Origin: Thermoplasmata archaeon | Lineage (GTDB): Archaea; Thermoplasmatota; Thermoplasmata; Methanomassiliicoccales; Methanomethylophilaceae | Length of the DNA: 59,655 bases | Direction of reading: 5' to 3' | Assembly: GCA_015063165.1 (NCBI GenBank) | Contig: SUSZ01000010.1 | Span: 1 to 59,655 of the forward strand | In this document: positions 1 through 59,655 of the stretch, piece by piece | Numbering within the stretch: position 1 is the first letter of the stretch | Layout: every line of letters begins with the position of its first letter | Position numbers and translations under genes: made by a program | The notes under the pieces: generated by a model | Database searches by the model: none | Told to the model about the DNA's origin: nothing | Seen by the model: only the letters and a program-made list of their open reading frames with translations

Positions 1-2
1 CG

Positions 3-86
3 TGCATCGGAGGGAGCTGGAGACTGAACGAGGTCACGAAAGCACAGAGGGAGATCTTCGAGACATTCGGCATCAGGTTCCAATGA
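3..86 (+). CDS. 3' end of a truncated gene, possibly a transposase tail
   Basis: The reading frame is open from the left edge and stops at TGA 84-86, giving the last 27 residues of a protein that ends in ETFGIRFQ. The composition (KAQREIFETFG) resembles the C-terminal tail of DDE transposases such as IS1634 or IS4 types, where a short 'QREIFEALG'-like end is common. That is only an impression from a short tail, and the upstream sequence is needed to name it. Confidence 0.35.
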   Translation, partial: CIGGSWRLNEVTKAQREIFETFGIRFQ

Positions 87-126
87 GCATGACCTCCTTG
101 TTATCAATTCAATGCATAAGTGAGGA

Positions 127-981
127 TTAACTATCGGAAACAACCTGCGAGCAGGAAAAGAACGTCCTGAAACGGCTATGACAGCTGTGCATTGGCCTGA
201 AAAGGCATCGGTTCACCACATCAGGAACGAATCCTGAATCCAGAATTCCTGTCAGAACGGAAAGTACGTTGTCAGCGTTACACCTGATGTCGGCTTCGTC
301 CATAATGCCGGCGTCTCTGCGCTCGCACATGTGCCACGTATGGGTTGCGAGCATGAAAGTGCCCATGCCTTCGGCCATGAGGACATAATCCTCCGGCGGC
401 CTCTTCCCCTCGTGCATAGGCCAGAGGTATGCCGCTATGACATTTCCTGCCGCATCCCTGGACTTCGGCACAGGGTATTCTGTGATTCCATCGATGTCGA
501 AGGGCTCGCACTCCCCGAACGAGTACACGGAAGAATCCGCCCTGATCCCCAGCTGCGGAAGCGCCGACAACGCTGTCTCGTCGCGGACCATGTACGGAGC
601 GCGGAAGCAGACCGGCCTGGACACGTTGTCGGATACGGCATCGAACCCCTTCCGAAGTATGCTCTCCTTCTCCCCGGGATCGAAAGACAATCCCGTGCTG
701 GCCCCCGACATGTCCTCATGGTCATATCCGTGGAACCCGATGCGATGACCTGAAATGCACGAGCAGTCGATGGTCTCCGCAGTCCTGCCCTCGACGAAGA
801 ACGTAGCTTTCATCCCGGCATCGTCGAGGACGTCGAGAAGGATCCGGAGGCCCCTCTCCGCGGACGAGAAACGAGGGGCCGTTCCGGATCCCCTGTCGAG
901 GGACCCGGCGGCGGCCTGGCCGGGAACGGGGAAGTTCACGTCCCGGTCCAGGTCCACCGTGAAACGGAAGGTCTTTTTCAT
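127..981 (-). CDS. Polysaccharide deacetylase (NodB-homology) family protein
   Basis: This 284-residue protein has the NodB order of motifs: an acidic strand TVDLDRD (residues 8-14), the metal-binding HxxxH in FHGYDHED (H84, H88), the RxPY-type motif FRAPY (127-130) and a late catalytic-type histidine in THTWH. It should hydrolyse N- or O-acetyl groups from a glycan. No signal peptide is visible, so a cytoplasmic role is likely. ATG 981 overlaps the AMP phosphorylase stop by 4 nt (ATGA), which makes it the last gene of the AMP-pathway operon. The functional link is unclear and it may simply be co-transcribed. The stop is TAA. Confidence 0.82.
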   Translation of the reverse strand: MKKTFRFTVDLDRDVNFPVPGQAAAGSLDRGSGTAPRFSSAERGLRILLDVLDDAGMKATFFVEGRTAETIDCSCISGHRIGFHGYDHEDMSGASTGLSFDPGEKESILRKGFDAVSDNVSRPVCFRAPYMVRDETALSALPQLGIRADSSVYSFGECEPFDIDGITEYPVPKSRDAAGNVIAAYLWPMHEGKRPPEDYVLMAEGMGTFMLATHTWHMCERRDAGIMDEADIRCNADNVLSVLTGILDSGFVPDVVNRCLFRPMHSCHSRFRTFFSCSQVVSDS

Positions 982-2489
982 CTCACGTTCAAGGGGGAGA
1001 CCCTCTTGATGAGCATCCCCTCGATGTCCATGGGCTGGTATTTGACGGCCATCTCCTTCGCACGCTTGAGCTTGGCCTCGTTGTCGGCGTAGATGGTGAA
1101 CAGGACCTCGCCCTGCTCGACCCTCTGGCCCTTCTTCTTGGCGAAGAGAAGCCCGGCGCCCTTGTCGGAAGGGGCTCCTGCCGCCTTGGCTACGGCGACG
1201 ATCTCCTTGTTCTTGATCGCATGGACGTATCCGGACTTGGGCGAGCAGAACTCGAAGCTGAACTTTCCGGGCTTGAGGTCGTCCGACTTGAGGTCGGGAC
1301 GTCCGCCCTGGGCGACGACTATCTCCATGAACTTGCGGTAGGCGTCCCCGGACTCGAGCAGCTCCTTGGCCTTCGCGGATCCGTTGGGGATGCCCGCGAT
1401 CTCCAGTATTATGCCTGCGCAGTCGCAGGCCTTCTCGATGACCGCAGAGGGGTGCTTGTTGCCTTCGAGGATGCTGATGCACTCCCTCGCCTCGAGGTTG
1501 GGTCCGACAGCGTATCCGACGGGCTGGTCCGCGTAGGTGATGGCGCACTCGACATGCATGCCGATCTTGTCTCCGAGGTCCATCAGGTCCTTGGCGTACT
1601 GCCTGGCGACCTCGATGGTGGGCACCTTGGTCCCTGCTCCGGTGGGGATGTCGACCACAAGATGGGTGGCTCCCATGGCGAGCTTCTTGCTCATGATCGA
1701 AGCGAGCATCTGCGCCCTGGGATTGATCCCGAGCGGGTGCTCCACCTTGATGACTAGGTCGTCAACGGGAGCGAGGTTCATGGATCCTCCCCAGGAGAAC
1801 ACTCCCCCGACCTCCTGCGCGATCTCTTTCAGGGTCTCGGCGTCGATCTCGACGTTGCAGAAGGTCTCCACGAAGTCCGAGGTTCCGCAAGCGCTGCTGA
1901 TGGCACGAGAGGAGGTCTTGGGTATCATGATGCCTGCCGCCGCCACGATGGAGACCACGATGGGGGTGATCTTGTTACCAGGGACCCCTCCGAGGCTGTG
2001 GAAGTCGAACACGGGGCTCCTGTCGAACTTGATCATGTCCCCGGTCTCGGCCATCGCCATGGTGAAGTCCGCGATCTCGTCGATATCCATCCCGTTGATG
2101 TACAGGGCCGTGAGCCATGCGGATATCTCGATCTTGGTGAGCCTGTTCTCCAGGATGTCCTCGACGACAGCCTGGATCTCCTCCTTTTCGAGCTTCTCTC
2201 CGTCCATCTTCCTCCTTATGGAGCGGACGGAGTCGGGCTTGGCGGCGTACGTGACGCTGACGATCTCCCCGTCCTTGAGCCCGGCTTTGGCCATGACGGC
2301 GGAGGGGATGGCGATGAGCCCCTTCTCCATAATGGTATCCGACCTGCTGACCAAGAGCACGGTCGGCTTGGGGCCGGATATATTCACGCGGTCTCCTTCC
2401 TGGACGCCTATCTCTATGCAATCGTCATCGTGTATCAAGACCCCGGGTTCGGAGGAGTCCACATCAACTTCCTTGATCTTCAGCTTCAT
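978..2489 (-). CDS. deoA: AMP phosphorylase (thymidine phosphorylase superfamily)
   Basis: AMP phosphorylase converts AMP (or CMP/UMP) plus phosphate to the free base and ribose 1,5-bisphosphate, the first step of the archaeal nucleotide-salvage route to 3-phosphoglycerate. The 503-residue protein has the archaeal N-terminal extension domain (about 85 residues) before the phosphorylase core. The core shows HSLGGVPGNK, SACGTSDFVE, the GGSMNLAPVDD segment and ASIMSKK. ATG 2489 overlaps the RuBisCO stop by 4 nt; a longer N-terminal frame exists but is only a shadow of the RuBisCO gene. The order isomerase, RuBisCO, phosphorylase makes the assignment firm. A divergent paralogue lies at 42587-44146. 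Confidence 0.95.
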   Translation of the reverse strand: MKLKIKEVDVDSSEPGVLIHDDDCIEIGVQEGDRVNISGPKPTVLLVSRSDTIMEKGLIAIPSAVMAKAGLKDGEIVSVTYAAKPDSVRSIRRKMDGEKLEKEEIQAVVEDILENRLTKIEISAWLTALYINGMDIDEIADFTMAMAETGDMIKFDRSPVFDFHSLGGVPGNKITPIVVSIVAAAGIMIPKTSSRAISSACGTSDFVETFCNVEIDAETLKEIAQEVGGVFSWGGSMNLAPVDDLVIKVEHPLGINPRAQMLASIMSKKLAMGATHLVVDIPTGAGTKVPTIEVARQYAKDLMDLGDKIGMHVECAITYADQPVGYAVGPNLEARECISILEGNKHPSAVIEKACDCAGIILEIAGIPNGSAKAKELLESGDAYRKFMEIVVAQGGRPDLKSDDLKPGKFSFEFCSPKSGYVHAIKNKEIVAVAKAAGAPSDKGAGLLFAKKKGQRVEQGEVLFTIYADNEAKLKRAKEMAVKYQPMDIEGMLIKRVSPLNVR

Positions 2490-3721
2490 TTCGATCCCCA
2501 CTTGTCGAGCGCTATAGCGAGCGCCTTGTGGTCCTTGGCGTACTCGGCGACCGGTATTCCTGCGAAGGCAGCGTCCACCGCCTGGCTCATCCCCATCGCT
2601 CCGCACCTTACCCCGTTAGGATGTCCTGCGACTCCTCCTCCGGCCTGTATCTGCACGTTCATGCCTGCGCGGTCGACGATATCCTGGACGATTCCAGGAT
2701 AGACTCCTCCCGAACATACGGGCATGACAGTCTTGTAGGGAACGTCGTCTCCGAGACAGGCTTTCAGATTTCCGTCGTCGTGGGCGCCTGCAGACATCTT
2801 TCCCGCTCCGAGGGTGCCTATGTGGAGGGCGTCTCCTCCGCACATGCGGACCAGCTTGGTCAGCGGAAGCATGGCGACGCCGTGGAGCGGGTCCTTGGTG
2901 AACGCTCCGTGCATGGTCCTGTGGACGTGTATGGGCACCTTGATCGAGGGGTCCTCTGCGAGCGCCTGAACGGCTCCGAAGCCACAGGTTATGACGTCGA
3001 CCATGAGCTGCTTCGCTCCCCATCCCTGGACCTTCTCCGCGAGCTCGACGATCTTGTCGCCGCGGGTGCTAACGTTGATGGCGTGGACCATGAGGTGGCC
3101 CTCGTCCTTCAGCTTGTCCAGAGCCTCCGCGACTGCGACGGTCCTGGCCTCTATGGGGCAGAACGGCTGGTCCACGAGGGTCTCGTCGTCCTTGGAGTTG
3201 GTGAGCCCTCCGGCTCCCGCCTCGTAGACGTACTCCGCGGTCCTCTTGGGAGAGAGGCCGATCTTGGGCTTGACTATGGTCCCGACCAGGGGCTTCTCCG
3301 GGCGGTCGAGGATCTTCCTGAGCCCGTCCGCTCCGTACTTGGGCCCCTTGAACTGCGATGTTATGGATCTGGGGAACGTGACGTCCTCCAGCCTGACCCC
3401 CTTCAGGGATCCCAACCCGAACAGGTTCCCTGCGATGACGCTCAGGATCTGCGGAACGGATCCGACCTCGATGCTGAAGTCCTCTGCGGGGAACTCGACG
3501 GTGATAACATCGCCCTCGATGCGGGTGATCCTCGCTCCGAGAGTCTCGAATATTCCGCTGTCCAGAGTAGAAATGCCGGTCCATGTTCCGGTGGACTGCT
3601 CTGCGGCGATGGCCTCGGCCGCCTTCTCGATGGGAAGATCCGTGGTCACACGGTATTTGCAGACGACGTACTCGTCCGGGTCCTCGGGCTCGCCGAGGTG
3701 CAGGTAAGAATAGCTCTCCAT
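2486..3721 (-). CDS. rbcL: Form III ribulose-1,5-bisphosphate carboxylase (RuBisCO)
   Basis: This enzyme carboxylates ribulose 1,5-bisphosphate to two 3-phosphoglycerates, here as the last step of AMP salvage rather than a Calvin cycle (no phosphoribulokinase is visible). The 411 residues keep the catalytic set: KPK (151-153), the carbamylated lysine K177 with D179/E180 in SKDDE, HR (267-268), H300, loop-6 K308 in GAGKM, SGG (337-339) and GGG (361-363). The stretch before the carbamylated lysine is GGLTNS, unlike the usual GG[VL]D[FL] of the family. ATG 3721 starts 5 nt after the isomerase stop. Cognate partners lie on both sides. Confidence 0.95.
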   Translation of the reverse strand: MESYSYLHLGEPEDPDEYVVCKYRVTTDLPIEKAAEAIAAEQSTGTWTGISTLDSGIFETLGARITRIEGDVITVEFPAEDFSIEVGSVPQILSVIAGNLFGLGSLKGVRLEDVTFPRSITSQFKGPKYGADGLRKILDRPEKPLVGTIVKPKIGLSPKRTAEYVYEAGAGGLTNSKDDETLVDQPFCPIEARTVAVAEALDKLKDEGHLMVHAINVSTRGDKIVELAEKVQGWGAKQLMVDVITCGFGAVQALAEDPSIKVPIHVHRTMHGAFTKDPLHGVAMLPLTKLVRMCGGDALHIGTLGAGKMSAGAHDDGNLKACLGDDVPYKTVMPVCSGGVYPGIVQDIVDRAGMNVQIQAGGGVAGHPNGVRCGAMGMSQAVDAAFAGIPVAEYAKDHKALAIALDKWGSK

Positions 3722-3726
3722 TTGTT

Positions 3727-4653
3727 TCACTCCTTGGAAAACGCCGTTTCGCCGAGCTGCCCGGCCATGACGCCGTACACGGAGCCGGGAGATATCATTC
3801 CGATCTCCGTGATCAGCGCGTCTATGTACCTTCCAGGCGTGCTGTCGAAAACGGGATTGAAAACTTTCACTGAATCGGGAACCTCTCCAGGCTTGACGAC
3901 CTCGGAGATGTCCCTCTCCTCTATGACGACCATGTCCCCGAACAGGGTCATGGGCGAGAACTTGTAGGTCTCGGTGCAGACATAGAACGGAACCCTCCTC
4001 TCGTGAGCGGCGAGAGCCAGCTGGGAGGTCCCGATCTTGTTTATAAGAACGCCGTCGGATGTTATGGTGTCGGCTCCGACGAAGATCTTGTCTATCCTCT
4101 TCATCACGCTGCGGACGGCGCTGTCGATCACCAGGGTGACGTCTATGCCGTTGTTGGCGAGATCTGTGACCGTCAGGATCCCCTGCCTCCACGGACGGGA
4201 CTCGGTAGCGTAAACCTTGATGTCCTTGCCCTGGCGGTGAGCTTCCTTTATCACTCCCAGCGCTGCGCTGCTGTTGCAGTGTGTCAGGATCGTGTCACCG
4301 TCCTTTATTCTCTTGGCACCGATCTTCGCGATGGTTTCCACGGCCTTCGAGGACGCTTCGACGAACCTGTCGGCGTTCTCGGAGACCTTTTCAATAGCCT
4401 CCTCGAGGGAACCGCAGTCTGAAACCCCTTTGACCGCGGCGTGGACTCCATTCCACAGGGAGACCGCCGTCGGCCTCGAGGCGACCAGCGTGTCGACAGC
4501 CATGTCGAGATCGACCAGGAAGCCTTCGAGACTCTTTCCTTCGTAAGTCCTTGCGAAATCGCCTATCGCGGAAGCCCCGGCGCGCGCGATGCGGCCTGCG
4601 CCGCGGATGCTCATGTCGGTGATCTTCCGAGCAGTGTCGTCAACTACGCTCAT
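3727..4653 (-). CDS. e2b2: Ribose-1,5-bisphosphate isomerase
   Basis: The enzyme interconverts ribose 1,5-bisphosphate and ribulose 1,5-bisphosphate, feeding RuBisCO. It belongs to the eIF2B alpha/beta/delta-like family. At 308 residues it keeps the expected catalytic cysteine (C126 in LTHCNSSA) and aspartate (D195 in VGADT), which separate it from eIF2B-like regulatory proteins and match the R15P isomerases. It is the first gene of the operon e2b2-rbcL-deoA-deacetylase. ATG 4653 is preceded by GTTGGAGGTAATCC on the plus strand with no good SD for the minus strand. The stop is TGA. Confidence 0.94.
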   Translation of the reverse strand: MSVVDDTARKITDMSIRGAGRIARAGASAIGDFARTYEGKSLEGFLVDLDMAVDTLVASRPTAVSLWNGVHAAVKGVSDCGSLEEAIEKVSENADRFVEASSKAVETIAKIGAKRIKDGDTILTHCNSSAALGVIKEAHRQGKDIKVYATESRPWRQGILTVTDLANNGIDVTLVIDSAVRSVMKRIDKIFVGADTITSDGVLINKIGTSQLALAAHERRVPFYVCTETYKFSPMTLFGDMVVIEERDISEVVKPGEVPDSVKVFNPVFDSTPGRYIDALITEIGMISPGSVYGVMAGQLGETAFSKE

Positions 4654-4695
4654 CGTTGGAGGTAATCCATTAGCACATTAAAAAGTAAGTGAAAA

Positions 4696-4710
4696 GGGGC
4701 ATGAAGCCCC
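4696..4710 (-). terminator. GGGGC/GCCCC hairpin with T-run, 3' of the membrane protein gene
   Basis: On the minus strand a 5-bp GGGGC stem with a 5-nt TTCAT loop is followed by TTTTC. It lies 57-71 nt after the stop of the gene at 4767-5381 and before the e2b2 start, where a terminator is expected. Confidence 0.55.
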
Positions 4711-4721
4711 ATAAAAGTGTT

Positions 4722-4736
4722 TGGTAAAAGGTTTGT
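4722..4736 (-). repeat. 15-nt element shared with the uS2 3' region
   Basis: The minus-strand sequence ACAAACCTTTTACCA occurs here and again at 33026-33040. In both cases it lies just after a minus-strand gene and before a terminator-like hairpin. It is probably a 3'-UTR element or U-rich termination signal. Confidence 0.45.
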
Positions 4737-4766
4737 TCAATGTCACTCGAATCAGCTTCGGGACGC

Positions 4767-5381
4767 TTACATGTTCATCTCTCTCTTGACATCGGAGTCG
4801 AAGAGGAGGAGGAGCATGAAGACATCGATTATGAAGCTGGCTATGGGCAGGATGACGGTGGACAGGAGGGTCCAGTCGAAGGCGACACCAGCGGTGAAGA
4901 TACCGATGATGGCGAGGATGTCGAGGACCGCGGAGATGGCGAACAGGACCACAAGGATAATCCAGATGATCTTGTCCCCAGTGTCCTGCTTTCCGTCGTT
5001 GATCCTTCCAGCGATAAACAGGATGATGAGACCGATGATGATCGAGACAGCAAGTGCAACGATAGCTGCAAGGGCCCCCTCAGTCTCGATCGCGTTCCAG
5101 AGGTTGAAGACTGCGATGATGATCTCAGACAGTCCAGCAAGCCTGACGAAGTATGCGAGGATATCGATCTTTTTGGGAACTCCGCCGTTCTTGACGGAAA
5201 TTCCGAATCTCAGATACAGTGCTGCCATTATGATAGGACCGATGCAGGCGACCACAGCGGAAACAACTATGTCCCCTGCGGTGAGAGCAGTGACGAGGGC
5301 AACCAATCCCACAATGAGATTGATAGCTCCCAGCACCATCAGTGCTATTCCTGCCGTTCTATTCTCTTTAAAGAATGACAT
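4767..5381 (-). CDS. Multi-pass membrane protein of unknown function
   Basis: The 204-residue protein is almost entirely hydrophobic, with about six predicted transmembrane helices (roughly residues 10-33, 37-57, 72-95, 104-124, 138-165 and 172-194). Short charged loops contain KKID and NDGKQDTGDK, and the tail is charged (SDVKREMNM). No catalytic motif is seen. It is a single-gene unit: a TATA-like TTTATAATTG lies about 25 nt upstream of ATG 5381, and a hairpin terminator follows. Similarly small, glycine- and isoleucine-rich membrane proteins occur at 37224-38198, but I cannot show homology by eye. Confidence 0.75.
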   Translation of the reverse strand: MSFFKENRTAGIALMVLGAINLIVGLVALVTALTAGDIVVSAVVACIGPIIMAALYLRFGISVKNGGVPKKIDILAYFVRLAGLSEIIIAVFNLWNAIETEGALAAIVALAVSIIIGLIILFIAGRINDGKQDTGDKIIWIILVVLFAISAVLDILAIIGIFTAGVAFDWTLLSTVILPIASFIIDVFMLLLLFDSDVKREMNM

Positions 5382-5402
5382 ACTACCGATTACTACTAAG
5401 GA

Positions 5403-5413
5403 GTTTATAATTG
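5403..5413 (-). promoter_or_regulatory. TATA box of the 4767-5381 membrane protein
   Basis: The plus strand reads GTTTATAATTG (minus CAATTATAAAC), centred about 27 nt before ATG 5381, a spacing that fits leaderless archaeal transcription. Confidence 0.5.
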
Positions 5414-5534
5414 TAGCGTTTCCGATTGATGATTTAGTCGAAAAGTTAGCCTTATTTTCAGCTTAAAAACATCAAATTGGCATGATTTGGGCATGGTTGT
5501 GGGGATATGCACATTAACGGACACGTAGAATGAT

Positions 5535-6038
5535 TTACCGCATAGCCAACTCCAAAACTTCCGACACTATCCTGCGAGCCTCGTCCAAACCCTTGGAAAC
5601 GTACGTGGCGGCGACAAGAGCTTCGAAGGCGTCCGCACGCATCTTGACCTGAACGTCCTTCCTGCCGTCCTTGATCTGAACCTTCCCTACCCTCATAGCT
5701 CCATCTATATCGAGGCCGTAGGCGACTATACGGTCGGACAGCTTCTCGTTATCGACGTACTCCTGCTTGAAGTCCGTCATATGCCCCTCGGCGAGTTCAG
5801 TATTGGAGTAGACATGATCGCAGACGATCATCTCGAGTATCGCATCGCCGAGGAATTCAAGACGCTCGTACGACGGGGCGCGCTCGGGCACGGCCTTCGC
5901 CTTCGCCTCGTTCGTGTAGCTGTCATGCGTCAACGCGGCGCAGAACAACTCGAGATGGGCTTCGCTCAACCTTCTGTATCCGAAGGGAGGTTTAGCTAGA
6001 AACTCGCGAACGGTCATCTCGAACTTCGTTTCGGGCAT
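5535..6038 (-). CDS. rnc: Ribonuclease III, catalytic domain only
   Basis: The 167-residue protein matches the RNase III endonuclease domain and would cut double-stranded RNA. The signature ERLEFLGDAILE (residues 58-69) supplies E58, E61 and D65, and ADAFEAL supplies D136 and E139, so the catalytic acids are complete. There is no C-terminal dsRNA-binding domain, so it resembles Mini-III-type enzymes in architecture. RNase III is uncommon in archaea. It is divergent from the Cys-rich gene at 6106, and a shared TATA-like stretch (about 6072-6085) may serve both. The minus-strand GAGAGGAAG lies about 11 nt before ATG 6038. Confidence 0.9.
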   Translation of the reverse strand: MPETKFEMTVREFLAKPPFGYRRLSEAHLELFCAALTHDSYTNEAKAKAVPERAPSYERLEFLGDAILEMIVCDHVYSNTELAEGHMTDFKQEYVDNEKLSDRIVAYGLDIDGAMRVGKVQIKDGRKDVQVKMRADAFEALVAATYVSKGLDEARRIVSEVLELAMR

Positions 6039-6071
6039 GGAAATCGACGCTTCCTCTCGGGAAACAAGTAA

Positions 6072-6085
6072 ACCATTTTATTATT
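6072..6085. promoter_or_regulatory. Shared AT-rich divergent promoter (rnc / Cys-rich gene)
   Basis: The sequence CCATTTTATTATT lies about 25 nt before the plus-strand ATG 6106 and about 35-45 nt before the minus-strand ATG 6038. It reads as a TATA box in both directions (AATAATAAAATGG on the minus strand), the only one between the two genes. Confidence 0.5.
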
Positions 6086-6105
6086 GCGTTCCCGATGCGT
6101 GTGTC

Positions 6106-7614
6106 ATGGCAGGGAAGAAACGCGTGAGAATGAGAGGAGTGAAACACACTTCGAAAAGGCTCGAAGACGACCTTCTCGACCGCTCCAAACAGTTGGCCGA
6201 AAACCCCGGCCTGATAAGACCCGCATGTGCAGGGAACTGCAGGAAATGCGCTTTCGACAAGAGCTTCAAAAGCATTGACGGGCTCAGAAAGATAATCGAC
6301 AACCCGGAAGCCCTCATCAAGGAGGCGTCCAGGTTCGGAGGGGACGACCTGGTCCGCGCATACGCAGGGACGGTGTCCCTCTCCGCGGCGGGATCCATCC
6401 CTCTGCTGGCTTCAGCGAAGCTTCCCGGCGGAGAGACCATCTCCTACGCCGTCAGAGGAACCGTGAAGGCCGACAAGCTGATCGGATGCCAGTACTTCGA
6501 CGACCCGAAGCTGAGGATGTTCCTCTACAACGACATGATCAAGAAGAACAAGCTGCACCTGTACTCGTTCGGCGACGACGTGGTGTGCTCGGACAAGCCC
6601 AACATGCCCGAGGAGTACCTCGAGGACACGTTCTGGGAGTCCCCTTACGAGTTCCCCAACGACGGATTCTCCTGCGGCCACGACGCGTCTGCCGTTCTGG
6701 AGATCAATATCAAATCCCTCGGCACCACCATCAGCATCTGCGAGAACTGCGCCAAGAGCGTCTCGTCCCTGGCCTATATCGTCTCCAGGCTGTCCGCCGT
6801 GGACCCGCTCGACGACATGGATGTCCGCGTGAGGCACAAGTACCACGCCCCCGGGGAAAAGGACTACGAGTCCATCACCGGAGACGTCCTGAAGAAGTAC
6901 ATGGTCGGAGCCCTTACCGACTCGTCTCTCATCGCATCCGTCAAGAGGTCAAAGATGGGAGACCTGAAGGACAGCGACGTCTCGGCTTACGTCATCGGAT
7001 CCAAGAACTACGGCGACAACCTCGACGAGTTCCTCTCCGCGCTTTCCGGAGACGACCACGAGATGGACGCCCTGAAGAAGTTCCTCGAGTCCAACCCCAG
7101 GGCGATAGTCGTCAAGAACGGAAAGGTCTCCGAGGCCCTAAACGCCCTCTGGGAGAACGATTGGAAGGGCATCATCGCGGCGCACACCGACATGGCCACC
7201 GCCGAGTCCATGGGAGACGTCTCCAAGAATCAGCCCCTGCCCACCCTCATAGCGGCCTATGACAAGTTCAAGACCGCCGGAGTGAGCGCCACCCTGCCCG
7301 AGTTCAAGAAGCCTGGACCGGTGACCGCGACTGCGGACAGGCTAGCCAAGGCCTACAAGGCCGGAGGAGCAGAGCTTCTCAAGGAGTCCATCGAGACCAA
7401 GGGCCTGAAGAACGGAAAGATCCGCACCGTGGAGGCATCCTTCATGATGGCCTGCGGAATAGCGGAGATCCCGTTCAAGCTGACGCCTTCGGAGAAGGAC
7501 CTCGCAGACTACCTGAAGCCTTTCGCCAAGAACCTGATAGATGCGGACGGAACCCGTTACGCCGATGCGATGAACACCTATCTCATCGCGAGCGCGTCGG
7601 GCGAGAGGGTCTGA
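6106..7614 (+). CDS. Conserved-looking Cys-rich protein of unknown function
   Basis: I do not recognise this 502-residue protein. The basic N-terminus is followed by a CxxxCxxC cluster (C41, C45, C48). Further cysteines occur at C128, C161, C190 (in a CGH) and C212/C215 (CENC), suggesting one Zn site or Fe-S cluster per group in the first 220 residues. The second half is cysteine-poor and helical, rich in Lys and Asp. The frame is open from 6037, but ATG 6106 fits the TATA box at about 6075-6085 as a leaderless start. Its 3' end overlaps the convergent taw2 gene by 32 nt. The shared promoter region with RNase III is the only contextual clue. Confidence 0.8.
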   Translation: MAGKKRVRMRGVKHTSKRLEDDLLDRSKQLAENPGLIRPACAGNCRKCAFDKSFKSIDGLRKIIDNPEALIKEASRFGGDDLVRAYAGTVSLSAAGSIPLLASAKLPGGETISYAVRGTVKADKLIGCQYFDDPKLRMFLYNDMIKKNKLHLYSFGDDVVCSDKPNMPEEYLEDTFWESPYEFPNDGFSCGHDASAVLEINIKSLGTTISICENCAKSVSSLAYIVSRLSAVDPLDDMDVRVRHKYHAPGEKDYESITGDVLKKYMVGALTDSSLIASVKRSKMGDLKDSDVSAYVIGSKNYGDNLDEFLSALSGDDHEMDALKKFLESNPRAIVVKNGKVSEALNALWENDWKGIIAAHTDMATAESMGDVSKNQPLPTLIAAYDKFKTAGVSATLPEFKKPGPVTATADRLAKAYKAGGAELLKESIETKGLKNGKIRTVEASFMMACGIAEIPFKLTPSEKDLADYLKPFAKNLIDADGTRYADAMNTYLIASASGERV

Positions 7615-8623
7615 CCCTCACGTCTGCGACATAATGGGAGACTGACGGGGCGAAGGACTTCACCTCACGGATGGAGAGCACCTCGTACCCGTCCTCCCCG
7701 CAAGCTTCGTCGAAGATCTTCTTCACACGCTCGTCGCGCTCGTTCACGTAGAACGTGTCATGATAGTGTATTATGCCGTTGGGCTTCAGCATCCTCAGAG
7801 CCGTCGGAAGGAACTCCGAGGTCGTCTGTACGTAACCCATGAGGATGCGGTCGGCGAAGCTCCTTCCTGGGATGTCCCTGTTGTCCCCGAGGATAGGGAT
7901 GACTATACCCGAAAGGCCATTGTCCTTGACGTTCCTGATGAGGAATTCATAGGATTCGGGGTTCTTCTCGCAAGCGAACACCCTCCTGGCTCCGGAAAAC
8001 TTCGCCAGAGGAAGGGTGAAGTAGCCGATTCCGGCGAACATGTCCACTACGGTCTCCCCCATGCAGTCCAGCTTCCTCATCCTCATGCGCTCGTCTGTGT
8101 TCCCGGAAGCGAACATTACCTTGGTCACGTCGAAACGATAGCGGATCCCGTTCTCCAAACGTACCGATTCAGTGTCCGTTCCGTAGAGGACCTCCATGCT
8201 GGGCTGCCTGAACTCGCCCGATACACCTCTGACATCGGCACAGACCGATTTGGCTCCAAGGACCTCGGCGTACGCGCGGCCGATCTCCTCCCTGCGAGAC
8301 CAGCATTCCTGGCTGAGACGCAGGATCACCACGTCCCCTACCGTCTCCCACCTGTCCGGGACCATGTCGGCCAGCTCGTCTCCGAGGATCGCGCGTATGC
8401 GTTCCTGAGGAGGCCTGCGGTCCAAGGTGTGGGCATCGCCTTCCACAAGCTCCAGGGAAGACACTGGCTCCTCGTCGAGGTGTTCCGGCAGTATCGGCAC
8501 GTAGCGGTAGCCCTCGTCCTTCCCTATCTTCGCATGGATGTCCACGAACCCCTTGACCATCAGCTCGCGGATCATCGGCCCTGCCTCCTCGGACCTTATC
8601 TTGGCGAAAGTCACCCTCTTCAC
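7583..8623 (-). CDS. taw2: Wyosine pathway aminocarboxypropyltransferase Taw2 (Trm5/TYW2 family)
   Basis: This 346-residue class I Rossmann enzyme would transfer the 3-amino-3-carboxypropyl group of SAM to 4-demethylwyosine at G37 of tRNA-Phe. Motif I is VVDMFAGIGYF (192-202). The segment DRILMGYVQTT (259-268) with the following IHYHD matches Taw2/TYW2 rather than Trm5, which has an NPP-type motif there. The start is GTG 8623, overlapping the upstream stop as GTGA; no ATG fits. It is the last gene of the run that begins with tfs, and it overlaps the convergent gene 6106-7614 by 32 nt. Trm5 is the alternative. Confidence 0.8.
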   Translation of the reverse strand: MKRVTFAKIRSEEAGPMIRELMVKGFVDIHAKIGKDEGYRYVPILPEHLDEEPVSSLELVEGDAHTLDRRPPQERIRAILGDELADMVPDRWETVGDVVILRLSQECWSRREEIGRAYAEVLGAKSVCADVRGVSGEFRQPSMEVLYGTDTESVRLENGIRYRFDVTKVMFASGNTDERMRMRKLDCMGETVVDMFAGIGYFTLPLAKFSGARRVFACEKNPESYEFLIRNVKDNGLSGIVIPILGDNRDIPGRSFADRILMGYVQTTSEFLPTALRMLKPNGIIHYHDTFYVNERDERVKKIFDEACGEDGYEVLSIREVKSFAPSVSHYVADVRVRPSRPTRSR

Positions 8624-9768
8624 AGGATGCACCTCAGGAAGAGAGCGGCTCCTGCCGGTATGGCGGAAGGCTTCGCCAGAATCTTCTTCAGGACATCCCC
8701 CGGATGGTCTATGTCGATATCGTCCAGAGCACCGCGAACGTCGTCGCGCGCAGCGTATCTGCCGGCCTTGGAGAGCATGTCGTCGCTCATGCGGGTGTAG
8801 AGCTTGCGGAGACGGTATCCCCTGTCGAGCTCCTTGCCGAACTCGCTCCTGCAACGCTTCTCGTAAGGACGGAGAGCGTTCGACGACAGGTCGTCGGCCT
8901 CCAGAGCGGATGAAAGGACGTCTGAAAGGATAGGAGCGGCCATCATGATGGGGTAGATGCCTCCGCCTGAGACAGGCTTCACCTGACCTGCTGCATCGCC
9001 TATGAGCATGCACCTGTCATCGACGGTGGTCCTGCGCCCTCCTATGGGTATCTTCCCGCAGTACATCGACAGCCTCCTGCGCCCGGGATAGAGGTCGTCC
9101 AGCATCTTCTTCAGGTACTGGTACGGGGGCCCTGCGGACCAGGAGGTGCACAGCCCCACGCGAACGAAGTCGCCGCAGGAGAACTCCCATGTGAAGAACC
9201 CGGGAGCGTACTTGCTGCCGAGATAGGCCCTGAATATGCCGTCGAGATCGCAAGGGGCCTCTACATCCGCCTGGATCCCGCGGATGTACTCCCTGGGGCC
9301 GTTGTCGCCCAAGGACATGGCTACCGCTGACGAATGCCCGTCTGCGCCTATTATGGACCTGCTGGAGACGGTGCCCGATCCGGAGTCGATCCTAACGCAT
9401 CCATCGGAGACGGAATGGGAAGAATACCTGTCGGAATAGGCGTATTCGGCCCCGGCATCGATAGCCGACTCGGCCAGAAGAGAATCGAGCTGCGCACGGT
9501 CCACCGCACGCATCTTCGGAAAAGATGAACGGACGGTGACCGCCTCCCCGTCAGGGAAGACGACCTCCGCCCCGTAAAGCGTATTCAGGACATCCGGGGA
9601 GACCCCGGACATCCTTATCGCCTCGTCGCTGATGAGGCCGGCGCATTGGACTGGCTTTCCGGAGCATGGATGCTCCTCCAACACCCTCACGCTATGGCCT
9701 TTGGACGCCAGGAGGCGGGCGGAAACGCTGCCTGCAGGTCCTCCGCCCACTACCACAGCATCCAGCAT
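8620..9768 (-). CDS. Geranylgeranyl reductase family FAD-dependent oxidoreductase
   Basis: Enzymes of this family saturate the isoprenoid chains of archaeal membrane lipids. The 382 residues start with the FAD dinucleotide motif VVVGGGPAGS (5-14). They continue with the CAGL segment after the first helix and the second FAD motif IGDAAGQVKPVSGGGI near residue 268, all typical of digeranylgeranylglycerophospholipid reductase. The C-terminus (from about 310) is a helical, basic tail. ATG 9768 lies 7 nt after the transaldolase stop and the gene ends in a GTGA overlap with taw2. The exact substrate (lipid or another polyprenyl compound) cannot be told from sequence. Confidence 0.87.
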   Translation of the reverse strand: MLDAVVVGGGPAGSVSARLLASKGHSVRVLEEHPCSGKPVQCAGLISDEAIRMSGVSPDVLNTLYGAEVVFPDGEAVTVRSSFPKMRAVDRAQLDSLLAESAIDAGAEYAYSDRYSSHSVSDGCVRIDSGSGTVSSRSIIGADGHSSAVAMSLGDNGPREYIRGIQADVEAPCDLDGIFRAYLGSKYAPGFFTWEFSCGDFVRVGLCTSWSAGPPYQYLKKMLDDLYPGRRRLSMYCGKIPIGGRRTTVDDRCMLIGDAAGQVKPVSGGGIYPIMMAAPILSDVLSSALEADDLSSNALRPYEKRCRSEFGKELDRGYRLRKLYTRMSDDMLSKAGRYAARDDVRGALDDIDIDHPGDVLKKILAKPSAIPAGAALFLRCIL

Positions 9769-9775
9769 GGGCGAC

Positions 9776-10423
9776 TCAGCTCTTCTTGGACTTCTCGTAG
9801 TCCGCGATGAACTTGGCGATGCCTTCGTCGGTCTTGGGGTGCTTGACCATCATCTTGAGGGTATCGTAGGGGATGGTGGCGATGTCGCAGCCGGCGAGAG
9901 CGGCGTCCAGAACGTGCTGGGGTCCGCGGATGGAGGCTGCGATGACCTCGGTGGTGATCCCGTAGTTCTGGAAGATCTGCATGATCTGCGCGACGAGGTC
10001 GGTTCCGTAGATTCCGATATCGTCCAGGCGTCCGATGAAGGGGGAGACGAAAGCTGCTCCGGCCTTGGCGGCGAGAAGGGCCTGCTGGGCCGAGAAGATC
10101 AGGGTGACGTTGACCTTGATTCCCTCGGAGGAGAGGACCTTGGTAGCTTTGAGGGTCTCCACGCACATGGGGAGCTTGATGTTGATGTTGGGGTGGATCT
10201 TGGCGACTTCGCGTCCCTCCGCGATCATCTCGGGGGCGGTCATCGACATTATCTCGGCGGAGACAGGTCCGTCGACGACCTCGGCGATCTCCCTGACGCG
10301 GGTCCTTACGTCGACTCCCTCCTTCGCTATGAGGCTGGGATTGGTTGTGACTCCGTCGAGGATTCCCCAGCTGTTGATCTCTTTGATCATGTCCAGATTC
10401 GCAGTGTCTATGAAGATCTTCAT
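9776..10423 (-). CDS. tal: Transaldolase, small (fructose-6-phosphate aldolase-like) type
   Basis: Transaldolase moves dihydroxyacetone units between sugar phosphates in the non-oxidative pentose route. The 215-residue size and K83 in NIKLPM (Schiff-base lysine), with D6 and N28 (TTNPS), fit the short TalC/MipB-FSA subfamily. The last residues are KSKKS. ATG 10423 overlaps the transketolase C-subunit stop by 4 nt, so the three enzymes are translationally coupled. Whether it is a transaldolase or a fructose-6-phosphate aldolase is not decided by these motifs; the transketolase partner favours the former. Confidence 0.9.
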
Positions 10424-11376
10424 GCTTTCACCTTTCTTGAAATGGATTTCTTAGCCGCTGCGACTATGTCAGCGGAGGTCAGGCCGTACTTGGCGAGGAG
10501 CTCTGCAGGAGTTCCGGACTCGCCGAAGGTGTCCTTGGTCCCGACCATCTCCAGAGGAGCGCAGACGGTGGAGCAGAGGCATTCGGCCACCGCCGATCCC
10601 AGCCCTCCGACGATGCTGTGCTCCTCGGCGGTGACGCAGCATCCGGTCTTGCCGACCGACCTCTCGACGGCCTCCCTGTCCAGGGGCTTGATGGTGGACA
10701 TGTTGATGACCTCGGCGCTGATGCCCTCGTCGGCCAGAGCCTTGGCGGCCTCCATGCACGAGGAGACCATCTGTCCGCACCCGATGAGGGTGACATCCTT
10801 GCCTTCCTTCATAACGGTGGCCTTCCCGATCTTGAACTCGACGTCCTCTGGCATGATCGTGGGGAACTCCGCGCGGCCCATCCTCATGTAGACGGGTCCG
10901 TCATAGTCCGCGATGGCCAGGGTGGCTGCGTAGGCCTCGTAGGCGTCCGCGGGCGAGATGACCACCATGTTGGGCAGAGCGCGCATTATGGCAATGTCCT
11001 CCAGCGCCTGGTGGGAAGCGCCGTCCTCTCCCACGCTGATGCCGCAGTGGGTGGCGACGATCTTGACGTTGAGCTTGGGATAGGCTGCGGCGAGCCTGAT
11101 CTGCTCCCAGCATCTTCCGGAGGCGAATACCCCGAAGGTGGAGGCGAAGGCGACCTTTCCGGAGGCGGCGAGGCCTGCGGCGATGCCGATCATGTTCTGC
11201 TCCGCTATCCCGACCTCCACGAAGCGCTCGGGGGCGACCTTCTTGAAATCGGACGTCTTGGTGGACCCGGCCAGATCTGCGTCGAGGACGACGACGTCCT
11301 TCCTCGTCTCCGCCAGGACAGCCAGCGCCTTGCCGTAGTAGTTGCGCTGCGCCAGGACCTTGGATGCGTCGCTCAC
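10420..11376 (-). CDS. Transketolase, C-terminal subunit
   Basis: This 318-residue chain holds the pyrimidine-binding and C-terminal domains of transketolase. It is recognised by [10 protein letters not shown], the [19 protein letters not shown] segment containing the catalytic glutamate, and the [14 protein letters not shown] loop. It pairs with the separate N-terminal subunit immediately upstream, the usual archaeal split arrangement. The start is GTG 11376, overlapping the preceding stop as GTGA; the open frame upstream is a shadow. The tail ends in KSISRKVKA. Function: two-carbon ketol transfer for ribose 5-phosphate and erythrose 4-phosphate supply. Confidence 0.93.
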
Positions 11377-12203
11377 TGTATCACCTTCTCGAGCTCGGCG
11401 ACCGCCTTCTCGTACTCGTCGGGGTTGCACGCCCTTCCGTGGAATCCGGCGTTGTTCTCCATGAACGAGACGCCCTTCCCTTTGATGGTGTTCATTATGA
11501 TGACGGTCGGGTTCTTCTTGTACGCCGACGCCTTGTCTATGGCTTCCAGGATCTGCAGGATGTCGTGGCCGTCGATGGTCATGACGTTCCATCCGAACGC
11601 CCTCCATTTCTCGGGGAGGGGGTCCAGGCCTACCGCGTCCTCTGTGTTGCCGGTGATCTGGAGACGGTTGCGGTCCACGAAAGCTATGAGATTGTTGAGC
11701 CCGTACTGGCGCGCGAACATCGCGGCCTCCCAGTTCTGGCCGCTCTGGAGCTCTCCGTCCCCCAGGAGGCAGAACGTCCTGTAGCTCTTGCCGTCCATCT
11801 TGCTCGCCAACGCTATCCCGCAGGCCATGCTGAGCCCCTGGCCCAGCGATCCGGTGGACATCTCCACGCCGGGGACCTTCCCGCGGACCGGGTGACCCTG
11901 GAGCTTGGATCCCATCTTCCTCAGGGTGATGAGGTCGTCGACGGGGAAGTAGCCTGACTCCGCCAGCGCAGCGTAGAGCACCGGGGCCACGTGGCCCTTC
12001 GACAGAACGAACCTGTCCCTGTCCTCCCAGGCGGGATTGGAGGGGTCGTGCCTCATGGCACGGAAGTATAGGGCCGAGATGAGGTCGGCCGAAGATAGAG
12101 AACCGCCGGGATGACCGGAAGAGGCTGCGTAGGTCATCCGCACGACGTGCAGTCTAAGCTTGTTCGCTATGTTCTTCAGTTCTTCTGCGCTGCGTTCTGA
12201 CAT
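11373..12203 (-). CDS. Transketolase, N-terminal (thiamine-pyrophosphate) subunit
   Basis: The 276-residue subunit carries the thiamine diphosphate-binding motif GDGELQSGQNWEA (about 148-160) ending at the N of VDRN, plus the histidines of SSGHPGG (H31) and SKGH (H71). A GTG at 12212 would extend it three codons upstream and overlap the PCNA stop. ATG 12203, just after that stop, is preferred because family members begin near this point. It forms an alpha2beta2-type enzyme with the next gene. It sits between PCNA and the C-subunit with no gap, so it is in the tfs-pcn-tkt-tal transcript. Confidence 0.93.
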   Translation of the reverse strand: MSERSAEELKNIANKLRLHVVRMTYAASSGHPGGSLSSADLISALYFRAMRHDPSNPAWEDRDRFVLSKGHVAPVLYAALAESGYFPVDDLITLRKMGSKLQGHPVRGKVPGVEMSTGSLGQGLSMACGIALASKMDGKSYRTFCLLGDGELQSGQNWEAAMFARQYGLNNLIAFVDRNRLQITGNTEDAVGLDPLPEKWRAFGWNVMTIDGHDILQILEAIDKASAYKKNPTVIIMNTIKGKGVSFMENNAGFHGRACNPDEYEKAVAELEKVIQ

Positions 12204-12204
12204 T

Positions 12205-12984
12205 TCATTCACTCTCGATCCTCGGAGCGAGGAGATAGTTGACGGACACGTGCTTGTCCGCTATGCCGAAGAGGAGCTTCATAGGGTAATCGTTGTCCAG
12301 TTCGATATTGATAACGGTTCCGCCAGGCACCGCTTTGATGATATTCGAGAAATAATCGAGCGGAAACATGCTGCAAACCTCGGAATCGGTGCTCAGATCG
12401 ACGAGAGCCGACTTCTCGACGGACAGGGACACGGAGTCGGTGTCGCCTTCGCAGGACAGCTCGAAGCGCTCGGGATTGGCCTTCATGGTGATGTGGTCCG
12501 AGATCGTGTCCGCTGCGCTGATTCCTCTCTTGAGCTCGTCGACGGATATTCCGATGTTGGCCTTCAGGTGAAGGTCGGGGACCTTGGGGTCGCTGAAGCT
12601 CGAAGGGTCCAGGACTGCCATCTCCCTCGTGATGTTTCCGATCTTGAATACCAGCCTTCCGGTGGAGGGGTCCTGCTCCATCCTCATGAGATCCACGCCG
12701 GACGCGAGCTTCAGAACGCCTTTCACCTTGTCAAGGTCCAGACCGATCTCGCAGTCCTCCGCGTAGTACGATTCGAATGCGCCTTTGTCCACCTTCACCT
12801 CGATCATGGCTACATGGGCGGCGTCGACAGCTTTGAGGGTCATCCCTTCGGGTGTGATCGAGAATTTGACCTCGTCGACGAGGGCGGATATAATGTTCAC
12901 CAGGCCTTTCAGCGTATCGGACTTGAGCTCTACGCTGAACTGCTTCTGCGAAGGGGAGTCGTCATAGCCAACGGTCGCGGACAT
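12205..12984 (-). CDS. pcn: DNA polymerase sliding clamp (PCNA)
   Basis: PCNA encircles DNA and tethers polymerase, ligase and FEN1. The 259 residues follow the two-domain clamp pattern: KGLVNIISALVDEVKFSI, the DAAHVAMIEV strand, the interdomain connector near LDPSSFSDPKVPDL, and the C-terminal MKLLFGIADKHVSVNYLLAPRIE. An N-terminal extension of about 15 polar residues precedes the usual start. It is the second gene of the operon, 12 nt downstream of TFS, a neighbour pair often seen in euryarchaea. Only one clamp gene is present in this window. Confidence 0.97.
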   Translation of the reverse strand: MSATVGYDDSPSQKQFSVELKSDTLKGLVNIISALVDEVKFSITPEGMTLKAVDAAHVAMIEVKVDKGAFESYYAEDCEIGLDLDKVKGVLKLASGVDLMRMEQDPSTGRLVFKIGNITREMAVLDPSSFSDPKVPDLHLKANIGISVDELKRGISAADTISDHITMKANPERFELSCEGDTDSVSLSVEKSALVDLSTDSEVCSMFPLDYFSNIIKAVPGGTVINIELDNDYPMKLLFGIADKHVSVNYLLAPRIESE

Positions 12985-12996
12985 GGTCGATCACCC

Positions 12997-13296
12997 TCAA
13001 TATTCTCTCCAGGAGTAGTTGCAACTGCAGCAGCGGTAGATCATAGTCTCCGGCTCATCCGCAGCACGGGTCTGTCTGATGACGTAAAAAGCTTCGGTAT
13101 GTCCGCACTTGGGACAGAGTATGCGCGTCTTGGGCAGGGTCGCAGGGGTGTCGTCAGAGTAGACAGCGGTCTCCTTGTCCTTGGAAGCGGTGGTGATGAC
13201 CTCTTTCTTGCCTACATCGCTGGTGGCACCGCAATTACGACAGACGTACTTTCCGTCCTCGGGGAACATCATTGAACCACATGATGAACAAAACAA
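12997..13296 (-). CDS. tfs: Transcription factor S (TFIIS-like cleavage factor)
   Basis: TFS stimulates RNA polymerase to cleave its transcript after backtracking. Its two zinc ribbons are visible in 99 residues: C3/C6/C19/C22 near the N-terminus, and C61/C64/C89/C92 at the C-terminus with the catalytic acidic pair D80-E81 in AADEPETMIYRC. The start codon is TTG 13296. Beginning at the first downstream ATG would remove the first two zinc ligands, so TTG is supported by the protein, although the SD is weak. It leads the operon tfs-pcn-tktN-tktC-tal-ggr-taw2. Confidence 0.93.
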   Translation of the reverse strand: MFCSSCGSMMFPEDGKYVCRNCGATSDVGKKEVITTASKDKETAVYSDDTPATLPKTRILCPKCGHTEAFYVIRQTRAADEPETMIYRCCSCNYSWREY

Positions 13297-13375
13297 TTTA
13301 ACAGCCTCTGATTTTGGTCATTGACTGTCCGTATATAGTTATATCGAGCTGGAGCAGAAACCGTTCTTAAATCTG

Positions 13376-13388
13376 GTTTATATGCGAT
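13376..13388 (+). promoter_or_regulatory. TATA box upstream of a possible structured RNA
   Basis: GGTTTATATGCG is a strong archaeal TATA match. No reading frame starts 20-40 nt downstream; instead the dyad sequences at 13411-13481 begin at the right distance. Confidence 0.45.
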
Positions 13389-13404
13389 ACCGCACGAACT
13401 TCGG

Positions 13405-13490
13405 TCCGAGCCTGTCGGAAAACCTCGTCGCACGAATACGTGCCGACCTAGGCCGAGAACCTGCAGAAAGCCCTCCGACGGTTATGACAA
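13405..13490 (+). ncRNA. Candidate structured RNA of unknown class
   Basis: About 25 nt after a TATA box the sequence can fold into nested helices. The outer pairing is GTCGGA (13414-13419) with TCCGAC (13474-13479), extended by flanking CC/GG. An inner hairpin pairs GTCGCACG (13427-13434) with CGTGcCGAC (13439-13447) around an AATA loop, with CCT (13423-13425) to AGG (13450-13452). No protein frame covers it. It could also be a 5' leader of the nuclease gene at 13642, which has its own TATA at about 13523-13536. I recognise no known RNA family. Confidence 0.3.
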
Positions 13491-13522
13491 GGTAGATATA
13501 TCCGATGCAGTTAGAGTCACCT

Positions 13523-13536
13523 GCCTTATATTATAG
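13523..13536 (+). promoter_or_regulatory. TATA box of the beta-CASP nuclease gene
   Basis: CCTTATATTATAGGG lies about 110 nt before ATG 13642. An SD-like AAGGAG then lies about 10 nt before the ATG, so this gene appears to have a leader with a ribosome site rather than being leaderless. Confidence 0.5.
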
Positions 13537-13641
13537 GGCAACTAATCCTGTATCATCATCACAGTCAAGGGGGGCCCGCCAGGCTCCCTTTCACAAAGTC
13601 CTTCGCAGCTAGAAGGCAAATACGAAAAGGAGTGAAAAACA

Positions 13642-14877
13642 ATGGACATGAAATTCAAATTCCTCGGCGGAGCCGATATGGTCGGCCGCATGGGGATGAC
13701 CATGGAAGGCGACGACATGAGCCTGCTGGTGGAATACGGCCTGAGCCCCACCAAGCCTCCGGAGTTCCCCCTTCCCGCGCCCAAGGTGGACTACGTCTTC
13801 CTCACCCACGCCCACCTCGACCACTGCGGCATGCTACCCCAGGTATGCGGAAGGTACAACTGCAGCCTGTTCACCACGCCCCTCAGCGCCGAGATCGGCG
13901 AGCTCATGATGAACGACACCCTCAAGATAGCCAAAGCAGAGGACTACGTGCAGCCCTACACCGCCAGCGACATCGAGAGGACCATGAACTCCGTCGTCCC
14001 CATGACCTTCAACGACACCATCAGCCTCAACCACGTCGACGTCACCATGCTCGACGCCGGACACATCCCCGGAGCGGCGATGTTCTCCTTCGAGAAGGAC
14101 GTCAAGACCGTCTACTCCGGAGACATCCACACCGAGAGCCAGAGGCTCGTCGGAGGCGCGAAGCCCACGGACTGCACCAACCTCTTCATCGAGGGTACCT
14201 ACGGAGGACGCTACCACCCCTCCAGGAAAGAGACCGAGCAGAAGTTCCTGGCCAAGGTAAAGGAAGTCGTCGAGCGCGGAGGAACCGTCCTGATCCCCTG
14301 CTTCGCAGTCGGAAGGACCCAGGAGATCATGCTGCTGCTCAAGAACCTCAACTACGACATGTGGGTCGACGGCATGGGAAGGTCCGTCACCCGCCTGTTC
14401 CTCGACTACCCCGAGTATGTCAAGGACCCCAAGGTGCTCAAATCCGCCAAGAGAAAATTCAACGAGGTCAGGAACGGAGCCGCCAGGGATAACGCCAGGA
14501 AGGGCGACGTCATCGTCACCACCGGCGGAATGCTCGACGGAGGGCCCATCCTCGGATACCTCAAGAGCCTCAGGAACGATCCCAAGAGCGCCATCCTCCT
14601 GGTAGGATACCAGGCGGAGGACACCAACGGAAGGATGCTCCTCGAGAACGGCTGCGTCAACATCGACGGCGAGGTCTGCAAGGTCTCCTGCGAGCTGCAG
14701 AGATACGACTTCTCCGCCCACGCCGACCACGGACAGATCATCGACTTCATCGAGAAGTGCGACCCCGACAACGTCATCATGATGCACTCCGAGACCCGCG
14801 ACCTGTTCCTCCCCGACCTGGAGGACTACAACGTCATCCTTCCGATGACCGGACAGGAATTCCATCTGGAGATCTGA
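13642..14877 (+). CDS. Beta-CASP metallo-beta-lactamase ribonuclease (aCPSF2-like)
   Basis: The 411-residue protein is a beta-CASP nuclease likely to process or degrade RNA 3' or 5' ends. Motif 2 is THAHLDHCG (H56, H58, D60, H61). Motif 3 is in MLDAGHIPGA, motif 4 in VYSGDIH, and the beta-CASP region carries FAVGRTQE, TTGGM and the terminal SAHADH histidines. There are no N-terminal KH domains, so it resembles archaeal aCPSF2 rather than aCPSF1. ATG 13642 is followed by another at 13648. It is 4 nt from the NadC-like gene, which suggests co-transcription. Confidence 0.9.
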   Translation: MDMKFKFLGGADMVGRMGMTMEGDDMSLLVEYGLSPTKPPEFPLPAPKVDYVFLTHAHLDHCGMLPQVCGRYNCSLFTTPLSAEIGELMMNDTLKIAKAEDYVQPYTASDIERTMNSVVPMTFNDTISLNHVDVTMLDAGHIPGAAMFSFEKDVKTVYSGDIHTESQRLVGGAKPTDCTNLFIEGTYGGRYHPSRKETEQKFLAKVKEVVERGGTVLIPCFAVGRTQEIMLLLKNLNYDMWVDGMGRSVTRLFLDYPEYVKDPKVLKSAKRKFNEVRNGAARDNARKGDVIVTTGGMLDGGPILGYLKSLRNDPKSAILLVGYQAEDTNGRMLLENGCVNIDGEVCKVSCELQRYDFSAHADHGQIIDFIEKCDPDNVIMMHSETRDLFLPDLEDYNVILPMTGQEFHLEI

Positions 14878-14881
14878 GCGC

Positions 14882-15682
14882 ATGGACCCATCGGCATTCC
14901 TCAAGGCCGACGTCGGAAGATGCGACCTGACCACCAAGCTCGCCATCCCCGATGTCGACGGCACCGCGCATGTGGTCTGCCACACCGATGCCGTCATCGC
15001 CGGGCTTGACGACGCATCCGACGTCTTCGCCGCGCTCGGAGTGGACGCCGAGCCCTTGGTCAAGGAAGGGGAGAAGGTCCGCAAGGGATCCCGCGTCATG
15101 TCTGTTTCCGGACCCGTATCCGGGATGCTGACCTGCGAGAAGACCGCCCTCGGATTCCTCTCCTGCATGAGCGGGATCGCGACATCCGTCTCGGCGGCCG
15201 TAGAAGCCGGACAGGGGAAGATCGCGGTCGCGGTCGGAGGCACCTCCGTGCCCGGATTCGGCCAGTTCGAAAGGGAGGCCGTGGCCATAGGGGGAGGAGA
15301 CCCCTACGCCGACGCCCTGGACTCCATGGTGTTCCTCAGGAGAGGCCACATATCCGCCTGCGGAGGGATCAGGAACGCGATGGAGCGCGTCTCCAAGGCT
15401 TCCAAAGCCCTCAAGAAAGGCGCAGAGGTCGTTAACATCGAGGAGGCCACCATCGCCGCCTCGATGGGAGCCGACATCGTCAGGGCCTACGGGGTCGGAC
15501 CGGAGATCACCGCCGACATCCGCGACGCCGCGAGATCCGTATCGGACCGCATCATCGTCGAGGCGGCCGGAAACATCTGCATCAAGAACATCGCCGAGTA
15601 CATCGGAAAGGCCGACGTCGTCGTCCTCGACCGCGTATCCAGCGATTCCGAGACCGCCCGGTTCACCCTGGACATCGCTTGA
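14882..15682 (+). CDS. NadC/ModD-like phosphoribosyltransferase lacking the RKT motif
   Basis: The fold is that of quinolinate phosphoribosyltransferase (NadC): an N-terminal swivelling domain, EKTALGFLSCMSGIA (86-100), GGGDP (137-141) and GGIRN. Of 266 residues, those that bind quinolinate and the diphosphate in NadC are changed. TRKTTPGLR corresponds to GGTSVPGFG (119-127), the GGGxxHR pair to GGGDPYA, and KDNH to RRGH. It is therefore probably not a functional QAPRTase, and its real substrate is unknown. It follows the beta-CASP gene by 4 nt. NadC or ModD would be the automatic name. Confidence 0.75.
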   Translation: MDPSAFLKADVGRCDLTTKLAIPDVDGTAHVVCHTDAVIAGLDDASDVFAALGVDAEPLVKEGEKVRKGSRVMSVSGPVSGMLTCEKTALGFLSCMSGIATSVSAAVEAGQGKIAVAVGGTSVPGFGQFEREAVAIGGGDPYADALDSMVFLRRGHISACGGIRNAMERVSKASKALKKGAEVVNIEEATIAASMGADIVRAYGVGPEITADIRDAARSVSDRIIVEAAGNICIKNIAEYIGKADVVVLDRVSSDSETARFTLDIA

Positions 15683-15689
15683 GCCTATC

Positions 15690-15703
15690 GGGGGTACGCC
15701 CCC
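15690..15703. terminator. GGGGG/CCCCC stem-loop after the NadC-like gene
   Basis: A 5-bp stem with a TACG loop lies 8 nt past the stop and is followed by TTTA. It can also fold on the opposite strand, where the Rpn-type gene ends 44 nt away. Confidence 0.5.
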
Positions 15704-15733
15704 TTTAGGTCAAGATGGATCTTTTAAAACAGC

Positions 15734-16606
15734 TCAATCGGTTTTTGAGAGTATAGTTTCGATATCCTCCAGAGGGATATCCGTGAGATCAGATATCTCC
15801 CGAGGGGTCTTTCCCTTGGAAGACATGGTCCTGACTATCTCCGCCCTGTGTTCTTGTCTGCCTTCCATCCTGCCTTCCATTCTGCCTTCCCGAAGAGCGA
15901 CCTTCTTTTCCTCCCTCAGAGCCACCTTGAAGCTTTCCTCGTCATCGAAAAGCTGCTCATAAACCCCCATAACTTCCAACCTCCTTGACCAGATGAAATC
16001 GCCAATCCTGCAGCAGTTCTCCTTGCACTTGTCGAGAATCTGCATCGCTAAGGCTTTGGGATTGCCATCGCCCTCGCCGATTATCACACTATCGATTGTC
16101 CTGCAAGCCTAGATGTACTCCCTGAGCAGGTCGCTGTCCTTCTCCGGAACCGCTTCCATGATGGAATCATCGAAGAGGTTGCCTTTGAGTGTAGATAGCT
16201 TGAAAACTCCCCCATCCGTTTGCCCGGTGCTGACCACATACGCCTCCCATTCGGGAACGTCCCCCTCTTTGATATCGTAGAGCGACAGTCCGTTGTCTTC
16301 CAGATAGTTCTGGTAGGTATGCGCCAGGTAAAGCAGCATCCTCGTCTGCATCGATCTTAGACGGTAGCTCTGTGCTTCGACCAGACATATGTATCTGTTG
16401 CCCACCGAAAAACCCAGATCGTTCGTGTATCCCTTGACCAGCACACGTTTAATCGTGCGGATGCTCACGTCATCGAGCGTTGCTTGCGTGTCCTCGGGAA
16501 GTAGCTCCTTGTAAAGGTCCAGAACGTTGTCCCTCTCCCCGAAGAAGCTCAAGAATACAGAATCCTTCACATTGCGTTTTATCATGCTGCATTTCTTCAT
16601 TTGCAT
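15734..16606 (-). CDS. Rpn/PD-(D/E)XK-family nuclease or transposase, interrupted by an in-frame TAG
   Basis: Two halves lie in the same frame and are separated only by TAG (16109-16111). The N-terminal half begins at ATG 16606 with AGGTGAT directly upstream. It holds the PD-(D/E)XK core, including DLGFSVGN and LVEAQS (acid plus ExQ), up to residue 165. The C-terminal half continues with ACRTIDSVIIGEGDG and ends with the REGRMEGRMEGRQEHR repeats and an ISDLTDIPLEDIE helix, as in Rpn-type recombination-promoting nucleases. It is either one protein of 290 residues with the amber codon read through (for example as pyrrolysine) or a single-base nonsense pseudogene. The flanks are AT-rich. Confidence 0.75.
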
Positions 16607-16776
16607 ATCACCTGCTCGGAACGAATGGGATTTGATCGAAGATTCCAAAAAGGGCAATAGTGCATGCACGAAACATCCGAGGAAGACTTCTGAAAACATC
16701 GGACGCTCGGACCTAGCCGTGTTCCCTGTAAAAATATCCGATAAAGTCTATATCCATGACTTCTGATTAACGTGGC

Positions 16777-17001
16777 ATGCCTCTCAACCTGGAAGATTAC
16801 ACGTGTGAATTCTGCGGAAAGACCTGCAAGAACATCATCTATGCGGCTTTCGTCTGCGACGACCCCGAGTGCATCGAGAAGGCCAGGATAGCTCGCGGAG
16901 GCCCCGGCGGACACATGAAGAGGAAGGCCGAAGGCAAGCCGATAATCCCCACCGACCTCGATCCCATGGTCGAAGAGAACAAGAAGATCCTGGATGACTG
17001 A
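16777..17001 (+). CDS. Small zinc-ribbon-like protein
   Basis: The 74-residue protein has CEFCGKTC (C10, C13, C17) and CDDPEC (C27, C32), compatible with one zinc site. It continues with a Gly/Lys stretch (ARGGPGGHMKRK) and an acidic tail. No family is recognised by eye. ATG 16777 is the first in frame; the upstream TATA-like ATATCC at about 16748 is weak. It is convergent with purH, the two being separated by a strong hairpin. Confidence 0.72.
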   Translation: MPLNLEDYTCEFCGKTCKNIIYAAFVCDDPECIEKARIARGGPGGHMKRKAEGKPIIPTDLDPMVEENKKILDD

Positions 17002-17023
17002 ATCCTTACATTTTAAGAAAAAT

Positions 17024-17040
17024 GGAGGGGAGACCCCTCC
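17024..17040. terminator. GGAGGGG-AGA-CCCCTCC hairpin between convergent genes
   Basis: A perfect 7-bp stem with a 3-nt AGA loop lies between the small zinc protein (+) and the end of purH (-). It can serve both strands, and GTTTT follows on the plus strand. Confidence 0.55.
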
Positions 17041-17049
17041 GTATCGTTT

Positions 17050-18600
17050 TCAGTGCCTGAACACGCGGCATCCGGTGAAGACCATCGCCATGCCGTGCTC
17101 GTTGGCCGCATCGATGACCTCCTGGTCCCTGATGCTTCCTCCGGGCTGGATTATAGCCGTCACTCCTGCCGCGGCGGCCTCGTCGACTCCATCCCTGAAC
17201 GGGAAGAACGCGTCGGAAGCCATCACGCAACCCTGGGTGGGCTCGTTCGCCTTCATTGTGGCGATCTTGGCGGAATCCACGCGGCTCATCTGTCCTGCTC
17301 CGATCCCGACCGCACGCTCCTCCCTCACGTACACGACGGCATTGGAGGTGACGTGCTTGGCGAGCTTCCATGCGAACAGGAGGGCCGCGATCTCGGTCTC
17401 GGTAGGCGCACGGTTCGTGACGACCTTGAGGTTCTTGGGGTCGATGACGACGTCCTCGTCGGTCTGGACGAGCATTCCTCCCTGGACCTTCTTCATCTTG
17501 TACTCCCTGTGCTTCTCGGAAGGGCAGATGGGGGATTTGGTCCTGAGAAGACGGATGTTCTTCTTGGCCTGCATGATCTCCGCGGCGCCCTCGTCGTAAT
17601 CGGGGCAGATGACCGCCTCCACGAAGTGCTGAGAGATCTCCTGGGCGGTGGCCACGTCGCAGTTCCTGTTGAGGCAGATGACGCATCCGAAGGCCGACAG
17701 GGGATCGACGTTGTACGCGGTGACGAACGCATCGAATATGTTGTCGGCGGATGCCAGGCCGCAAGGGTTGGTGTGCTTCATGACGACGGCGGTGGGCTTC
17801 TCGAAGTCCATGCAGATGTCCAGCGCCTTGTCCAGATCGAGGATGTTGTTGTAGGACAGCTGCTTCCCGTGGAGCTGCTCTGCCTTGGCGACGGTGGTTC
17901 CGGGGGTGAACGGGTCTTTGTAGAACGCCGCGGACTGGTTGGGGTTCTCTCCGTACCTGAGGTCCTCCACCTTCTCGAGAGGGATGGGGAACGAGGCGGG
18001 GAATCCTTCGCAGAAGTGAGGGTACATGCGGGACGCGATCATGGCGTCGTAGTTGGCGGTGGTGACGAAGGCTTCGGCCATGAGCTTGCCGAGAAGGTCC
18101 TGGGAGATCTCTCCGGTCTCCTTGAGCTGTCCGAGGACGGCATCGTACTGGCCGGGAGAGGTCACGACTGCGACCGACTGCCAGTTCTTGGCCGCCGCGC
18201 GGATCATGCTGGGTCCGCCGATGTCTATGTTCTCGACGATATCGTCGAAGGTAGAGCCCTCTTTCAGAACGGTCTGTTTGAACGGGTAGAGGTTGATGAC
18301 GACCATGTCGATGGGCTCGATTCCTTTCTCAGCAATCGCCTGCATGTGCTCAGGAACATCCCTGCGGGCGAGGATCCCGGCGTGGATCTTCGGGTGAAGG
18401 GTCTTCACGCGGCCGTCGAGCATCTCGGGGAACCCGGTAAGATCGGAGACCTCGGTGACTTTGACGCCGTTCTCTTTCAGAAGCTTGTACGTTCCACCTG
18501 TAGAGATTATGTCGACTCCGAGAGCGGAAAGTGACCTTGCGAAGTCCACGATCCCATATTTGTCGGAGACGCTGATTATCGCTCTGCGAACTTTGGACAA
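17050..18600 (-). CDS. purH: Bifunctional AICAR transformylase / IMP cyclohydrolase
   Basis: PurH makes the last two steps of IMP synthesis from AICAR using 10-formyl-tetrahydrofolate. All 516 residues read as one bacterial-type protein: an N-terminal IMP cyclohydrolase domain (IISTGGTYKLL, VKTLHPKIHAGI, NIDIGGPSM) and a C-terminal AICAR transformylase domain with KHTNPCGLA and AFGCVICLN. The start is TTG 18600, and GAGGAGGT lies about 6 nt upstream, which fixes the choice. The archaeal enzyme PurP for the formylation step is also present in this window (27360-28433). Confidence 0.95.
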   Translation of the reverse strand: MSKVRRAIISVSDKYGIVDFARSLSALGVDIISTGGTYKLLKENGVKVTEVSDLTGFPEMLDGRVKTLHPKIHAGILARRDVPEHMQAIAEKGIEPIDMVVINLYPFKQTVLKEGSTFDDIVENIDIGGPSMIRAAAKNWQSVAVVTSPGQYDAVLGQLKETGEISQDLLGKLMAEAFVTTANYDAMIASRMYPHFCEGFPASFPIPLEKVEDLRYGENPNQSAAFYKDPFTPGTTVAKAEQLHGKQLSYNNILDLDKALDICMDFEKPTAVVMKHTNPCGLASADNIFDAFVTAYNVDPLSAFGCVICLNRNCDVATAQEISQHFVEAVICPDYDEGAAEIMQAKKNIRLLRTKSPICPSEKHREYKMKKVQGGMLVQTDEDVVIDPKNLKVVTNRAPTETEIAALLFAWKLAKHVTSNAVVYVREERAVGIGAGQMSRVDSAKIATMKANEPTQGCVMASDAFFPFRDGVDEAAAAGVTAIIQPGGSIRDQEVIDAANEHGMAMVFTGCRVFRH

Positions 18601-18604
18601 TAGT

Positions 18605-18615
18605 ATACCTCCTCT
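18605..18615 (-). promoter_or_regulatory. Strong Shine-Dalgarno selecting the TTG start of purH
   Basis: The minus strand reads AGGAGGTATAC just before TTG 18600; the spacing is about 6 nt. This is the best SD match seen in the window, and it decides between TTG and later ATG codons. Confidence 0.7.
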
Positions 18616-18713
18616 TTCGAGGCTGCGATACTCATGTATGCATGTTGATAATCACATCATCGTTAAAGGGTCTTTCGGAACCATCATATCGATAAAAATG
18701 GCGAGATAGACAA

Positions 18714-18743
18714 CCGGGCACGGCTAAAGGGGACCGTACCCGG
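18714..18743. other. CCGGG/CCCGG hairpin in the purH upstream region
   Basis: The sequence CCGGGcACGG-(10 nt)-CCGTaCCCGG is a 9-bp imperfect hairpin in the 366-nt gap upstream of purH (-) and the METTL5-type gene (+). The rest of that gap holds TATA-like sequences for each gene (18690-18700 and 18936-18945) and the inverted repeat at 18786. There is no protein gene in it. Confidence 0.4.
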
Positions 18744-18785
18744 AAACGGTTTATGGATCGAATACCGCCATCAGACATCTGCATA

Positions 18786-18815
18786 TCTAACGGCTTTATC
18801 CTGCTTACCGTTAGA
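18786..18815. promoter_or_regulatory. Perfect inverted repeat TCTAACGG-N14-CCGTTAGA, possible operator
   Basis: The half-sites are 22 bp apart centre to centre, two DNA turns. On the minus strand a TATA-like TTATATATC (18823-18831) lies just upstream, so the repeat covers the expected transcription start of a leftward transcript. Confidence 0.4.
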
Positions 18816-18966
18816 TTTACATGATATATAACATTGTCTAACATCCATTCCAACAAGTTGGCGGAAAGAACATTACATTATCCTGGCTTATGGCATATAT
18901 GACAACTGGCCGGGATCGAGCCTTCTGCTGGATAGCGATTTAACCCTGTCCTGCAATCTAGACACG

Positions 18967-19560
18967 ATGAAACGCAAGGACCTGGAGATGGCGCTGCAGA
19001 AGGTAAGGGGCTTCGAAGACCCCGATCCCGCCTTGGAGCAGTACATGACGCCTGCTACCATGGCCTCTGAGATCCTGTTCGACGCATACCGCGCCGGCGA
19101 TGTGGAGGGGATGAAGGTCGTGGACCTCGGATGCGGCACAGGCATGTTCTCCATAGGTGCGGCTCTTCTGGGAGCAGGGATGTCCATAGGGTTCGACACG
19201 TCCGAGAAGGCTCTCGAGGTCGCCCGCTCCAACGCCGAGGCCCTGGAGGTCGACGTGGAGTTCGTCTTGAGCGACATTAGGGACGTCGAGGAGGGAGCCG
19301 ACACGATATTCATGAACCCGCCTTTCGGCTGCCAGAACAAGAACGCGGACCGCCCGTTCCTCGACCGCGCCATGGAGCTCTCCGAGTGCGTGTACTCCAT
19401 ACACATGGCGGATACGCTGGACTTCGTGAAGGGATACTGCGAGAAGCGCGGACGCCAGGTGGCCTCTTATAAAATCTATAAGTACGAAATCCCTCATGTA
19501 TTCGCGTTTCATACGAAGACGAAGAAGACGATAGACGTCGCTGTCGTCAACATAAGGTGA
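18967..19560 (+). CDS. METTL5-like N6-adenine methyltransferase
   Basis: The 197-residue SAM-dependent methyltransferase has motif I VVDLGCGTGMFS (about 50-61) and the catalytic NPPFG of adenine-N6 methyltransferases (about 118-122). Family relatives such as METTL5 modify the small-subunit rRNA, so rRNA is the likely target. ATG 18967 follows a TATA-like GATTTAACC by about 28 nt, suggesting a leaderless start. It heads a chain with csl4 (3 nt gap) and the ThiI-like gene. Confidence 0.85.
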   Translation: MKRKDLEMALQKVRGFEDPDPALEQYMTPATMASEILFDAYRAGDVEGMKVVDLGCGTGMFSIGAALLGAGMSIGFDTSEKALEVARSNAEALEVDVEFVLSDIRDVEEGADTIFMNPPFGCQNKNADRPFLDRAMELSECVYSIHMADTLDFVKGYCEKRGRQVASYKIYKYEIPHVFAFHTKTKKTIDVAVVNIR

Positions 19561-19563
19561 ATC

Positions 19564-20127
19564 ATGATGACAGGAAATGAATTGGTTTTTCCCGGCGACG
19601 AGGTCGCTGTGGAGGAGGAGTACTACGCCTCCGACGGAACTTTCGCAGAGAACGGAGTGATCTACGCGTCCCAGGTCGGGATTCTCGAGCTGGACGACAA
19701 GGACTGCGTCGCAAGGGTCGTCACCCCCAACCCGCCGAACGTCCTCAGGGAGGGCGACATCGTCTACGCAATCGTGGCGGACATCAGGAACACCATGGCC
19801 ACCGCGGATGTCGTGGCCAAGGACGGCGTCGACAGAGGCCTCGGATGCGAGACCTACGCCACCATCCACGTGTCCAAGATATCCCCCGGATACACGGACG
19901 ACGTCTCCAAGGAGCTCAGGAAGGGGGACTACATCAGGGCGAAGGTCACCGGAGTCAAGCCGTCCCTCCAGCTCACCACCAAGGACGATCACCTGGGGGT
20001 CATAAGGTCGCTCTGCTGGAGATGCAAGTCCGAGCTCGTCAAGAAGGGCAACGGACTCTACTGCAACGAATGCAAGTACAGCGTCACGAGGAAGCTCGCT
20101 GACGACTACGGCGACGTGATCATCTGA
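19564..20127 (+). CDS. csl4: Exosome RNA-binding subunit Csl4
   Basis: Csl4 caps the archaeal RNA exosome and recruits substrate. The 187-residue protein shows the N-terminal domain (VFPGDEVAVEEEY), a central S1 domain (ending near QLTTKDDHLGVI) and a C-terminal zinc ribbon C151/C154/C167/C170. ATG 19564 is followed directly by a second ATG. It starts 3 nt after the methyltransferase and its TGA shares the A of the next ATG (TGATG). Confidence 0.93.
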   Translation: MMTGNELVFPGDEVAVEEEYYASDGTFAENGVIYASQVGILELDDKDCVARVVTPNPPNVLREGDIVYAIVADIRNTMATADVVAKDGVDRGLGCETYATIHVSKISPGYTDDVSKELRKGDYIRAKVTGVKPSLQLTTKDDHLGVIRSLCWRCKSELVKKGNGLYCNECKYSVTRKLADDYGDVII

Positions 20128-20753
20128 TGAAGGCCGTGTCTCTTCTGTCAGGGGGGATAGACTCCCCCGTGGCATCCTATCTCATCAGCCGCGCCGGCGC
20201 CGACGTCGTGCTGCTCCATATGGACAACGGCCCCTACTGCGACGATAGGGCCAAGGAGAACGTCATCGCGATAGCGGAGCAGCTCGAAAAGTACACCGGG
20301 AAGCGCTTTCCGCTCTATTTCGCGCCTCACGGACCTTCTCAGACGGCCATACACGACACCTGCGACAGGAACTACCAGTGCGTCATGTGCAAGCGCGCGA
20401 TGCATAGGACGGCAGGAGAGTTCGCGAAGATCGTCGGAGCCGACATGATCGTCGTGGGGGACTCCCTGGGACAGGTCGCCTCCCAGACCCTCAAGAACAT
20501 ACGCGCCGAGAACACCGGGATGTCGATCCCAATCGTGAGGCCGCTCATAGGCCTGGACAAGACCGAGATCATGGAGGTCGCCCGCGAGATCGGGACCTTC
20601 GACATATCCATCTCGCCCTCTGTCGGGTGCACCATTGTGCCTCACAAGGTCACCACAGCGGCGGATCCCATTCGCATAGAATCCTACAGGGAACGCATCG
20701 ACATCGACAGCCTGGCGAAGGAATCGGCGGAGAAGGCGGTCCTCGTCCGTTGA
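20127..20753 (+). CDS. ThiI-like PP-loop sulfurtransferase domain protein
   Basis: This 208-residue ATP pyrophosphatase-type protein has the PP-loop LSGGIDSPVAS (7-17). A CVMCKR pair (C85, C88) and a later C168 match the ThiI catalytic core, which thiolates U8 of tRNA. THUMP and NFLD domains are absent, so it is a stand-alone catalytic domain; tRNA recognition would need another protein. Its ATG overlaps the csl4 stop by 1 nt, so the exosome subunit and this gene are coupled. Another sulfurtransferase role is possible. Confidence 0.82.
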   Translation: MKAVSLLSGGIDSPVASYLISRAGADVVLLHMDNGPYCDDRAKENVIAIAEQLEKYTGKRFPLYFAPHGPSQTAIHDTCDRNYQCVMCKRAMHRTAGEFAKIVGADMIVVGDSLGQVASQTLKNIRAENTGMSIPIVRPLIGLDKTEIMEVAREIGTFDISISPSVGCTIVPHKVTTAADPIRIESYRERIDIDSLAKESAEKAVLVR

Positions 20754-20783
20754 GACGGGACGCCCCTCCTGTTTTTTGAAAAA

Positions 20784-21056
20784 TCAGTTGAGATTGCGCC
20801 TGACGTAGAATGCGGGGCAGGAATCGATCTCCTCGGCATCGTAGACCATGTCGATGGACACGTGGTCGATGTACATAGCCTGGACGCGGGAGATGTAAAG
20901 GGTGTTGTCTCCGATCTTGATGCGGATGTCGGTATCCTTGGGGGATTTTACGGTGGTCGGGACGAGGGCGGGCCCCATGCATGCGGTGCAGACGCGGTAG
21001 TCCCTGCCTTCCTTCTTTATCATGTCGATGACAGCGTCATCTACAGTAATTTCCAT
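20784..21056 (-). CDS. Small conserved-looking protein with CxxC
   Basis: I do not recognise this 90-residue protein. It has CTACMGPALVPTT (C23, C26), a hydrophobic beta-rich centre (IRIKIGDNTLYISRVQAMYID) and an acidic SCPAFY segment with C80. A metal or Fe-S site from three cysteines is possible. ATG 21056 is used; the gene lies between the ThiI-like gene (convergent) and the XPD helicase (same strand, upstream). Confidence 0.7.
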   Translation of the reverse strand: MEITVDDAVIDMIKKEGRDYRVCTACMGPALVPTTVKSPKDTDIRIKIGDNTLYISRVQAMYIDHVSIDMVYDAEEIDSCPAFYVRRNLN

Positions 21057-21071
21057 GCGACCCTAGTATGA

Positions 21072-22970
21072 TTAGTGGTTTAAAGCGTTAACTGCTGATG
21101 ACCTTCGTTCACCCGTCAAGAAACGCCTGACATCGCCAACAATATCGTCAGAACGGACGACGGATACATCCCTCAGCGTCGCCACCCTGCGATCGAGCAC
21201 CACCGCCGCGCCACGGTCCGTCTCCGACCTTATCAGCCTCCCGATGGCTTGGCGCATCTTCCTGGAAGCGGGGATTATCGAAACGAACCCCATCCCGTCG
21301 CCGAACCTGGTGTCGTAATAGCGCCTGAGAGCGCGGAGCTTGGCGGTAGGCTTGGGAAACGGGACGCCGACTATCACGGCGAGCTCCAGCGCCTTGTCCG
21401 GGAAGTCTATGCCCTCGGAGATCCTGCCTCCTAGCACGCAGAAGAGCACACTCCTCTCCGACATCCTGAACCTCTCTATGGAGTCCATGAGCTCCTTCTG
21501 GGGCATCCCGCGACGCTCGTAGAAGGCCGTACGGCCGATGCGCTCGGCTATGCCGTCCTCGAGCATGCGGTCCATGACGCTGTACGATTGGAAGAACACG
21601 GCCGTGTTGACGTCTGCCGCATTTATCGTGGAAACCAGAAGCTCGGTGGTCCTGCGGTAGTTCTTCTCCTGGAAGCGCTCCTCGTACCTCATGGATACCT
21701 CCTCGGAATAGATGGACAGAAGGTTCTCGGGCGGGAACACGCTCCCCAGGACCAGCCTGCGGGGATCGAACAGCCCGATCTCGTCAATGTAGCCCCCTAT
21801 CGGCTCCAATGTGCCCGACATGTGAACGGACGAACGGCACTGGTTCAGCGGATAGGCGGCAGGGGACGGGTCCATGCAGTACGACTGGAAGCCAGGATTG
21901 TCCCCTCCGACCACCAGCTTCACCCTGTAGGCGTCGTCGTCCTCCGACCATGATATCAGGAACACCGCCAGCGACCTCAGATAGGAGCGGGGGAGCTTCC
22001 TGGACTGCCTCTTCCGCTCGGCTATGGCATCTCCGATCTCGAACATGGCCTTGTACGTCCTCCCCAATGAGACCGAGGACATCCCCAAGATCTCCATCAG
22101 CTCCTCCTCCAGGAAGTAAGGCGGGAGTATCCCGTCCTCGTCTATCAGATGCTCCTTCAGAGCATGCGAGAGGGCCTTCCCGACGGCAGAGATGACGTGC
22201 GTGACGCGGGTCTCCCCTTCCAGATACGGATCGCCGTTGACGACGGCCTCGTGCTCGGCCTTCTCCAGGGATCCCCTTGTTATGCCGTAGGTCTGGGATT
22301 CGCGCAGGTAGTCGGGGAGGTTGTGCGCCTCGTCCACCACCATCACGGTCTCCTCCAGCGGGATACCCATCCAGGAGACGAAGCTGATGCACGCGCCCGG
22401 GATGAACACGAAAGGATACGGGACCGCTATCACGTCCGCCATCGGCAGGAGAAGCTTCCTGAGCTCGTACGGGCACACCCCTGCGGACTCGCACATGGAC
22501 GAGAACTCCTCGGGATCCGCCCCGCGGACGGTCTTGGCCCAGCAGCCTATGTCCGCATCTCCGAGCCTGTCGTAGTAGGGGCAGCCGCAGGTTCCGTCCT
22601 TATCCCTGCGCTTGTACTCGGAGCACAGCCTGGACAGCTCCTCCGGAGTCCCTGCGGCCGTCTCGGGGTCGCCCCTCATCATCGGACAGGAGCAGGACGA
22701 ACGTCCCTGCATCGGCACGCAGAGGACGTCGTGTCCGATAGCGGCGACCTCGCGCACGACCTGCTTCTGCTGAGACTTCGTGCGGGTGAGGTACAGGACC
22801 TTGGTGCCCTTCTCGAGGACTAGAGGAAGCGTCCCGCACAGCGCAGAGACGGTCTTGCCGATGCCGGTGCCGGCCTCTATCACTGCAGGACGCCCGTCGC
22901 GAACGGCTGAATCGATAAAACGTACGAGTTCCGCCTGTTTCGGACGGAACTCGTACGGAAAGAGCTCCAT
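21072..22970 (-). CDS. XPD/Rad3-family Fe-S DNA helicase
   Basis: The 632-residue protein is a 5'-3' superfamily 2 helicase: Walker A EAGTGIGKT (32-40), DEAH (213-216), and a C-terminal GRISEGIDF plus QAIGRLIR motifs. Cysteines at C93, C95, C116, C128/C130, C143 and C160/C166 (GVCPYE) supply more than enough ligands for the 4Fe-4S cluster. The TFIIH partners of the eukaryotic enzyme are not in this window. ATG 22970 follows the DUF6015-like gene by 5 nt. The stop is TAA. Confidence 0.93.
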   Translation of the reverse strand: MELFPYEFRPKQAELVRFIDSAVRDGRPAVIEAGTGIGKTVSALCGTLPLVLEKGTKVLYLTRTKSQQKQVVREVAAIGHDVLCVPMQGRSSCSCPMMRGDPETAAGTPEELSRLCSEYKRRDKDGTCGCPYYDRLGDADIGCWAKTVRGADPEEFSSMCESAGVCPYELRKLLLPMADVIAVPYPFVFIPGACISFVSWMGIPLEETVMVVDEAHNLPDYLRESQTYGITRGSLEKAEHEAVVNGDPYLEGETRVTHVISAVGKALSHALKEHLIDEDGILPPYFLEEELMEILGMSSVSLGRTYKAMFEIGDAIAERKRQSRKLPRSYLRSLAVFLISWSEDDDAYRVKLVVGGDNPGFQSYCMDPSPAAYPLNQCRSSVHMSGTLEPIGGYIDEIGLFDPRRLVLGSVFPPENLLSIYSEEVSMRYEERFQEKNYRRTTELLVSTINAADVNTAVFFQSYSVMDRMLEDGIAERIGRTAFYERRGMPQKELMDSIERFRMSERSVLFCVLGGRISEGIDFPDKALELAVIVGVPFPKPTAKLRALRRYYDTRFGDGMGFVSIIPASRKMRQAIGRLIRSETDRGAAVVLDRRVATLRDVSVVRSDDIVGDVRRFLTGERRSSAVNALNH

Positions 22971-22975
22971 AGAGC

Positions 22976-23359
22976 TTACTTGTTCCTAACCCAGGCCTCG
23001 TCGTCGAGAGTGTCATAGATGTTCTCCTCGACGTCGTCGCCCTTGTCGGAACCGGCGGGCTTGGACATGAGCTCGTCGATCTTGTCCCTCTTGAACACCC
23101 AGTAGTGGATCCTCCACTCCCTTCCGTCGTAGAGGGTAGTCTCCTCCCTCTCGGTGGTCAGGATGTCGGCATCCTCCAAGATGTAGAAGGCGTTGCGATC
23201 CTGAGCCTCCAGGACGTTGTCTATGATCCTGTCGGAGTACCCGAAGAAGTTGAGGACGCTGTGGGCGAGGTCGTACGCCTCGTCCATGTCCATCCCCTTC
23301 CTGCTGTCTATGCCGTTCTTGATGGCCTGCGTGAGGTCCTCGACGGTCAATATGCTCAT
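22976..23359 (-). CDS. Uncharacterised protein, possibly DUF6015 family
   Basis: The 127-residue acidic protein begins with MSILTVEDLTQAIKNGI. It has a helical core around YDLAHSVLNFFGYSDRIID and a WRIHYWVFKRDKI segment. I believe this matches a small family of the Thermoplasmata, but I recognise no enzyme motif. It lies between serA (stop 23364, a few nt upstream) and the XPD gene, so it shares their operon. Its role is unknown. Confidence 0.7.
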   Translation of the reverse strand: MSILTVEDLTQAIKNGIDSRKGMDMDEAYDLAHSVLNFFGYSDRIIDNVLEAQDRNAFYILEDADILTTEREETTLYDGREWRIHYWVFKRDKIDELMSKPAGSDKGDDVEENIYDTLDDEAWVRNK

Positions 23360-23363
23360 GGAA

Positions 23364-24941
23364 TCACTCCACGAAGCGGACGGCTCTGATGTAGTCGGTG
23401 GGGACTTCTGCTGCGATGGTGCTCATGATGTTGGCGGGGACCTCGTGGTCGACGGTCAGGAACATCAGCGCCTTCTTTCCGGACCTTCCGACGGACATCT
23501 GCCCGACGTTGATTCCGGCCTTTCCGAGGTTGTTTCCGACGATTCCGATGACTCCGGGGGCGTCGTCGTACCCTACGAACATCATGTGTCCGTAGAAGGG
23601 TATGTCGAAGGAGAACTCGTCGAATCCGACCAGCCTGTTCTGGCCTCCGATGACGGTTCCCCTGATGGAATGCTCGACTCCCTGGGAGGTGAACTTCATC
23701 TGGATGACGGAGGCGTAGTCCTTGGACTCGGGGTTGCTGTTCTCGACCACCTCCACTCCCTTGGACTTGGCCACGGGGAGGGCGTTGATCGTGTTGGCGG
23801 TGCCGATGACGTTCTTGAGGTATCCTATGACGGCGGACACGGTCAGAAGCTTGGTGGGCTTGCCGGCGAGGCTTCCGCAGTAGGAAACCTCAAGCTTGTT
23901 CAGCGGGTGGTTGCCGACGGTCTGCTGGACCAGGCTTCCCATCCTCTCGGCGAGGACCACGAAGGGCTCAGTCTCGGCGTCGAGCTTTCCGCGGGGAGCG
24001 TTGATTGCGTTGGAGATGATGTCGTCCTTGAGGTACATGATCGCATGCTCGGCAATCTCCACGGCGACCCTCTCCTGGGCCTCGACGGTGGAGGCTCCGA
24101 GATGGGGTGTGGTGACCAGGTTGTCGAGCTCGAGGAGCTTGGCCTCGTCCTCGGTGAGAGGCTCGTTGCACCATACGTCGAAGGCGGCTCCGGCGATGAT
24201 CTTCTCCTTGAGAGCGGTGTACAGGTCGTCCTCGTTGACGATCCCTCCGCGGGCGACGTTCGCGATCCTCGCGTTGGGCTTCATCATCTTGAACTGCTCG
24301 AGGGAGATCATGTTCCTGGTCTCGGGGAGCAGCGGGGTGTGGATGGTCATGAAGTCTGCGGTGGTGATGACCTCCTCGAGGGTGGTGAGCCTGACTCCGA
24401 TGGCGTCCGCGACCTCCTTGGGAAGGAACGGGTCGTATCCGATGAGGGTCATGTTGAACGCCTTCATGCGTTTGGCGACCTCTCCTCCGACGCGTCCGAC
24501 TCCGATGATTCCCAGGATCTTCCCGTTCATCTCGACGCCGGTGAACTTGGACCTCTTCCACTCGCCCTTGTGCATGGACTCGTGGGCGAAGGGGATGTTC
24601 CTGGCGAGGGCCAGAAGCATGGCGCAGGAGTGCTCCGCTGCGGACAGGATGTTAGCGGAGGGGGTGTTCATGACGAGTATCCCCTTGGCGGTGGCGGCAG
24701 GGACGTCGATGTTGTCCACTCCGACTCCGGCGCGTCCGATGATGCGGAGGTTGTCGGCGGCCTCGATGACCTTGGCGGTGACCTTGGTCCCGGACCTGAT
24801 GATCAGGCAGTCGTAGTCTCCGATCACGGAGCAGAGCTCGTCCTCGGACATTCCGGTCTTCACGTCGACCTGATATCCCGAGTTTTCCAGTATTTCAAGT
24901 CCCTCTTTGGAAAGGGAGTCAGAGACAAGGATCTTTACCAT
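23364..24941 (-). CDS. serA: D-3-phosphoglycerate dehydrogenase
   Basis: SerA oxidises 3-phosphoglycerate to 3-phosphohydroxypyruvate, the entry to serine. The 525 residues include the substrate domain, the NAD fold (GIIGVGRVGGEVAKR), the catalytic NVARGG and PHLGAST segments, an intervening domain, and a C-terminal ACT domain for serine feedback. ATG 24941 is chosen over GTG 24947 because GGAGGAG sits 5 nt upstream of the ATG. The class V aminotransferase is directly upstream, the next step of the pathway. Confidence 0.95.
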   Translation of the reverse strand: MVKILVSDSLSKEGLEILENSGYQVDVKTGMSEDELCSVIGDYDCLIIRSGTKVTAKVIEAADNLRIIGRAGVGVDNIDVPAATAKGILVMNTPSANILSAAEHSCAMLLALARNIPFAHESMHKGEWKRSKFTGVEMNGKILGIIGVGRVGGEVAKRMKAFNMTLIGYDPFLPKEVADAIGVRLTTLEEVITTADFMTIHTPLLPETRNMISLEQFKMMKPNARIANVARGGIVNEDDLYTALKEKIIAGAAFDVWCNEPLTEDEAKLLELDNLVTTPHLGASTVEAQERVAVEIAEHAIMYLKDDIISNAINAPRGKLDAETEPFVVLAERMGSLVQQTVGNHPLNKLEVSYCGSLAGKPTKLLTVSAVIGYLKNVIGTANTINALPVAKSKGVEVVENSNPESKDYASVIQMKFTSQGVEHSIRGTVIGGQNRLVGFDEFSFDIPFYGHMMFVGYDDAPGVIGIVGNNLGKAGINVGQMSVGRSGKKALMFLTVDHEVPANIMSTIAAEVPTDYIRAVRFVE

Positions 24942-24943
24942 TT

Positions 24944-26008
24944 TCACTCCTCCAATACTTCATCCATGGCCGAAAGCAGTTTCTTAACGCCGGCGGGAGT
25001 GGTGTCTCCCATGTGGCCTATCCTGAAGGTCTTCTCTTTGACCTCTCCGTATCCGTTGGAGATCTCGTAGCCTTTAGCCTTGAGCTTGGAATTCAACGAA
25101 TCGTAGTCGACTGAGCCGCGGTTCAGGACTCCGATGGAGTTGGACCTGTAGCCCTCCTCGGGGAACACGCCTGCGAGCTTCTTGTCCGCCCAGTTCCTTA
25201 CGAGGTCGGCCATCTCCTGGTGCCTTCTGTACCTGGCGGGCATGCCTTCCTTGATGGCCTTGTCGAGCTGGTAGTCGACTCCGTACATGAGGGACACAGG
25301 GGGCGTGGTCAGAGCGTAGCTAACGTCGCTCTGCTTCTTGATCTTGAGCAGGTCCGTGTAGAATCCCCTGTTCTCGACGGTCTTGGCCTTCTCGAGCAGC
25401 CTCTCGGAGCACAGCATGATGGCGAGTCCAGGGGGCAGGGCGAGTGCCTTCTGGGTTCCGAAGACGAGCGCATCGGGCTGCATCTCCTTGATCTTCAGGT
25501 CCATGGCGTAGGCGGAGGTGACCGCGTCGACCATGATGAGCGCATCGGGGTTCTGGGCCCTGACCTCTTTGGCGAGGGCGACGGAGTCGCTGAACACTCC
25601 GGTGGAGGACTCGTTGCTGACCCAGTGGACGAGCTCGGTGTCCTTTCCGACCTTACCGGCGATGTGCTCGGGCTTCATGGCCTTTCCCCAGGGAACCTGG
25701 ACCTTCTCGACGGTCTTGCCGTTGAGCTCTCCGAGTTCGATGGACCTGTTCCCGAAGGATCCGTTGGTGATTCCTAGGGTCTTCTTGGAGGCTCCGTTCC
25801 TGACCGCTGCCTCCAGCATGATCGTTGCGGATCCTCCGACCAGGAATACGTCCATGTCGGTGTCGAGAGTCTTCTGGATCTTCTCAACGATTCCGGCGTG
25901 GAGCTCCTTGTACTCCTTGCACCTGTGGGTGATCATCGGTTTAGTCATCGACTGAAGCACGTCGGCCTCGACGTTCACAGGACCGACGGTGAATAAAGTT
26001 CTGCTCAA
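24944..26008 (-). CDS. Class V aminotransferase (alanine-glyoxylate / serine-pyruvate type)
   Basis: The 354-residue PLP enzyme has the fold-type I class V pattern: FTVGPVNV at the start, GSATIMLEA, MVDAVTSAYAM and the PLP lysine in FGTQKALALPPG. Together with serA it most likely aminates phosphohydroxypyruvate or forms serine. The start is TTG 26008: GAGGG lies about 7 nt upstream and the protein aligns with family N-termini there, while the open frame from 26062 adds a non-homologous leader. Confidence 0.87.
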   Translation of the reverse strand: MSRTLFTVGPVNVEADVLQSMTKPMITHRCKEYKELHAGIVEKIQKTLDTDMDVFLVGGSATIMLEAAVRNGASKKTLGITNGSFGNRSIELGELNGKTVEKVQVPWGKAMKPEHIAGKVGKDTELVHWVSNESSTGVFSDSVALAKEVRAQNPDALIMVDAVTSAYAMDLKIKEMQPDALVFGTQKALALPPGLAIMLCSERLLEKAKTVENRGFYTDLLKIKKQSDVSYALTTPPVSLMYGVDYQLDKAIKEGMPARYRRHQEMADLVRNWADKKLAGVFPEEGYRSNSIGVLNRGSVDYDSLNSKLKAKGYEISNGYGEVKEKTFRIGHMGDTTPAGVKKLLSAMDEVLEE

Positions 26009-26096
26009 GGTAATCCCTCTGGGCCCTAGTAGGGCTGATACGAGGGGTATGAATCCCCCCATTAATAATAAACTTGTGCGTTAAGCTCGCAGCAGA

Positions 26097-26124
26097 CCCG
26101 TCCAACCGCACACGGAAGGACGGG
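26097..26124 (-). terminator. CCCGTCC/GGACGGG hairpin after the class I aminotransferase
   Basis: A 7-bp inverted repeat with a 14-nt loop lies 18 nt past the stop of the minus-strand gene at 26142-27296. No T-run follows, so termination is only likely. Confidence 0.4.
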
Positions 26125-26141
26125 ACAGGGACGAAAAGGCC

Positions 26142-27296
26142 TCAGAGGCCGGAGACGACCTTCTTTATCCTGGCCATCCCCTCGCGTATCTGCTCCTCGG
26201 AGGCGGCGTAGGAGATCCTGAAGAAGCCTTCGCCGTGGGGGCCGAAAGCGGTTCCGGGAGTGACGGCGACATGGCCTTCCCTGAGCAGGATCTCCGCCAG
26301 CTTTGCGGACGGGATGTCCCTGTTGTACTTCGGGAAGACGTAGAACGCTCCGTCGGGGACGTTGCACTCGAACCCGCGGATCTCCTCCACTAGGTCCATG
26401 ACGATGTCACGGCGCCTCCTGAACTCCTTGATCATGTCCGCCCTGGACTGCTGCTGGCCGGTGAGGGCCTCCACGGCCGCCTTCTGTACGAAGGATACCG
26501 CGCAGGATATGGAATGGGACTGGAGCTTGTTGATGGCCTTGATGTCCTCGGCGGGAGCGATCGCCCATCCGAGCCTCCATCCGGTCATGGCGTAGGACTT
26601 GGAGAGGCCGGAGACGGTGATGGTGTTCTCGAACATGCCGGGGAACGCGGAGATGGAGACGTGCTCTCCCTCGTAGACGATGGCGGAGTAGATCTCGTCG
26701 GCCAGGACCTTTATCCCGTGGGTCATGGCGATGTCGGCGATCTGCTTCAGGACGGCGCGAGGGATGACGCATCCGGTGGGGTTGGAAGGCGTGTTGAGGA
26801 TGATCATCCTGGTCCTGGGCGTGATGGCCGCCTCGACCTTCGCAGGGTCCAGGACGAACTTGTCCTCGAAATAGGTGGGGACGTAGACCGGGACTCCTCC
26901 GGCGAGACGGATGCAGGCCTCGTACGAGACCCATGAGGGGTCGGAGAGAATGACCTCGTCTCCGGGATCGATGTATGCCAGAGCCGTCAGGAAGATGGCC
27001 TGCTTGCAAGGCGTGATGAGGACGTTGGACTGGTCGCAGGGTATGCCGCTCTCCTTGCGGGAGACATCGGCTACGGCTTTCCTGAGCTCCGGGATCCCCA
27101 GGGAGGGGGTGTAATGCGTGTATCCGGAGCGGAGCGAGTCGCAGCACGCCTCGATGATGTTATCGGGGGTGGTGAAATCGGGCTCCCCCATGGAGAACGA
27201 GACTATGTCGACGCCCTCCGATTTCATCTGACTGACCAAATTGGAAATAGCGATCGTTCCGGATGCTGGAATCTCCTGTAACCTCTTCGATACCAT
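26142..27296 (-). CDS. Class I aminotransferase (aspartate aminotransferase-like)
   Basis: The 384-residue PLP enzyme shows the SMGEPDFTTP N-terminal motif, NTPSNPTG (substrate-cofactor loop), DEIYS and the PLP lysine in VSGLSKSYAMTGWR. It should transaminate aspartate or a related dicarboxylic or aromatic acid. ATG 27296 is chosen; a TTG eight codons earlier is possible. It stands between the serine genes and purP. Confidence 0.9.
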   Translation of the reverse strand: MVSKRLQEIPASGTIAISNLVSQMKSEGVDIVSFSMGEPDFTTPDNIIEACCDSLRSGYTHYTPSLGIPELRKAVADVSRKESGIPCDQSNVLITPCKQAIFLTALAYIDPGDEVILSDPSWVSYEACIRLAGGVPVYVPTYFEDKFVLDPAKVEAAITPRTRMIILNTPSNPTGCVIPRAVLKQIADIAMTHGIKVLADEIYSAIVYEGEHVSISAFPGMFENTITVSGLSKSYAMTGWRLGWAIAPAEDIKAINKLQSHSISCAVSFVQKAAVEALTGQQQSRADMIKEFRRRRDIVMDLVEEIRGFECNVPDGAFYVFPKYNRDIPSAKLAEILLREGHVAVTPGTAFGPHGEGFFRISYAASEEQIREGMARIKKVVSGL

Positions 27297-27359
27297 CTCT
27301 ACGCCTTCTGTGGGCAATCGAATCCTGCTTCGATTATATAATCTAAAGCACAGCAGGGG

Positions 27360-28433
27360 TCAGGACATGAGCTCCTTTAACGTGCCGTCGGCCGCGGACT
27401 CCTTTATCTCCATGGCCATCCTCGCGCCGGTGCTAAGGCCGGGGTAGATGAGATCGGCGTAGGGGGATCCGGAGATGAACGGGTTTGTTCCCGCGACGAT
27501 CCTGGTGGATATCTCGAACACCTTGAACTGGAGCTTGTCGTTGACGACGGTCTCCAGGCAGAACGGTCCCCACATGCCTCCGAAGAGCTCGTAGGACTTG
27601 TTCACGATCTTCTCGGCCATGTCGAACGCCTTCGGCAGAAGGGACTCCCTGATGACGACCGGGGTGTTCCCGGTGACGACGAACGAGGGATTTATCCCGT
27701 GCCTCCTGGACTCCTCTATGGACCCTAGCTTGTACATCTCGTCGATGTTGCTCTCGTCCCTGCGGTCTATGGAGAGGAGCTCGAGGGTTCCGCCCTGCTC
27801 GCACTTGTACCCGTCCTTCTTGAGCGGGTCGTAGAAGAAGTGCATGTAGTACCTGGTTCCCAGGCAGTACTCCTGGATGGTGTAGGGCTGGGTGTTGTCC
27901 ACGGCCATCTTGAAGTCCAGGTAGTCCCTGGCAATGAAGTATCCGCTTCCGCCTTTGGCTCCGTGGTACTTGACCATGACAGGCTCGTCGATGTCCCTCG
28001 CGTCGGTTATGAGCTTGGGCATGGGGACACCCGCGGAGGTGATCCACTGCCTCTGCCTGTCCCTGTCGGACTCCCATCCCAGGACGGCGCGGTTGCCGTA
28101 GGAAGGGACGGCGTAGTCGGAGAAGCGGCGGGGGCCCATGTACTCGACGAACGAGCCGTGGGGGATCAGGATGACGTTCTTGTCGTACAACTCGCCGATG
28201 CGCTCCTCCATCTCGTCGAAATCGGCGTACTTTATGATCTCGTCAGGCTTGGCGAGGGGGAAGGCGTCGTAGTATCTCGTGTTGTGGGTGATGGTGAGAC
28301 CCAGGGTCTTGAAGCCCATCTTCCTGGCGCCATGGAAAATCTGTAATGATGAATGAGAGCAGAGCGTCGCGATTGTCAAATCGTTCGGATCGTACCCGTC
28401 CAGAATCTCGTCGATCTTGCTCTTGGGAACCAT
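27360..28433 (-). CDS. purP: FAICAR synthetase PurP (formate-dependent)
   Basis: PurP uses formate and ATP to formylate AICAR in archaeal IMP synthesis. The 357-residue ATP-grasp enzyme shows LCSHSSLQIFHGAR, GSGYFIARD, the PIFEIS-type segment VFEISTRIVAGTN and YSDLI-type YADLIYPGL near the end. ATG 28433 has a TATA-like TTTATAATAG about 25 nt upstream (28450-28462), suggesting a leaderless start. PurH in the same window performs the same chemistry by the folate route, so one may be dispensable. Confidence 0.95.
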   Translation of the reverse strand: MVPKSKIDEILDGYDPNDLTIATLCSHSSLQIFHGARKMGFKTLGLTITHNTRYYDAFPLAKPDEIIKYADFDEMEERIGELYDKNVILIPHGSFVEYMGPRRFSDYAVPSYGNRAVLGWESDRDRQRQWITSAGVPMPKLITDARDIDEPVMVKYHGAKGGSGYFIARDYLDFKMAVDNTQPYTIQEYCLGTRYYMHFFYDPLKKDGYKCEQGGTLELLSIDRRDESNIDEMYKLGSIEESRRHGINPSFVVTGNTPVVIRESLLPKAFDMAEKIVNKSYELFGGMWGPFCLETVVNDKLQFKVFEISTRIVAGTNPFISGSPYADLIYPGLSTGARMAMEIKESAADGTLKELMS

Positions 28434-28449
28434 GCCCTCTTATTGCTTT

Positions 28450-28462
28450 ACCTATTATAAAC
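28450..28462 (-). promoter_or_regulatory. TATA box of purP
   Basis: The minus strand has GTTTATAATAGG about 22-30 nt upstream of ATG 28433, the classic position for a leaderless transcript. Another TATA-like TTGATTAAATACTG at 28622-28635 faces rpa on the plus strand. The rest of the 255-nt gap shows nothing else. Confidence 0.5.
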
Positions 28463-28688
28463 GTTGCCACTGGAACTATCGGCTGTTTCGAGGGCCAGCA
28501 GACGCATCTTCATGCCTCGGAAACGAGCAATAATGCATGAAATACGTGTTTTTCGCATATCTTCATGCTGATCAACCGCACATGCGTGCACCCGTCCGCT
28601 ACTTTCGGCTACCCCCTCCCATTGATTAAATACTGACAACCTCTAGGCGGGAGCGCATGCCGTAGGAAGGCATCGCGGAGTCGATACG

Positions 28689-30689
28689 ATGAACGATACA
28701 GAACTAACACCCCTGTTGGAAGAGATGAAAAGGGTGCTCAACGACAAGATCGACGAAGAAACGCTGAGAGCGGAGCTCAACAAATACCTCAACGAGTACC
28801 ACGTGGACGTGGATGCCGCTAAGAGGGGAATCCTCCGCAAGTACGGCGCCATAGACAGCGCTGTAGCCATCGGCGGCACCATAACAAAGAAGATCGGGAC
28901 CCTGAACGGGACTGAGCAGAACGTTGACGTCGTCGGCAAGGTCGTCACGGTGGATCGCAGGTCCATCAAGAGCAGAGGGACCGAGAAGGAGATCGTCTCC
29001 GGAATCGTCGGCGACGAGACCGGAAGCGTCACATACACCCTCTGGGACCCCAGCATCGCCGAGCTCGTGGCAGGATCCAGCTACACCTTCAGGAACTGCT
29101 ACTGCAAGACCTACAAGGGAGCGGTCCAGCTGAACATTGGCAACCGCGGAAGGATCGAGGCCGCCGACACCGATGTGGAGGCTTCCGACGTCGCGGTCAG
29201 CACCCCCGCCGAGACCAAGAAGATCGGCCAGCTGACCGGCACCGAGCAGAACATAGACATCGTCGCCAAGGTCATGGCGTGCGAGAGGAGGACCGTCAAC
29301 GCGAGGGGGGAGATGAAGGAGATCGTCTCAGGAACCATCGCGGACGACACAGGTGCCGTCCCGTTCACGATCTGGAACGACGCCCAGGACCTCGAGGTCG
29401 GATCCGTCTACGAGTTCAAGGGATGCTACTGCAAGACCTATATGGGCGCGGTGCAGGTGAACACCGGCATGAGCAGCACCGTCACCCCGTCCTCCGTCGA
29501 GATGGAGACCGTGGAATACACCCCGGCCGCCCCCACCGTCGCAGCCAACATGGGCCCCGGGGAGAAGAAGAAGATCGCAGAGCTCGACGGCACCGAGCAG
29601 AACGTCGACCTGGAGGTCAAGGCGCTGTTCGTGGACAAGAGGAACGTCACCGTCAGAGGGAACCCCACCGACATCATCACCGGGACCATCGGAGACGAGA
29701 CCGGCTCCATAATGTTCACCATCTGGGAGCCCGGAGAGCTCGAGATGGAGAAGGGCAAGACCTACGCCTTCAGGGGGGCCTACGCCCGCAAGAGGAACGA
29801 CACCATCCAGATCAACATGGGCAACCGCGGCAAAGTGGAGCCCATCGACGCCAACATAGACGTCCCCGAGAGGGTCTACAGCATGAGCATGGCCGAGTGC
29901 AAGGTCAAGGACATCCACGAGGGCATCGGAAGCGTCACCGTCAGGGGCCTCATCGTCTCCGTCGAGGAGAGGGAGGTCGTCATCAGGGGGGAGAACCGCA
30001 CCGTCTGGTCCGGCATACTCGCCGACGACACCGGCAAGATACAGTACTCCGCCTGGAAGGACTTCGAGCTCAAGGAGAACGATAGCGTGTGCATCGCCAA
30101 CGCCTACGTCCGCTCCTGGAAGGGCATACCCCAGCTGAACCTTGGGGAGAGGTCCGAGGTGAGCCGCATAGACTCCGACTTCCAGACCGTCGAGACCGGC
30201 ACCAACCTCAGGACGGTCGCGGAGATCATGAAGAACGGCGGCGGCATCGACATCGACATCGAAGGCATGGTCGTCGACATCAGGGCCGGCAGCGGGCTCA
30301 TCAAGAGATGCCCCCAGTGCAAGAGGTCCATACTCAACGGCGTCTGCGCCCTCCACGGACAGGTCGAGGGAACCAGCGACATCAGGCTGAAAGCCGTCAT
30401 AGACGACGGAACCGGAGCCATAGGAGCCGTCATAGGACGCGCGGAGACCGAGAAGCTCACCGGCGTCTCCTTGGAGGAGGCCGAGAGCATGGCCGCCAGG
30501 CTCGGAGAGGGAGCCGTCATCGGCGACCTGACCGCGAAGGTGCTCATGCGCAGGGTGCGCGTGTCCGGGAACGTCACCATAGACGACTTCGGACCCAGCA
30601 TCACGGTCAGAGGCCTGAAGCCCGTCGACGTGGACGTGGTATCCGAGGCCAAGGACCTTCTCAAAGACGTGGAGGCGAACCTTTCATGA
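28689..30689 (+). CDS. rpa: Replication protein A, multi-OB-fold subunit
   Basis: RPA coats single-stranded DNA. The 666-residue chain carries repeated OB folds (about residues 75-160, 185-270, 305-395 and 405-500). The repeats share GTEQN[VI]D and [IS]VSG[IT]..D[ED]TG segments, evidence of internal duplication. A zinc motif CPQC...CALH (about 540-555) lies in the last OB domain. An N-terminal helical region precedes them. A GCGGAG SD lies 9 nt before ATG 28689. The RPA-associated gene overlaps it by 4 nt. Confidence 0.93.
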   Translation: MNDTELTPLLEEMKRVLNDKIDEETLRAELNKYLNEYHVDVDAAKRGILRKYGAIDSAVAIGGTITKKIGTLNGTEQNVDVVGKVVTVDRRSIKSRGTEKEIVSGIVGDETGSVTYTLWDPSIAELVAGSSYTFRNCYCKTYKGAVQLNIGNRGRIEAADTDVEASDVAVSTPAETKKIGQLTGTEQNIDIVAKVMACERRTVNARGEMKEIVSGTIADDTGAVPFTIWNDAQDLEVGSVYEFKGCYCKTYMGAVQVNTGMSSTVTPSSVEMETVEYTPAAPTVAANMGPGEKKKIAELDGTEQNVDLEVKALFVDKRNVTVRGNPTDIITGTIGDETGSIMFTIWEPGELEMEKGKTYAFRGAYARKRNDTIQINMGNRGKVEPIDANIDVPERVYSMSMAECKVKDIHEGIGSVTVRGLIVSVEEREVVIRGENRTVWSGILADDTGKIQYSAWKDFELKENDSVCIANAYVRSWKGIPQLNLGERSEVSRIDSDFQTVETGTNLRTVAEIMKNGGGIDIDIEGMVVDIRAGSGLIKRCPQCKRSILNGVCALHGQVEGTSDIRLKAVIDDGTGAIGAVIGRAETEKLTGVSLEEAESMAARLGEGAVIGDLTAKVLMRRVRVSGNVTIDDFGPSITVRGLKPVDVDVVSEAKDLLKDVEANLS

Positions 30690-31702
30690 ACGGAGATTTC
30701 AACGACAACCCGTTCTCCAGCGGGAACGAATACATGCAGGAGGCCCCCAAGCAGCCCCAGCCGGCCTCGGACAAGCCCCGCTCCGGAGCCAGGGAGACCG
30801 CCTGGAGGCTGTTCTCCACCGAGTTCAACGGGACCAACCTGGAGATCAAGCCGACCGAGGAGAAGATGCCCTCGTACGTCGTGACCCCTCTCGGGGCCAA
30901 GGTGAACAGAGTCCTTGTGGCAGGAGTCCTCACCGAGATAGAGGACCGCGGAAGCGAGGAGGAGCACATGTGGACCTGCCGCGTACAGGACCCTTCCGGG
31001 AACTTCTACGTGAACGCCGGAAGGTTCCAGCCCGAGGCGTCCGCGGCCATGGCGTCGCTGGTGGCCCCCTGCCTGGTGGCGGCGGTCGGAAAAGTCAGGC
31101 TGTTCCGCAGGGAGGACGGCAACGTGTCCATGAGCGTGAGGCCCGAGCGCATCGTGGAGATCGACGAGAAAGCCTACATGGAATGGGTCCTCGAGACCGC
31201 CAAGTCCACCTGGACCAGGCTCAAGAACATGAGGAGGGCGTGCGGGATGCCAGACGCCACCGTGGACACGCTCGTCTCCATGGGCGTGAACCCCGCCGAA
31301 GCGGAGGGGATCATCTACGCCCTCGACAATGCCGAACCCCCTGCGTCCGACATCTACCTCAGGTCCATCCAGAACGCCATCAGGAAGCTCCTCCCCGACG
31401 AGGAGATCGACCTCGGCATCCCTGGAGACGCTCCCGACGAGGTCTACATCCCCGGAAGCGGATTCTCCGCGCCCGCAGCGCCCAAGAGCGAGCCTCAGAT
31501 GGGCAAAGCGGCATCGGAGGACGCGGTCCTACAGCTCCTCGAAGAGCTGGACATCGATGGAAAAGGAGCTCCCAGGGACGAGCTGGAGAGGCGCGCCGAG
31601 AGCATGGGCATAAGCAGCATCGAGCTCGAGGAGGTCTCCAACAGCCTCATGGAGAAGGGACTGGTCTACGAGCCCAACCTGAGATACCTCAAACGCATCT
31701 GA
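30686..31702 (+). CDS. RPA-associated protein (OB-fold, COG3390 type)
   Basis: The 338-residue protein overlaps rpa as ATGA, the usual arrangement of rpa and its associated gene in euryarchaea. It has a central OB-fold region (VLVAGVLTEIEDRG..WTCRVQDPSGNFYVNAGRF), a UBA-like helical stretch (VDTLVSMGVNPAEAEGIIYAL), a Pro/Ala linker and a winged-helix-like C-terminus. It probably forms a complex with RPA on single-stranded DNA. A non-homologous upstream frame was ignored. Confidence 0.88.
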   Translation: MNGDFNDNPFSSGNEYMQEAPKQPQPASDKPRSGARETAWRLFSTEFNGTNLEIKPTEEKMPSYVVTPLGAKVNRVLVAGVLTEIEDRGSEEEHMWTCRVQDPSGNFYVNAGRFQPEASAAMASLVAPCLVAAVGKVRLFRREDGNVSMSVRPERIVEIDEKAYMEWVLETAKSTWTRLKNMRRACGMPDATVDTLVSMGVNPAEAEGIIYALDNAEPPASDIYLRSIQNAIRKLLPDEEIDLGIPGDAPDEVYIPGSGFSAPAAPKSEPQMGKAASEDAVLQLLEELDIDGKGAPRDELERRAESMGISSIELEEVSNSLMEKGLVYEPNLRYLKRI

Positions 31703-31726
31703 AAGGGGGGGGGGGACTTCCCCCTT
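31703..31726. terminator. G11-tract hairpin between convergent rpa operon and Memo gene
   Basis: AAGGGGG pairs with CCCCCTT across a run of eleven G (31705-31715). It starts at the stop of the RPA-associated gene and reaches the Memo stop. G-tract of this length is unusual and may be a slippage or quadruplex site. Confidence 0.5.
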
Positions 31727-32550
31727 CAAACCGCTTTCTTCTCGAAGACCGCCGACCCGTAGCCGACCACGGAATGGGGATCCATCCCCAGGGAGTCATA
31801 CGAATCGGTGTGCTTCAGCACCTTCGCCGAGCACCCCTCGCAGAACATCATCGCCGTCATGGTGGGGCCGTATCCGCACATGGTTATCCTGTTGGACCTC
31901 ACGGTGTCGTAGAGGCCCTCGGGATCCATCGCCGCCACGCGGTCCAAGGCCATGCCATCCAGCCTCGAAGCCTCGGTATTCGGGATGTAATGGGAGAGGT
32001 CCGTGGAGGCCACCACGACGACGTCGCGGCCCTCGCAGGCGGTCAGCAGCACATCGGCCAGCCGGCGGGCTTCCTGTGGGGTCTGACGGCCCATTATGAT
32101 GGGGACTATGCATGGGTCGGGGTCGATGTATTGGATGAACGGGACATGGACCTCGACGGAATGCTCGTAGCGGTGAACATCGGCGCTGTCCTCGTACCTC
32201 TCCGCGAGCATTTCGCATATCTCCTCGTCAGTCTTGCAGACTCCGAACGGCGTCAGGAACGGCTCAGAGCATATCACGGTGCCGTATGCGGTGCCGTAAT
32301 GATCCGGGCCGATGACAATGTAGACATCAGGCAATCCGTCCTCCTTCAGGGCACGGTACGCATGGGCTGCGTTCATCCCGGATGCCAGATAACCGGCATG
32401 GGGTGCCATGATCCCGCGTATGCCCCTGGATGAGCCTGCTTCGCCCGGAAAGCCAGGGCCCAGAGGGCTCTCGAAACAAGAATCTATGACAGCCTTCAGA
32501 GCGTCTGGATTCGAAGGATAGAAACGGCCTGCGACCGCCGGTTGCCTCAT
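31726..32550 (-). CDS. Memo-like family protein
   Basis: The 274-residue protein belongs to the MEMO1/AmmeMemoRadiSam B family, related to class III extradiol dioxygenases. Its metal-binding residues are visible as MAPHAGY, GPDHYG, HSVEVHVPF, STDLSHY and MCGYGPT. The substrate is unknown. ATG 32550 is favoured over an upstream frame start at 32607, because an AT-rich TATA-like TACTATTTATC lies about 30-40 nt before it. In many archaea this gene directly follows rps2; here a gap of about 520 nt separates them. Confidence 0.88.
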   Translation of the reverse strand: MRQPAVAGRFYPSNPDALKAVIDSCFESPLGPGFPGEAGSSRGIRGIMAPHAGYLASGMNAAHAYRALKEDGLPDVYIVIGPDHYGTAYGTVICSEPFLTPFGVCKTDEEICEMLAERYEDSADVHRYEHSVEVHVPFIQYIDPDPCIVPIIMGRQTPQEARRLADVLLTACEGRDVVVVASTDLSHYIPNTEASRLDGMALDRVAAMDPEGLYDTVRSNRITMCGYGPTMTAMMFCEGCSAKVLKHTDSYDSLGMDPHSVVGYGSAVFEKKAV

Positions 32551-32720
32551 AACAGAGGGTAGCGTGGCCTCTCGATAAATAGTAAGTGGAATGAAGTTTC
32601 GAGGCACTTCCGCCCTCTGAAGTCGTCAAAAGGCCAAGACCAGATTCTTGGCGCTGGTCGCGTAGATGTGGCAAAAAGAGATAAGGCAGAGCCAAAGCCC
32701 TGTTTTTCAACTTTGAGCTA

Positions 32721-32855
32721 TCAGGACGCCACGGGATCCTGCACGGTCAGGACGTTGCCATCCGCGTCCTGGAACTTCAGCACGTCGATACTGCATTTGA
32801 TTTGAGCAACGTGACTGTTTTCACTCGAGAATATAAGTCGATGAATGCAAGACAT
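32721..32855 (-). pseudogene. C-terminal fragment of a VOC (glyoxalase-like) protein
   Basis: A 44-codon frame ends in SIDVLKFQDADGNVLTVQDP-VAS. That end is the typical last strand of VOC-superfamily proteins (..FKDPDGN..). The first half (MSCIHRLIFSSENSH) has no such resemblance. The rest of the gene is missing, so this looks like a remnant inside the rps2-Memo gap. The remaining parts of the 32551-33071 gap show a terminator hairpin and no gene. Confidence 0.5.
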
Positions 32856-33010
32856 GACTCGTTGCTGAAACCTCCTGCATCTTTCAATGGGTTCAGTTTA
32901 CGTGAATTGGTGCAGTCCCGATACGATACACGAAATCTAGCAATAGCGAACGGATCATCGAGGTGATCGGGAACACATCCCGGAAATACTCTCGCCCTTA
33001 TCGAAAAGAT

Positions 33011-33026
33011 AGCGGCCGAAGCCGCT
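33011..33026 (-). terminator. UUCG-type hairpin after rps2
   Basis: The minus strand reads AGCGGC-TTCG-GCCGCT followed by ATCTTTTCG, a compact stem with a stable tetraloop. It lies about 46 nt downstream of the rps2 stop (33072). Confidence 0.6.
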
Positions 33027-33040
33027 GGTAAAAGGTTTGT
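33026..33040 (-). repeat. 15-nt element shared with 4722-4736, in the uS2 3' UTR
   Basis: ACAAACCTTTTACCA on the minus strand is identical to the copy after the membrane protein gene. A partial second copy (AACCTTTTGCAC) lies just upstream of it here, so the motif appears in tandem. Confidence 0.45.
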
Positions 33041-33071
33041 GCAAAAGGTTTTTGGACTATTCTGTTCGGAA

Positions 33072-33701
33072 TCAGACAAGCTTGGCTTCGAAGTCGTCGA
33101 TAGCGAGGGAGAAGTCTTCGGGATCCTTGAGGGCACCGCGAGCGACGAGGACTTCCCTGGCGAGGAGCCAGTAGACACAGGCCAGAGCGCGCCTTCCCTT
33201 GTTGTTGGTGGGGATGACGAGGTCGACGTTGCGGGTCTCGTTGTTGGCATCACAGAGGGCGACGATAGGGATTCCGAGGTTGAGGGCCTCGTTGAGGGCC
33301 TGCTTGTCCGCGGAAGGGTCGGTGACGACCAGGATCTCGGGCTCGATGAATCCGGGGTTGGCGGGGTTGGTCAGGGTTCCAGGAACGAAACGTCCGGCGA
33401 AGGCGGGTGCTCCGATAGCCTTGGAGAACTCCCTTGCGGGCTTCTGTCCGTACTGCCTGGCGGAAACAACGAGGACACGCCTGGGGTCGTAGCGGGAAAG
33501 GAAGGAAGCCGCGGCCCTGATCCTCTCGTCAGTCTTCTTGACGTCAAGGACGTAGAGTCCGTCCTGCCTGACCTTGTAGATGAACTCCTTCATGTCAGCG
33601 GATTTCTGCTGGGTTCCAATGTGGACACCGGAGGTGAGATAGATGTCCTCTGCGACGAGGAGGTCGGTGTTCACAGGCATGGTCATTTCTTCATCTGCCA
33701 T
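33072..33701 (-). CDS. rps2: Small ribosomal subunit protein uS2
   Basis: At 209 residues this is the expected length for archaeal uS2. The [17 protein letters not shown] start, the [19 protein letters not shown] core, [10 protein letters not shown] and PALCDANNE-like [24 protein letters not shown] segments are diagnostic. The SD AGAGGT lies about 8 nt before ATG 33701, so the transcript has a leader; the TATA-like CCTTAAATAAAATG at about 33790-33803 is about 90 nt away. Confidence 0.96.
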
Positions 33702-33788
33702 TTTGATAACCTCTTGAATGTGTTCGGAACGTCATCATCAGATAGAGCGGATGTGACGGTACGACTTGTATATTCTGCGGAACAAAAG

Positions 33789-33936
33789 ACATTTTATTTA
33801 AGGATTTGCCGTCCCTTATTATTATTGTTAGTATACATATCAAACAACGCACGCGCGCGAAAGATTGTGCTTATTATTATACATTAATGAATAATTTTTG
33901 ACATCAATAGAAGCTCGGACAAGTTATTTTTAGAAC
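33789..33936. promoter_or_regulatory. Divergent promoter region of rps2 and the DUF2240-type gene
   Basis: This AT-rich gap holds a minus-strand TATA (33790-33803) for rps2 and a plus-strand TATA (GTTATTTTTAGAAC, 33923-33936) 25 nt before ATG 33954. Between them lies a CGCACGCGCGCG alternating stretch (33847-33860). No gene is present. Confidence 0.45.
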
Positions 33937-33953
33937 GTGTAAGATGAGGCCTC

Positions 33954-34526
33954 ATGGAGAACGAGATCCAAACATGCGCAGCCGCTTTCTTCAGGACCAG
34001 CGGGAAAGACGTCACAACCGCAGACGAGTTCGTGATGAGCGCATCGCTGGAGCTCAAGTGGATGGCCCCCTCCAAGGCGAAGAAGCTCCTGGCGCTCCTG
34101 GAGAACGAGGGCGCCGTGCAGTGCAAGAACGGTTACGTGCGCCTGTCCCCCGAGCTCCAGGGCATGGACCTCCCCCTGGCATACAAGCCTTCGCCCGACC
34201 TCATGGCGATGCTGGACAAGCCCATAGAGCCGAAGCCCGAGACGGCGAAGCCCCCTGAGGCCAAGTCTATCGAGAGCGCTCCAGTGACGAAACCCGCCGA
34301 GACGGCTCCCGAAAACAAGCCCGAAGTGAAAGACACGTTCCACATTCTGATGGACATCGCCGTGGACGCAGGCATCCCCCGCAAGGACTTCATCCAGAAC
34401 AGCAACAAGATACAGAGGAGCCTGGGCATCGACATAGGGGCGGCGGCCCTCATCGTCCTCAGGGACGGCGGAGTCGACATTAGGCCCTACATCGATGCCG
34501 TGTACAAGGGCATCGAAGAGTCCTGA
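33954..34526 (+). CDS. DUF2240-type winged-helix protein
   Basis: The 190-residue protein has an N-terminal winged-helix-like domain (residues 5-65: MSASLELKWMAPSKAKKLLALLENEG). A Pro/Glu/Lys linker (about 85-125) and a conserved C-terminal helix bundle with IPRKDFIQNSNKIQ and ALIVLRDGGVDIRPYI follow. I match it to archaeal DUF2240, whose function is unknown, from overall layout. It is leaderless by the TATA at 33923. Its TGA abuts the convergent MBF1 stop exactly (TGATCA). Confidence 0.78.
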   Translation: MENEIQTCAAAFFRTSGKDVTTADEFVMSASLELKWMAPSKAKKLLALLENEGAVQCKNGYVRLSPELQGMDLPLAYKPSPDLMAMLDKPIEPKPETAKPPEAKSIESAPVTKPAETAPENKPEVKDTFHILMDIAVDAGIPRKDFIQNSNKIQRSLGIDIGAAALIVLRDGGVDIRPYIDAVYKGIEES

Positions 34527-35018
34527 TCAGGACTTCTTGATGAAATTGGCGAGGGTCATCTTGTTCCCGGCGCCTCCGGGTCCGACGGTGACTCCCGACT
34601 GGACGGCCTCGGTGAGCTTTATGCCGAGCGCCTTCTCGATCTTCTTGATCAGCTTGTCGTTAGGAACGAGGCTGTTGGACTCTATCTTGGCTATCGTTCC
34701 CTTCTTCTCGAGGATGGAAGCCGCGAACTTCTCCTGGTCCAGGCCTTTGGCCTCGCGGGCGGCCCTGATGACACCGCCGTAGTCGTCTACCAGCTCTATG
34801 CTGGTGGTCCCGGCGTAGATGTCCTTGGACTTCATCCTCTTCTCGCGCTTTTCCAGCCTCTCTTCGATGACGGACTGGGTTACCGGTGCGCCCCCGGAGG
34901 TCGAGGATTTATAGTCCTCGCCGAACCTGGCGCATGCAGGGCACACATTGAGCCTGGAGCCCTCCACGACCACCGTCCTCGTCTGAGGGACGTCTCTGCC
35001 GCACATCTCGCATATCAT
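34527..35018 (-). CDS. mbf1: Multiprotein bridging factor 1 homologue
   Basis: The 163-residue transcription factor has an N-terminal zinc ribbon (C3, C6, C26, C29) followed by a basic linker. The HTH/XRE domain (about 80-150) contains GLDQEKFAASILEKKGTIAKIESNSLVPNDKLIKKIEKAL. Archaeal MBF1 is associated with the ribosome and with transcription. ATG 35018 lies 3 nt after GAGAGGGC. It is divergent from PAN and convergent with the DUF2240-type gene at zero spacing. Confidence 0.88.
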   Translation of the reverse strand: MICEMCGRDVPQTRTVVVEGSRLNVCPACARFGEDYKSSTSGGAPVTQSVIEERLEKREKRMKSKDIYAGTTSIELVDDYGGVIRAAREAKGLDQEKFAASILEKKGTIAKIESNSLVPNDKLIKKIEKALGIKLTEAVQSGVTVGPGGAGNKMTLANFIKKS

Positions 35019-35065
35019 GCCCTCTCTAACAGAATAGCACATTAATTAGCATATCGGGCGGTTCT

Positions 35066-35090
35066 GTGTACTGCTTATATAACAGTACAC
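35066..35090 (+). promoter_or_regulatory. Operator-like dyad enclosing the TATA box of PAN
   Basis: GTGTACTG (35066-35073) and CAGTACAC (35083-35090) are perfect inverted arms separated by the TATA box CTTATATAA. A dimeric regulator bound here would block TBP. The TATA centre is about 34 nt before ATG 35112. Confidence 0.6.
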
Positions 35091-35111
35091 TTTTCCAGAA
35101 AGCGAGGAACT

Positions 35112-36323
35112 ATGACGAACGACGGAACCACCGAGGACATTTCCGAGCTGAGGGCGAAGATAGCGTCACTCGAAGAGAAAAATGTCAGGCTCATGGAGGA
35201 CCTTCAGAACGCAGAGACGGAGAAGCGTTACTCGGAGAGCGAGCTGTTCAGACTCCAGAAGGATATAACCAGGCTCAGAAACGAGCTGGAGAGGCTCAAG
35301 AGCCCCCCTCTGATAATAGGTTCCCTCAGAGACGTCCTTCCCAACCACCGCGCCGTGGTCAAGAGCACCACCGGCCCCGATTTCGTCGTATCGGTGTCCT
35401 CATACGTTCCGGACGAGGACCTCATAGTCGGATCCAGAGTCTCGCTGAACAAGCAGACCCTGTCCATCATGGACGTCCTCCCGTCGTCCGTGGATCCCGT
35501 CGTCTCCGGAGCGGAGATCGTTGACAAGCCCAACATCACCTACGACGACATAGGCGGACTCAAGACCCAGATGATGGAGCTTCGCGAAGCCGTGGAGGAT
35601 CCCCTGCTGAGGCCCGAGCTCTACGCCAAGGTCGGAATAGAGCCCCCCAAGGGAGTGCTTCTCGTAGGTCCCCCTGGAACCGGTAAGACTCTTATGGCGA
35701 AGGCCGTCGCCAACGCCACCCAGGCCACGTTCATCAGGCTGGTCGGTTCCGAGCTGGTCCAGAAGTACATCGGAGAGGGAGCGAGGCTGGTCCGCGAGCT
35801 GTTCGAGCTTGCGAAGGAGAAGGCCCCCAGCATCATATTCATCGACGAGCTCGACTCCGTGGGAGCGAAGAGGCTCGACGTCACCACCTCCGGGGACAGG
35901 GAGGTTCAGAGGACCCTCATGCAGCTCCTGTCCGAGCTCGACGGGTTCACCCCCATGAGCAACATCAAGATCATCGGCGCCACCAACAGGCCCGACATCC
36001 TCGACGACGCCCTCCTCAGGCCCGGAAGGTTCGACCGTATCATCGAGGTCGGACTGCCCGACGTCGACGGAAGGGAGCAGATCTTCAAGATCCACACGTC
36101 CCGCATGAACATAGAGGGCGAGATCTCCGCCAGGACCCTGGCCGAGACCACCGACGGCCTCTCCGGAGCCGAGATCAAGAACATGTGCACCGAAGCGGGC
36201 ATGCTCGCGATCAGGAACAACAGGGATACCGTCACCAAGGAGGACTTCGAGAACGCCAAGAAGAAGGTCCTCGACGCGAAGAAAGGGAAGATGCCGGAAC
36301 TTCCCGCAAACATGTTCGTCTGA
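35112..36323 (+). CDS. pan: Proteasome-activating nucleotidase (PAN)
   Basis: PAN is the AAA+ unfoldase that feeds substrates to the 20S proteasome. In 403 residues it has an N-terminal coiled coil (about 8-62), an OB domain (65-120), the AAA module with GPPGTGKT (186-193), IIFIDELDS and the arginine-rich second region [21 protein letters not shown]. The C-terminus is PANMFV, so the docking tail is hydrophobic-Phe-X rather than the canonical hydrophobic-Tyr-X. A 25-bp dyad overlaps its TATA box, suggesting regulated expression. Confidence 0.95.
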   Translation: MTNDGTTEDISELRAKIASLEEKNVRLMEDLQNAETEKRYSESELFRLQKDITRLRNELERLKSPPLIIGSLRDVLPNHRAVVKSTTGPDFVVSVSSYVPDEDLIVGSRVSLNKQTLSIMDVLPSSVDPVVSGAEIVDKPNITYDDIGGLKTQMMELREAVEDPLLRPELYAKVGIEPPKGVLLVGPPGTGKTLMAKAVANATQATFIRLVGSELVQKYIGEGARLVRELFELAKEKAPSIIFIDELDSVGAKRLDVTTSGDREVQRTLMQLLSELDGFTPMSNIKIIGATNRPDILDDALLRPGRFDRIIEVGLPDVDGREQIFKIHTSRMNIEGEISARTLAETTDGLSGAEIKNMCTEAGMLAIRNNRDTVTKEDFENAKKKVLDAKKGKMPELPANMFV

Positions 36324-36343
36324 GCCGATACAGGCTCGAAGGA

Positions 36344-36360
36344 GGGGGAGGTCCTCCCCC
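36344..36360. terminator. GGGGGA-GGTCC-TCCCCC hairpin between convergent pan and GPN genes
   Basis: A 6-bp stem and 5-nt loop follow the pan stop by 20 nt, then TTCT. It can act for both strands because the GPN gene ends 18 nt away. Confidence 0.55.
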
Positions 36361-36377
36361 TTCTACTCACTGTCTTT

Positions 36378-37142
36378 TCACTCTCTCATCGTGTCTTCGC
36401 CGCCGAAGAAGACCAGCTGCGAAGCCGCATATATCTCTTCCAGACCGATCTCGTCCTGGGCGGAGACCGCGCGTATCTCTCCGAAGACCCCGGTGTTCTC
36501 CATGGCCTTGAAAAGCTCCATGCCGACGACGGTCTGGGGCATCGAATCCGCATCCAGGAGGTCGCCGTAGAGGACATCGGGCAAGGAATACCAGTCCAGC
36601 ATCCTCTGCTCGTCGTCGTCCGAGAGGGTGTCGCTCTTCGAGAGGAGGTTCAGCATCGGAAGCTGGAGCCTGAACTGCACCAGCGCCCCCAGGGTCATGG
36701 CCGAGATGAAGCCGTTGGGGGTCTTGCACAGGGAAGGGTCCGACAGGTACACGAGCATAGAGTCGTCCTTCCCGAACGCGTTGACTGTGAGGTTGGAGGA
36801 CTCCCTGAACGCGAAGAGCTCCAGCTGGCCGGGCGTGTCAACGAGGACGTAGTCGGTGTTGTACTCAGCGAACACGCTGGTCATCTTCTCGATGTTGACC
36901 GCCATCAGGTCCGCGGCGACGATCTGAGCCCCGTTCGGACCCAGCTGATATTCGCTCATGACCTCGCCGAGGTTGATCCATTCCCTGATGTCCACGTCGG
37001 GCTCGTACGGAAGCGATTCCGCCCCGGGATCCATGTTGACCACTATGGCGTCCACCCCATTGCTGTCCAGCCAATCCTTGTACGCCCCCACGAGGGTGCT
37101 CTTGCCGCTTCCAGCGGTTCCGACGAAAAACACATTCTTCAT
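36378..37142 (-). CDS. GPN-loop GTPase
   Basis: The 254-residue P-loop protein has Walker A GTAGSGKST (8-16) and the diagnostic GPN motif (68-70) in QLGPNGAQ. VLVDTPGQLELF is the G3 region and LLSKSDTL is the likely G4. Eukaryotic GPN proteins assist RNA polymerase II assembly; the archaeal homologue is a homodimer of unknown target. ATG 37142 lies about 10 nt after GGAGG. A longer frame upstream is only a shadow. Confidence 0.9.
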   Translation of the reverse strand: MKNVFFVGTAGSGKSTLVGAYKDWLDSNGVDAIVVNMDPGAESLPYEPDVDIREWINLGEVMSEYQLGPNGAQIVAADLMAVNIEKMTSVFAEYNTDYVLVDTPGQLELFAFRESSNLTVNAFGKDDSMLVYLSDPSLCKTPNGFISAMTLGALVQFRLQLPMLNLLSKSDTLSDDDEQRMLDWYSLPDVLYGDLLDADSMPQTVVGMELFKAMENTGVFGEIRAVSAQDEIGLEEIYAASQLVFFGGEDTMRE

Positions 37143-37223
37143 GCCGTTTATGCCTCCAATTGCACGGTTGGATGGAACCAATGAAACAAAACCAATATAA
37201 TAATTAAGATAAGTTCGGTACGT

Positions 37224-37784
37224 ATGAAAGAAGAAAATCGCAGCGCAGCAGGTTTCGGTGCCATTGGACTTGTTGCGGCTTTCATCTTCTCCATCGTCTG
37301 GGTAGTGGCCGCCTGTGCGGATCCCTCCTGGAGCGTGGGGAACGACTATGTGTCCCAGCTTGGAGTATCCGACGTGACGCTCACGAAGAATATCTTCAAC
37401 TACGGATGCTTCCTCGTCGGAGTTCTCATGTTCGTGTACGGAATCGGCAAGGCATATGCCTACCGCGGAGCCGAGTGCGCTTCCGGAATGCTCGTCGCCA
37501 TCGCAGGCGTCCTTCTGTTCCTCATCGGAATGATCCACTCCGGTCAAGACTACCACGGCATCATCTCCATCCTCCTGTTCGTCTGTCTGGCATTCGCCAT
37601 ACTCGCAGCCGGAGCCACCGATGCCAAAGAGGGCAGGATGCTCAATGCAGCAGTCTGCGCTTGTGTTCTCGTCGCGGCAGCAATCAGTTTCGCGGGAATC
37701 TCCATCGAGATGGGAGAGGCGGTCATGATCGCTGGATCCCTCGCATGGATCATCGCCGACAGCCTCAAGCTGATCTTCGACTGA
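37224..37784 (+). CDS. DUF998-like membrane protein
   Basis: The 186-residue protein has about six hydrophobic segments (12-32, 55-75, 84-104, 112-128, 137-157, 162-180). An early conserved-looking stretch PSWSVGNDYVSQLG, typical of DUF998 proteins, follows the first helix. Function is unknown. ATG 37224 has a TATA-like ATATAATAATT about 30 nt upstream. It is followed by another small membrane protein. Confidence 0.75.
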   Translation: MKEENRSAAGFGAIGLVAAFIFSIVWVVAACADPSWSVGNDYVSQLGVSDVTLTKNIFNYGCFLVGVLMFVYGIGKAYAYRGAECASGMLVAIAGVLLFLIGMIHSGQDYHGIISILLFVCLAFAILAAGATDAKEGRMLNAAVCACVLVAAAISFAGISIEMGEAVMIAGSLAWIIADSLKLIFD

Positions 37785-37829
37785 GATATGTTTAATAGGC
37801 ACATCGAAATAGAGTCAAAGGTGTAAGAT

Positions 37830-38198
37830 ATGAGTGCAGCCCCCAAGAAAATGTCCATCGGAATGGGTCTCGGGCTCCTCGGAGGCATAGTCGCCATGGC
37901 GGCTCTTGCATACTCCTGGAATGGAACCTTCGAGTCCGTGATTCCCGTCGCTTTCAACCTGCTCGTGGCCACTATGTTCTTCGCAACCGCAGGAGCATTC
38001 GCCAAGAGCGCACCCGTTGCAGGAAAGTCCATCGCCGTCATCGCCGGAGTCTGCGTCGCTGTGACGCTCGTCTCCATGTTCTACGGCTCCACCTTCCTGT
38101 GGGTCCAGGTCTTCCTTCTGATCATCGGCATCATCAATGTCGCTATCGCCGCCTGCCCTACCGTCATCAGGTACGCAGACACCAAGAAGGCAATCTGA
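37830..38198 (+). CDS. Small four-helix membrane protein
   Basis: The 122-residue protein has four predicted transmembrane segments and no charged functional motif. ATG 37830 follows GGTGTAAGAT, and the TATA-like GTTTAATAGG at about 37788 suggests its own promoter. A TTCG-loop terminator follows immediately, so it is a separate transcription unit. I do not recognise a family. Confidence 0.7.
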   Translation: MSAAPKKMSIGMGLGLLGGIVAMAALAYSWNGTFESVIPVAFNLLVATMFFATAGAFAKSAPVAGKSIAVIAGVCVAVTLVSMFYGSTFLWVQVFLLIIGIINVAIAACPTVIRYADTKKAI

Positions 38199-38204
38199 AA
38201 CATC

Positions 38205-38225
38205 AGGTCCTTCGGGACCTCTTTT
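38205..38225 (+). terminator. AGGTCC-TTCG-GGACCT hairpin with T5
   Basis: A 6-bp stem with a TTCG loop followed by CTTTTT lies right after the stop of the 37830-38198 gene. It is the most bacterial-looking intrinsic terminator in the window. Confidence 0.65.
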
Positions 38226-38369
38226 TCCTTATAAGTTTTCACTTAATATCTTAAAACATAACAAGACAGGTACAGATTTTTCCGCCTGTAGTGGGAACAT
38301 CGTTGGTATGACAACTCCGATGTGTAATCTAACGACAAGTTCATATGAATCCCCCCTATATTACGCGAT

Positions 38370-39026
38370 ATGGGCAATAAGTACTCGTTTGCGCTCAGAA
38401 AACTCGCTCTTCTCGGTGCGGTAGACGATTACATCGCGGTCTCTTCCCGTGAGCTCGGAAGCACGCTCGAGATGAGCCAGCAGTCGGCGTCAAAAAGGAT
38501 CCTGGAGCTTCTGGACGAGAAGTACATCGTGAGGGACCTCGGCGCCAGAAGGCAGCGCATCAAGATCACCCCCAAGGGCGTCGAGGAGCTGAAGAAGGAG
38601 TACAACGAGTACCGTCGCATATTCGAGCTGTCCGACCACGTCACCGTCCATGGCGCGGTAACGTCCGGAATGGGCGAGGGCGGCTACTACATCTGCCAGG
38701 AGGGATACATGAGGCAGTTCGAGTCCCTTCTCGGCTTCACGCCCTTCCAGGGAACGCTGAACGTCACCCTGGATCCTGAGGACGTCAGCAAGCTGGATGT
38801 CGTCAGGAGCACGTCCGGAGTCCTCGTGGAAGGATTCACCCACGACGGAAGGAGCTTCGGGAACGTCATCGCTTACAAGGCGAAGATTCGCAACATCGAC
38901 TGCGCCATCGTCGTCCCCGAGAGATCCCACTACGTGGACACCATCGAGATCATCTGCCAGTTCCATCTGCGCCGCACCCTCAGCCTCGAGGACGGCGACC
39001 ACGTGGATGTCAGGATAACGCTTTAA
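38370..39026 (+). CDS. ribK: CTP-dependent riboflavin kinase with winged-helix domain
   Basis: Archaeal RibK phosphorylates riboflavin to FMN using CTP. The 218-residue protein joins an N-terminal wHTH (residues 5-80) to the kinase domain from about residue 85. The kinase domain has GMGEGGYYICQEGYMRQFE and FQGTLNVTL. This fusion (RbkR type) is known to regulate riboflavin genes while making FMN. A TATA-like CTATATTA lies only 8-15 nt before ATG 38370, so the true start may be slightly different. The stop is TAA. Confidence 0.9.
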   Translation: MGNKYSFALRKLALLGAVDDYIAVSSRELGSTLEMSQQSASKRILELLDEKYIVRDLGARRQRIKITPKGVEELKKEYNEYRRIFELSDHVTVHGAVTSGMGEGGYYICQEGYMRQFESLLGFTPFQGTLNVTLDPEDVSKLDVVRSTSGVLVEGFTHDGRSFGNVIAYKAKIRNIDCAIVVPERSHYVDTIEIICQFHLRRTLSLEDGDHVDVRITL

Positions 39027-39037
39027 AAAAGGAAATC

Positions 39038-39050
39038 GGGGGAGACCCCC
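39038..39050. terminator. GGGGG-AGA-CCCCC hairpin between ribK and purQ
   Basis: A 5-bp stem with an AGA loop, then CCTGTTTTTT. It follows ribK and lies just before the convergent purQ stop (39060), so it suits both. Confidence 0.6.
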
Positions 39051-39059
39051 CCTGTTTTT

Positions 39060-39878
39060 TCATCTCTTCTCGAGATATCTCATCACGGATTCGAACAGCG
39101 CCCTTCCGTCTCCCTCTTCAGTGTCGTACCCTCTGGTCCAATCGGGATGGGTGAAGCGGGTCATGACCCTCTCGGGGTGGGGCATCATCCCCATGACGTT
39201 GCCTGCAGGGTTGCAGATTCCCGCGATGTCGGACTGGGAGCCGTTGGGGTTCCACGGATACTTCGCAGCGGACCCGTCGGGGCAGACGTATCTGAACACG
39301 ACCTGGTCGTTGTCCTCGAGCTTCTGGACGAAGTCGGGATCCATGCTCAGAAGCTTGCCTTCGGCGTGGGCCGAGGGTATGGTCAAGAGCTTCTTCTCCT
39401 GGATTCCGGAGGTGAATATGCACTTCCCGCGGTTGTCGTTCCTGAGGACCGTTGGCCTGCACTCGAACCTTCCTGAGTCGTTGGTGTATAGGGCCGCTGT
39501 CGGGACATCGGACATGGTGCCCTCGAGAGCGGGAAGGAGCCCCAGCTCCACGAGGATCTGGAATCCGTTGCAGACGCCCAGGACGGGCTTTCCCGCCTCG
39601 ACGAACCTCTTGACCTCCGAACCCATTCCGGCTTTTATCCTGGCCGCGAAGATGGCTCCAGCACGGACGTAGTCGCCTGCGGAGAAGCCTCCGGGGAACG
39701 CGAGGACGTCGTAGTCCTCCAGGTTGCGCTGAAGTCCTGCGGGGGCCTGCTTGATCAGCTGCTTGAGATGGACCTTCTCCGCCTGGGCTCCGACGGCCTC
39801 GAAAGCTCCGGCCATCTCGTCCTCGCAGTTGGTACCTTCGATCCTGATCACACAGACCTTCACATCTTCCGGCTTCAT
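39060..39878 (-). CDS. purQ: Phosphoribosylformylglycinamidine synthase, glutaminase subunit PurQ
   Basis: PurQ supplies ammonia from glutamine to PurL. The 272-residue class I glutaminase shows the nucleophile cysteine in LGVCNGFQIL and the later H and E of MPHPERV. It is longer than bacterial PurQ but in the range of archaeal ones. ATG 39878 overlaps the purL stop by 4 nt. Gene order purS-purL-purQ is the usual archaeal cluster. Confidence 0.95.
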   Translation of the reverse strand: MKPEDVKVCVIRIEGTNCEDEMAGAFEAVGAQAEKVHLKQLIKQAPAGLQRNLEDYDVLAFPGGFSAGDYVRAGAIFAARIKAGMGSEVKRFVEAGKPVLGVCNGFQILVELGLLPALEGTMSDVPTAALYTNDSGRFECRPTVLRNDNRGKCIFTSGIQEKKLLTIPSAHAEGKLLSMDPDFVQKLEDNDQVVFRYVCPDGSAAKYPWNPNGSQSDIAGICNPAGNVMGMMPHPERVMTRFTHPDWTRGYDTEEGDGRALFESVMRYLEKR

Positions 39879-42205
39879 TCAGCAACACCCCCCATGATGT
39901 TCCAGATAGGAGAGTTCCAGGCCTTCCTCATCTCCTCCAAGGGCACGACGGTGCCGTTGTCCTTGATCTTGAGGCAGTCGCCCTTCGTTATCCCTATCGG
40001 GACGGCGTCGTCCCCCATTATCTCGGAGAACCTGGTGACGTCCTTTCCGTCGACCTCGGCGATCCAGCGGCTGTTGCTCTCGGAGTACAGCTTCTTCTGG
40101 ACGCAGGGCAGGTCGATCGCGGCGAGATCGAGCTCCGCTCCCACTCCGCCGGATATACACATCTCGGCCACAGAGACCGCCAGGCCTCCGTCGGAGCAGT
40201 CGTGGCAGCTCAGGACGAGCTTCTCGTCCATGGCTTTCAGGAGCCTGTCCATCTTCCTCTTGAGAGAAGGGATGTCCACAGCGGGGACGGCTCCCTGCTC
40301 TCCTCCGAACTTGCGGAACAGGAGCGAAGCTCCCATCTCATCCTTGGTGGCTCCGACGAGGAAGACCACGCTTCCGGACTTCTTGAAATCGGCTGTGACG
40401 GCTTTCCTGATGTCGTCCACGAGACCGCATCCCAGGATCATGGGAGTGGGCAGTATGTGCTTTCCGCCGGGGGCCTCGTTGTAGAGGCTGACGTTGCCGG
40501 AGGGTATGGGTATCCCCAGCTCGCGGGCAGCCTCTCCGATTCCTCTGACGGCCTCCCTGAACTCTCCGAGCCTCTCGGGCTTCTCGGGGTTCCCGAAGTT
40601 GAGGCAGTCGGTGAACGCGTTGGGCTTGGCTCCGACGGCGACGAGGTTCCTGCAGGTCTCGTCGATACAGGACATTCCGCCGTTGTAGGGGTCGGCCTCG
40701 GTGAACCAGGGGTTGCATCCGATCGCGGCGGCCAGCCCCTTAGTCCTTCCGGGGACGGGGAGCAGCACGGAGGCATCTCCGGGTCCTGTCTTGTTCATCT
40801 CTCCGACCATGGGGTGGATTGCTGTTCCGGCGCGGACCTCGTGATCGTACTGCCTTATCGCCCACTCCTTGGAGGCGATGTTGAGGTCCGACAGCAGGGA
40901 AAGGATGACCTTGTCATCGGACGGGAGCTTAGGGAACTTCTCCGCGGCCCTGGTGGAGACCTCTGGAAGGGTGTATGGCCTGTGGTAGACCGGTCCTCCG
41001 GTCAGGAACTCAAGGTCCATGTCGAAGATGGGCTCGCCGTTCCAGAACAGGCGGGTGCGCTTGAGGTCGGTCGTCCTGGCGATAGGGGTGGCGAGGACGT
41101 CCCACATCTCGAAGATCTCCAGGACGGCCTGGACGTTCTCGGGCTTGCATGTGCACATCATGCGCTCCTGAGACTCGGACACCCAGATCTCCCACGGAGC
41201 CAGTCCGGACTCCTTAAGCGGGACCTTCTCAAGGTCCACGTCCGCTCCGCAGCCGGCATCGAGGGCCATCTCGCCCACGACGCAGCTCAGCCCACCTCCT
41301 CCGAGGTCCTTCATCCCGGTGATGAGGTGCTTCGCGTTGATCTCAAAGCAAGCGTGCATCACGGGCTCCTTCGTGATGGGGTCCCCGAGCTGGACAGCTC
41401 CCCTGGAGTCCTCGTCCGAAGTCGCGGTGAGGTCCGCGGAAGCGAAGTTGACTCCGTGGATACCGTCGCGGCCGGTGCGTCCTCCGATGAGAATCATGAC
41501 CTCTCCGGGCCCGCCGGCGTAGTTCTTGGCGAGGTCCTTGCGCTTGACGATTCCCAGGCAAGCGACGTTCACGAGGCAGTTGCCTGTGTATTTCTCGTCG
41601 AAGAAGAATCCGCCGGTGATCGTGGGTATCCCCACGCGGTTCCCATAGTCCCTGATTCCCGAGACTACGCCGTTGACAAGGTATCTGGGGTGCTTTGTTC
41701 CAGGCGGAAGGTCTCCCTTGTGGTCGATAGGCCCGAAGCACAGGGGGTCTGCCAGTCCGATAGGCTGCGCGCCCATGCAGACGACGTCCCTGAGGATTCC
41801 TCCGATACCGGTGGCGGCTCCTCCGTAGGGCTCGATGGCGGACGGGTGGTTGTGGCTCTCGATACGGAGGGCGTACCCGTAGTCGTCGTCGAAGACCATG
41901 ACTCCGGCGTCTCCCCTCGAGAGGACATCGTCGCGGTCTATCCCGAAGACGAACTCCTTCAGGATGGGCTTGGAGCTCTTGTAGCAGCAGTGCTCGCTCC
42001 ACGCCTGCCCGAGCGACTGGAGCTCCACGTCGGTGGGGTTCCTGCCTTCCTTCTTGAAATAGTCGCGGACGGTCTTCATCTCCTCCAGGGAGAGCGCGAG
42101 CGACATGTCGGCAGAGATCTGCTTCAGCTGCTCGTCGGTGGCGGACAGGATGTCCACGTCGTACAGAGGGAACGGGACGTCGCGTTTCACCATTAGGTCT
42201 GCCAT
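39875..42205 (-). CDS. purL: Phosphoribosylformylglycinamidine synthase, large subunit PurL
   Basis: This 776-residue AIR-synthase-like ATPase converts FGAR to FGAM with ammonia from PurQ. It shows QSEHCxxK-like SEHCCYKSS, SHNHPSAIEPYGGAATGIGG, two repeated AIR-synthase halves and a conserved AMVGEMN region. ATG 42205 is 4 nt after purS. It is the full-length small PurL form that needs PurS and PurQ. Confidence 0.96.
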   Translation of the reverse strand: MADLMVKRDVPFPLYDVDILSATDEQLKQISADMSLALSLEEMKTVRDYFKKEGRNPTDVELQSLGQAWSEHCCYKSSKPILKEFVFGIDRDDVLSRGDAGVMVFDDDYGYALRIESHNHPSAIEPYGGAATGIGGILRDVVCMGAQPIGLADPLCFGPIDHKGDLPPGTKHPRYLVNGVVSGIRDYGNRVGIPTITGGFFFDEKYTGNCLVNVACLGIVKRKDLAKNYAGGPGEVMILIGGRTGRDGIHGVNFASADLTATSDEDSRGAVQLGDPITKEPVMHACFEINAKHLITGMKDLGGGGLSCVVGEMALDAGCGADVDLEKVPLKESGLAPWEIWVSESQERMMCTCKPENVQAVLEIFEMWDVLATPIARTTDLKRTRLFWNGEPIFDMDLEFLTGGPVYHRPYTLPEVSTRAAEKFPKLPSDDKVILSLLSDLNIASKEWAIRQYDHEVRAGTAIHPMVGEMNKTGPGDASVLLPVPGRTKGLAAAIGCNPWFTEADPYNGGMSCIDETCRNLVAVGAKPNAFTDCLNFGNPEKPERLGEFREAVRGIGEAARELGIPIPSGNVSLYNEAPGGKHILPTPMILGCGLVDDIRKAVTADFKKSGSVVFLVGATKDEMGASLLFRKFGGEQGAVPAVDIPSLKRKMDRLLKAMDEKLVLSCHDCSDGGLAVSVAEMCISGGVGAELDLAAIDLPCVQKKLYSESNSRWIAEVDGKDVTRFSEIMGDDAVPIGITKGDCLKIKDNGTVVPLEEMRKAWNSPIWNIMGGVAE

Positions 42206-42209
42206 CTGA

Positions 42210-42449
42210 TCATCTCACTGTTACCCTGTAGTTCTGGATCACAGGGTTGGCCAGGAGCTTCCTGCACATCTCCTCGCCGGCTTTCACCGCCTCGTCGGCA
42301 GGCATGTCGAGCTCGACCTCGAAGAGCTTCACCGACCTTACATCGGCTATGCCCTTGAATCCGAGGGACTCCAGGGTCTTCCTGGTGTTCTTCCCTTCGG
42401 GATCGGCCACGCCTTTCTTGAGTTCGATCCTAATCTCTATAATGGTCAT
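42210..42449 (-). CDS. purS: Phosphoribosylformylglycinamidine synthase subunit PurS
   Basis: The 79-residue protein has the KKGVADPEGKNTRKTLESLGF segment and an alternating beta/alpha core of PurS, which bridges PurL and PurQ. A TATA-like TCTTTTATGG about 30 nt upstream of ATG 42449 suggests leaderless transcription of the purSLQ operon. It is separated from the paralogous phosphorylase (plus) by 137 nt. Confidence 0.93.
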   Translation of the reverse strand: MTIIEIRIELKKGVADPEGKNTRKTLESLGFKGIADVRSVKLFEVELDMPADEAVKAGEEMCRKLLANPVIQNYRVTVR

Positions 42450-42586
42450 CGCTTGACACTATCGTTGGCTATCCATAAAAGATTCTCTCTCGGAAAACGA
42501 GGACTCTGCTGGATAACATCACATGTAGGGCCGCCTGCGAGGAGGAAAGAGAACTTTATTCACGGTGGTGCGCATGATGGGAGCGT

Positions 42587-44146
42587 ATGAGGCTCATCGC
42601 GCTCGACTCCGACATGACAGTGTCCGAACCCATCGTCCTTATGAACAGCGACGACTGCCTGAAGCTGGGGGTAGGCCCCACAGACCGCGTCCGCATATCC
42701 GCAGGCGGGACGGCGGTGTCCACGGTCGTCATCTCCGATTCCGTGGAGAAAGGGACGGTCAGGATGCCCTCCGCGTTCATGGGGAAATGCTCCGTGGTCG
42801 TCGGCGACGAGGTCGATGTCGCATTCTCGCCTCAGCCGGAATCCATAAGGTCCATCAGGAAGAAGATCAACGGCGGAAAGCTCGAGATGGAGGAGATCAG
42901 CTCGATCGTATCCGACATCATGGCAGGGAATCTCTCGGACAAGGAGATCATCGCCTTCGTGTCGTCGTTCAACGTCAACAACTCGGACCTCACCGAGGTG
43001 GCTTACCTGACTCGTGCGATGGCTTCCACTGGAGAGACCGTCGATTTCGGGGTCAGGCCTGTATTCGACTTCCACAGCCTGGGAGGGGTTCCTGGGAACA
43101 AGATCACGCCGATAGTGGTCTCCATAGTGGCTTCCGAAGGCCTCACGATACCCAAGCTCTCCTCCCGCGCGGTCAGCAGCGCCTGCGGTACGTCCGATTT
43201 CGTGGATACATTCTGCGACGTGGAACTGAACACAGAGACTCTGAAGAGAGCGGTGTCGGCCGTCAGTGGCGTGTTCGCATGCGGGAACGAGGACTACGCT
43301 CCGATAGGTAGCAAGATCATCAAGGCGGAGCGCCCGATGGGGATCGACCCCCGGCCCACCATGATGGCGTCCATAATGAGCAAGAAGGTGGCGCTGGGCA
43401 CCACGCACCTCCTGATGGACATCCCGATGGGAGACGGCACCAAGGTCCCGGACATGGCGACCGCGCAATCGTTCTCCAACGACATGATCGGCCTCGGAAC
43501 CATCCTCGGGATCCACGTCGAGTGCGCTGTATCCAGGGGCGAAGAGCCCATAGGCCGCGCGATAGGGCCGATACTGGAAGCCAAAGAATGCATAGAAGCC
43601 CTGGAGAACCGTTCAGGGGATCCGACCGTGGTGGACAAAGCCTGCGGGTTCGCAGGGATAATCCTGGAGATGTCCGGGATAAAGGACGGCAAGACCCGCG
43701 CCCTGGAGATATTCAGGTCGGGAAAGGCCCACGAGAAGTTCCTTGAGATCGTGGAGGCCCAAGGGGGCAGCAGGACACTCGCCTCTGACGATCTAGCGCC
43801 CGGGGCCTTCAGCAAGGACGTGCATGCCAAGAGGACCGGTTACGTGCAGGAGATCGACAATGCCAGCCTCGTCGCGATGGCCAAAGGAGCCGGAGCGCCT
43901 GCCGATCTCGGAGCCGGGGTCTACCTGTTCCACAAGAAAGGCGACAAGGTGAAGGAAGGAGACGTCCTGTTCAGGATATACGCCGAGAGCCAAGGGAAGC
44001 TCGACCGTGCGGTGGCTTCCGCCAGATCCAGGCGCCCAATGAAGGTTCTGGACAGCTACATATCGTCTGTCCCGGACGACATGATAGTCAGCAGGATACC
44101 TTCGAAGGAGATGCTGGACCTCATCAGACTGAGGGTGAAGGGATGA
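42587..44146 (+). CDS. Paralogue of AMP phosphorylase (thymidine phosphorylase family)
   Basis: The 519-residue protein follows the same domain layout as the gene at 978-2489: an N-terminal archaeal extension and core with HSLGGVPGNK, SACGTSDFVD and ASIMSKK. The segment GGSMNLAPVDD of the first gene is here ACGNEDYAPIGSK, so the nucleotide-side pocket differs. It lies away from RuBisCO and follows purSLQ divergently, so it may phosphorolyse another nucleotide or nucleoside. GGGAG is 4 nt before ATG 42587. It is likely active. Confidence 0.85.
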   Translation: MRLIALDSDMTVSEPIVLMNSDDCLKLGVGPTDRVRISAGGTAVSTVVISDSVEKGTVRMPSAFMGKCSVVVGDEVDVAFSPQPESIRSIRKKINGGKLEMEEISSIVSDIMAGNLSDKEIIAFVSSFNVNNSDLTEVAYLTRAMASTGETVDFGVRPVFDFHSLGGVPGNKITPIVVSIVASEGLTIPKLSSRAVSSACGTSDFVDTFCDVELNTETLKRAVSAVSGVFACGNEDYAPIGSKIIKAERPMGIDPRPTMMASIMSKKVALGTTHLLMDIPMGDGTKVPDMATAQSFSNDMIGLGTILGIHVECAVSRGEEPIGRAIGPILEAKECIEALENRSGDPTVVDKACGFAGIILEMSGIKDGKTRALEIFRSGKAHEKFLEIVEAQGGSRTLASDDLAPGAFSKDVHAKRTGYVQEIDNASLVAMAKGAGAPADLGAGVYLFHKKGDKVKEGDVLFRIYAESQGKLDRAVASARSRRPMKVLDSYISSVPDDMIVSRIPSKEMLDLIRLRVKG

Positions 44147-44165
44147 TACTGACATATCGATAATA

Positions 44166-44574
44166 CTAATTTTTGATTCGTATTATCAAAGATAACAGAC
44201 AATTGGTCAGATTCCACACGCAGTCCTTCGTGACAATGGCATCGAACGACGCTTTCCTGAATATGGGCCTGACAGCATCATCCTTGAAGAATTTGATATT
44301 CGGACCCATGTCGGAAGCGATATCCGATGCAGTATCAAGCATCGCTTGGCACCTGTCTATGACAGTAGCATCGTAGCCCATGCGAGCGAACCCTATAGCC
44401 AGATTCCAGCACCTTTGCCTATGTCCAAGACCTTGCTATAGTTGTGGCCTGTCAGAATCTGGCGGAGAACCCCGCGGATTATCGGATTGTTTTCGACATG
44501 AGCCTTATAACCTCGACGACTGCGTGAGCACGCAACGACCAGTTGTCGTCGAAACGCTCTTCGAGAGACTTCAT
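44166..44574 (-). pseudogene. Decayed class I SAM methyltransferase
   Basis: Three frames on the minus strand give pieces of one methyltransferase. They are MKSLEERFDDNWSLRAHAVVEVI; then AHVENNPIIRGVLRQIL-TGHNYSKVLDIGKGAG; then NLAIGFARMGYDATVIDRC and FFKDDAVRPIFRKASFDAIV. The joins need two frameshifts, the GCG of motif I is now GKG, and the C-terminal half is missing after WNLTN. It is a clear relic, next to the MATE genes. Confidence 0.75.
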
Positions 44575-44696
44575 CGATGGCCCGATTGTGTTAGTCTTAT
44601 TTCATGTTTGGTTGTATAGTCCGGTAATATCAGATATTGTTAAATCGATAAAACCACAGAATCGTACATTGGAACTGATGATCCATTCGATATGAC

Positions 44697-46088
44697 TCAT
44701 GGATTGGCGGACTTCTCGTCCATATGCATGCCCTTGTGGGCATCCACATCCCTAACCAGCTTCTTCAGATAATGGGATGCGAACCCTGTGATCACGAACA
44801 TCATGATGAAGTTCGTAAGGTCGCACGCCCAATAGATGGCATGGAGCGATATCGTGGCCGCTACTGCGAACATTCCGAGGAACATGAACTCCCTGGTGAG
44901 GGTGAGCACGCTCGCGACGACGGCATGCCTGGAGGCCTGCAGGATGGAGGTCCCCACAATACGGAACGTGTGGAAAACGCACGTCAGCGTGTAGATGCGA
45001 AGCGCCAGAGCCATCTCGTCGTGTATCGGCAGCATGCTCTCGGAGTTCATAAAGGCGTTTACAAGGATATCCGCGGACAGGAATAACGCTATCATGAACA
45101 CGAATTCCATCGACAGGGTGTACTTGTAAGTGAGTTTGCAGCTCTCGATGATCTTCTTGGAATCGTCCTGCCCTATAGCGGCGGATATCACCGGGATCAG
45201 TGACTTTCCGATGGCTATGGTCGGGATCAGCGCTATGGAGATGAAACGGAACGCATAGGTGTATGCGACGAATCCTTCCTCTCCTCCGCAGCTGTAGACG
45301 ATGGCGTTCTGAGGAACGCTGATCAGAGGCTGGACCAGCATTTCGAAGATGCATGGGATCGCTATTATCATGACCTCTTTCAGAGGGTCCTTGCGGAAAT
45401 GGTAACCCCTGAGTTTCATGGCGAGGTAGGTCTTTCCGGAAAGATACCACCAGAACGCGATGGCGGTGATGGCTATGAACGAGAAACAGGTGGCGAGGGA
45501 CGCCCCGAGAACTCCGAGGTTGAGCCCGTATATCAGGATGGGGTCCAGGACCATGTTCAGCAGAGAAGCGATGACGGAGAGCAGCATGGACTTGCGAGCG
45601 GCGCCCTCGGATCTAAGCAACCCTGCCCACACGGCATTCATCATAAGGAAGAAGGAACAGACCAGAAAGGGACGGGTGTACTCCATGGAGAGGTCCAGAT
45701 TCTCATCGCCGCTGCAGAACACTATGATCGGCTCCGCCGCGAACCACATTATGGTGGCAGCGACTATCGAGAACAAGATCACCACATAGATGGAGCCTGC
45801 CACTATGTTCTCGGCGGAGTCCTTGTCATCTGCACCAATGTATTTGGCAACAGCGGCCGAGACTCCCACCCCTATGCCTGTTCCGACGCAGGCGATCATG
45901 CCGTAGATGGGGTGCGAGATAGAGATGGCGGACATTGCCTCCGCCTCCAACCCCGAGCACCATATCCCGTCTATGAAGGTCTGCAGGTTCTCCACGATGA
46001 GTGCGCATAACAGGGGCAAGGACATCGCCAGCAACGCCCGCTTGGGATTGCTGAGAAGATTATCGACGTCCTTGGTCCTATTGGCCAT
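44697..46088 (-). CDS. MATE-family multidrug exporter
   Basis: The 463-residue protein has twelve predicted membrane helices with the N-terminal SLPLLCALIVENLQTFIDGIWCSGLEAEAMSAISISHP signature and the LLRSEGAARKS loop of MATE proteins. It likely extrudes a cationic compound using a proton or sodium gradient. ATG 46088 lies after a 286-nt AT-rich gap with no gene. It is a tandem paralogue of the next MATE gene. Confidence 0.88.
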   Translation of the reverse strand: MANRTKDVDNLLSNPKRALLAMSLPLLCALIVENLQTFIDGIWCSGLEAEAMSAISISHPIYGMIACVGTGIGVGVSAAVAKYIGADDKDSAENIVAGSIYVVILFSIVAATIMWFAAEPIIVFCSGDENLDLSMEYTRPFLVCSFFLMMNAVWAGLLRSEGAARKSMLLSVIASLLNMVLDPILIYGLNLGVLGASLATCFSFIAITAIAFWWYLSGKTYLAMKLRGYHFRKDPLKEVMIIAIPCIFEMLVQPLISVPQNAIVYSCGGEEGFVAYTYAFRFISIALIPTIAIGKSLIPVISAAIGQDDSKKIIESCKLTYKYTLSMEFVFMIALFLSADILVNAFMNSESMLPIHDEMALALRIYTLTCVFHTFRIVGTSILQASRHAVVASVLTLTREFMFLGMFAVAATISLHAIYWACDLTNFIMMFVITGFASHYLKKLVRDVDAHKGMHMDEKSANP

Positions 46089-46114
46089 ATGGAGTGTTAT
46101 TGAAAAAGGGTAAA

Positions 46115-46245
46115 AATAACAAGCAGTCGGAACTAGTCAAAAATATTCAAAATATGGAATAAATGTTATTTCATTATAAATTATTTACAAAAAATATTAC
46201 TATAGTAACACTTAATATAAATATAGTATGTTTGATACTGAATGG
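46115..46245. promoter_or_regulatory. AT-rich control region between MATE genes
   Basis: The sequence has several TATA-like runs (AAATTATTTACAAAA, TTAATATAAATATAG) and no gene. It would carry the promoter of the 44697-46088 gene and possibly a drug-responsive operator, which cannot be identified by eye. Confidence 0.35.
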
Positions 46246-46374
46246 CTTGTTCAGCAAAGTGCGTATTTCCTAATACGAACAGACATTGTTACAAATAAGC
46301 AGGATTACACCAATATCTGCCCAATAATGAAAACCATAGCCGGCGTCTAGGCAGCCGGCCATGTATTTTGAAGC

Positions 46375-47757
46375 TCAAATCGCGTTCCTATCGTGAAGCT
46401 CCGCTTCCTTCGTGAACCTCTTGAGCTCTCTCAGAGCGAACCAGCACAGGCAGAACGCTCCGAAGATGTGGACGCCCACCATCGAATAGATGATTCCCTC
46501 GTAAGGATCGACGCCCATATAGCCATAAGCCGCGATCGCGTACAGCGCGAGCTTCACGACTCCCCAGAACATGTAGTAATACATGGGGATCTTGGCCTTC
46601 TTCATGGCCTGCAACATAGACGATGCGACCAGCATCATGGCGCTGAAAGGTATCAGGAAGACCGACACCCTCATGGTCCAGACGAACATCGGCAGCAGCT
46701 GATGCATGGACTCCTCGGTGGTCATGATGGACATGAACGGATCGGCGAATACGAACAGGATGATCGAGAATATTATGCTGAATCCCAGCACAAGCTTGGT
46801 GGAGTAGATGAAACCTGTCTTCAGCTTCTCCAGATCTTTTACCCCATAAGCGGCGGAGCACACAGGCAGCATCGCCATCTCGACCGCTCTTCCAGGAAGG
46901 TTTACGACCCCGATGTACCTCCAGGCGTAGTTATAGAACATGACCGCAGAGGTTCCTCCAGCGATGATGAGGAAGATTCTCTGGAGGAAATCAGTGAGGT
47001 TAGAGATCAGCATCTGCACGGTCTTAGGACCACCGACACCAAGAACCTCGGACATGGCGCTCTTGTCGACGCGGAAATTGGAACGGTCTATCCTGAGGAT
47101 GGTCTTTCCGCTGACGTACCAGTAGAGTCCGATCACGACCGCTATTAAAGCGGATATGACGGTGGATAGTCCGGCTCCGAACACTCCCATTCCGAGCGCG
47201 TAGATTAGGATGGGGTCTATTATCATGTTCAGTATAGCGGATATGGACTGGATGATAGTGGACTTCTTGGCTGCGCCCTCTCCCCTAAGCATTCCTCCCA
47301 CGATGGATATCAGGATGACGGCAGGGGACATGAGGATGTACGGCAGCATATACTGGATGGCTTCCTCGCGGACGTCTCCGGCACCCATGATGTCTATGAC
47401 CAGATTGATGAAGACAGCCACGAGGACGGACGCGATAATGGAGAAGATTATTCCGAGAATCACAGAGTTTGAAACGAGTTTCGCAGCAATCTCATTCTCG
47501 CCACGAGCAAGACGGGCGGCCACAGTCGTCGTAACTCCGGCGGCTACCCCCAAACCGGCGCACATCATGAGGCCGTACACAGGTACGATGGTGGAGATGG
47601 CAGAAGCGGACTGCGCCCCGAGACCGGACACCCAGTATGTGTCGACGAACTGGTTGATCTCGACCACGGCCAATGCGATCAGGAAGGGCAGGATCATGTT
47701 CCTGATAGCGGCCTTAGGCTCCCCTATCATCTTCTTCAAGTCGTCTTCCTTGCTCAT
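46375..47757 (-). CDS. MATE-family multidrug exporter (second copy)
   Basis: The 460-residue protein shows the same topology as the previous gene: ILPFLIALAVVEINQFVDTYWVSGLGAQSASAIS and MLRGEGAAKKS. Sequence identity with its neighbour appears moderate, so this is an old duplication. ATG 47757 is preferred; a frame 7 codons longer exists. The 286-nt gap between the two MATE genes is very AT-rich and has repeated TATA-like runs, so each may have its own promoter. Confidence 0.88.
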   Translation of the reverse strand: MSKEDDLKKMIGEPKAAIRNMILPFLIALAVVEINQFVDTYWVSGLGAQSASAISTIVPVYGLMMCAGLGVAAGVTTTVAARLARGENEIAAKLVSNSVILGIIFSIIASVLVAVFINLVIDIMGAGDVREEAIQYMLPYILMSPAVILISIVGGMLRGEGAAKKSTIIQSISAILNMIIDPILIYALGMGVFGAGLSTVISALIAVVIGLYWYVSGKTILRIDRSNFRVDKSAMSEVLGVGGPKTVQMLISNLTDFLQRIFLIIAGGTSAVMFYNYAWRYIGVVNLPGRAVEMAMLPVCSAAYGVKDLEKLKTGFIYSTKLVLGFSIIFSIILFVFADPFMSIMTTEESMHQLLPMFVWTMRVSVFLIPFSAMMLVASSMLQAMKKAKIPMYYYMFWGVVKLALYAIAAYGYMGVDPYEGIIYSMVGVHIFGAFCLCWFALRELKRFTKEAELHDRNAI

Positions 47758-47947
47758 AGTTGAACCGACATGCAACAATCTGTATTTAGTGTTACTTAAC
47801 TAAGTTGGATGATACGGAACATAGTGTACCGATTGTTGATTGTTTTAAGGAGGTTATTGTTAAGAACATGTCGGACGCCCAAGCATCGTCGAAACCGATG
47901 CGAACCACCAAGAAATTTTATGATGTGCCGAATGTAATACGGAACGT

Positions 47948-50149
47948 ATGCCGGCACAGATGACCCTCAAGGTCGCGATGGCTCAGAGCCAATCCGAAGC
48001 CGGGTACGGGCGCGCTCGCATAGACACGGCCACCCGTTCCGCTCTCGGGACCGAGGTAGGGGACACCATCGAGATACTGGGCAAGCGCTCCGTGGTCGCT
48101 AAAGTATTCAAATGCGCCCCGGAGGAGGAAGGGATGGGCCTGATCTGCATCGACGGCCTCACCAGGACCGATGCGATGGTCAGCGTGGACGAGAACGTCG
48201 TCGTGAGGAAATGCAACCCCCGGCCGGCGGCCAGCATAACACTGTCCCCGAACATACCCCAGGGGAAGGTCATCCGCTTCGAGAAAGGGATAGAGAATGT
48301 GTTCAGGCGCGGCCTCATGGGGAGGCCCCTGGTGGAGAACACCAACATCATCATCCCGAACGTGGCCCTCATGGGAAACCGCTCCACGTTCTGCGTGTCC
48401 GCCACCGTCCCAGAAGGGCCTGTGATCGTCACCGAGGACACCGGGCTGAGCATAATGGGCTCCGCCAAGAAGGGGAAGGGCGCCCAGACGGGAAGGCAGA
48501 AGGCCACCTACGACGACGTCGGCGGGCTGGACGAGGAGATAAAGAGGATAAGGGAGGCCGTCGAGCTCCCGTTGAAGCATCCCGAGCTGTTCGACAGGCT
48601 GGGGATAACCGCTCCGAGAGGAGTCCTCCTGTACGGACCTCCCGGGACAGGGAAGACCCTGATAGCCGAAGCCGTCGCAAACGAGTCCGGAGCGTCGCTC
48701 TTCTCCGTTCGCGGACCCGAGATCATCAGCCAGTATCACGGCGAGAGCGAGGAGAAGCTCAGAGACCTTTTCAAAGCCGCGGCGGCCAAAGCCCCCAGCA
48801 TCATATTCCTTGACGAGATAGATTCCATCGCTCCGAACCGCGACGGAGCCGGCGGAGAGGCCGAGAGAAGGGTCGTCGCACAGCTCCTGACCCTCATGGA
48901 CGGTCTCGGAAGCAAAGAGAACGTCATAGTGATAGCCGCCACGAACAGGGAGGAAGCCATCGATCCCGCCTTGAGAAGACCCGGAAGGTTCGACAGGGAG
49001 ATCGAGATAGGGATCCCAGGACGCAAGGCGCGCAAGGACATCCTAACAGTACATATGAAGAATATGCCCCTGGCGGGAGACGTCGACGTCGACAGGATCG
49101 CCGCCATGACACAAGGGTTCGCGGGCGCCGACCTGGCGGCACTGTGCAGAGAGGCGGCGATGAAATGCCTCGGGCGCTGGAAGGACAACATGGACCCCAG
49201 CCTTCCCATACCCAACTCCGTCCTGGAAGGGATGAAGATCTCTATGGCCGACTTCACCTCTGCCGCTGCAGACGTCGAGCCGGGCGGAATGAGAGGCGTC
49301 CTCGCCGAGATACCCAAGGTCTCATGGGACGACATAGGCGGGCTGGACGACGTCAGGAACAAGCTTAAGGAAGTCTTCCTGACAGATGCGAACAGAGAAG
49401 CGTTCGAGAGGCTGGGGATACCCCCTTCCAGAGGGATCCTGCTTTACGGGCCGCCGGGAACGGGAAAGACCCTGGTCGCGAAAGCCATGGCCAACGAGTC
49501 TGGGACCAACTTCATATCTGTCAGCGGGCCGGAGCTCATAGTCAAATGGGTCGGAGAATCCGAGAAGGCCATCCGCCAGACGTTCAGACGCGCAAAGCAG
49601 ATGGCCCCCTGCATAATCTTCTTCGACGAGATGGACGCGATAGCGCCTGTCCGCGGGAATAGCGCCGACAGCAGGTTCTCCGAGAGGATGGTCGCTCAGC
49701 TGCTCACATCGATGGACGGCATAGAGAACGTGGGGGACGTGTTCGTGATGGGGGCGACCAACCGCCCCGACATGATCGACCCTGCCCTCCTCAGGCCAGG
49801 AAGGTTCGACAGCATGGTCCTGATCGGGAAGCCGGACACCGCCTCGAGGCTCAGCATACTGAAGGTCCACTCCTCCAAGATGCCCCTGAAAGGCGTCGAT
49901 CTCGAGGACATAGCCCGCCGCACGGACGGGTACGTGGGCGCAGACCTCGCCGCGCTGTGCAGGGAGGCCGCATTATGCGCCTACAGGAGGGACCATGACG
50001 CGCCCTGCGTCGAATCGAGGGACTTCGAAAAGGCGCTGCAGGAGGTCAGGCCATCGGTCAAGCCGGAGGTGCTCGACAGCTACAAGAACATCGAGTCGAA
50101 GCTGAAAGAGCGCAAGGACAGCTGGGACGGCCCCGGGTTCTACTCCTGA
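47948..50149 (+). CDS. cdc48: Cdc48/VCP-family AAA+ ATPase
   Basis: This 733-residue unfoldase has the N-terminal double-psi/N domain (1-190). Two AAA modules carry Walker A GPPGTGKT at about 230 and 501 and Walker B FLDEIDS and FFDEMDA at about 287 and 557. Each module has an [21 protein letters not shown] second region. The C-terminus is GFYS, a hydrophobic-Tyr-X tail that can dock the 20S proteasome. A TATA-like AAATTTTATGA lies about 30 nt before ATG 47948, fitting a leaderless start. Confidence 0.96.
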
Positions 50150-50223
50150 CGGGGCTCGGAAAGCGCACGCTGGACATGCGGAAGCATTGTGGCCGCAGAA
50201 ATCGGCCTGAAGAGGATTCCAAA

Positions 50224-50307
50224 TCATCTGAGCAGGAACATAGCTGCCATGATCACAACTATCACAGCTGCGACGCCGCCCATGATCATCATGTTTTTGC
50301 GTGCCAT
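50224..50307 (-). CDS. 27-residue single-helix membrane peptide
   Basis: The frame MARKNMMIMGGVAAVIVVIM-AAMFLLR is a basic start, one hydrophobic helix (7-25) and a positive end. It has its own promoter signs: TATA-like GATTTATCTA about 40-50 nt upstream (50330-50342) and SD-like AGGGTG about 11 nt before ATG 50307. The stop is TGA. No family is known. It lies between cdc48 and the 88-residue membrane protein, so it could be a small regulator or subunit. Confidence 0.5.
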   Translation of the reverse strand: MARKNMMIMGGVAAVIVVIMAAMFLLR

Positions 50308-50397
50308 AGTATCTGGGACACCCTATCGAGCGTTTTTAGATAAATCTATTGGAACAATGCTCCCAGATCGGAGACGGTATTCGTCCATAGGGACAGT

Positions 50398-50664
50398 TCA
50401 AAGCTTCCCCTTGGACTCCTCCTTGCGCTTGAGGGCGTATTCCTCGTACCTCTTCTCCGAGGACATCTCGTCCCTCATCATATAGACCGCATAGATCATG
50501 ACGACGAAGGTGAGGATGCCGGTCAGAGACACGCAGATGTTCACGAACTTTCCCGCATCCATCGCACCGGCCGAACGCTCGAGGATCGCCCATATGAACG
50601 TTGCCGCGAGAATCACGAAGGCGACGCTCGCGATGACCGTCGCTATGATCTCTTTCTTCCGCAT
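50398..50664 (-). CDS. Small two-helix membrane protein
   Basis: The 88-residue protein has two hydrophobic helices (7-29, 42-65) and a charged tail ending in KRKEESKGKL. ATG 50664 is 1 nt after the Sel1 gene's stop, so it is in that operon and may anchor or assist the Sel1 protein. The function is unknown. A longer upstream frame is only a shadow. Confidence 0.68.
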   Translation of the reverse strand: MRKKEIIATVIASVAFVILAATFIWAILERSAGAMDAGKFVNICVSLTGILTFVVMIYAVYMMRDEMSSEKRYEEYALKRKEESKGKL

Positions 50665-50665
50665 G

Positions 50666-51496
50666 TCAGGACTTCCTCCTCTTCTTCTTGAACGAGGGCT
50701 CCGGAACCGGCTCTCCGAGCTCTTCCAGACGGGATATCGCATCGGAGTTGCCCTTGCGGGCGGCCTGCGTGTACATGTCCACGGCTTCGAGGCGGTCCTC
50801 CGCCTCGGTCATGGACCCGTAGCGGTAGAGCGCTTTCGAATAGCCCCTGTCGGCGGCCCTCTTGAGGTGCTCCATCCCCTTCTCGCAGTCCTTCAGCTCG
50901 TCGAAACATATCTCCGCCAGACGGTACTCCGCGCGTGGGGTTCCCGAACGCTCCAGCCACACGACAGCCTGGTCCAGGTCCTTCTCGGTCCCTCTGCCCC
51001 ACATGTACAGCTCGCCCAGGTTGGTCATCCCTCTGGAATAGCCCCCTTCAGCAGAGCGCTTGTACCACTGGAACGCCTTCTCCGGGTTCTCGTCGACGCC
51101 GTTCCCGTAGTCGTACATCACGCCGATGTTGCACATGGCCTTGGCGTTGCCCATGCCGGCGGCCTTCTCGTACAGCTCGGCCCCCTTCGCCTTGTCCTTC
51201 TCGCAGTTCAAACCGATCGCGTAGCAGTAGGCCAGGTTGCGAACCCCAGAGGAATCCCCGAGATCGGCGGCTTTCCTGAAGAGCTCGACGGATTCCTTCT
51301 TCTGATCCTCATCGCCATCGGCGAAAGCCACACCCAGACGGACCATGGACGCGGTGCACCCCTTGTCCATATTGGAACGCAGGATGGCGATAGCCTCAGG
51401 ATCAAGCGGGGAGGCTTCCATCAGAGAGACCGCTCTGTCGAATCCTTCGCGGACCTCGCGGTCGTCGCTGGATGATGCAAGGGGAACGTCCATCAT
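50666..51496 (-). CDS. Sel1-repeat protein
   Basis: The 276-residue protein holds about five to six Sel1-like TPR units, seen as repeats of [AG]..LG..Y..G.G...[DN]...A..[WL][YF]...A (for example GELYMWGRGTEKDLDQAVVWLERSG). Such proteins are usually adaptors in signalling or assembly. The start is ambiguous between ATG 51496, 51493 and an upstream frame at 51568; 51496 fits the TATA-like TTTTATTAGA about 35 nt upstream. The tail is basic (KKKRRKS). Confidence 0.82.
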   Translation of the reverse strand: MMDVPLASSSDDREVREGFDRAVSLMEASPLDPEAIAILRSNMDKGCTASMVRLGVAFADGDEDQKKESVELFRKAADLGDSSGVRNLAYCYAIGLNCEKDKAKGAELYEKAAGMGNAKAMCNIGVMYDYGNGVDENPEKAFQWYKRSAEGGYSRGMTNLGELYMWGRGTEKDLDQAVVWLERSGTPRAEYRLAEICFDELKDCEKGMEHLKRAADRGYSKALYRYGSMTEAEDRLEAVDMYTQAARKGNSDAISRLEELGEPVPEPSFKKKRRKS

Positions 51497-51530
51497 GTCT
51501 ACGTAATCTGCGGAAGGTCTAATAAAACGT

Positions 51531-53075
51531 TCAGAGGGATTTCGCCATGTAGGGGAGCTCTTCCTCATATCCGAGCGACCTGTAGTAGCCCCTGACGCCC
51601 ACTCCGCTGGTCACCCTGATCCTTCCGTAGCCCTTCTCCCTGGCTATCCTCTCGGCTTCGGCCACGAGCTCCCTTCCGAACCCGCGGTGCTGCCAGTCCT
51701 CGCCCTCGTCCCCGATGGCAGCGGTCCTGCCGAAGACCTTCAATTCCCTTATAGTGGCTTCCGGGCCGTCGTCCAGCCTCAGCCTCACATATCCGACCAG
51801 CCAGTCCTCGTAATCGAACGAGATGAAGTGCTCCGTGCCTCCGCAGGCCTCGTAGACCATGTCGTTCATAACGATCTTTTCGGGATCGTCCAGGGATATG
51901 CCAGCATGGCCGACCTCCCTGCAGCGGATGCACCTGCACCTCCTGCCCTCGGAAGCCATCCTGGATTCCACTATCTGGCGGATGTTGCTCTTTGTGATGC
52001 CCGCTGCGATCTGCGGGACGGGGATGTCGCGCTGGATCCTCTGGATGCGTACGTACTCCGGGACAATCGACTTCATATCCGACAGCAGGGCGGCCGCGGT
52101 GTCGACGTCGTAGGGCTCATAATCGCCGGCCTTCCACATGTCGTACAGCTTCGTCCCTTCCATCACCAGGGTGGTGTAGAACTTCAGCATGTCCGGCCTG
52201 AAATCGGGGTCGTCGAACACCCTGCGGAAGCATTCCAGGTCCTTCTGAGGGGAAGAGCCGGGAAGCCCTGGCATGAGATGGTAGCACACCTTCAAGCCGT
52301 GCTCCCTGCACTCCCTGGTGCACCTGCGGACGGCTTCTATCCCATGTCCCCTGTCCACCCCTGCGAGGATGTCGTCGTCGAGGATCTGCACCCCCAGCTC
52401 CACCCTTGTGGCGCCCAGGGACATCGCCCTCTCGATCTGCTGCGTGTCGAATACGTCCGGACGGGTCTCGACGGTGAGGCCCACGCATCTGCATGCGGAG
52501 GTCTCGTTGAGCTTCTGGGCCTGCTCCAGAGTCTCGGAATCCGCCCCGTTCATGGCGTCGAAGCACCTGCGGACGAACATCTCCTGGTACTCCGGCTCCC
52601 TGCTGGTGAAGGTCCCGCCCATTATGATGAGGTCTATCTTGTCGGTCTTGTGGCCTATGTCCGAGAGCTGCTTCAGCCTGTCCCTCACCTGCAGATAAGG
52701 GTCGAAGCAGTTCCTCTCCGCGCGTCTGGCGGCCGGCTCCTTCCCGGTGTACGACTGCGGCGACCCGTTGACCACCCCTCCGGGACAGTACGCGCATTTC
52801 CCATGGGGGCAGTCGTGCGGGGACGTCATCACAGCCACCACCGCCACCCCGCTGATGGTGCGGGTGGGCTTCTTGAGAAGGAACGGCGTCAGCAGCTTGC
52901 GGTCCTCCGGCTCCACCTCTGCCAGTATCTCCGAGTTCGGCGGCACTCCGGGAAGCCCGTACTTCTTGCAGAGCTTCAGCTTGAGGTTCTGCAAGGCTTC
53001 GCGGCTCGTTATCGAACCGTCCTTGACGGCGCCTATGATCTCGGCTGCCAGAGAGGAGACGCGGGGATCAGCCAT
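51531..53075 (-). CDS. elp3: Elp3 tRNA uridine-34 acetyltransferase
   Basis: Elp3 forms 5-carboxymethyl-type modification of wobble uridine using acetyl-CoA and a radical SAM cluster. The 514 residues carry the 4Fe-4S motif CPHGKCAYC (C89, C94, C97) and a C-terminal GNAT acetyltransferase domain (about 380-514, with RGFGRELVAEAER). ATG 53075 overlaps the end of the small gene at 53068 by 8 nt. It is convergent with none of its neighbours. Confidence 0.95.
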   Translation of the reverse strand: MADPRVSSLAAEIIGAVKDGSITSREALQNLKLKLCKKYGLPGVPPNSEILAEVEPEDRKLLTPFLLKKPTRTISGVAVVAVMTSPHDCPHGKCAYCPGGVVNGSPQSYTGKEPAARRAERNCFDPYLQVRDRLKQLSDIGHKTDKIDLIIMGGTFTSREPEYQEMFVRRCFDAMNGADSETLEQAQKLNETSACRCVGLTVETRPDVFDTQQIERAMSLGATRVELGVQILDDDILAGVDRGHGIEAVRRCTRECREHGLKVCYHLMPGLPGSSPQKDLECFRRVFDDPDFRPDMLKFYTTLVMEGTKLYDMWKAGDYEPYDVDTAAALLSDMKSIVPEYVRIQRIQRDIPVPQIAAGITKSNIRQIVESRMASEGRRCRCIRCREVGHAGISLDDPEKIVMNDMVYEACGGTEHFISFDYEDWLVGYVRLRLDDGPEATIRELKVFGRTAAIGDEGEDWQHRGFGRELVAEAERIAREKGYGRIRVTSGVGVRGYYRSLGYEEELPYMAKSL

Positions 53076-53313
53076 AATAGACGTTCCCGAAGGATTTCGG
53101 AGGCTCCTCCTCTGCGGGAGGCTCGCCGATGCGATCCATGTACTCCACCTGGAGCTGGTTGATGTAGCGAACGGTGCCGTCGTCCAGCTCGAAGACCAGG
53201 GCGGTGATGCCGCCCATGACGGAGACGCCCTTCAGAGTGCCTTCCGTCGAATTACCCCTTCCATGGTGCACGCTGAATCTGCTTCCGGGCACCAAAGCGT
53301 AGCTGTCATCCAT
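53068..53313 (-). CDS. Small beta-barrel-like protein upstream of elp3
   Basis: The 81-residue protein reads as short beta strands (GTLKGVSVMGGITALVFEL and GTVRYINQLQVEYMDRI), a pattern resembling an SH3/Sm-like barrel. It overlaps elp3 by 8 nt and follows the wHTH gene by 4 nt, so the three are one operon. I do not recognise a family; the C-terminus ends in PPAEEEPPKSFGNVYYG. Confidence 0.65.
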   Translation of the reverse strand: MDDSYALVPGSRFSVHHGRGNSTEGTLKGVSVMGGITALVFELDDGTVRYINQLQVEYMDRIGEPPAEEEPPKSFGNVYYG

Positions 53314-53317
53314 ACGA

Positions 53318-53776
53318 TCACTTTTTAGACATGAGATCCTGGAAATGGACCACGGTCTTGCGGTAGTTCTCCATAGCCATCGAAACGTTGGACTCAGCGA
53401 AAGCCCACGCCTTGGAAAGGTCTCCGAACCTGATGCGGTACCCCTTGCGGGACTGTCCGTCGTTGTCGACCTCCATGGTCTCGAGGAGATCCATGGCCTT
53501 GAGCTTGTTGATGTGGCGATATACGGTGGGTTTGGTGGTGCCCAGAAGGGCGGCGAGTTCCTCTGCGGACCATGCCTTCGTGGGAAAAGCCATGAAGTAG
53601 TCCATGAAAAGACGATAAGGAACGCTGTCCCTGACACCTGACACGTCGGTCTTCGGGTCGTATCCCTTGGGAAGGTACCCTATCTGCGTGAGGAATGTCT
53701 CAGCTACGATGTTCGGATCCGAGATTCCCACGAGCGGGGTGTTGCTTACGACCTGCATCTCGAACAGTGATCTCAC
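53318..53776 (-). CDS. ArsR-type winged-helix transcriptional regulator
   Basis: The 152-residue protein has a winged HTH (about 65-115: WSAEELAALLGTTKPTVYRHINKLKAMDLLE) and a basic wing. The start is a GTG at 53776, about 28 nt after a TATA-like AAAATAAAAC, compatible with a leaderless transcript; ATG 53758 is an alternative. It may regulate the elp3 operon it heads. Confidence 0.8.
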   Translation of the reverse strand: MRSLFEMQVVSNTPLVGISDPNIVAETFLTQIGYLPKGYDPKTDVSGVRDSVPYRLFMDYFMAFPTKAWSAEELAALLGTTKPTVYRHINKLKAMDLLETMEVDNDGQSRKGYRIRFGDLSKAWAFAESNVSMAMENYRKTVVHFQDLMSKK

Positions 53777-53832
53777 CTTGAGGGACGAGAAGTTATGATT
53801 AGTTTTATTTTTTTAGGTAGAATCGAAACTAT

Positions 53833-53863
53833 GACGCCCCTAGGGGAAAAAGGAAGGGGCGTC
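53833..53863 (-). terminator. GACGCCCCT/AGGGGCGTC hairpin after the XRE gene
   Basis: A 9-bp perfect inverted repeat with a 13-nt loop lies 15 nt downstream of the XRE gene stop. It separates it from the promoter of the wHTH gene. Confidence 0.55.
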
Positions 53864-53877
53864 TTGGATAAGATCTT

Positions 53878-54390
53878 TCAGATAGAGGTCAGGAGACGGT
53901 CCATGGCTAGGGTCACGCTGTCCGTGGGTATGACGCGGGACACAGGTATGGAGAGGATCTTCTCGACAGTCGGAGCCACTATAGGCGCGCAGACCACGCC
54001 TAGGGCCCCGTCCCTCTCGGCACGCACGGCCGCGATGATGGCGTCCTCGACGGTGCTGACAGGGTATTCCTTCACCAGGACGGTGGTCCCGTTGTAGTCC
54101 ACCGATTTGGGAAGGCTGTCCAGGACGTGCGTCGAGGCTATGACGGCGATGAAACGGCTCTCCTCGGAGCTGGTGATGATCTTCAAGGCCTTGATCACCT
54201 GCCTCACCGTGCGCAGATTGGGCTCGCGCCGGTCCTCCAAGAGCTTGTACATGGTGCTCTGGGAGATCCCTGCAACCTGGCAGAACTCGTTCAGGGACAT
54301 GTCGAGCTCGTTGTCGAGGATGTCGCGGAAGGATTTCTGGAATCCCCCCTCCTCTCTCAGCATCCCCGATATCAGGTCCGCCACCGTCAT
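53878..54390 (-). CDS. XRE-family transcriptional regulator in the thioredoxin operon
   Basis: The 170-residue protein has an N-terminal helix, a XRE/HTH domain (about 31-72: MSLNEFCQVAGISQSTMYKLLEDRREPNLRTVRQVIKALK) and a C-terminal alpha/beta regulatory region (VLVKEYPVSTVEDAIIAAVR, ending before VIPTDSVTLAMDRLLTSI). ATG 54390 overlaps the trxB stop by 4 nt. Coupling to thioredoxin reductase suggests a redox-responsive regulator, possibly using the cysteine in EFCQ. Confidence 0.82.
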   Translation of the reverse strand: MTVADLISGMLREEGGFQKSFRDILDNELDMSLNEFCQVAGISQSTMYKLLEDRREPNLRTVRQVIKALKIITSSEESRFIAVIASTHVLDSLPKSVDYNGTTVLVKEYPVSTVEDAIIAAVRAERDGALGVVCAPIVAPTVEKILSIPVSRVIPTDSVTLAMDRLLTSI

Positions 54391-55271
54391 GCGGCTTTCC
54401 TCACGTAGTCGGCGGCGGCCGTGCCTGCGACGCATCCCTGTCCGACGGCTTTGGCGACCTGCCACGGCTTTCCGGTAACGTCCCCGCATGCGAACACGCC
54501 GGGAACCTCGGTGGAGCAGTCGGCTCCGACCTTGATGGAGTCGTCTATCTCGGGCATCACGCCTATGTCCATGGCTATGTCGGCGGAGGACTTCGCTCCG
54601 AGCTCTATGAAGACGCCGTCCGTAGGTACGATGGTGCCGTCCTCCAGGACCAGGCGCTCGACCTTGCCGTCGCCCTCTATGGCCTTGGGCTTGGAACCGT
54701 GCATGATCACGCCAGCTTCAGAGGCCTTCCTGACGAGGGATTCGTCCGCGGACATATCCCATGCGGCCCAATGGGTCTCTGAGGCGTACTTCGTCATCAT
54801 CTCGGCGGAGACGGCGGCCTCGGAGTCGTTGCCGACCAGGACGACCTTGCGTCCCTTGTAGAAGTTGCAGTCGCAGACGGCGCAATAGCTCACTCCTTTT
54901 CCGAAGAGGGCCTTCTCGCCCGGGATCCCCAGAGCCTTGCGGGACACCCCCGTGGCTATGATGACCGACTTGGCGGAGATCTGGGTGCCGTCCTCGACGA
55001 CGAAGACGAACCTTCCTCCCTCCGCGGAGGCCGAGACGACGTTCTGCCCAAGGAAGACCGCTCCGAAGGACTTGGCCTGAGAGATCCCCTCGGCAAGGAT
55101 GTCGTCTCCAGACCGCGGGCCGACCCCGAAATAGTTCTCTATCTCGGTTCCGGCCATCGAGCTGTACGAGGGCTTCCCTGCGACGACGACCGCCATCTTC
55201 TTCCTGGCGGCATGGATGGCGGCCTGGACCCCTGAGGGCCCGGACCCTATGACGAAGACGTCCGCGTCCAT
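54387..55271 (-). CDS. trxB: Thioredoxin reductase-like FAD protein
   Basis: The 294-residue protein has FAD motif GSGPSG (9-14), the redox CAVC (C130, C133) in SYCAVCDCN, and a NAD(P)-like fold. Where NADPH enzymes have the GxGxxA followed by HRRxxxRA arginines, this one has GNDSEAA and HWAAWDM. The 2'-phosphate site is therefore absent and another donor is likely. The gene is 2 nt after thioredoxin and coupled to the XRE regulator. Confidence 0.9.
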   Translation of the reverse strand: MDADVFVIGSGPSGVQAAIHAARKKMAVVVAGKPSYSSMAGTEIENYFGVGPRSGDDILAEGISQAKSFGAVFLGQNVVSASAEGGRFVFVVEDGTQISAKSVIIATGVSRKALGIPGEKALFGKGVSYCAVCDCNFYKGRKVVLVGNDSEAAVSAEMMTKYASETHWAAWDMSADESLVRKASEAGVIMHGSKPKAIEGDGKVERLVLEDGTIVPTDGVFIELGAKSSADIAMDIGVMPEIDDSIKVGADCSTEVPGVFACGDVTGKPWQVAKAVGQGCVAGTAAADYVRKAA

Positions 55272-55273
55272 GT

Positions 55274-55585
55274 TCACTGGAGTCCGAGGGCGGCGATGAT
55301 GTCCTCTTTGGGCCTGAGGCCGACGAGAGTGTCGACGAGGACCTTGTCCTTGAAGACGAGGAGAGTGGGGATCGCGTTGATGTTGAACCTGATGGCGATG
55401 GCCTGGTTCTCGTCGGTGTTCAGCTTGGCGACTCCAGCCTTGCCTGCAAGGTCGGAAGCGAGCTCCTCGACTATGGGGCCCATCCTCCTGCAGGGACCGC
55501 ACCAGGGCGCCCAGCAGTCTATGATTGCGAGGCTGTTGGAGTCTACGAACTGGTCGAAGTTGGATTCATTGAGTTCTGTCACCAT
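55274..55585 (-). CDS. trx: Thioredoxin
   Basis: The 103-residue protein has the active-site WCGPC and the usual cis-proline in INAIPTLLVFKD. It is reduced by the adjacent reductase. ATG 55585 is preferred to an upstream ATG at 55612 because a TATA-like TTTTTATC lies at about 55618-55628. Confidence 0.95.
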   Translation of the reverse strand: MVTELNESNFDQFVDSNSLAIIDCWAPWCGPCRRMGPIVEELASDLAGKAGVAKLNTDENQAIAIRFNINAIPTLLVFKDKVLVDTLVGLRPKEDIIAALGLQ

Positions 55586-55726
55586 TGTATCACGGCTGAC
55601 CTGTACTGGCATTTCGGCGATAAAAAGCCAATGCCTGTATGCTTCCGCACTCCTTAAAAGAAAGAAACACATGCCTTATAGGCGGGACAAGGGCATAAGG
55701 AAAGACGGCGGAAGGAGAGCAATTCT

Positions 55727-57355
55727 ATGGATGAAGACGGCAGAAAGGCTACGGGCACTTTTCATATATCTCACATCGGATATGTCGAGAGGAACGATAA
55801 GTCCAGGGTCGTCTGCGACCTCGAGATCTCCGTCGGCGACGAGCCCCCATCCAGCACGAAGAAGCTGTTCTTCGAGGTCCCGAAGGAATACGGCAGGTAC
55901 CTCGTATGGGAGAGATGCGACGCCTTCGTGGTGCTTCTTCTGCACACTGCGCTCACCGAGGGATACGACATCCGCTCCGACGTACCGATGTCCTCGGACC
56001 TCTACTTCAACGTCACTGAATACCTTCTGCCGCCCCTGATCAAGAACGGGCCTCGCGATATCAGCATAATCGCCGACGTGGCTCCGCCTCTGGAGTGCGG
56101 GAAGGGCGTCGGCACCGGGCTGTCGTGCGGAGTGGACTCGCTTCATGCCGTCCACAAGTACGCGGACTACCCGATAGAGGACTTCAGGATAACGCATCTG
56201 TGCATCAACGACGTGGGCGCGTTCGGGGATTCGCTCTACTGGAAGGTGGGAGGCGCCAACGTGCGCGACAACTCCTACAGGCGCGCCAGAGCGGCCGCCG
56301 AAGACATAGGGCTTCCTCTGATAGAAACGTCGTCCAACGTCGCCAGGACCCTCCGCCTCAACCATTTCCTCACCAACTCGTTCTCGTCGGCGTTCGCCAT
56401 CCTATGCATGAAGAAGCTCTGGAAGGCGTACTTCTACGCATCCGACGGGAAGGACTTCCTGTCCGAATCCTCGCTGAAAGGATGGTACAACAAGAAGCCG
56501 TCAACATACGAGCCTTTCATGCTCAGGGTCCTCAGCACCCCCAGCATCTGCTTCATGCCCGTCGGCGAGATAGAAACGGAGACGGAGAAGATCGCGGAGA
56601 TAGCCGACTACGGTATCGCCAGGAAGCACCTCTACTCGTGCACCTGGGATCTGGACAACTGCTGCGTCTGCAAGAAGTGCATCAGGAACCTCACCACCCT
56701 GGACGCCCTCGGGAAGCTCGACAACTACTCCGACCTGTACGATCTGAACTACTACAGGGAGCACAGGCTGTACTACATGTGGAAGGTGTACGAGAACAAG
56801 GACGAAGGGAACTCCGGCGACGTGTACGAGATGCTGATGAACAACAGCGACCCCCAGATGCAGGAGGTCACCGAGATCGCCGAGGCCGTCAAGGAGTTCG
56901 AGAGGCTCTGGGAGCAGGAAACCTCGGACACGGACAAGAAGGCGGTGGCCGCCATCAAGCCCTATCTCAACCGCGCCCTGAAGCCCAACTTCTGCATGGC
57001 GAGGGCCTACGAGGCCGGAAGAGGGATAAAGAAGAGCCATGCGAAGGCCAACGAATGCCTCGAATACTGCCTCGCCGTGTACAAGGCTGAGGTGAAAGCG
57101 GGATTCCAGTCGGTGTACCAGCTCTTCGACCTCCAGTGGAGGATGAGAAAGGACGAGGACCTCCTGGCCACGCTGGAGCCTATGCTGAAGTACAACCGCC
57201 CCGAGGCGAAGGTCCGCCTCGCGCGCATGTACGCCAAGGGAAGAGGCGTGGAGAAGGACCTGGCCAAGGCTAAGGAACTCATGCACGAGGCCGCCGAGAG
57301 GAAGCCCCTTTACAGGTCCGAATACGAGAAGCTCCTGAGGGAGACCGAGGACTGA
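55727..57355 (+). CDS. QueC-like PP-loop ATPase fused to Sel1-type repeats
   Basis: The first 330 residues form a PP-loop enzyme: GLSCGVDSLH (131-140) is the SGGxDS-like ATP motif. C305 followed by CCVCKKC (C312-C318) and R320 matches the zinc motif of QueC (CxxC..C-type with Arg). Residues about 350-542 carry Sel1-type repeats, e.g. ARAYEAGRGIKKSHAKANECLEYC and ARMYAKGRGVEKDLAKAKELM. QueC makes 7-cyano-7-deazaguanine; a fused Sel1 region suggests a protein partner instead. GAAGGAG lies about 8 nt before ATG 55727. It overlaps the convergent HD gene by 46 nt. Confidence 0.8.
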   Translation: MDEDGRKATGTFHISHIGYVERNDKSRVVCDLEISVGDEPPSSTKKLFFEVPKEYGRYLVWERCDAFVVLLLHTALTEGYDIRSDVPMSSDLYFNVTEYLLPPLIKNGPRDISIIADVAPPLECGKGVGTGLSCGVDSLHAVHKYADYPIEDFRITHLCINDVGAFGDSLYWKVGGANVRDNSYRRARAAAEDIGLPLIETSSNVARTLRLNHFLTNSFSSAFAILCMKKLWKAYFYASDGKDFLSESSLKGWYNKKPSTYEPFMLRVLSTPSICFMPVGEIETETEKIAEIADYGIARKHLYSCTWDLDNCCVCKKCIRNLTTLDALGKLDNYSDLYDLNYYREHRLYYMWKVYENKDEGNSGDVYEMLMNNSDPQMQEVTEIAEAVKEFERLWEQETSDTDKKAVAAIKPYLNRALKPNFCMARAYEAGRGIKKSHAKANECLEYCLAVYKAEVKAGFQSVYQLFDLQWRMRKDEDLLATLEPMLKYNRPEAKVRLARMYAKGRGVEKDLAKAKELMHEAAERKPLYRSEYEKLLRETED

Positions 57356-57939
57356 CCTCGGTTCTTCAGCCCCTCAGGAATGCATTTCAGCTTGGGGAAT
57401 TCCCCGATCCTGTCCACGATAACGTCCAGGTCCTCGCCGTACAAGTCGGACAGCTCCATGTGGAGCAGTTCGATCCTCTCCGCGCCGCGGAATGCCCCCT
57501 TGGCCATCAGCTTGTTGACCGAGTGCTCGTGGGTGACCACACGGTTGTCGCTGACGAGGTTGTCGGCGTGGGCTACGATCTTCTCCTCGAGCGTCTTGGG
57601 CATGTAATCCGCCGGCGGCAGCCCCAGCTCGACGACGTCGACCTCGTCCAGGCCGGCCCCGGTGTGCTTGCGGACGATGTCCACCAGCTCCTTCGGGAGG
57701 CCCAGGTTGGACACCATCCCGGATCCGATGTAGGCGTGCATTATGGAATGGTCCACAGCACGGCCTATGTCGTGCAGGATCGCTCCCGCGACGACCAGGT
57801 CCTTGTCCACGAAGTCTATGCGCGAGGCTATCTCCTCCGCCACGGCCCTCACGGTGCAGCAATGGACCACCACGCGCATCTTGCAGCCTTCGTCGAGAAG
57901 GTACTGGACACACTCGTGGTCACTCGGGATTCTCGACAA
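57310..57939 (-). CDS. HD-domain phosphohydrolase
   Basis: The 209-residue protein has the HD signature (VVHCCTV, AGAILHDIGRAVDHS, ending in VAHADNLV), typical of archaeal metal-dependent phosphohydrolases of the TIGR00295 kind. Substrate is unknown. The start is taken as TTG 57939, which overlaps the trm56 stop by 20 nt; the next ATG at 57879 would delete the first helix. The C-terminus overlaps the QueC-like gene by 46 nt. The stop is TAA. Confidence 0.72.
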   Translation of the reverse strand: MSRIPSDHECVQYLLDEGCKMRVVVHCCTVRAVAEEIASRIDFVDKDLVVAGAILHDIGRAVDHSIMHAYIGSGMVSNLGLPKELVDIVRKHTGAGLDEVDVVELGLPPADYMPKTLEEKIVAHADNLVSDNRVVTHEHSVNKLMAKGAFRGAERIELLHMELSDLYGEDLDVIVDRIGEFPKLKCIPEGLKNRGQSSVSLRSFSYSDL

Positions 57940-58438
57940 CCGTTTTCCCCCTTTCGTTGGGCACGACTGTAAGCTTTCCGTGGCGCTCGGAATACAGCGC
58001 CTTGCCCTCGGTGAAGCGGTCGAGGAATATTGCAAGAGCAGCGATCTCCGAATGCGGCTGGTTGCCGACTGAGACGTTGAAATCCGCACGTTCATACACC
58101 TCGCGCGGAACTTTCTCCGCACCCACTATTATCATTATGTCCTCGTCACGAGGTATCTTGGGCAGAGCCTCGTCTACCCTCTCCCCATACATCGTGAGAT
58201 GGACCACTTTGCCACTGAAATTACGCACGGCGCTCTGCCATCTGACGCCGGTCTTTATCTGATAGTCTCCGCCGAACCTGTCCACGACGCTGCGGACGTT
58301 CTCCTCAAGCTTCTCGTCGAGCGTGTCGACGTATATGCCTCTGGCTCCCAGGGCTCTGGAAGACAGCGCCACATGAGTGGTCACGCGTTTGTCCCTCTCG
58401 GGACGATGGCCTATCCTCATTATCCAGATGTCGGACAT
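57920..58438 (-). CDS. trm56: tRNA cytidine-56 2'-O-methyltransferase (SPOUT)
   Basis: Trm56 is an archaeal methyltransferase for position 56 of the T loop. The 172 residues begin MSDIWIMRIGHRPERDKRVTTHVALSSRALGA and contain the knotted SPOUT core IMIIVGAEKVPREVYE plus the NVSVGNQPHSEIAALA. ATG 58438 overlaps the upstream wHTH gene by 19 nt. This pair is the conserved part of the operon. Confidence 0.94.
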   Translation of the reverse strand: MSDIWIMRIGHRPERDKRVTTHVALSSRALGARGIYVDTLDEKLEENVRSVVDRFGGDYQIKTGVRWQSAVRNFSGKVVHLTMYGERVDEALPKIPRDEDIMIIVGAEKVPREVYERADFNVSVGNQPHSEIAALAIFLDRFTEGKALYSERHGKLTVVPNERGKTVVENPE

Positions 58439-58941
58439 CGTTTCTCTTCGCGTATGAGCTCTATCCTGTGCCCGCGGTAATCCATTTTCACAGACCTGCG
58501 GACAAGGCTCTTGAGCATGGTGGAAGACAGACCCAGCGCCTCTGCAACATCGCCGGAGAAGCGCCCGTCCTTTCCTACCTGTGCCAGGATCTTGTCCTCG
58601 ATCTCCTTGTACTCTTCATCACCCATCATGGCGGCGGTGAGCACGTCGCTGATCTCGTAGACCGGCCACTGCGCGTTTATGCTGAAAGAAGTGTAGTACG
58701 TGTGATACGACTTCTCAGGATAGCCGCCGTTCTTAGCCATCCAACGGGTCTCCACCAGCTTCATCTTCTCGAAGAAGACGATGGCCTCCCTGCCTTCGGG
58801 ACCGAACTTCTCCTCGATCTCGTCGGCGGTGCGCCACTCCAGGGTAACCTCCTTGAGGACGTCTCTTTTCGCGGGTGTATCAACGGACCTGAGCATCGGA
58901 ACTAGCTCCGATGGCTCGTTGATCACCTTTATTCTGTTCAT
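58420..58941 (-). CDS. ArsR-family winged-helix regulator upstream of trm56
   Basis: The 173-residue protein shows an N-terminal wHTH (about 18-75: LRSVDTPAKRDVLKEVTLEWRTADEIEEKFG) and a second helical region (VAEALGLSSTMLKSLVRRSVKMDYRGHRIEL) that looks like another HTH. ATG 58941 is preceded by a TATA-like TATTTATAG about 30 nt upstream. It overlaps trm56 by 19 nt. The stop is TAA. Confidence 0.82.
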   Translation of the reverse strand: MNRIKVINEPSELVPMLRSVDTPAKRDVLKEVTLEWRTADEIEEKFGPEGREAIVFFEKMKLVETRWMAKNGGYPEKSYHTYYTSFSINAQWPVYEISDVLTAAMMGDEEYKEIEDKILAQVGKDGRFSGDVAEALGLSSTMLKSLVRRSVKMDYRGHRIELIREEKRCPTSG

Positions 58942-59132
58942 AGTCGACTTTATAGCGTAGAAACTATAAATAGAATATTAGAAATACAACATTTTTCCAC
59001 CTTAACTAATCGGCAATTGTCGATTTTTTGGTGAGTCTTCTGCCAGATTATGAAGCATTCAACCCATCCATTCTTCTGAGCCAGACATCCGAAGACTACG
59101 ACAGATTGGACACATCGGGGGTTCTAACCCAA

Positions 59133-59145
59133 CATTTATTTATGC
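59133..59145 (+). promoter_or_regulatory. TATA box of the 54-residue gene
   Basis: CATTTATTTATGC lies about 25 nt before ATG 59165, consistent with a leaderless transcript. The upstream part of the 58942-59164 gap also has a minus-strand TATA for the ArsR-type gene and a CGGCAATTGTCG near-palindrome (59010-59021). Confidence 0.55.
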
Positions 59146-59164
59146 ACCCAATCATGCAGTCACG

Positions 59165-59329
59165 ATGAAAGAGAAGAAACCCGAGCTGGCGTGGAAGTGC
59201 CTCGACTGCTACAGGACCTACAAAGGACCTGACGGGGAGCAGAAGGCCCTCAACTGCTGCAACTCCATCGTCCAGGGCGTTTGGATCAACTACAGCAAGT
59301 GGGGCAAGCACAAGTGGTACGGCCGCTGA
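59165..59329 (+). CDS. 54-residue Cys- and Trp-rich protein
   Basis: The frame MKEKKPELAWKCLDCYRTYK continues to a second CC pair and ends HKWYGR. It has C12, C15, C31 and C32, enough for one zinc site, plus several Trp and Tyr. A proper TATA box and a terminator hairpin bracket it. The stop is TGA. It is too short for standard gene finders and I recognise no family. Confidence 0.6.
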   Translation: MKEKKPELAWKCLDCYRTYKGPDGEQKALNCCNSIVQGVWINYSKWGKHKWYGR

Positions 59330-59352
59330 TTGGCTCCATATAAACAATCCAA

Positions 59353-59382
59353 CGGCTGTCCAGCAGTTTTTCTGGACAGCCG
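59353..59382 (+). terminator. CGGCTGTCCAG/CTGGACAGCCG hairpin
   Basis: An 11-bp perfect stem with an 8-nt T-rich loop follows the 54-residue gene by 23 nt. It is the longest stem found in the window and probably ends that transcript. Confidence 0.65.
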
Positions 59383-59655
59383 ATTCATTATATTATTTGA
59401 CATTAGGTTCATCTCTGCGGAGATGATTCACGATTTTTGGTGCGGGGTTCATAGGAACGTATCGAACATTCTAGATGTCCGAAGCCGTCTCCTGGATTCG
59501 AGAGACTTCCGCTGCAGACGTTGGCCATGACTGTGTGTAACAACCTCCATTGAAGTATCGACCCGGAAACAACCGCTAGACAAATGTCCATCAGATCCCC
59601 GAGGTCATGTGCTTCAGAATCAGTCCCCTGTGAATAGCATAAAGAGCGTACCTCA
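59383..59655 (-). other. No confident gene; possible 3' end of an edge gene
   Basis: On the minus strand one frame runs from the right edge to TGA 59591-59593 and ends RYALYAIHRGLILKHMTSGI. A second frame is open for about 80 codons but shows no recognisable motif. This stretch could hold the truncated end of a gene beyond the window or a decayed transposase. I support neither strongly. Confidence 0.25.

Follow-up and report, generated by a model that had tools for sequence, protein, structure and literature searches.

What does a QueC-like PP-loop protein do when it carries a Sel1-type tail and sits outside any queuosine or archaeosine gene cluster? Such a gene is found in the 59,655-nucleotide stretch of a Methanomethylophilaceae genome analysed here (the window). 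The best-known uses of the QueC-like scaffold are nucleobase synthesis and phage defence, and the family described below adds to that scaffold an unannotated branch that gene context links to surface polysaccharide. We give even odds (a probability of about 0.5) to the reading that the fusion protein is an ATP-dependent surface-glycan tailoring enzyme, docked through its Sel1 part and most likely making an amide from a carboxylate.

The fusion gene and its neighbours

An earlier reading of the sequence alone (hereafter the sequence-only reading) had described an open reading frame with a PP-loop (GLSCGVDS, residues 131–138), a QueC-type zinc cluster (C305, C312, C315, C318 and R320) and Sel1-type repeats. 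The frame and all of the named residues are as claimed in the translation, where residues 129–138 read GTGLSCGVDS. The gene, its parts and its neighbours (the latter identified by eye from their translations) are as follows:

55727..57355 (+), QueC-like PP-loop–Sel1 fusion gene, 542 aa (ORF and translation)
55727..56086 (+), N-terminal domain, residues ~1–120, with the conserved pattern ERCDAFVVLLL...DIxSxxPMSxxLYxNxxExLLP
56123..56140 (+), PP-loop SCGVDS, residues 133–138 (conservation; paired by hhalign with the SGGxDS loop of QueC)
56639..56680 (+), presumed zinc site C305-x6-C312-x2-C315-x2-C318, four invariant cysteines followed by x-R320
56852..57349 (+), Sel1/TPR-like alpha-solenoid, residues ~376–541, helical hairpins with pLDDT mostly 80–93
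57200..57301 (+), sole Sel1 repeat passing the Pfam model PF08238, residues 492–525
55274..55672 (−), thioredoxin-like housekeeping gene with a WCGPC motif, upstream and divergent
54387..55502 (−), thioredoxin-reductase-like ORF with a CAVCDC motif, true start probably internal
57310..58122 (−), HD-domain-like ORF, downstream and convergent, covering the last 46 bases of the fusion gene

The N-terminal domain matches no Pfam model, and the catalytic part is not named by any Pfam, NCBIfam or PADLOC model. The C-terminal solenoid is present, but the plural 'repeats' was generous: a single repeat scores above the curated Pfam cut-off (35.5 versus 30.7 bits), while the remaining helices fall under the threshold. 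In the structure model the Sel1 part is resolved and the core, backed by an alignment of two sequences, has a pLDDT of ~25.

The gene is solitary among housekeeping genes. No queD/queE neighbourhood was seen by eye among the window ORFs, in agreement with the proposed location outside a queuosine/archaeosine cluster, and neither QatA, QatB or QatD (QatB being without a Pfam model; PMC13329287) nor a CD-NTase was recognized by eye near it. Two other window proteins share one part or the other with the fusion: 50666–51568 (−) encodes a second Sel1 protein (300 aa, six repeats, no recognized enzyme domain), and 20130–20606 (+) encodes a small PP-loop protein (SGGIDS) that is related to two others encoded on contigs C6 and C36 of this genome, gives a weak PF06508 match and is probably ThiI-like.

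Relationship to QueC, QatC, Cap9 and WbpG

At the superfamily level the protein is QueC-like, as had been proposed. A profile of 19 archaeal, haloarchaeal and bacterial sequences (A3) gave a probability of 87–94% against QueC in hhalign over the whole core, from the PP-loop to the cysteines (E = 4e-6 to 3e-8 in one comparison), versus ~0% for six of the genome's seven other PP-loop proteins, 2.6% for the ThiI-like seventh and ~0% for two unrelated controls. The assignment depends on the distant members, because the narrower profile of 22 core members (A1) gave only 22%. Pfam PF06508 does not match the window protein. Sequence and profile searches of the PDB found no QueC-like chain for the family, the A3 profile retrieving no more than weak PP-loop matches, to MnmA and GMP synthase. 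The uncharacterised DUF6395, which matched the cysteine site of one family member (E = 0.0016), may be a true distant relative; weak Pfam matches to E6, RloB, TARP and DUF3587 were dismissed as chance.

The likeness to QueC (PF06508, 7-cyano-7-deazaguanine synthase) consists of a PP-loop ATPase core followed by a four-cysteine site, to which the window protein adds its N-terminal domain and Sel1 tail. Both halves of this likeness come with a deviation. The PP-loop is present and conserved, but it reads SCGVDS rather than the canonical SGGxDS, which occurs in 5 of the 10 outside homologues and in none of the 30 archaeal members (SGGxDS or near variants are mostly retained by members from bacteria and haloarchaea). 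The cysteines are invariant, but they are spaced C-x6-C-x2-C-x2-C in the window protein and in 27 of the 30 archaeal members, not C-x8-C-x2-C-x2-C as in canonical QueC. Furthermore, the motifs YxQxHxxE, VPxRN and YPDC, whose residues Y35, R99 and Y131 are needed by E. coli QueC (PMC13329287), are present in all three QueC references and each absent from all 30 archaeal members, and the same genome has a separate gene for a true QueC (PF06508, 247 bits). The substrate is thus probably not CDG, in line with the new substrate that had been suggested. A second 7-deazaguanine enzyme, be it an isofunctional QueC or one for a step of archaeosine synthesis, would explain the profile similarity and the QueC-type cysteine site, but the resident QueC and the missing motifs make it very improbable.

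QatC of the qatABCD defence system (PADLOC PDLC02214) has a QueC-like core with an N-terminal extension of ~120–145 aa and a C-terminal extension (PMC13279940). The window protein shares this layout but differs in its C-terminal part, and of the published motifs, through which QatC was compared, neither D(x)4R(x)7WxR nor C(x)19CGxCxxRR occurs in any of the 30 archaeal or 10 outside members. With Cap9 of type IV CBASS the family shares a PP-loop and a CxxCxxC-type site. However, Cap9 is ~185 aa long and retains the QueC substrate motifs (PMC13329287), of which the window family keeps none, and the Cap9 motifs CE(x)6CxxCxxCxD and YxDC are found in none of the 30 archaeal members; nine of these have the loose RxRxxx[FY] pattern of the same signature set (PMC13329287). 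Because these signatures are absent and the genome has its own true QueC at another locus, we regard the protein as QueC-like but as neither QueC, QatC nor Cap9.

The closest functional analogy is to N-sugar amidotransferases of the WbpG type, WbpG being a PP-loop enzyme of surface polysaccharide placed in PF06508 cluster 5 (PMC13329287), although the WbpG patterns SGGxDSxY and CxxC(x)6CxC occur in 0 of 40 members. The window protein itself falls into an unnamed QueC-like family with members encoded next to polysaccharide pyruvyl transferases (PPT), with which it has the N-terminal domain, the PP-loop and an NCxxCxKC site in common (A3); the stand-alone members have no recognized Sel1 part, and those on plasmids are annotated as hypothetical proteins. 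A direct tblastn match connects the window protein to Paracoccus yeei (31%, 9e-34).

Distribution, conservation and selection

Clear members were found in nine of the 147 genomes of the order, namely in seven of 31 from the host genus and in G035 and G046; three further weak matches cover mainly the PP-loop. The wider phylum contributed one extra clear case, G302. The genome of the window encodes five members: the window copy, single copies on contigs C54 and C12 (the latter degenerate) and a tandem pair on C17. The closest named relative is a Methanomethylophilaceae MAG from sheep rumen. A maximum-likelihood tree nests the main Sel1-fused clade (18 rows, support 100/99), which is expanded in one rumen genus, among stand-alone archaeal members, and the deepest branch on the archaeal side enclosing it is L053, a gene from a PPT/glycosyltransferase cluster. 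Presence of Sel1 amounts to two changes on this tree, which was midpoint-rooted and has several long outer branches.

Residues G129, D137, D65, P102, I82, K288, Y343 and the four cysteines are invariant in the 22-member alignment A1, in which S138, G135 and R320 reach at least 90%. The cysteines stay invariant in A3 with its bacterial members included, and a similar N-terminal domain is present in the bacterial homologues. Syntenic orthologues of the window gene are L038/L037 (77% core identity) and L040 (61%), whereas L039, despite its 69% core identity, sits at a different locus. Against three orthologues or close paralogues the window gene shows dN/dS of ~0.22 to 0.38 (dN ~0.138, dS ~0.62 and dN/dS ~0.22 for L038; dN 0.25 and dS 0.74 for L039), and these low values indicate that it is maintained under purifying selection.

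Since the second glycine of the PP-loop is replaced by cysteine, catalytic competence is an assumption. The domain might instead be a catalytically dead scaffold that only binds a nucleotide or a partner, as the SCGVDS loop and the existence of degenerate paralogues would allow. Nevertheless, the window clade retains the Ser, Gly, Asp and Ser of the loop together with all of the cysteines, and the low dN/dS likewise speaks against this option, which we consider improbable.

Gene context of the relatives

The survey of homologues that had been proposed revealed surface-polysaccharide neighbours for several relatives, but not for the window gene itself, around which the window ORFs form no glycan cluster. 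Stand-alone relatives adjoin PPT genes in Gloeothece (twice) and Azospirillum. The Gemmobacter relative has PPT, ATP-grasp and GNAT neighbours, and the one in Priestia lies two genes from a PPT and near GalU and glycosyltransferases. Among archaea, the PPT next to L053 of G046 is a Pfam PF04230 protein, and in G302 a flippase and a PPT flank the family gene. Neighbours are ATP-grasp, Gfo/Idh and epimerase genes in Halorientalis and glycosyltransferases in G035. Sel1-fused copies in G001, G002 and G025 adjoin an ATP-grasp ligase and/or an NTP transferase gene, the G002 copy (L047) being co-directional with both and located beside a Sel1–LicD fusion. In two species, degenerate copies have a CapA(PGA_cap)-GDSL gene as their neighbour. 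These neighbours are a raw listing, and polysaccharide loci may be abundant in the plasmid records. One polypeptide beside such a CapA(PGA_cap)-GDSL gene, L057:6345-8486 (−), combines a degenerate PP-loop, Sel1 repeats and a hexapeptide-transferase end.

On plasmids, the window protein itself matches only the P. yeei homologue L078:8461-10137 (+) (31%, two strains), which has ~165 extra N-terminal residues and no glycan neighbours.

The sequence-only reading had also hinted at Qat- or CBASS-type defence or at protein modification. As a QatC/Cap9-like ligase, the protein would modify the N terminus of a partner held by the Sel1 solenoid. The QatC-like layout with extensions at both ends (PMC13279940), the patchy distribution with multiplied paralogues, and one recurrent neighbour are compatible with such a role. 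In three genomes (G000, G026 and G001), a DUF4011-helicase-MTES_1575 nuclease gene, a candidate for defence, is tail-to-tail with Sel1-fused copies, either tandem or neighbouring; the copy tested, from G026, matches PADLOC PDC-S37 (1036 bits) and Hhe:

L041:903-6857 (+), helicase-nuclease, the copy tested
L045:2-6064 (+), homologue of L041
L043:2-1444 (+), homologue of L041

However, this gene is convergent and not co-transcribed, and it does not lie close to the window gene. The PADLOC QatC, Cap9 and QueC models match none of the 22 core members, no QatC was found in the genome, and the QatC/Cap9 signatures (zinc pattern, Dx4Rx7WxR, YxDC) score 0 of 30. Neither QatA/B/D nor CD-NTase partners were recognized in the neighbourhoods read, and the queries tried found no relatives among 50,697 phage records and none among viral contigs. 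The convergent orientation and the missing motifs and partners weaken the case for defence, and homologues sit in glycan clusters instead; the hint is not supported here, and we consider a defence role unlikely. That the relatives in bacteria and other archaea are mostly found in gene clusters for surface sugars suggests surface-glycan decoration rather than phage defence or queuosine synthesis.

A proposed role in surface-glycan tailoring

As a tailoring enzyme, the protein would bind ATP with its PP-loop and adenylate a carboxylate on a glycan building block or a glycan-linked group; we infer this chemistry from the PP-loop superfamily. The carboxylate could belong to a uronic acid or to a pyruvate ketal, the latter a guess from gene position, as PPT is so often adjacent. 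An amine or ammonia would then attack the adenylate, yielding an amide or a related conjugate. The four cysteines presumably hold a structural zinc, and the solenoid would perform no chemistry, instead docking the enzyme onto other surface-polysaccharide proteins, several of which bear Sel1 arrays themselves in these archaea.

As the window copy is itself flanked by housekeeping genes, the role proposed for it is drawn from relatives. Several observations count against a glycan enzyme: the window gene is solitary, with housekeeping neighbours only, as are both L038 and L040, its orthologues, some paralogues are clearly degenerate, the helicase-nuclease association would fit defence, the WbpG motifs are absent from the sequences, and the P. 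yeei homologue is encoded outside a glycan cluster.

The solitary locus, together with the number and variety of Sel1 arrays, also fits another scenario, in which the Sel1-fused clade left glycan work and uses the same chemistry as a protein regulator or conjugating enzyme, with Sel1 picking the targets. The degenerate PP-loops of tandem partners would resemble enzyme/pseudoenzyme pairs. Yet the Sel1-fused copies of G002, G001 and G025 are still found beside NTP-transferase and/or ATP-grasp genes, and we view this departure from glycans as rather unlikely, if worth keeping in mind.

Sel1 arrays in Methanomassiliicoccales

Adhesion or eukaryote-like factors are the category to which the Sel1 expansion of gut Methanomassiliicoccales has hitherto been assigned (PMC7883539). 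Some of these repeats, however, are joined to enzymes that build glycans, for which they may serve as a docking system. In the genome of the window, Sel1 repeats are joined to GT8+GT2, GT2+GT2, DUF6270 and ABC ATPases, the degenerate C12 copy has a Sel1 array with a hexapeptide transferase end, and Sel1-only proteins also occur. Fusions to glycosyltransferases, DUF6270, ABC ATPases or LicD comprise:

L119:5107-10098 (+)
L119:12305-15181 (+)
L120:12418-13875 (−)
L120:14702-16762 (+)
L121:1977-3209 (−)
L047:4346-6121 (−)

These partners are enzymes and exporters typical of surface polysaccharide; the survey covered chosen contigs, several of them glycan loci, and is not an unbiased count. Genome-wide, there are 94 to at least 150 Sel1 matches in the seven genomes of the genus that have the QueC-like family and 30 to 81 in the 24 that lack it, with no overlap between the ranges (kinship ignored).

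In-frame TAG codons

Two close relatives of the window gene, L039:8882-10537 (+) and L040:3098-4759 (−), have an in-frame TAG at the same codon, corresponding to Q461 of the window protein. Because the codon is shared, the Sel1 sequence stays conserved for ~80 residues past it in both genes and the genome of the window encodes PylS, these TAGs look like pyrrolysine codons. In-frame TAG inside or between homologous parts was seen in seven more members:

L045:6139-9042 (−)
L042:1-2940 (+)
L052:7599-9041 (+)
L057:6348-8687 (−)
L058:7432-9756 (+)
L048:7451-10069 (+)
L049:9073-11811 (−)

Members of the QueC-like family showed no in-frame TAA or TGA. A bolder version of the glycan reading, which we hold to be a long shot, would make these proteins a new class of PP-loop ligases acting on cell-surface glycans or glycan-carrier proteins, possibly adding a nucleobase-like or amino-acid group, with Sel1 as a docking code shared among the surface-polysaccharide enzymes of rumen methanogens and with pyrrolysine from TAG in some paralogues. 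The TAG column is common to L057 and L058, and L048 and L049 apparently share one position.
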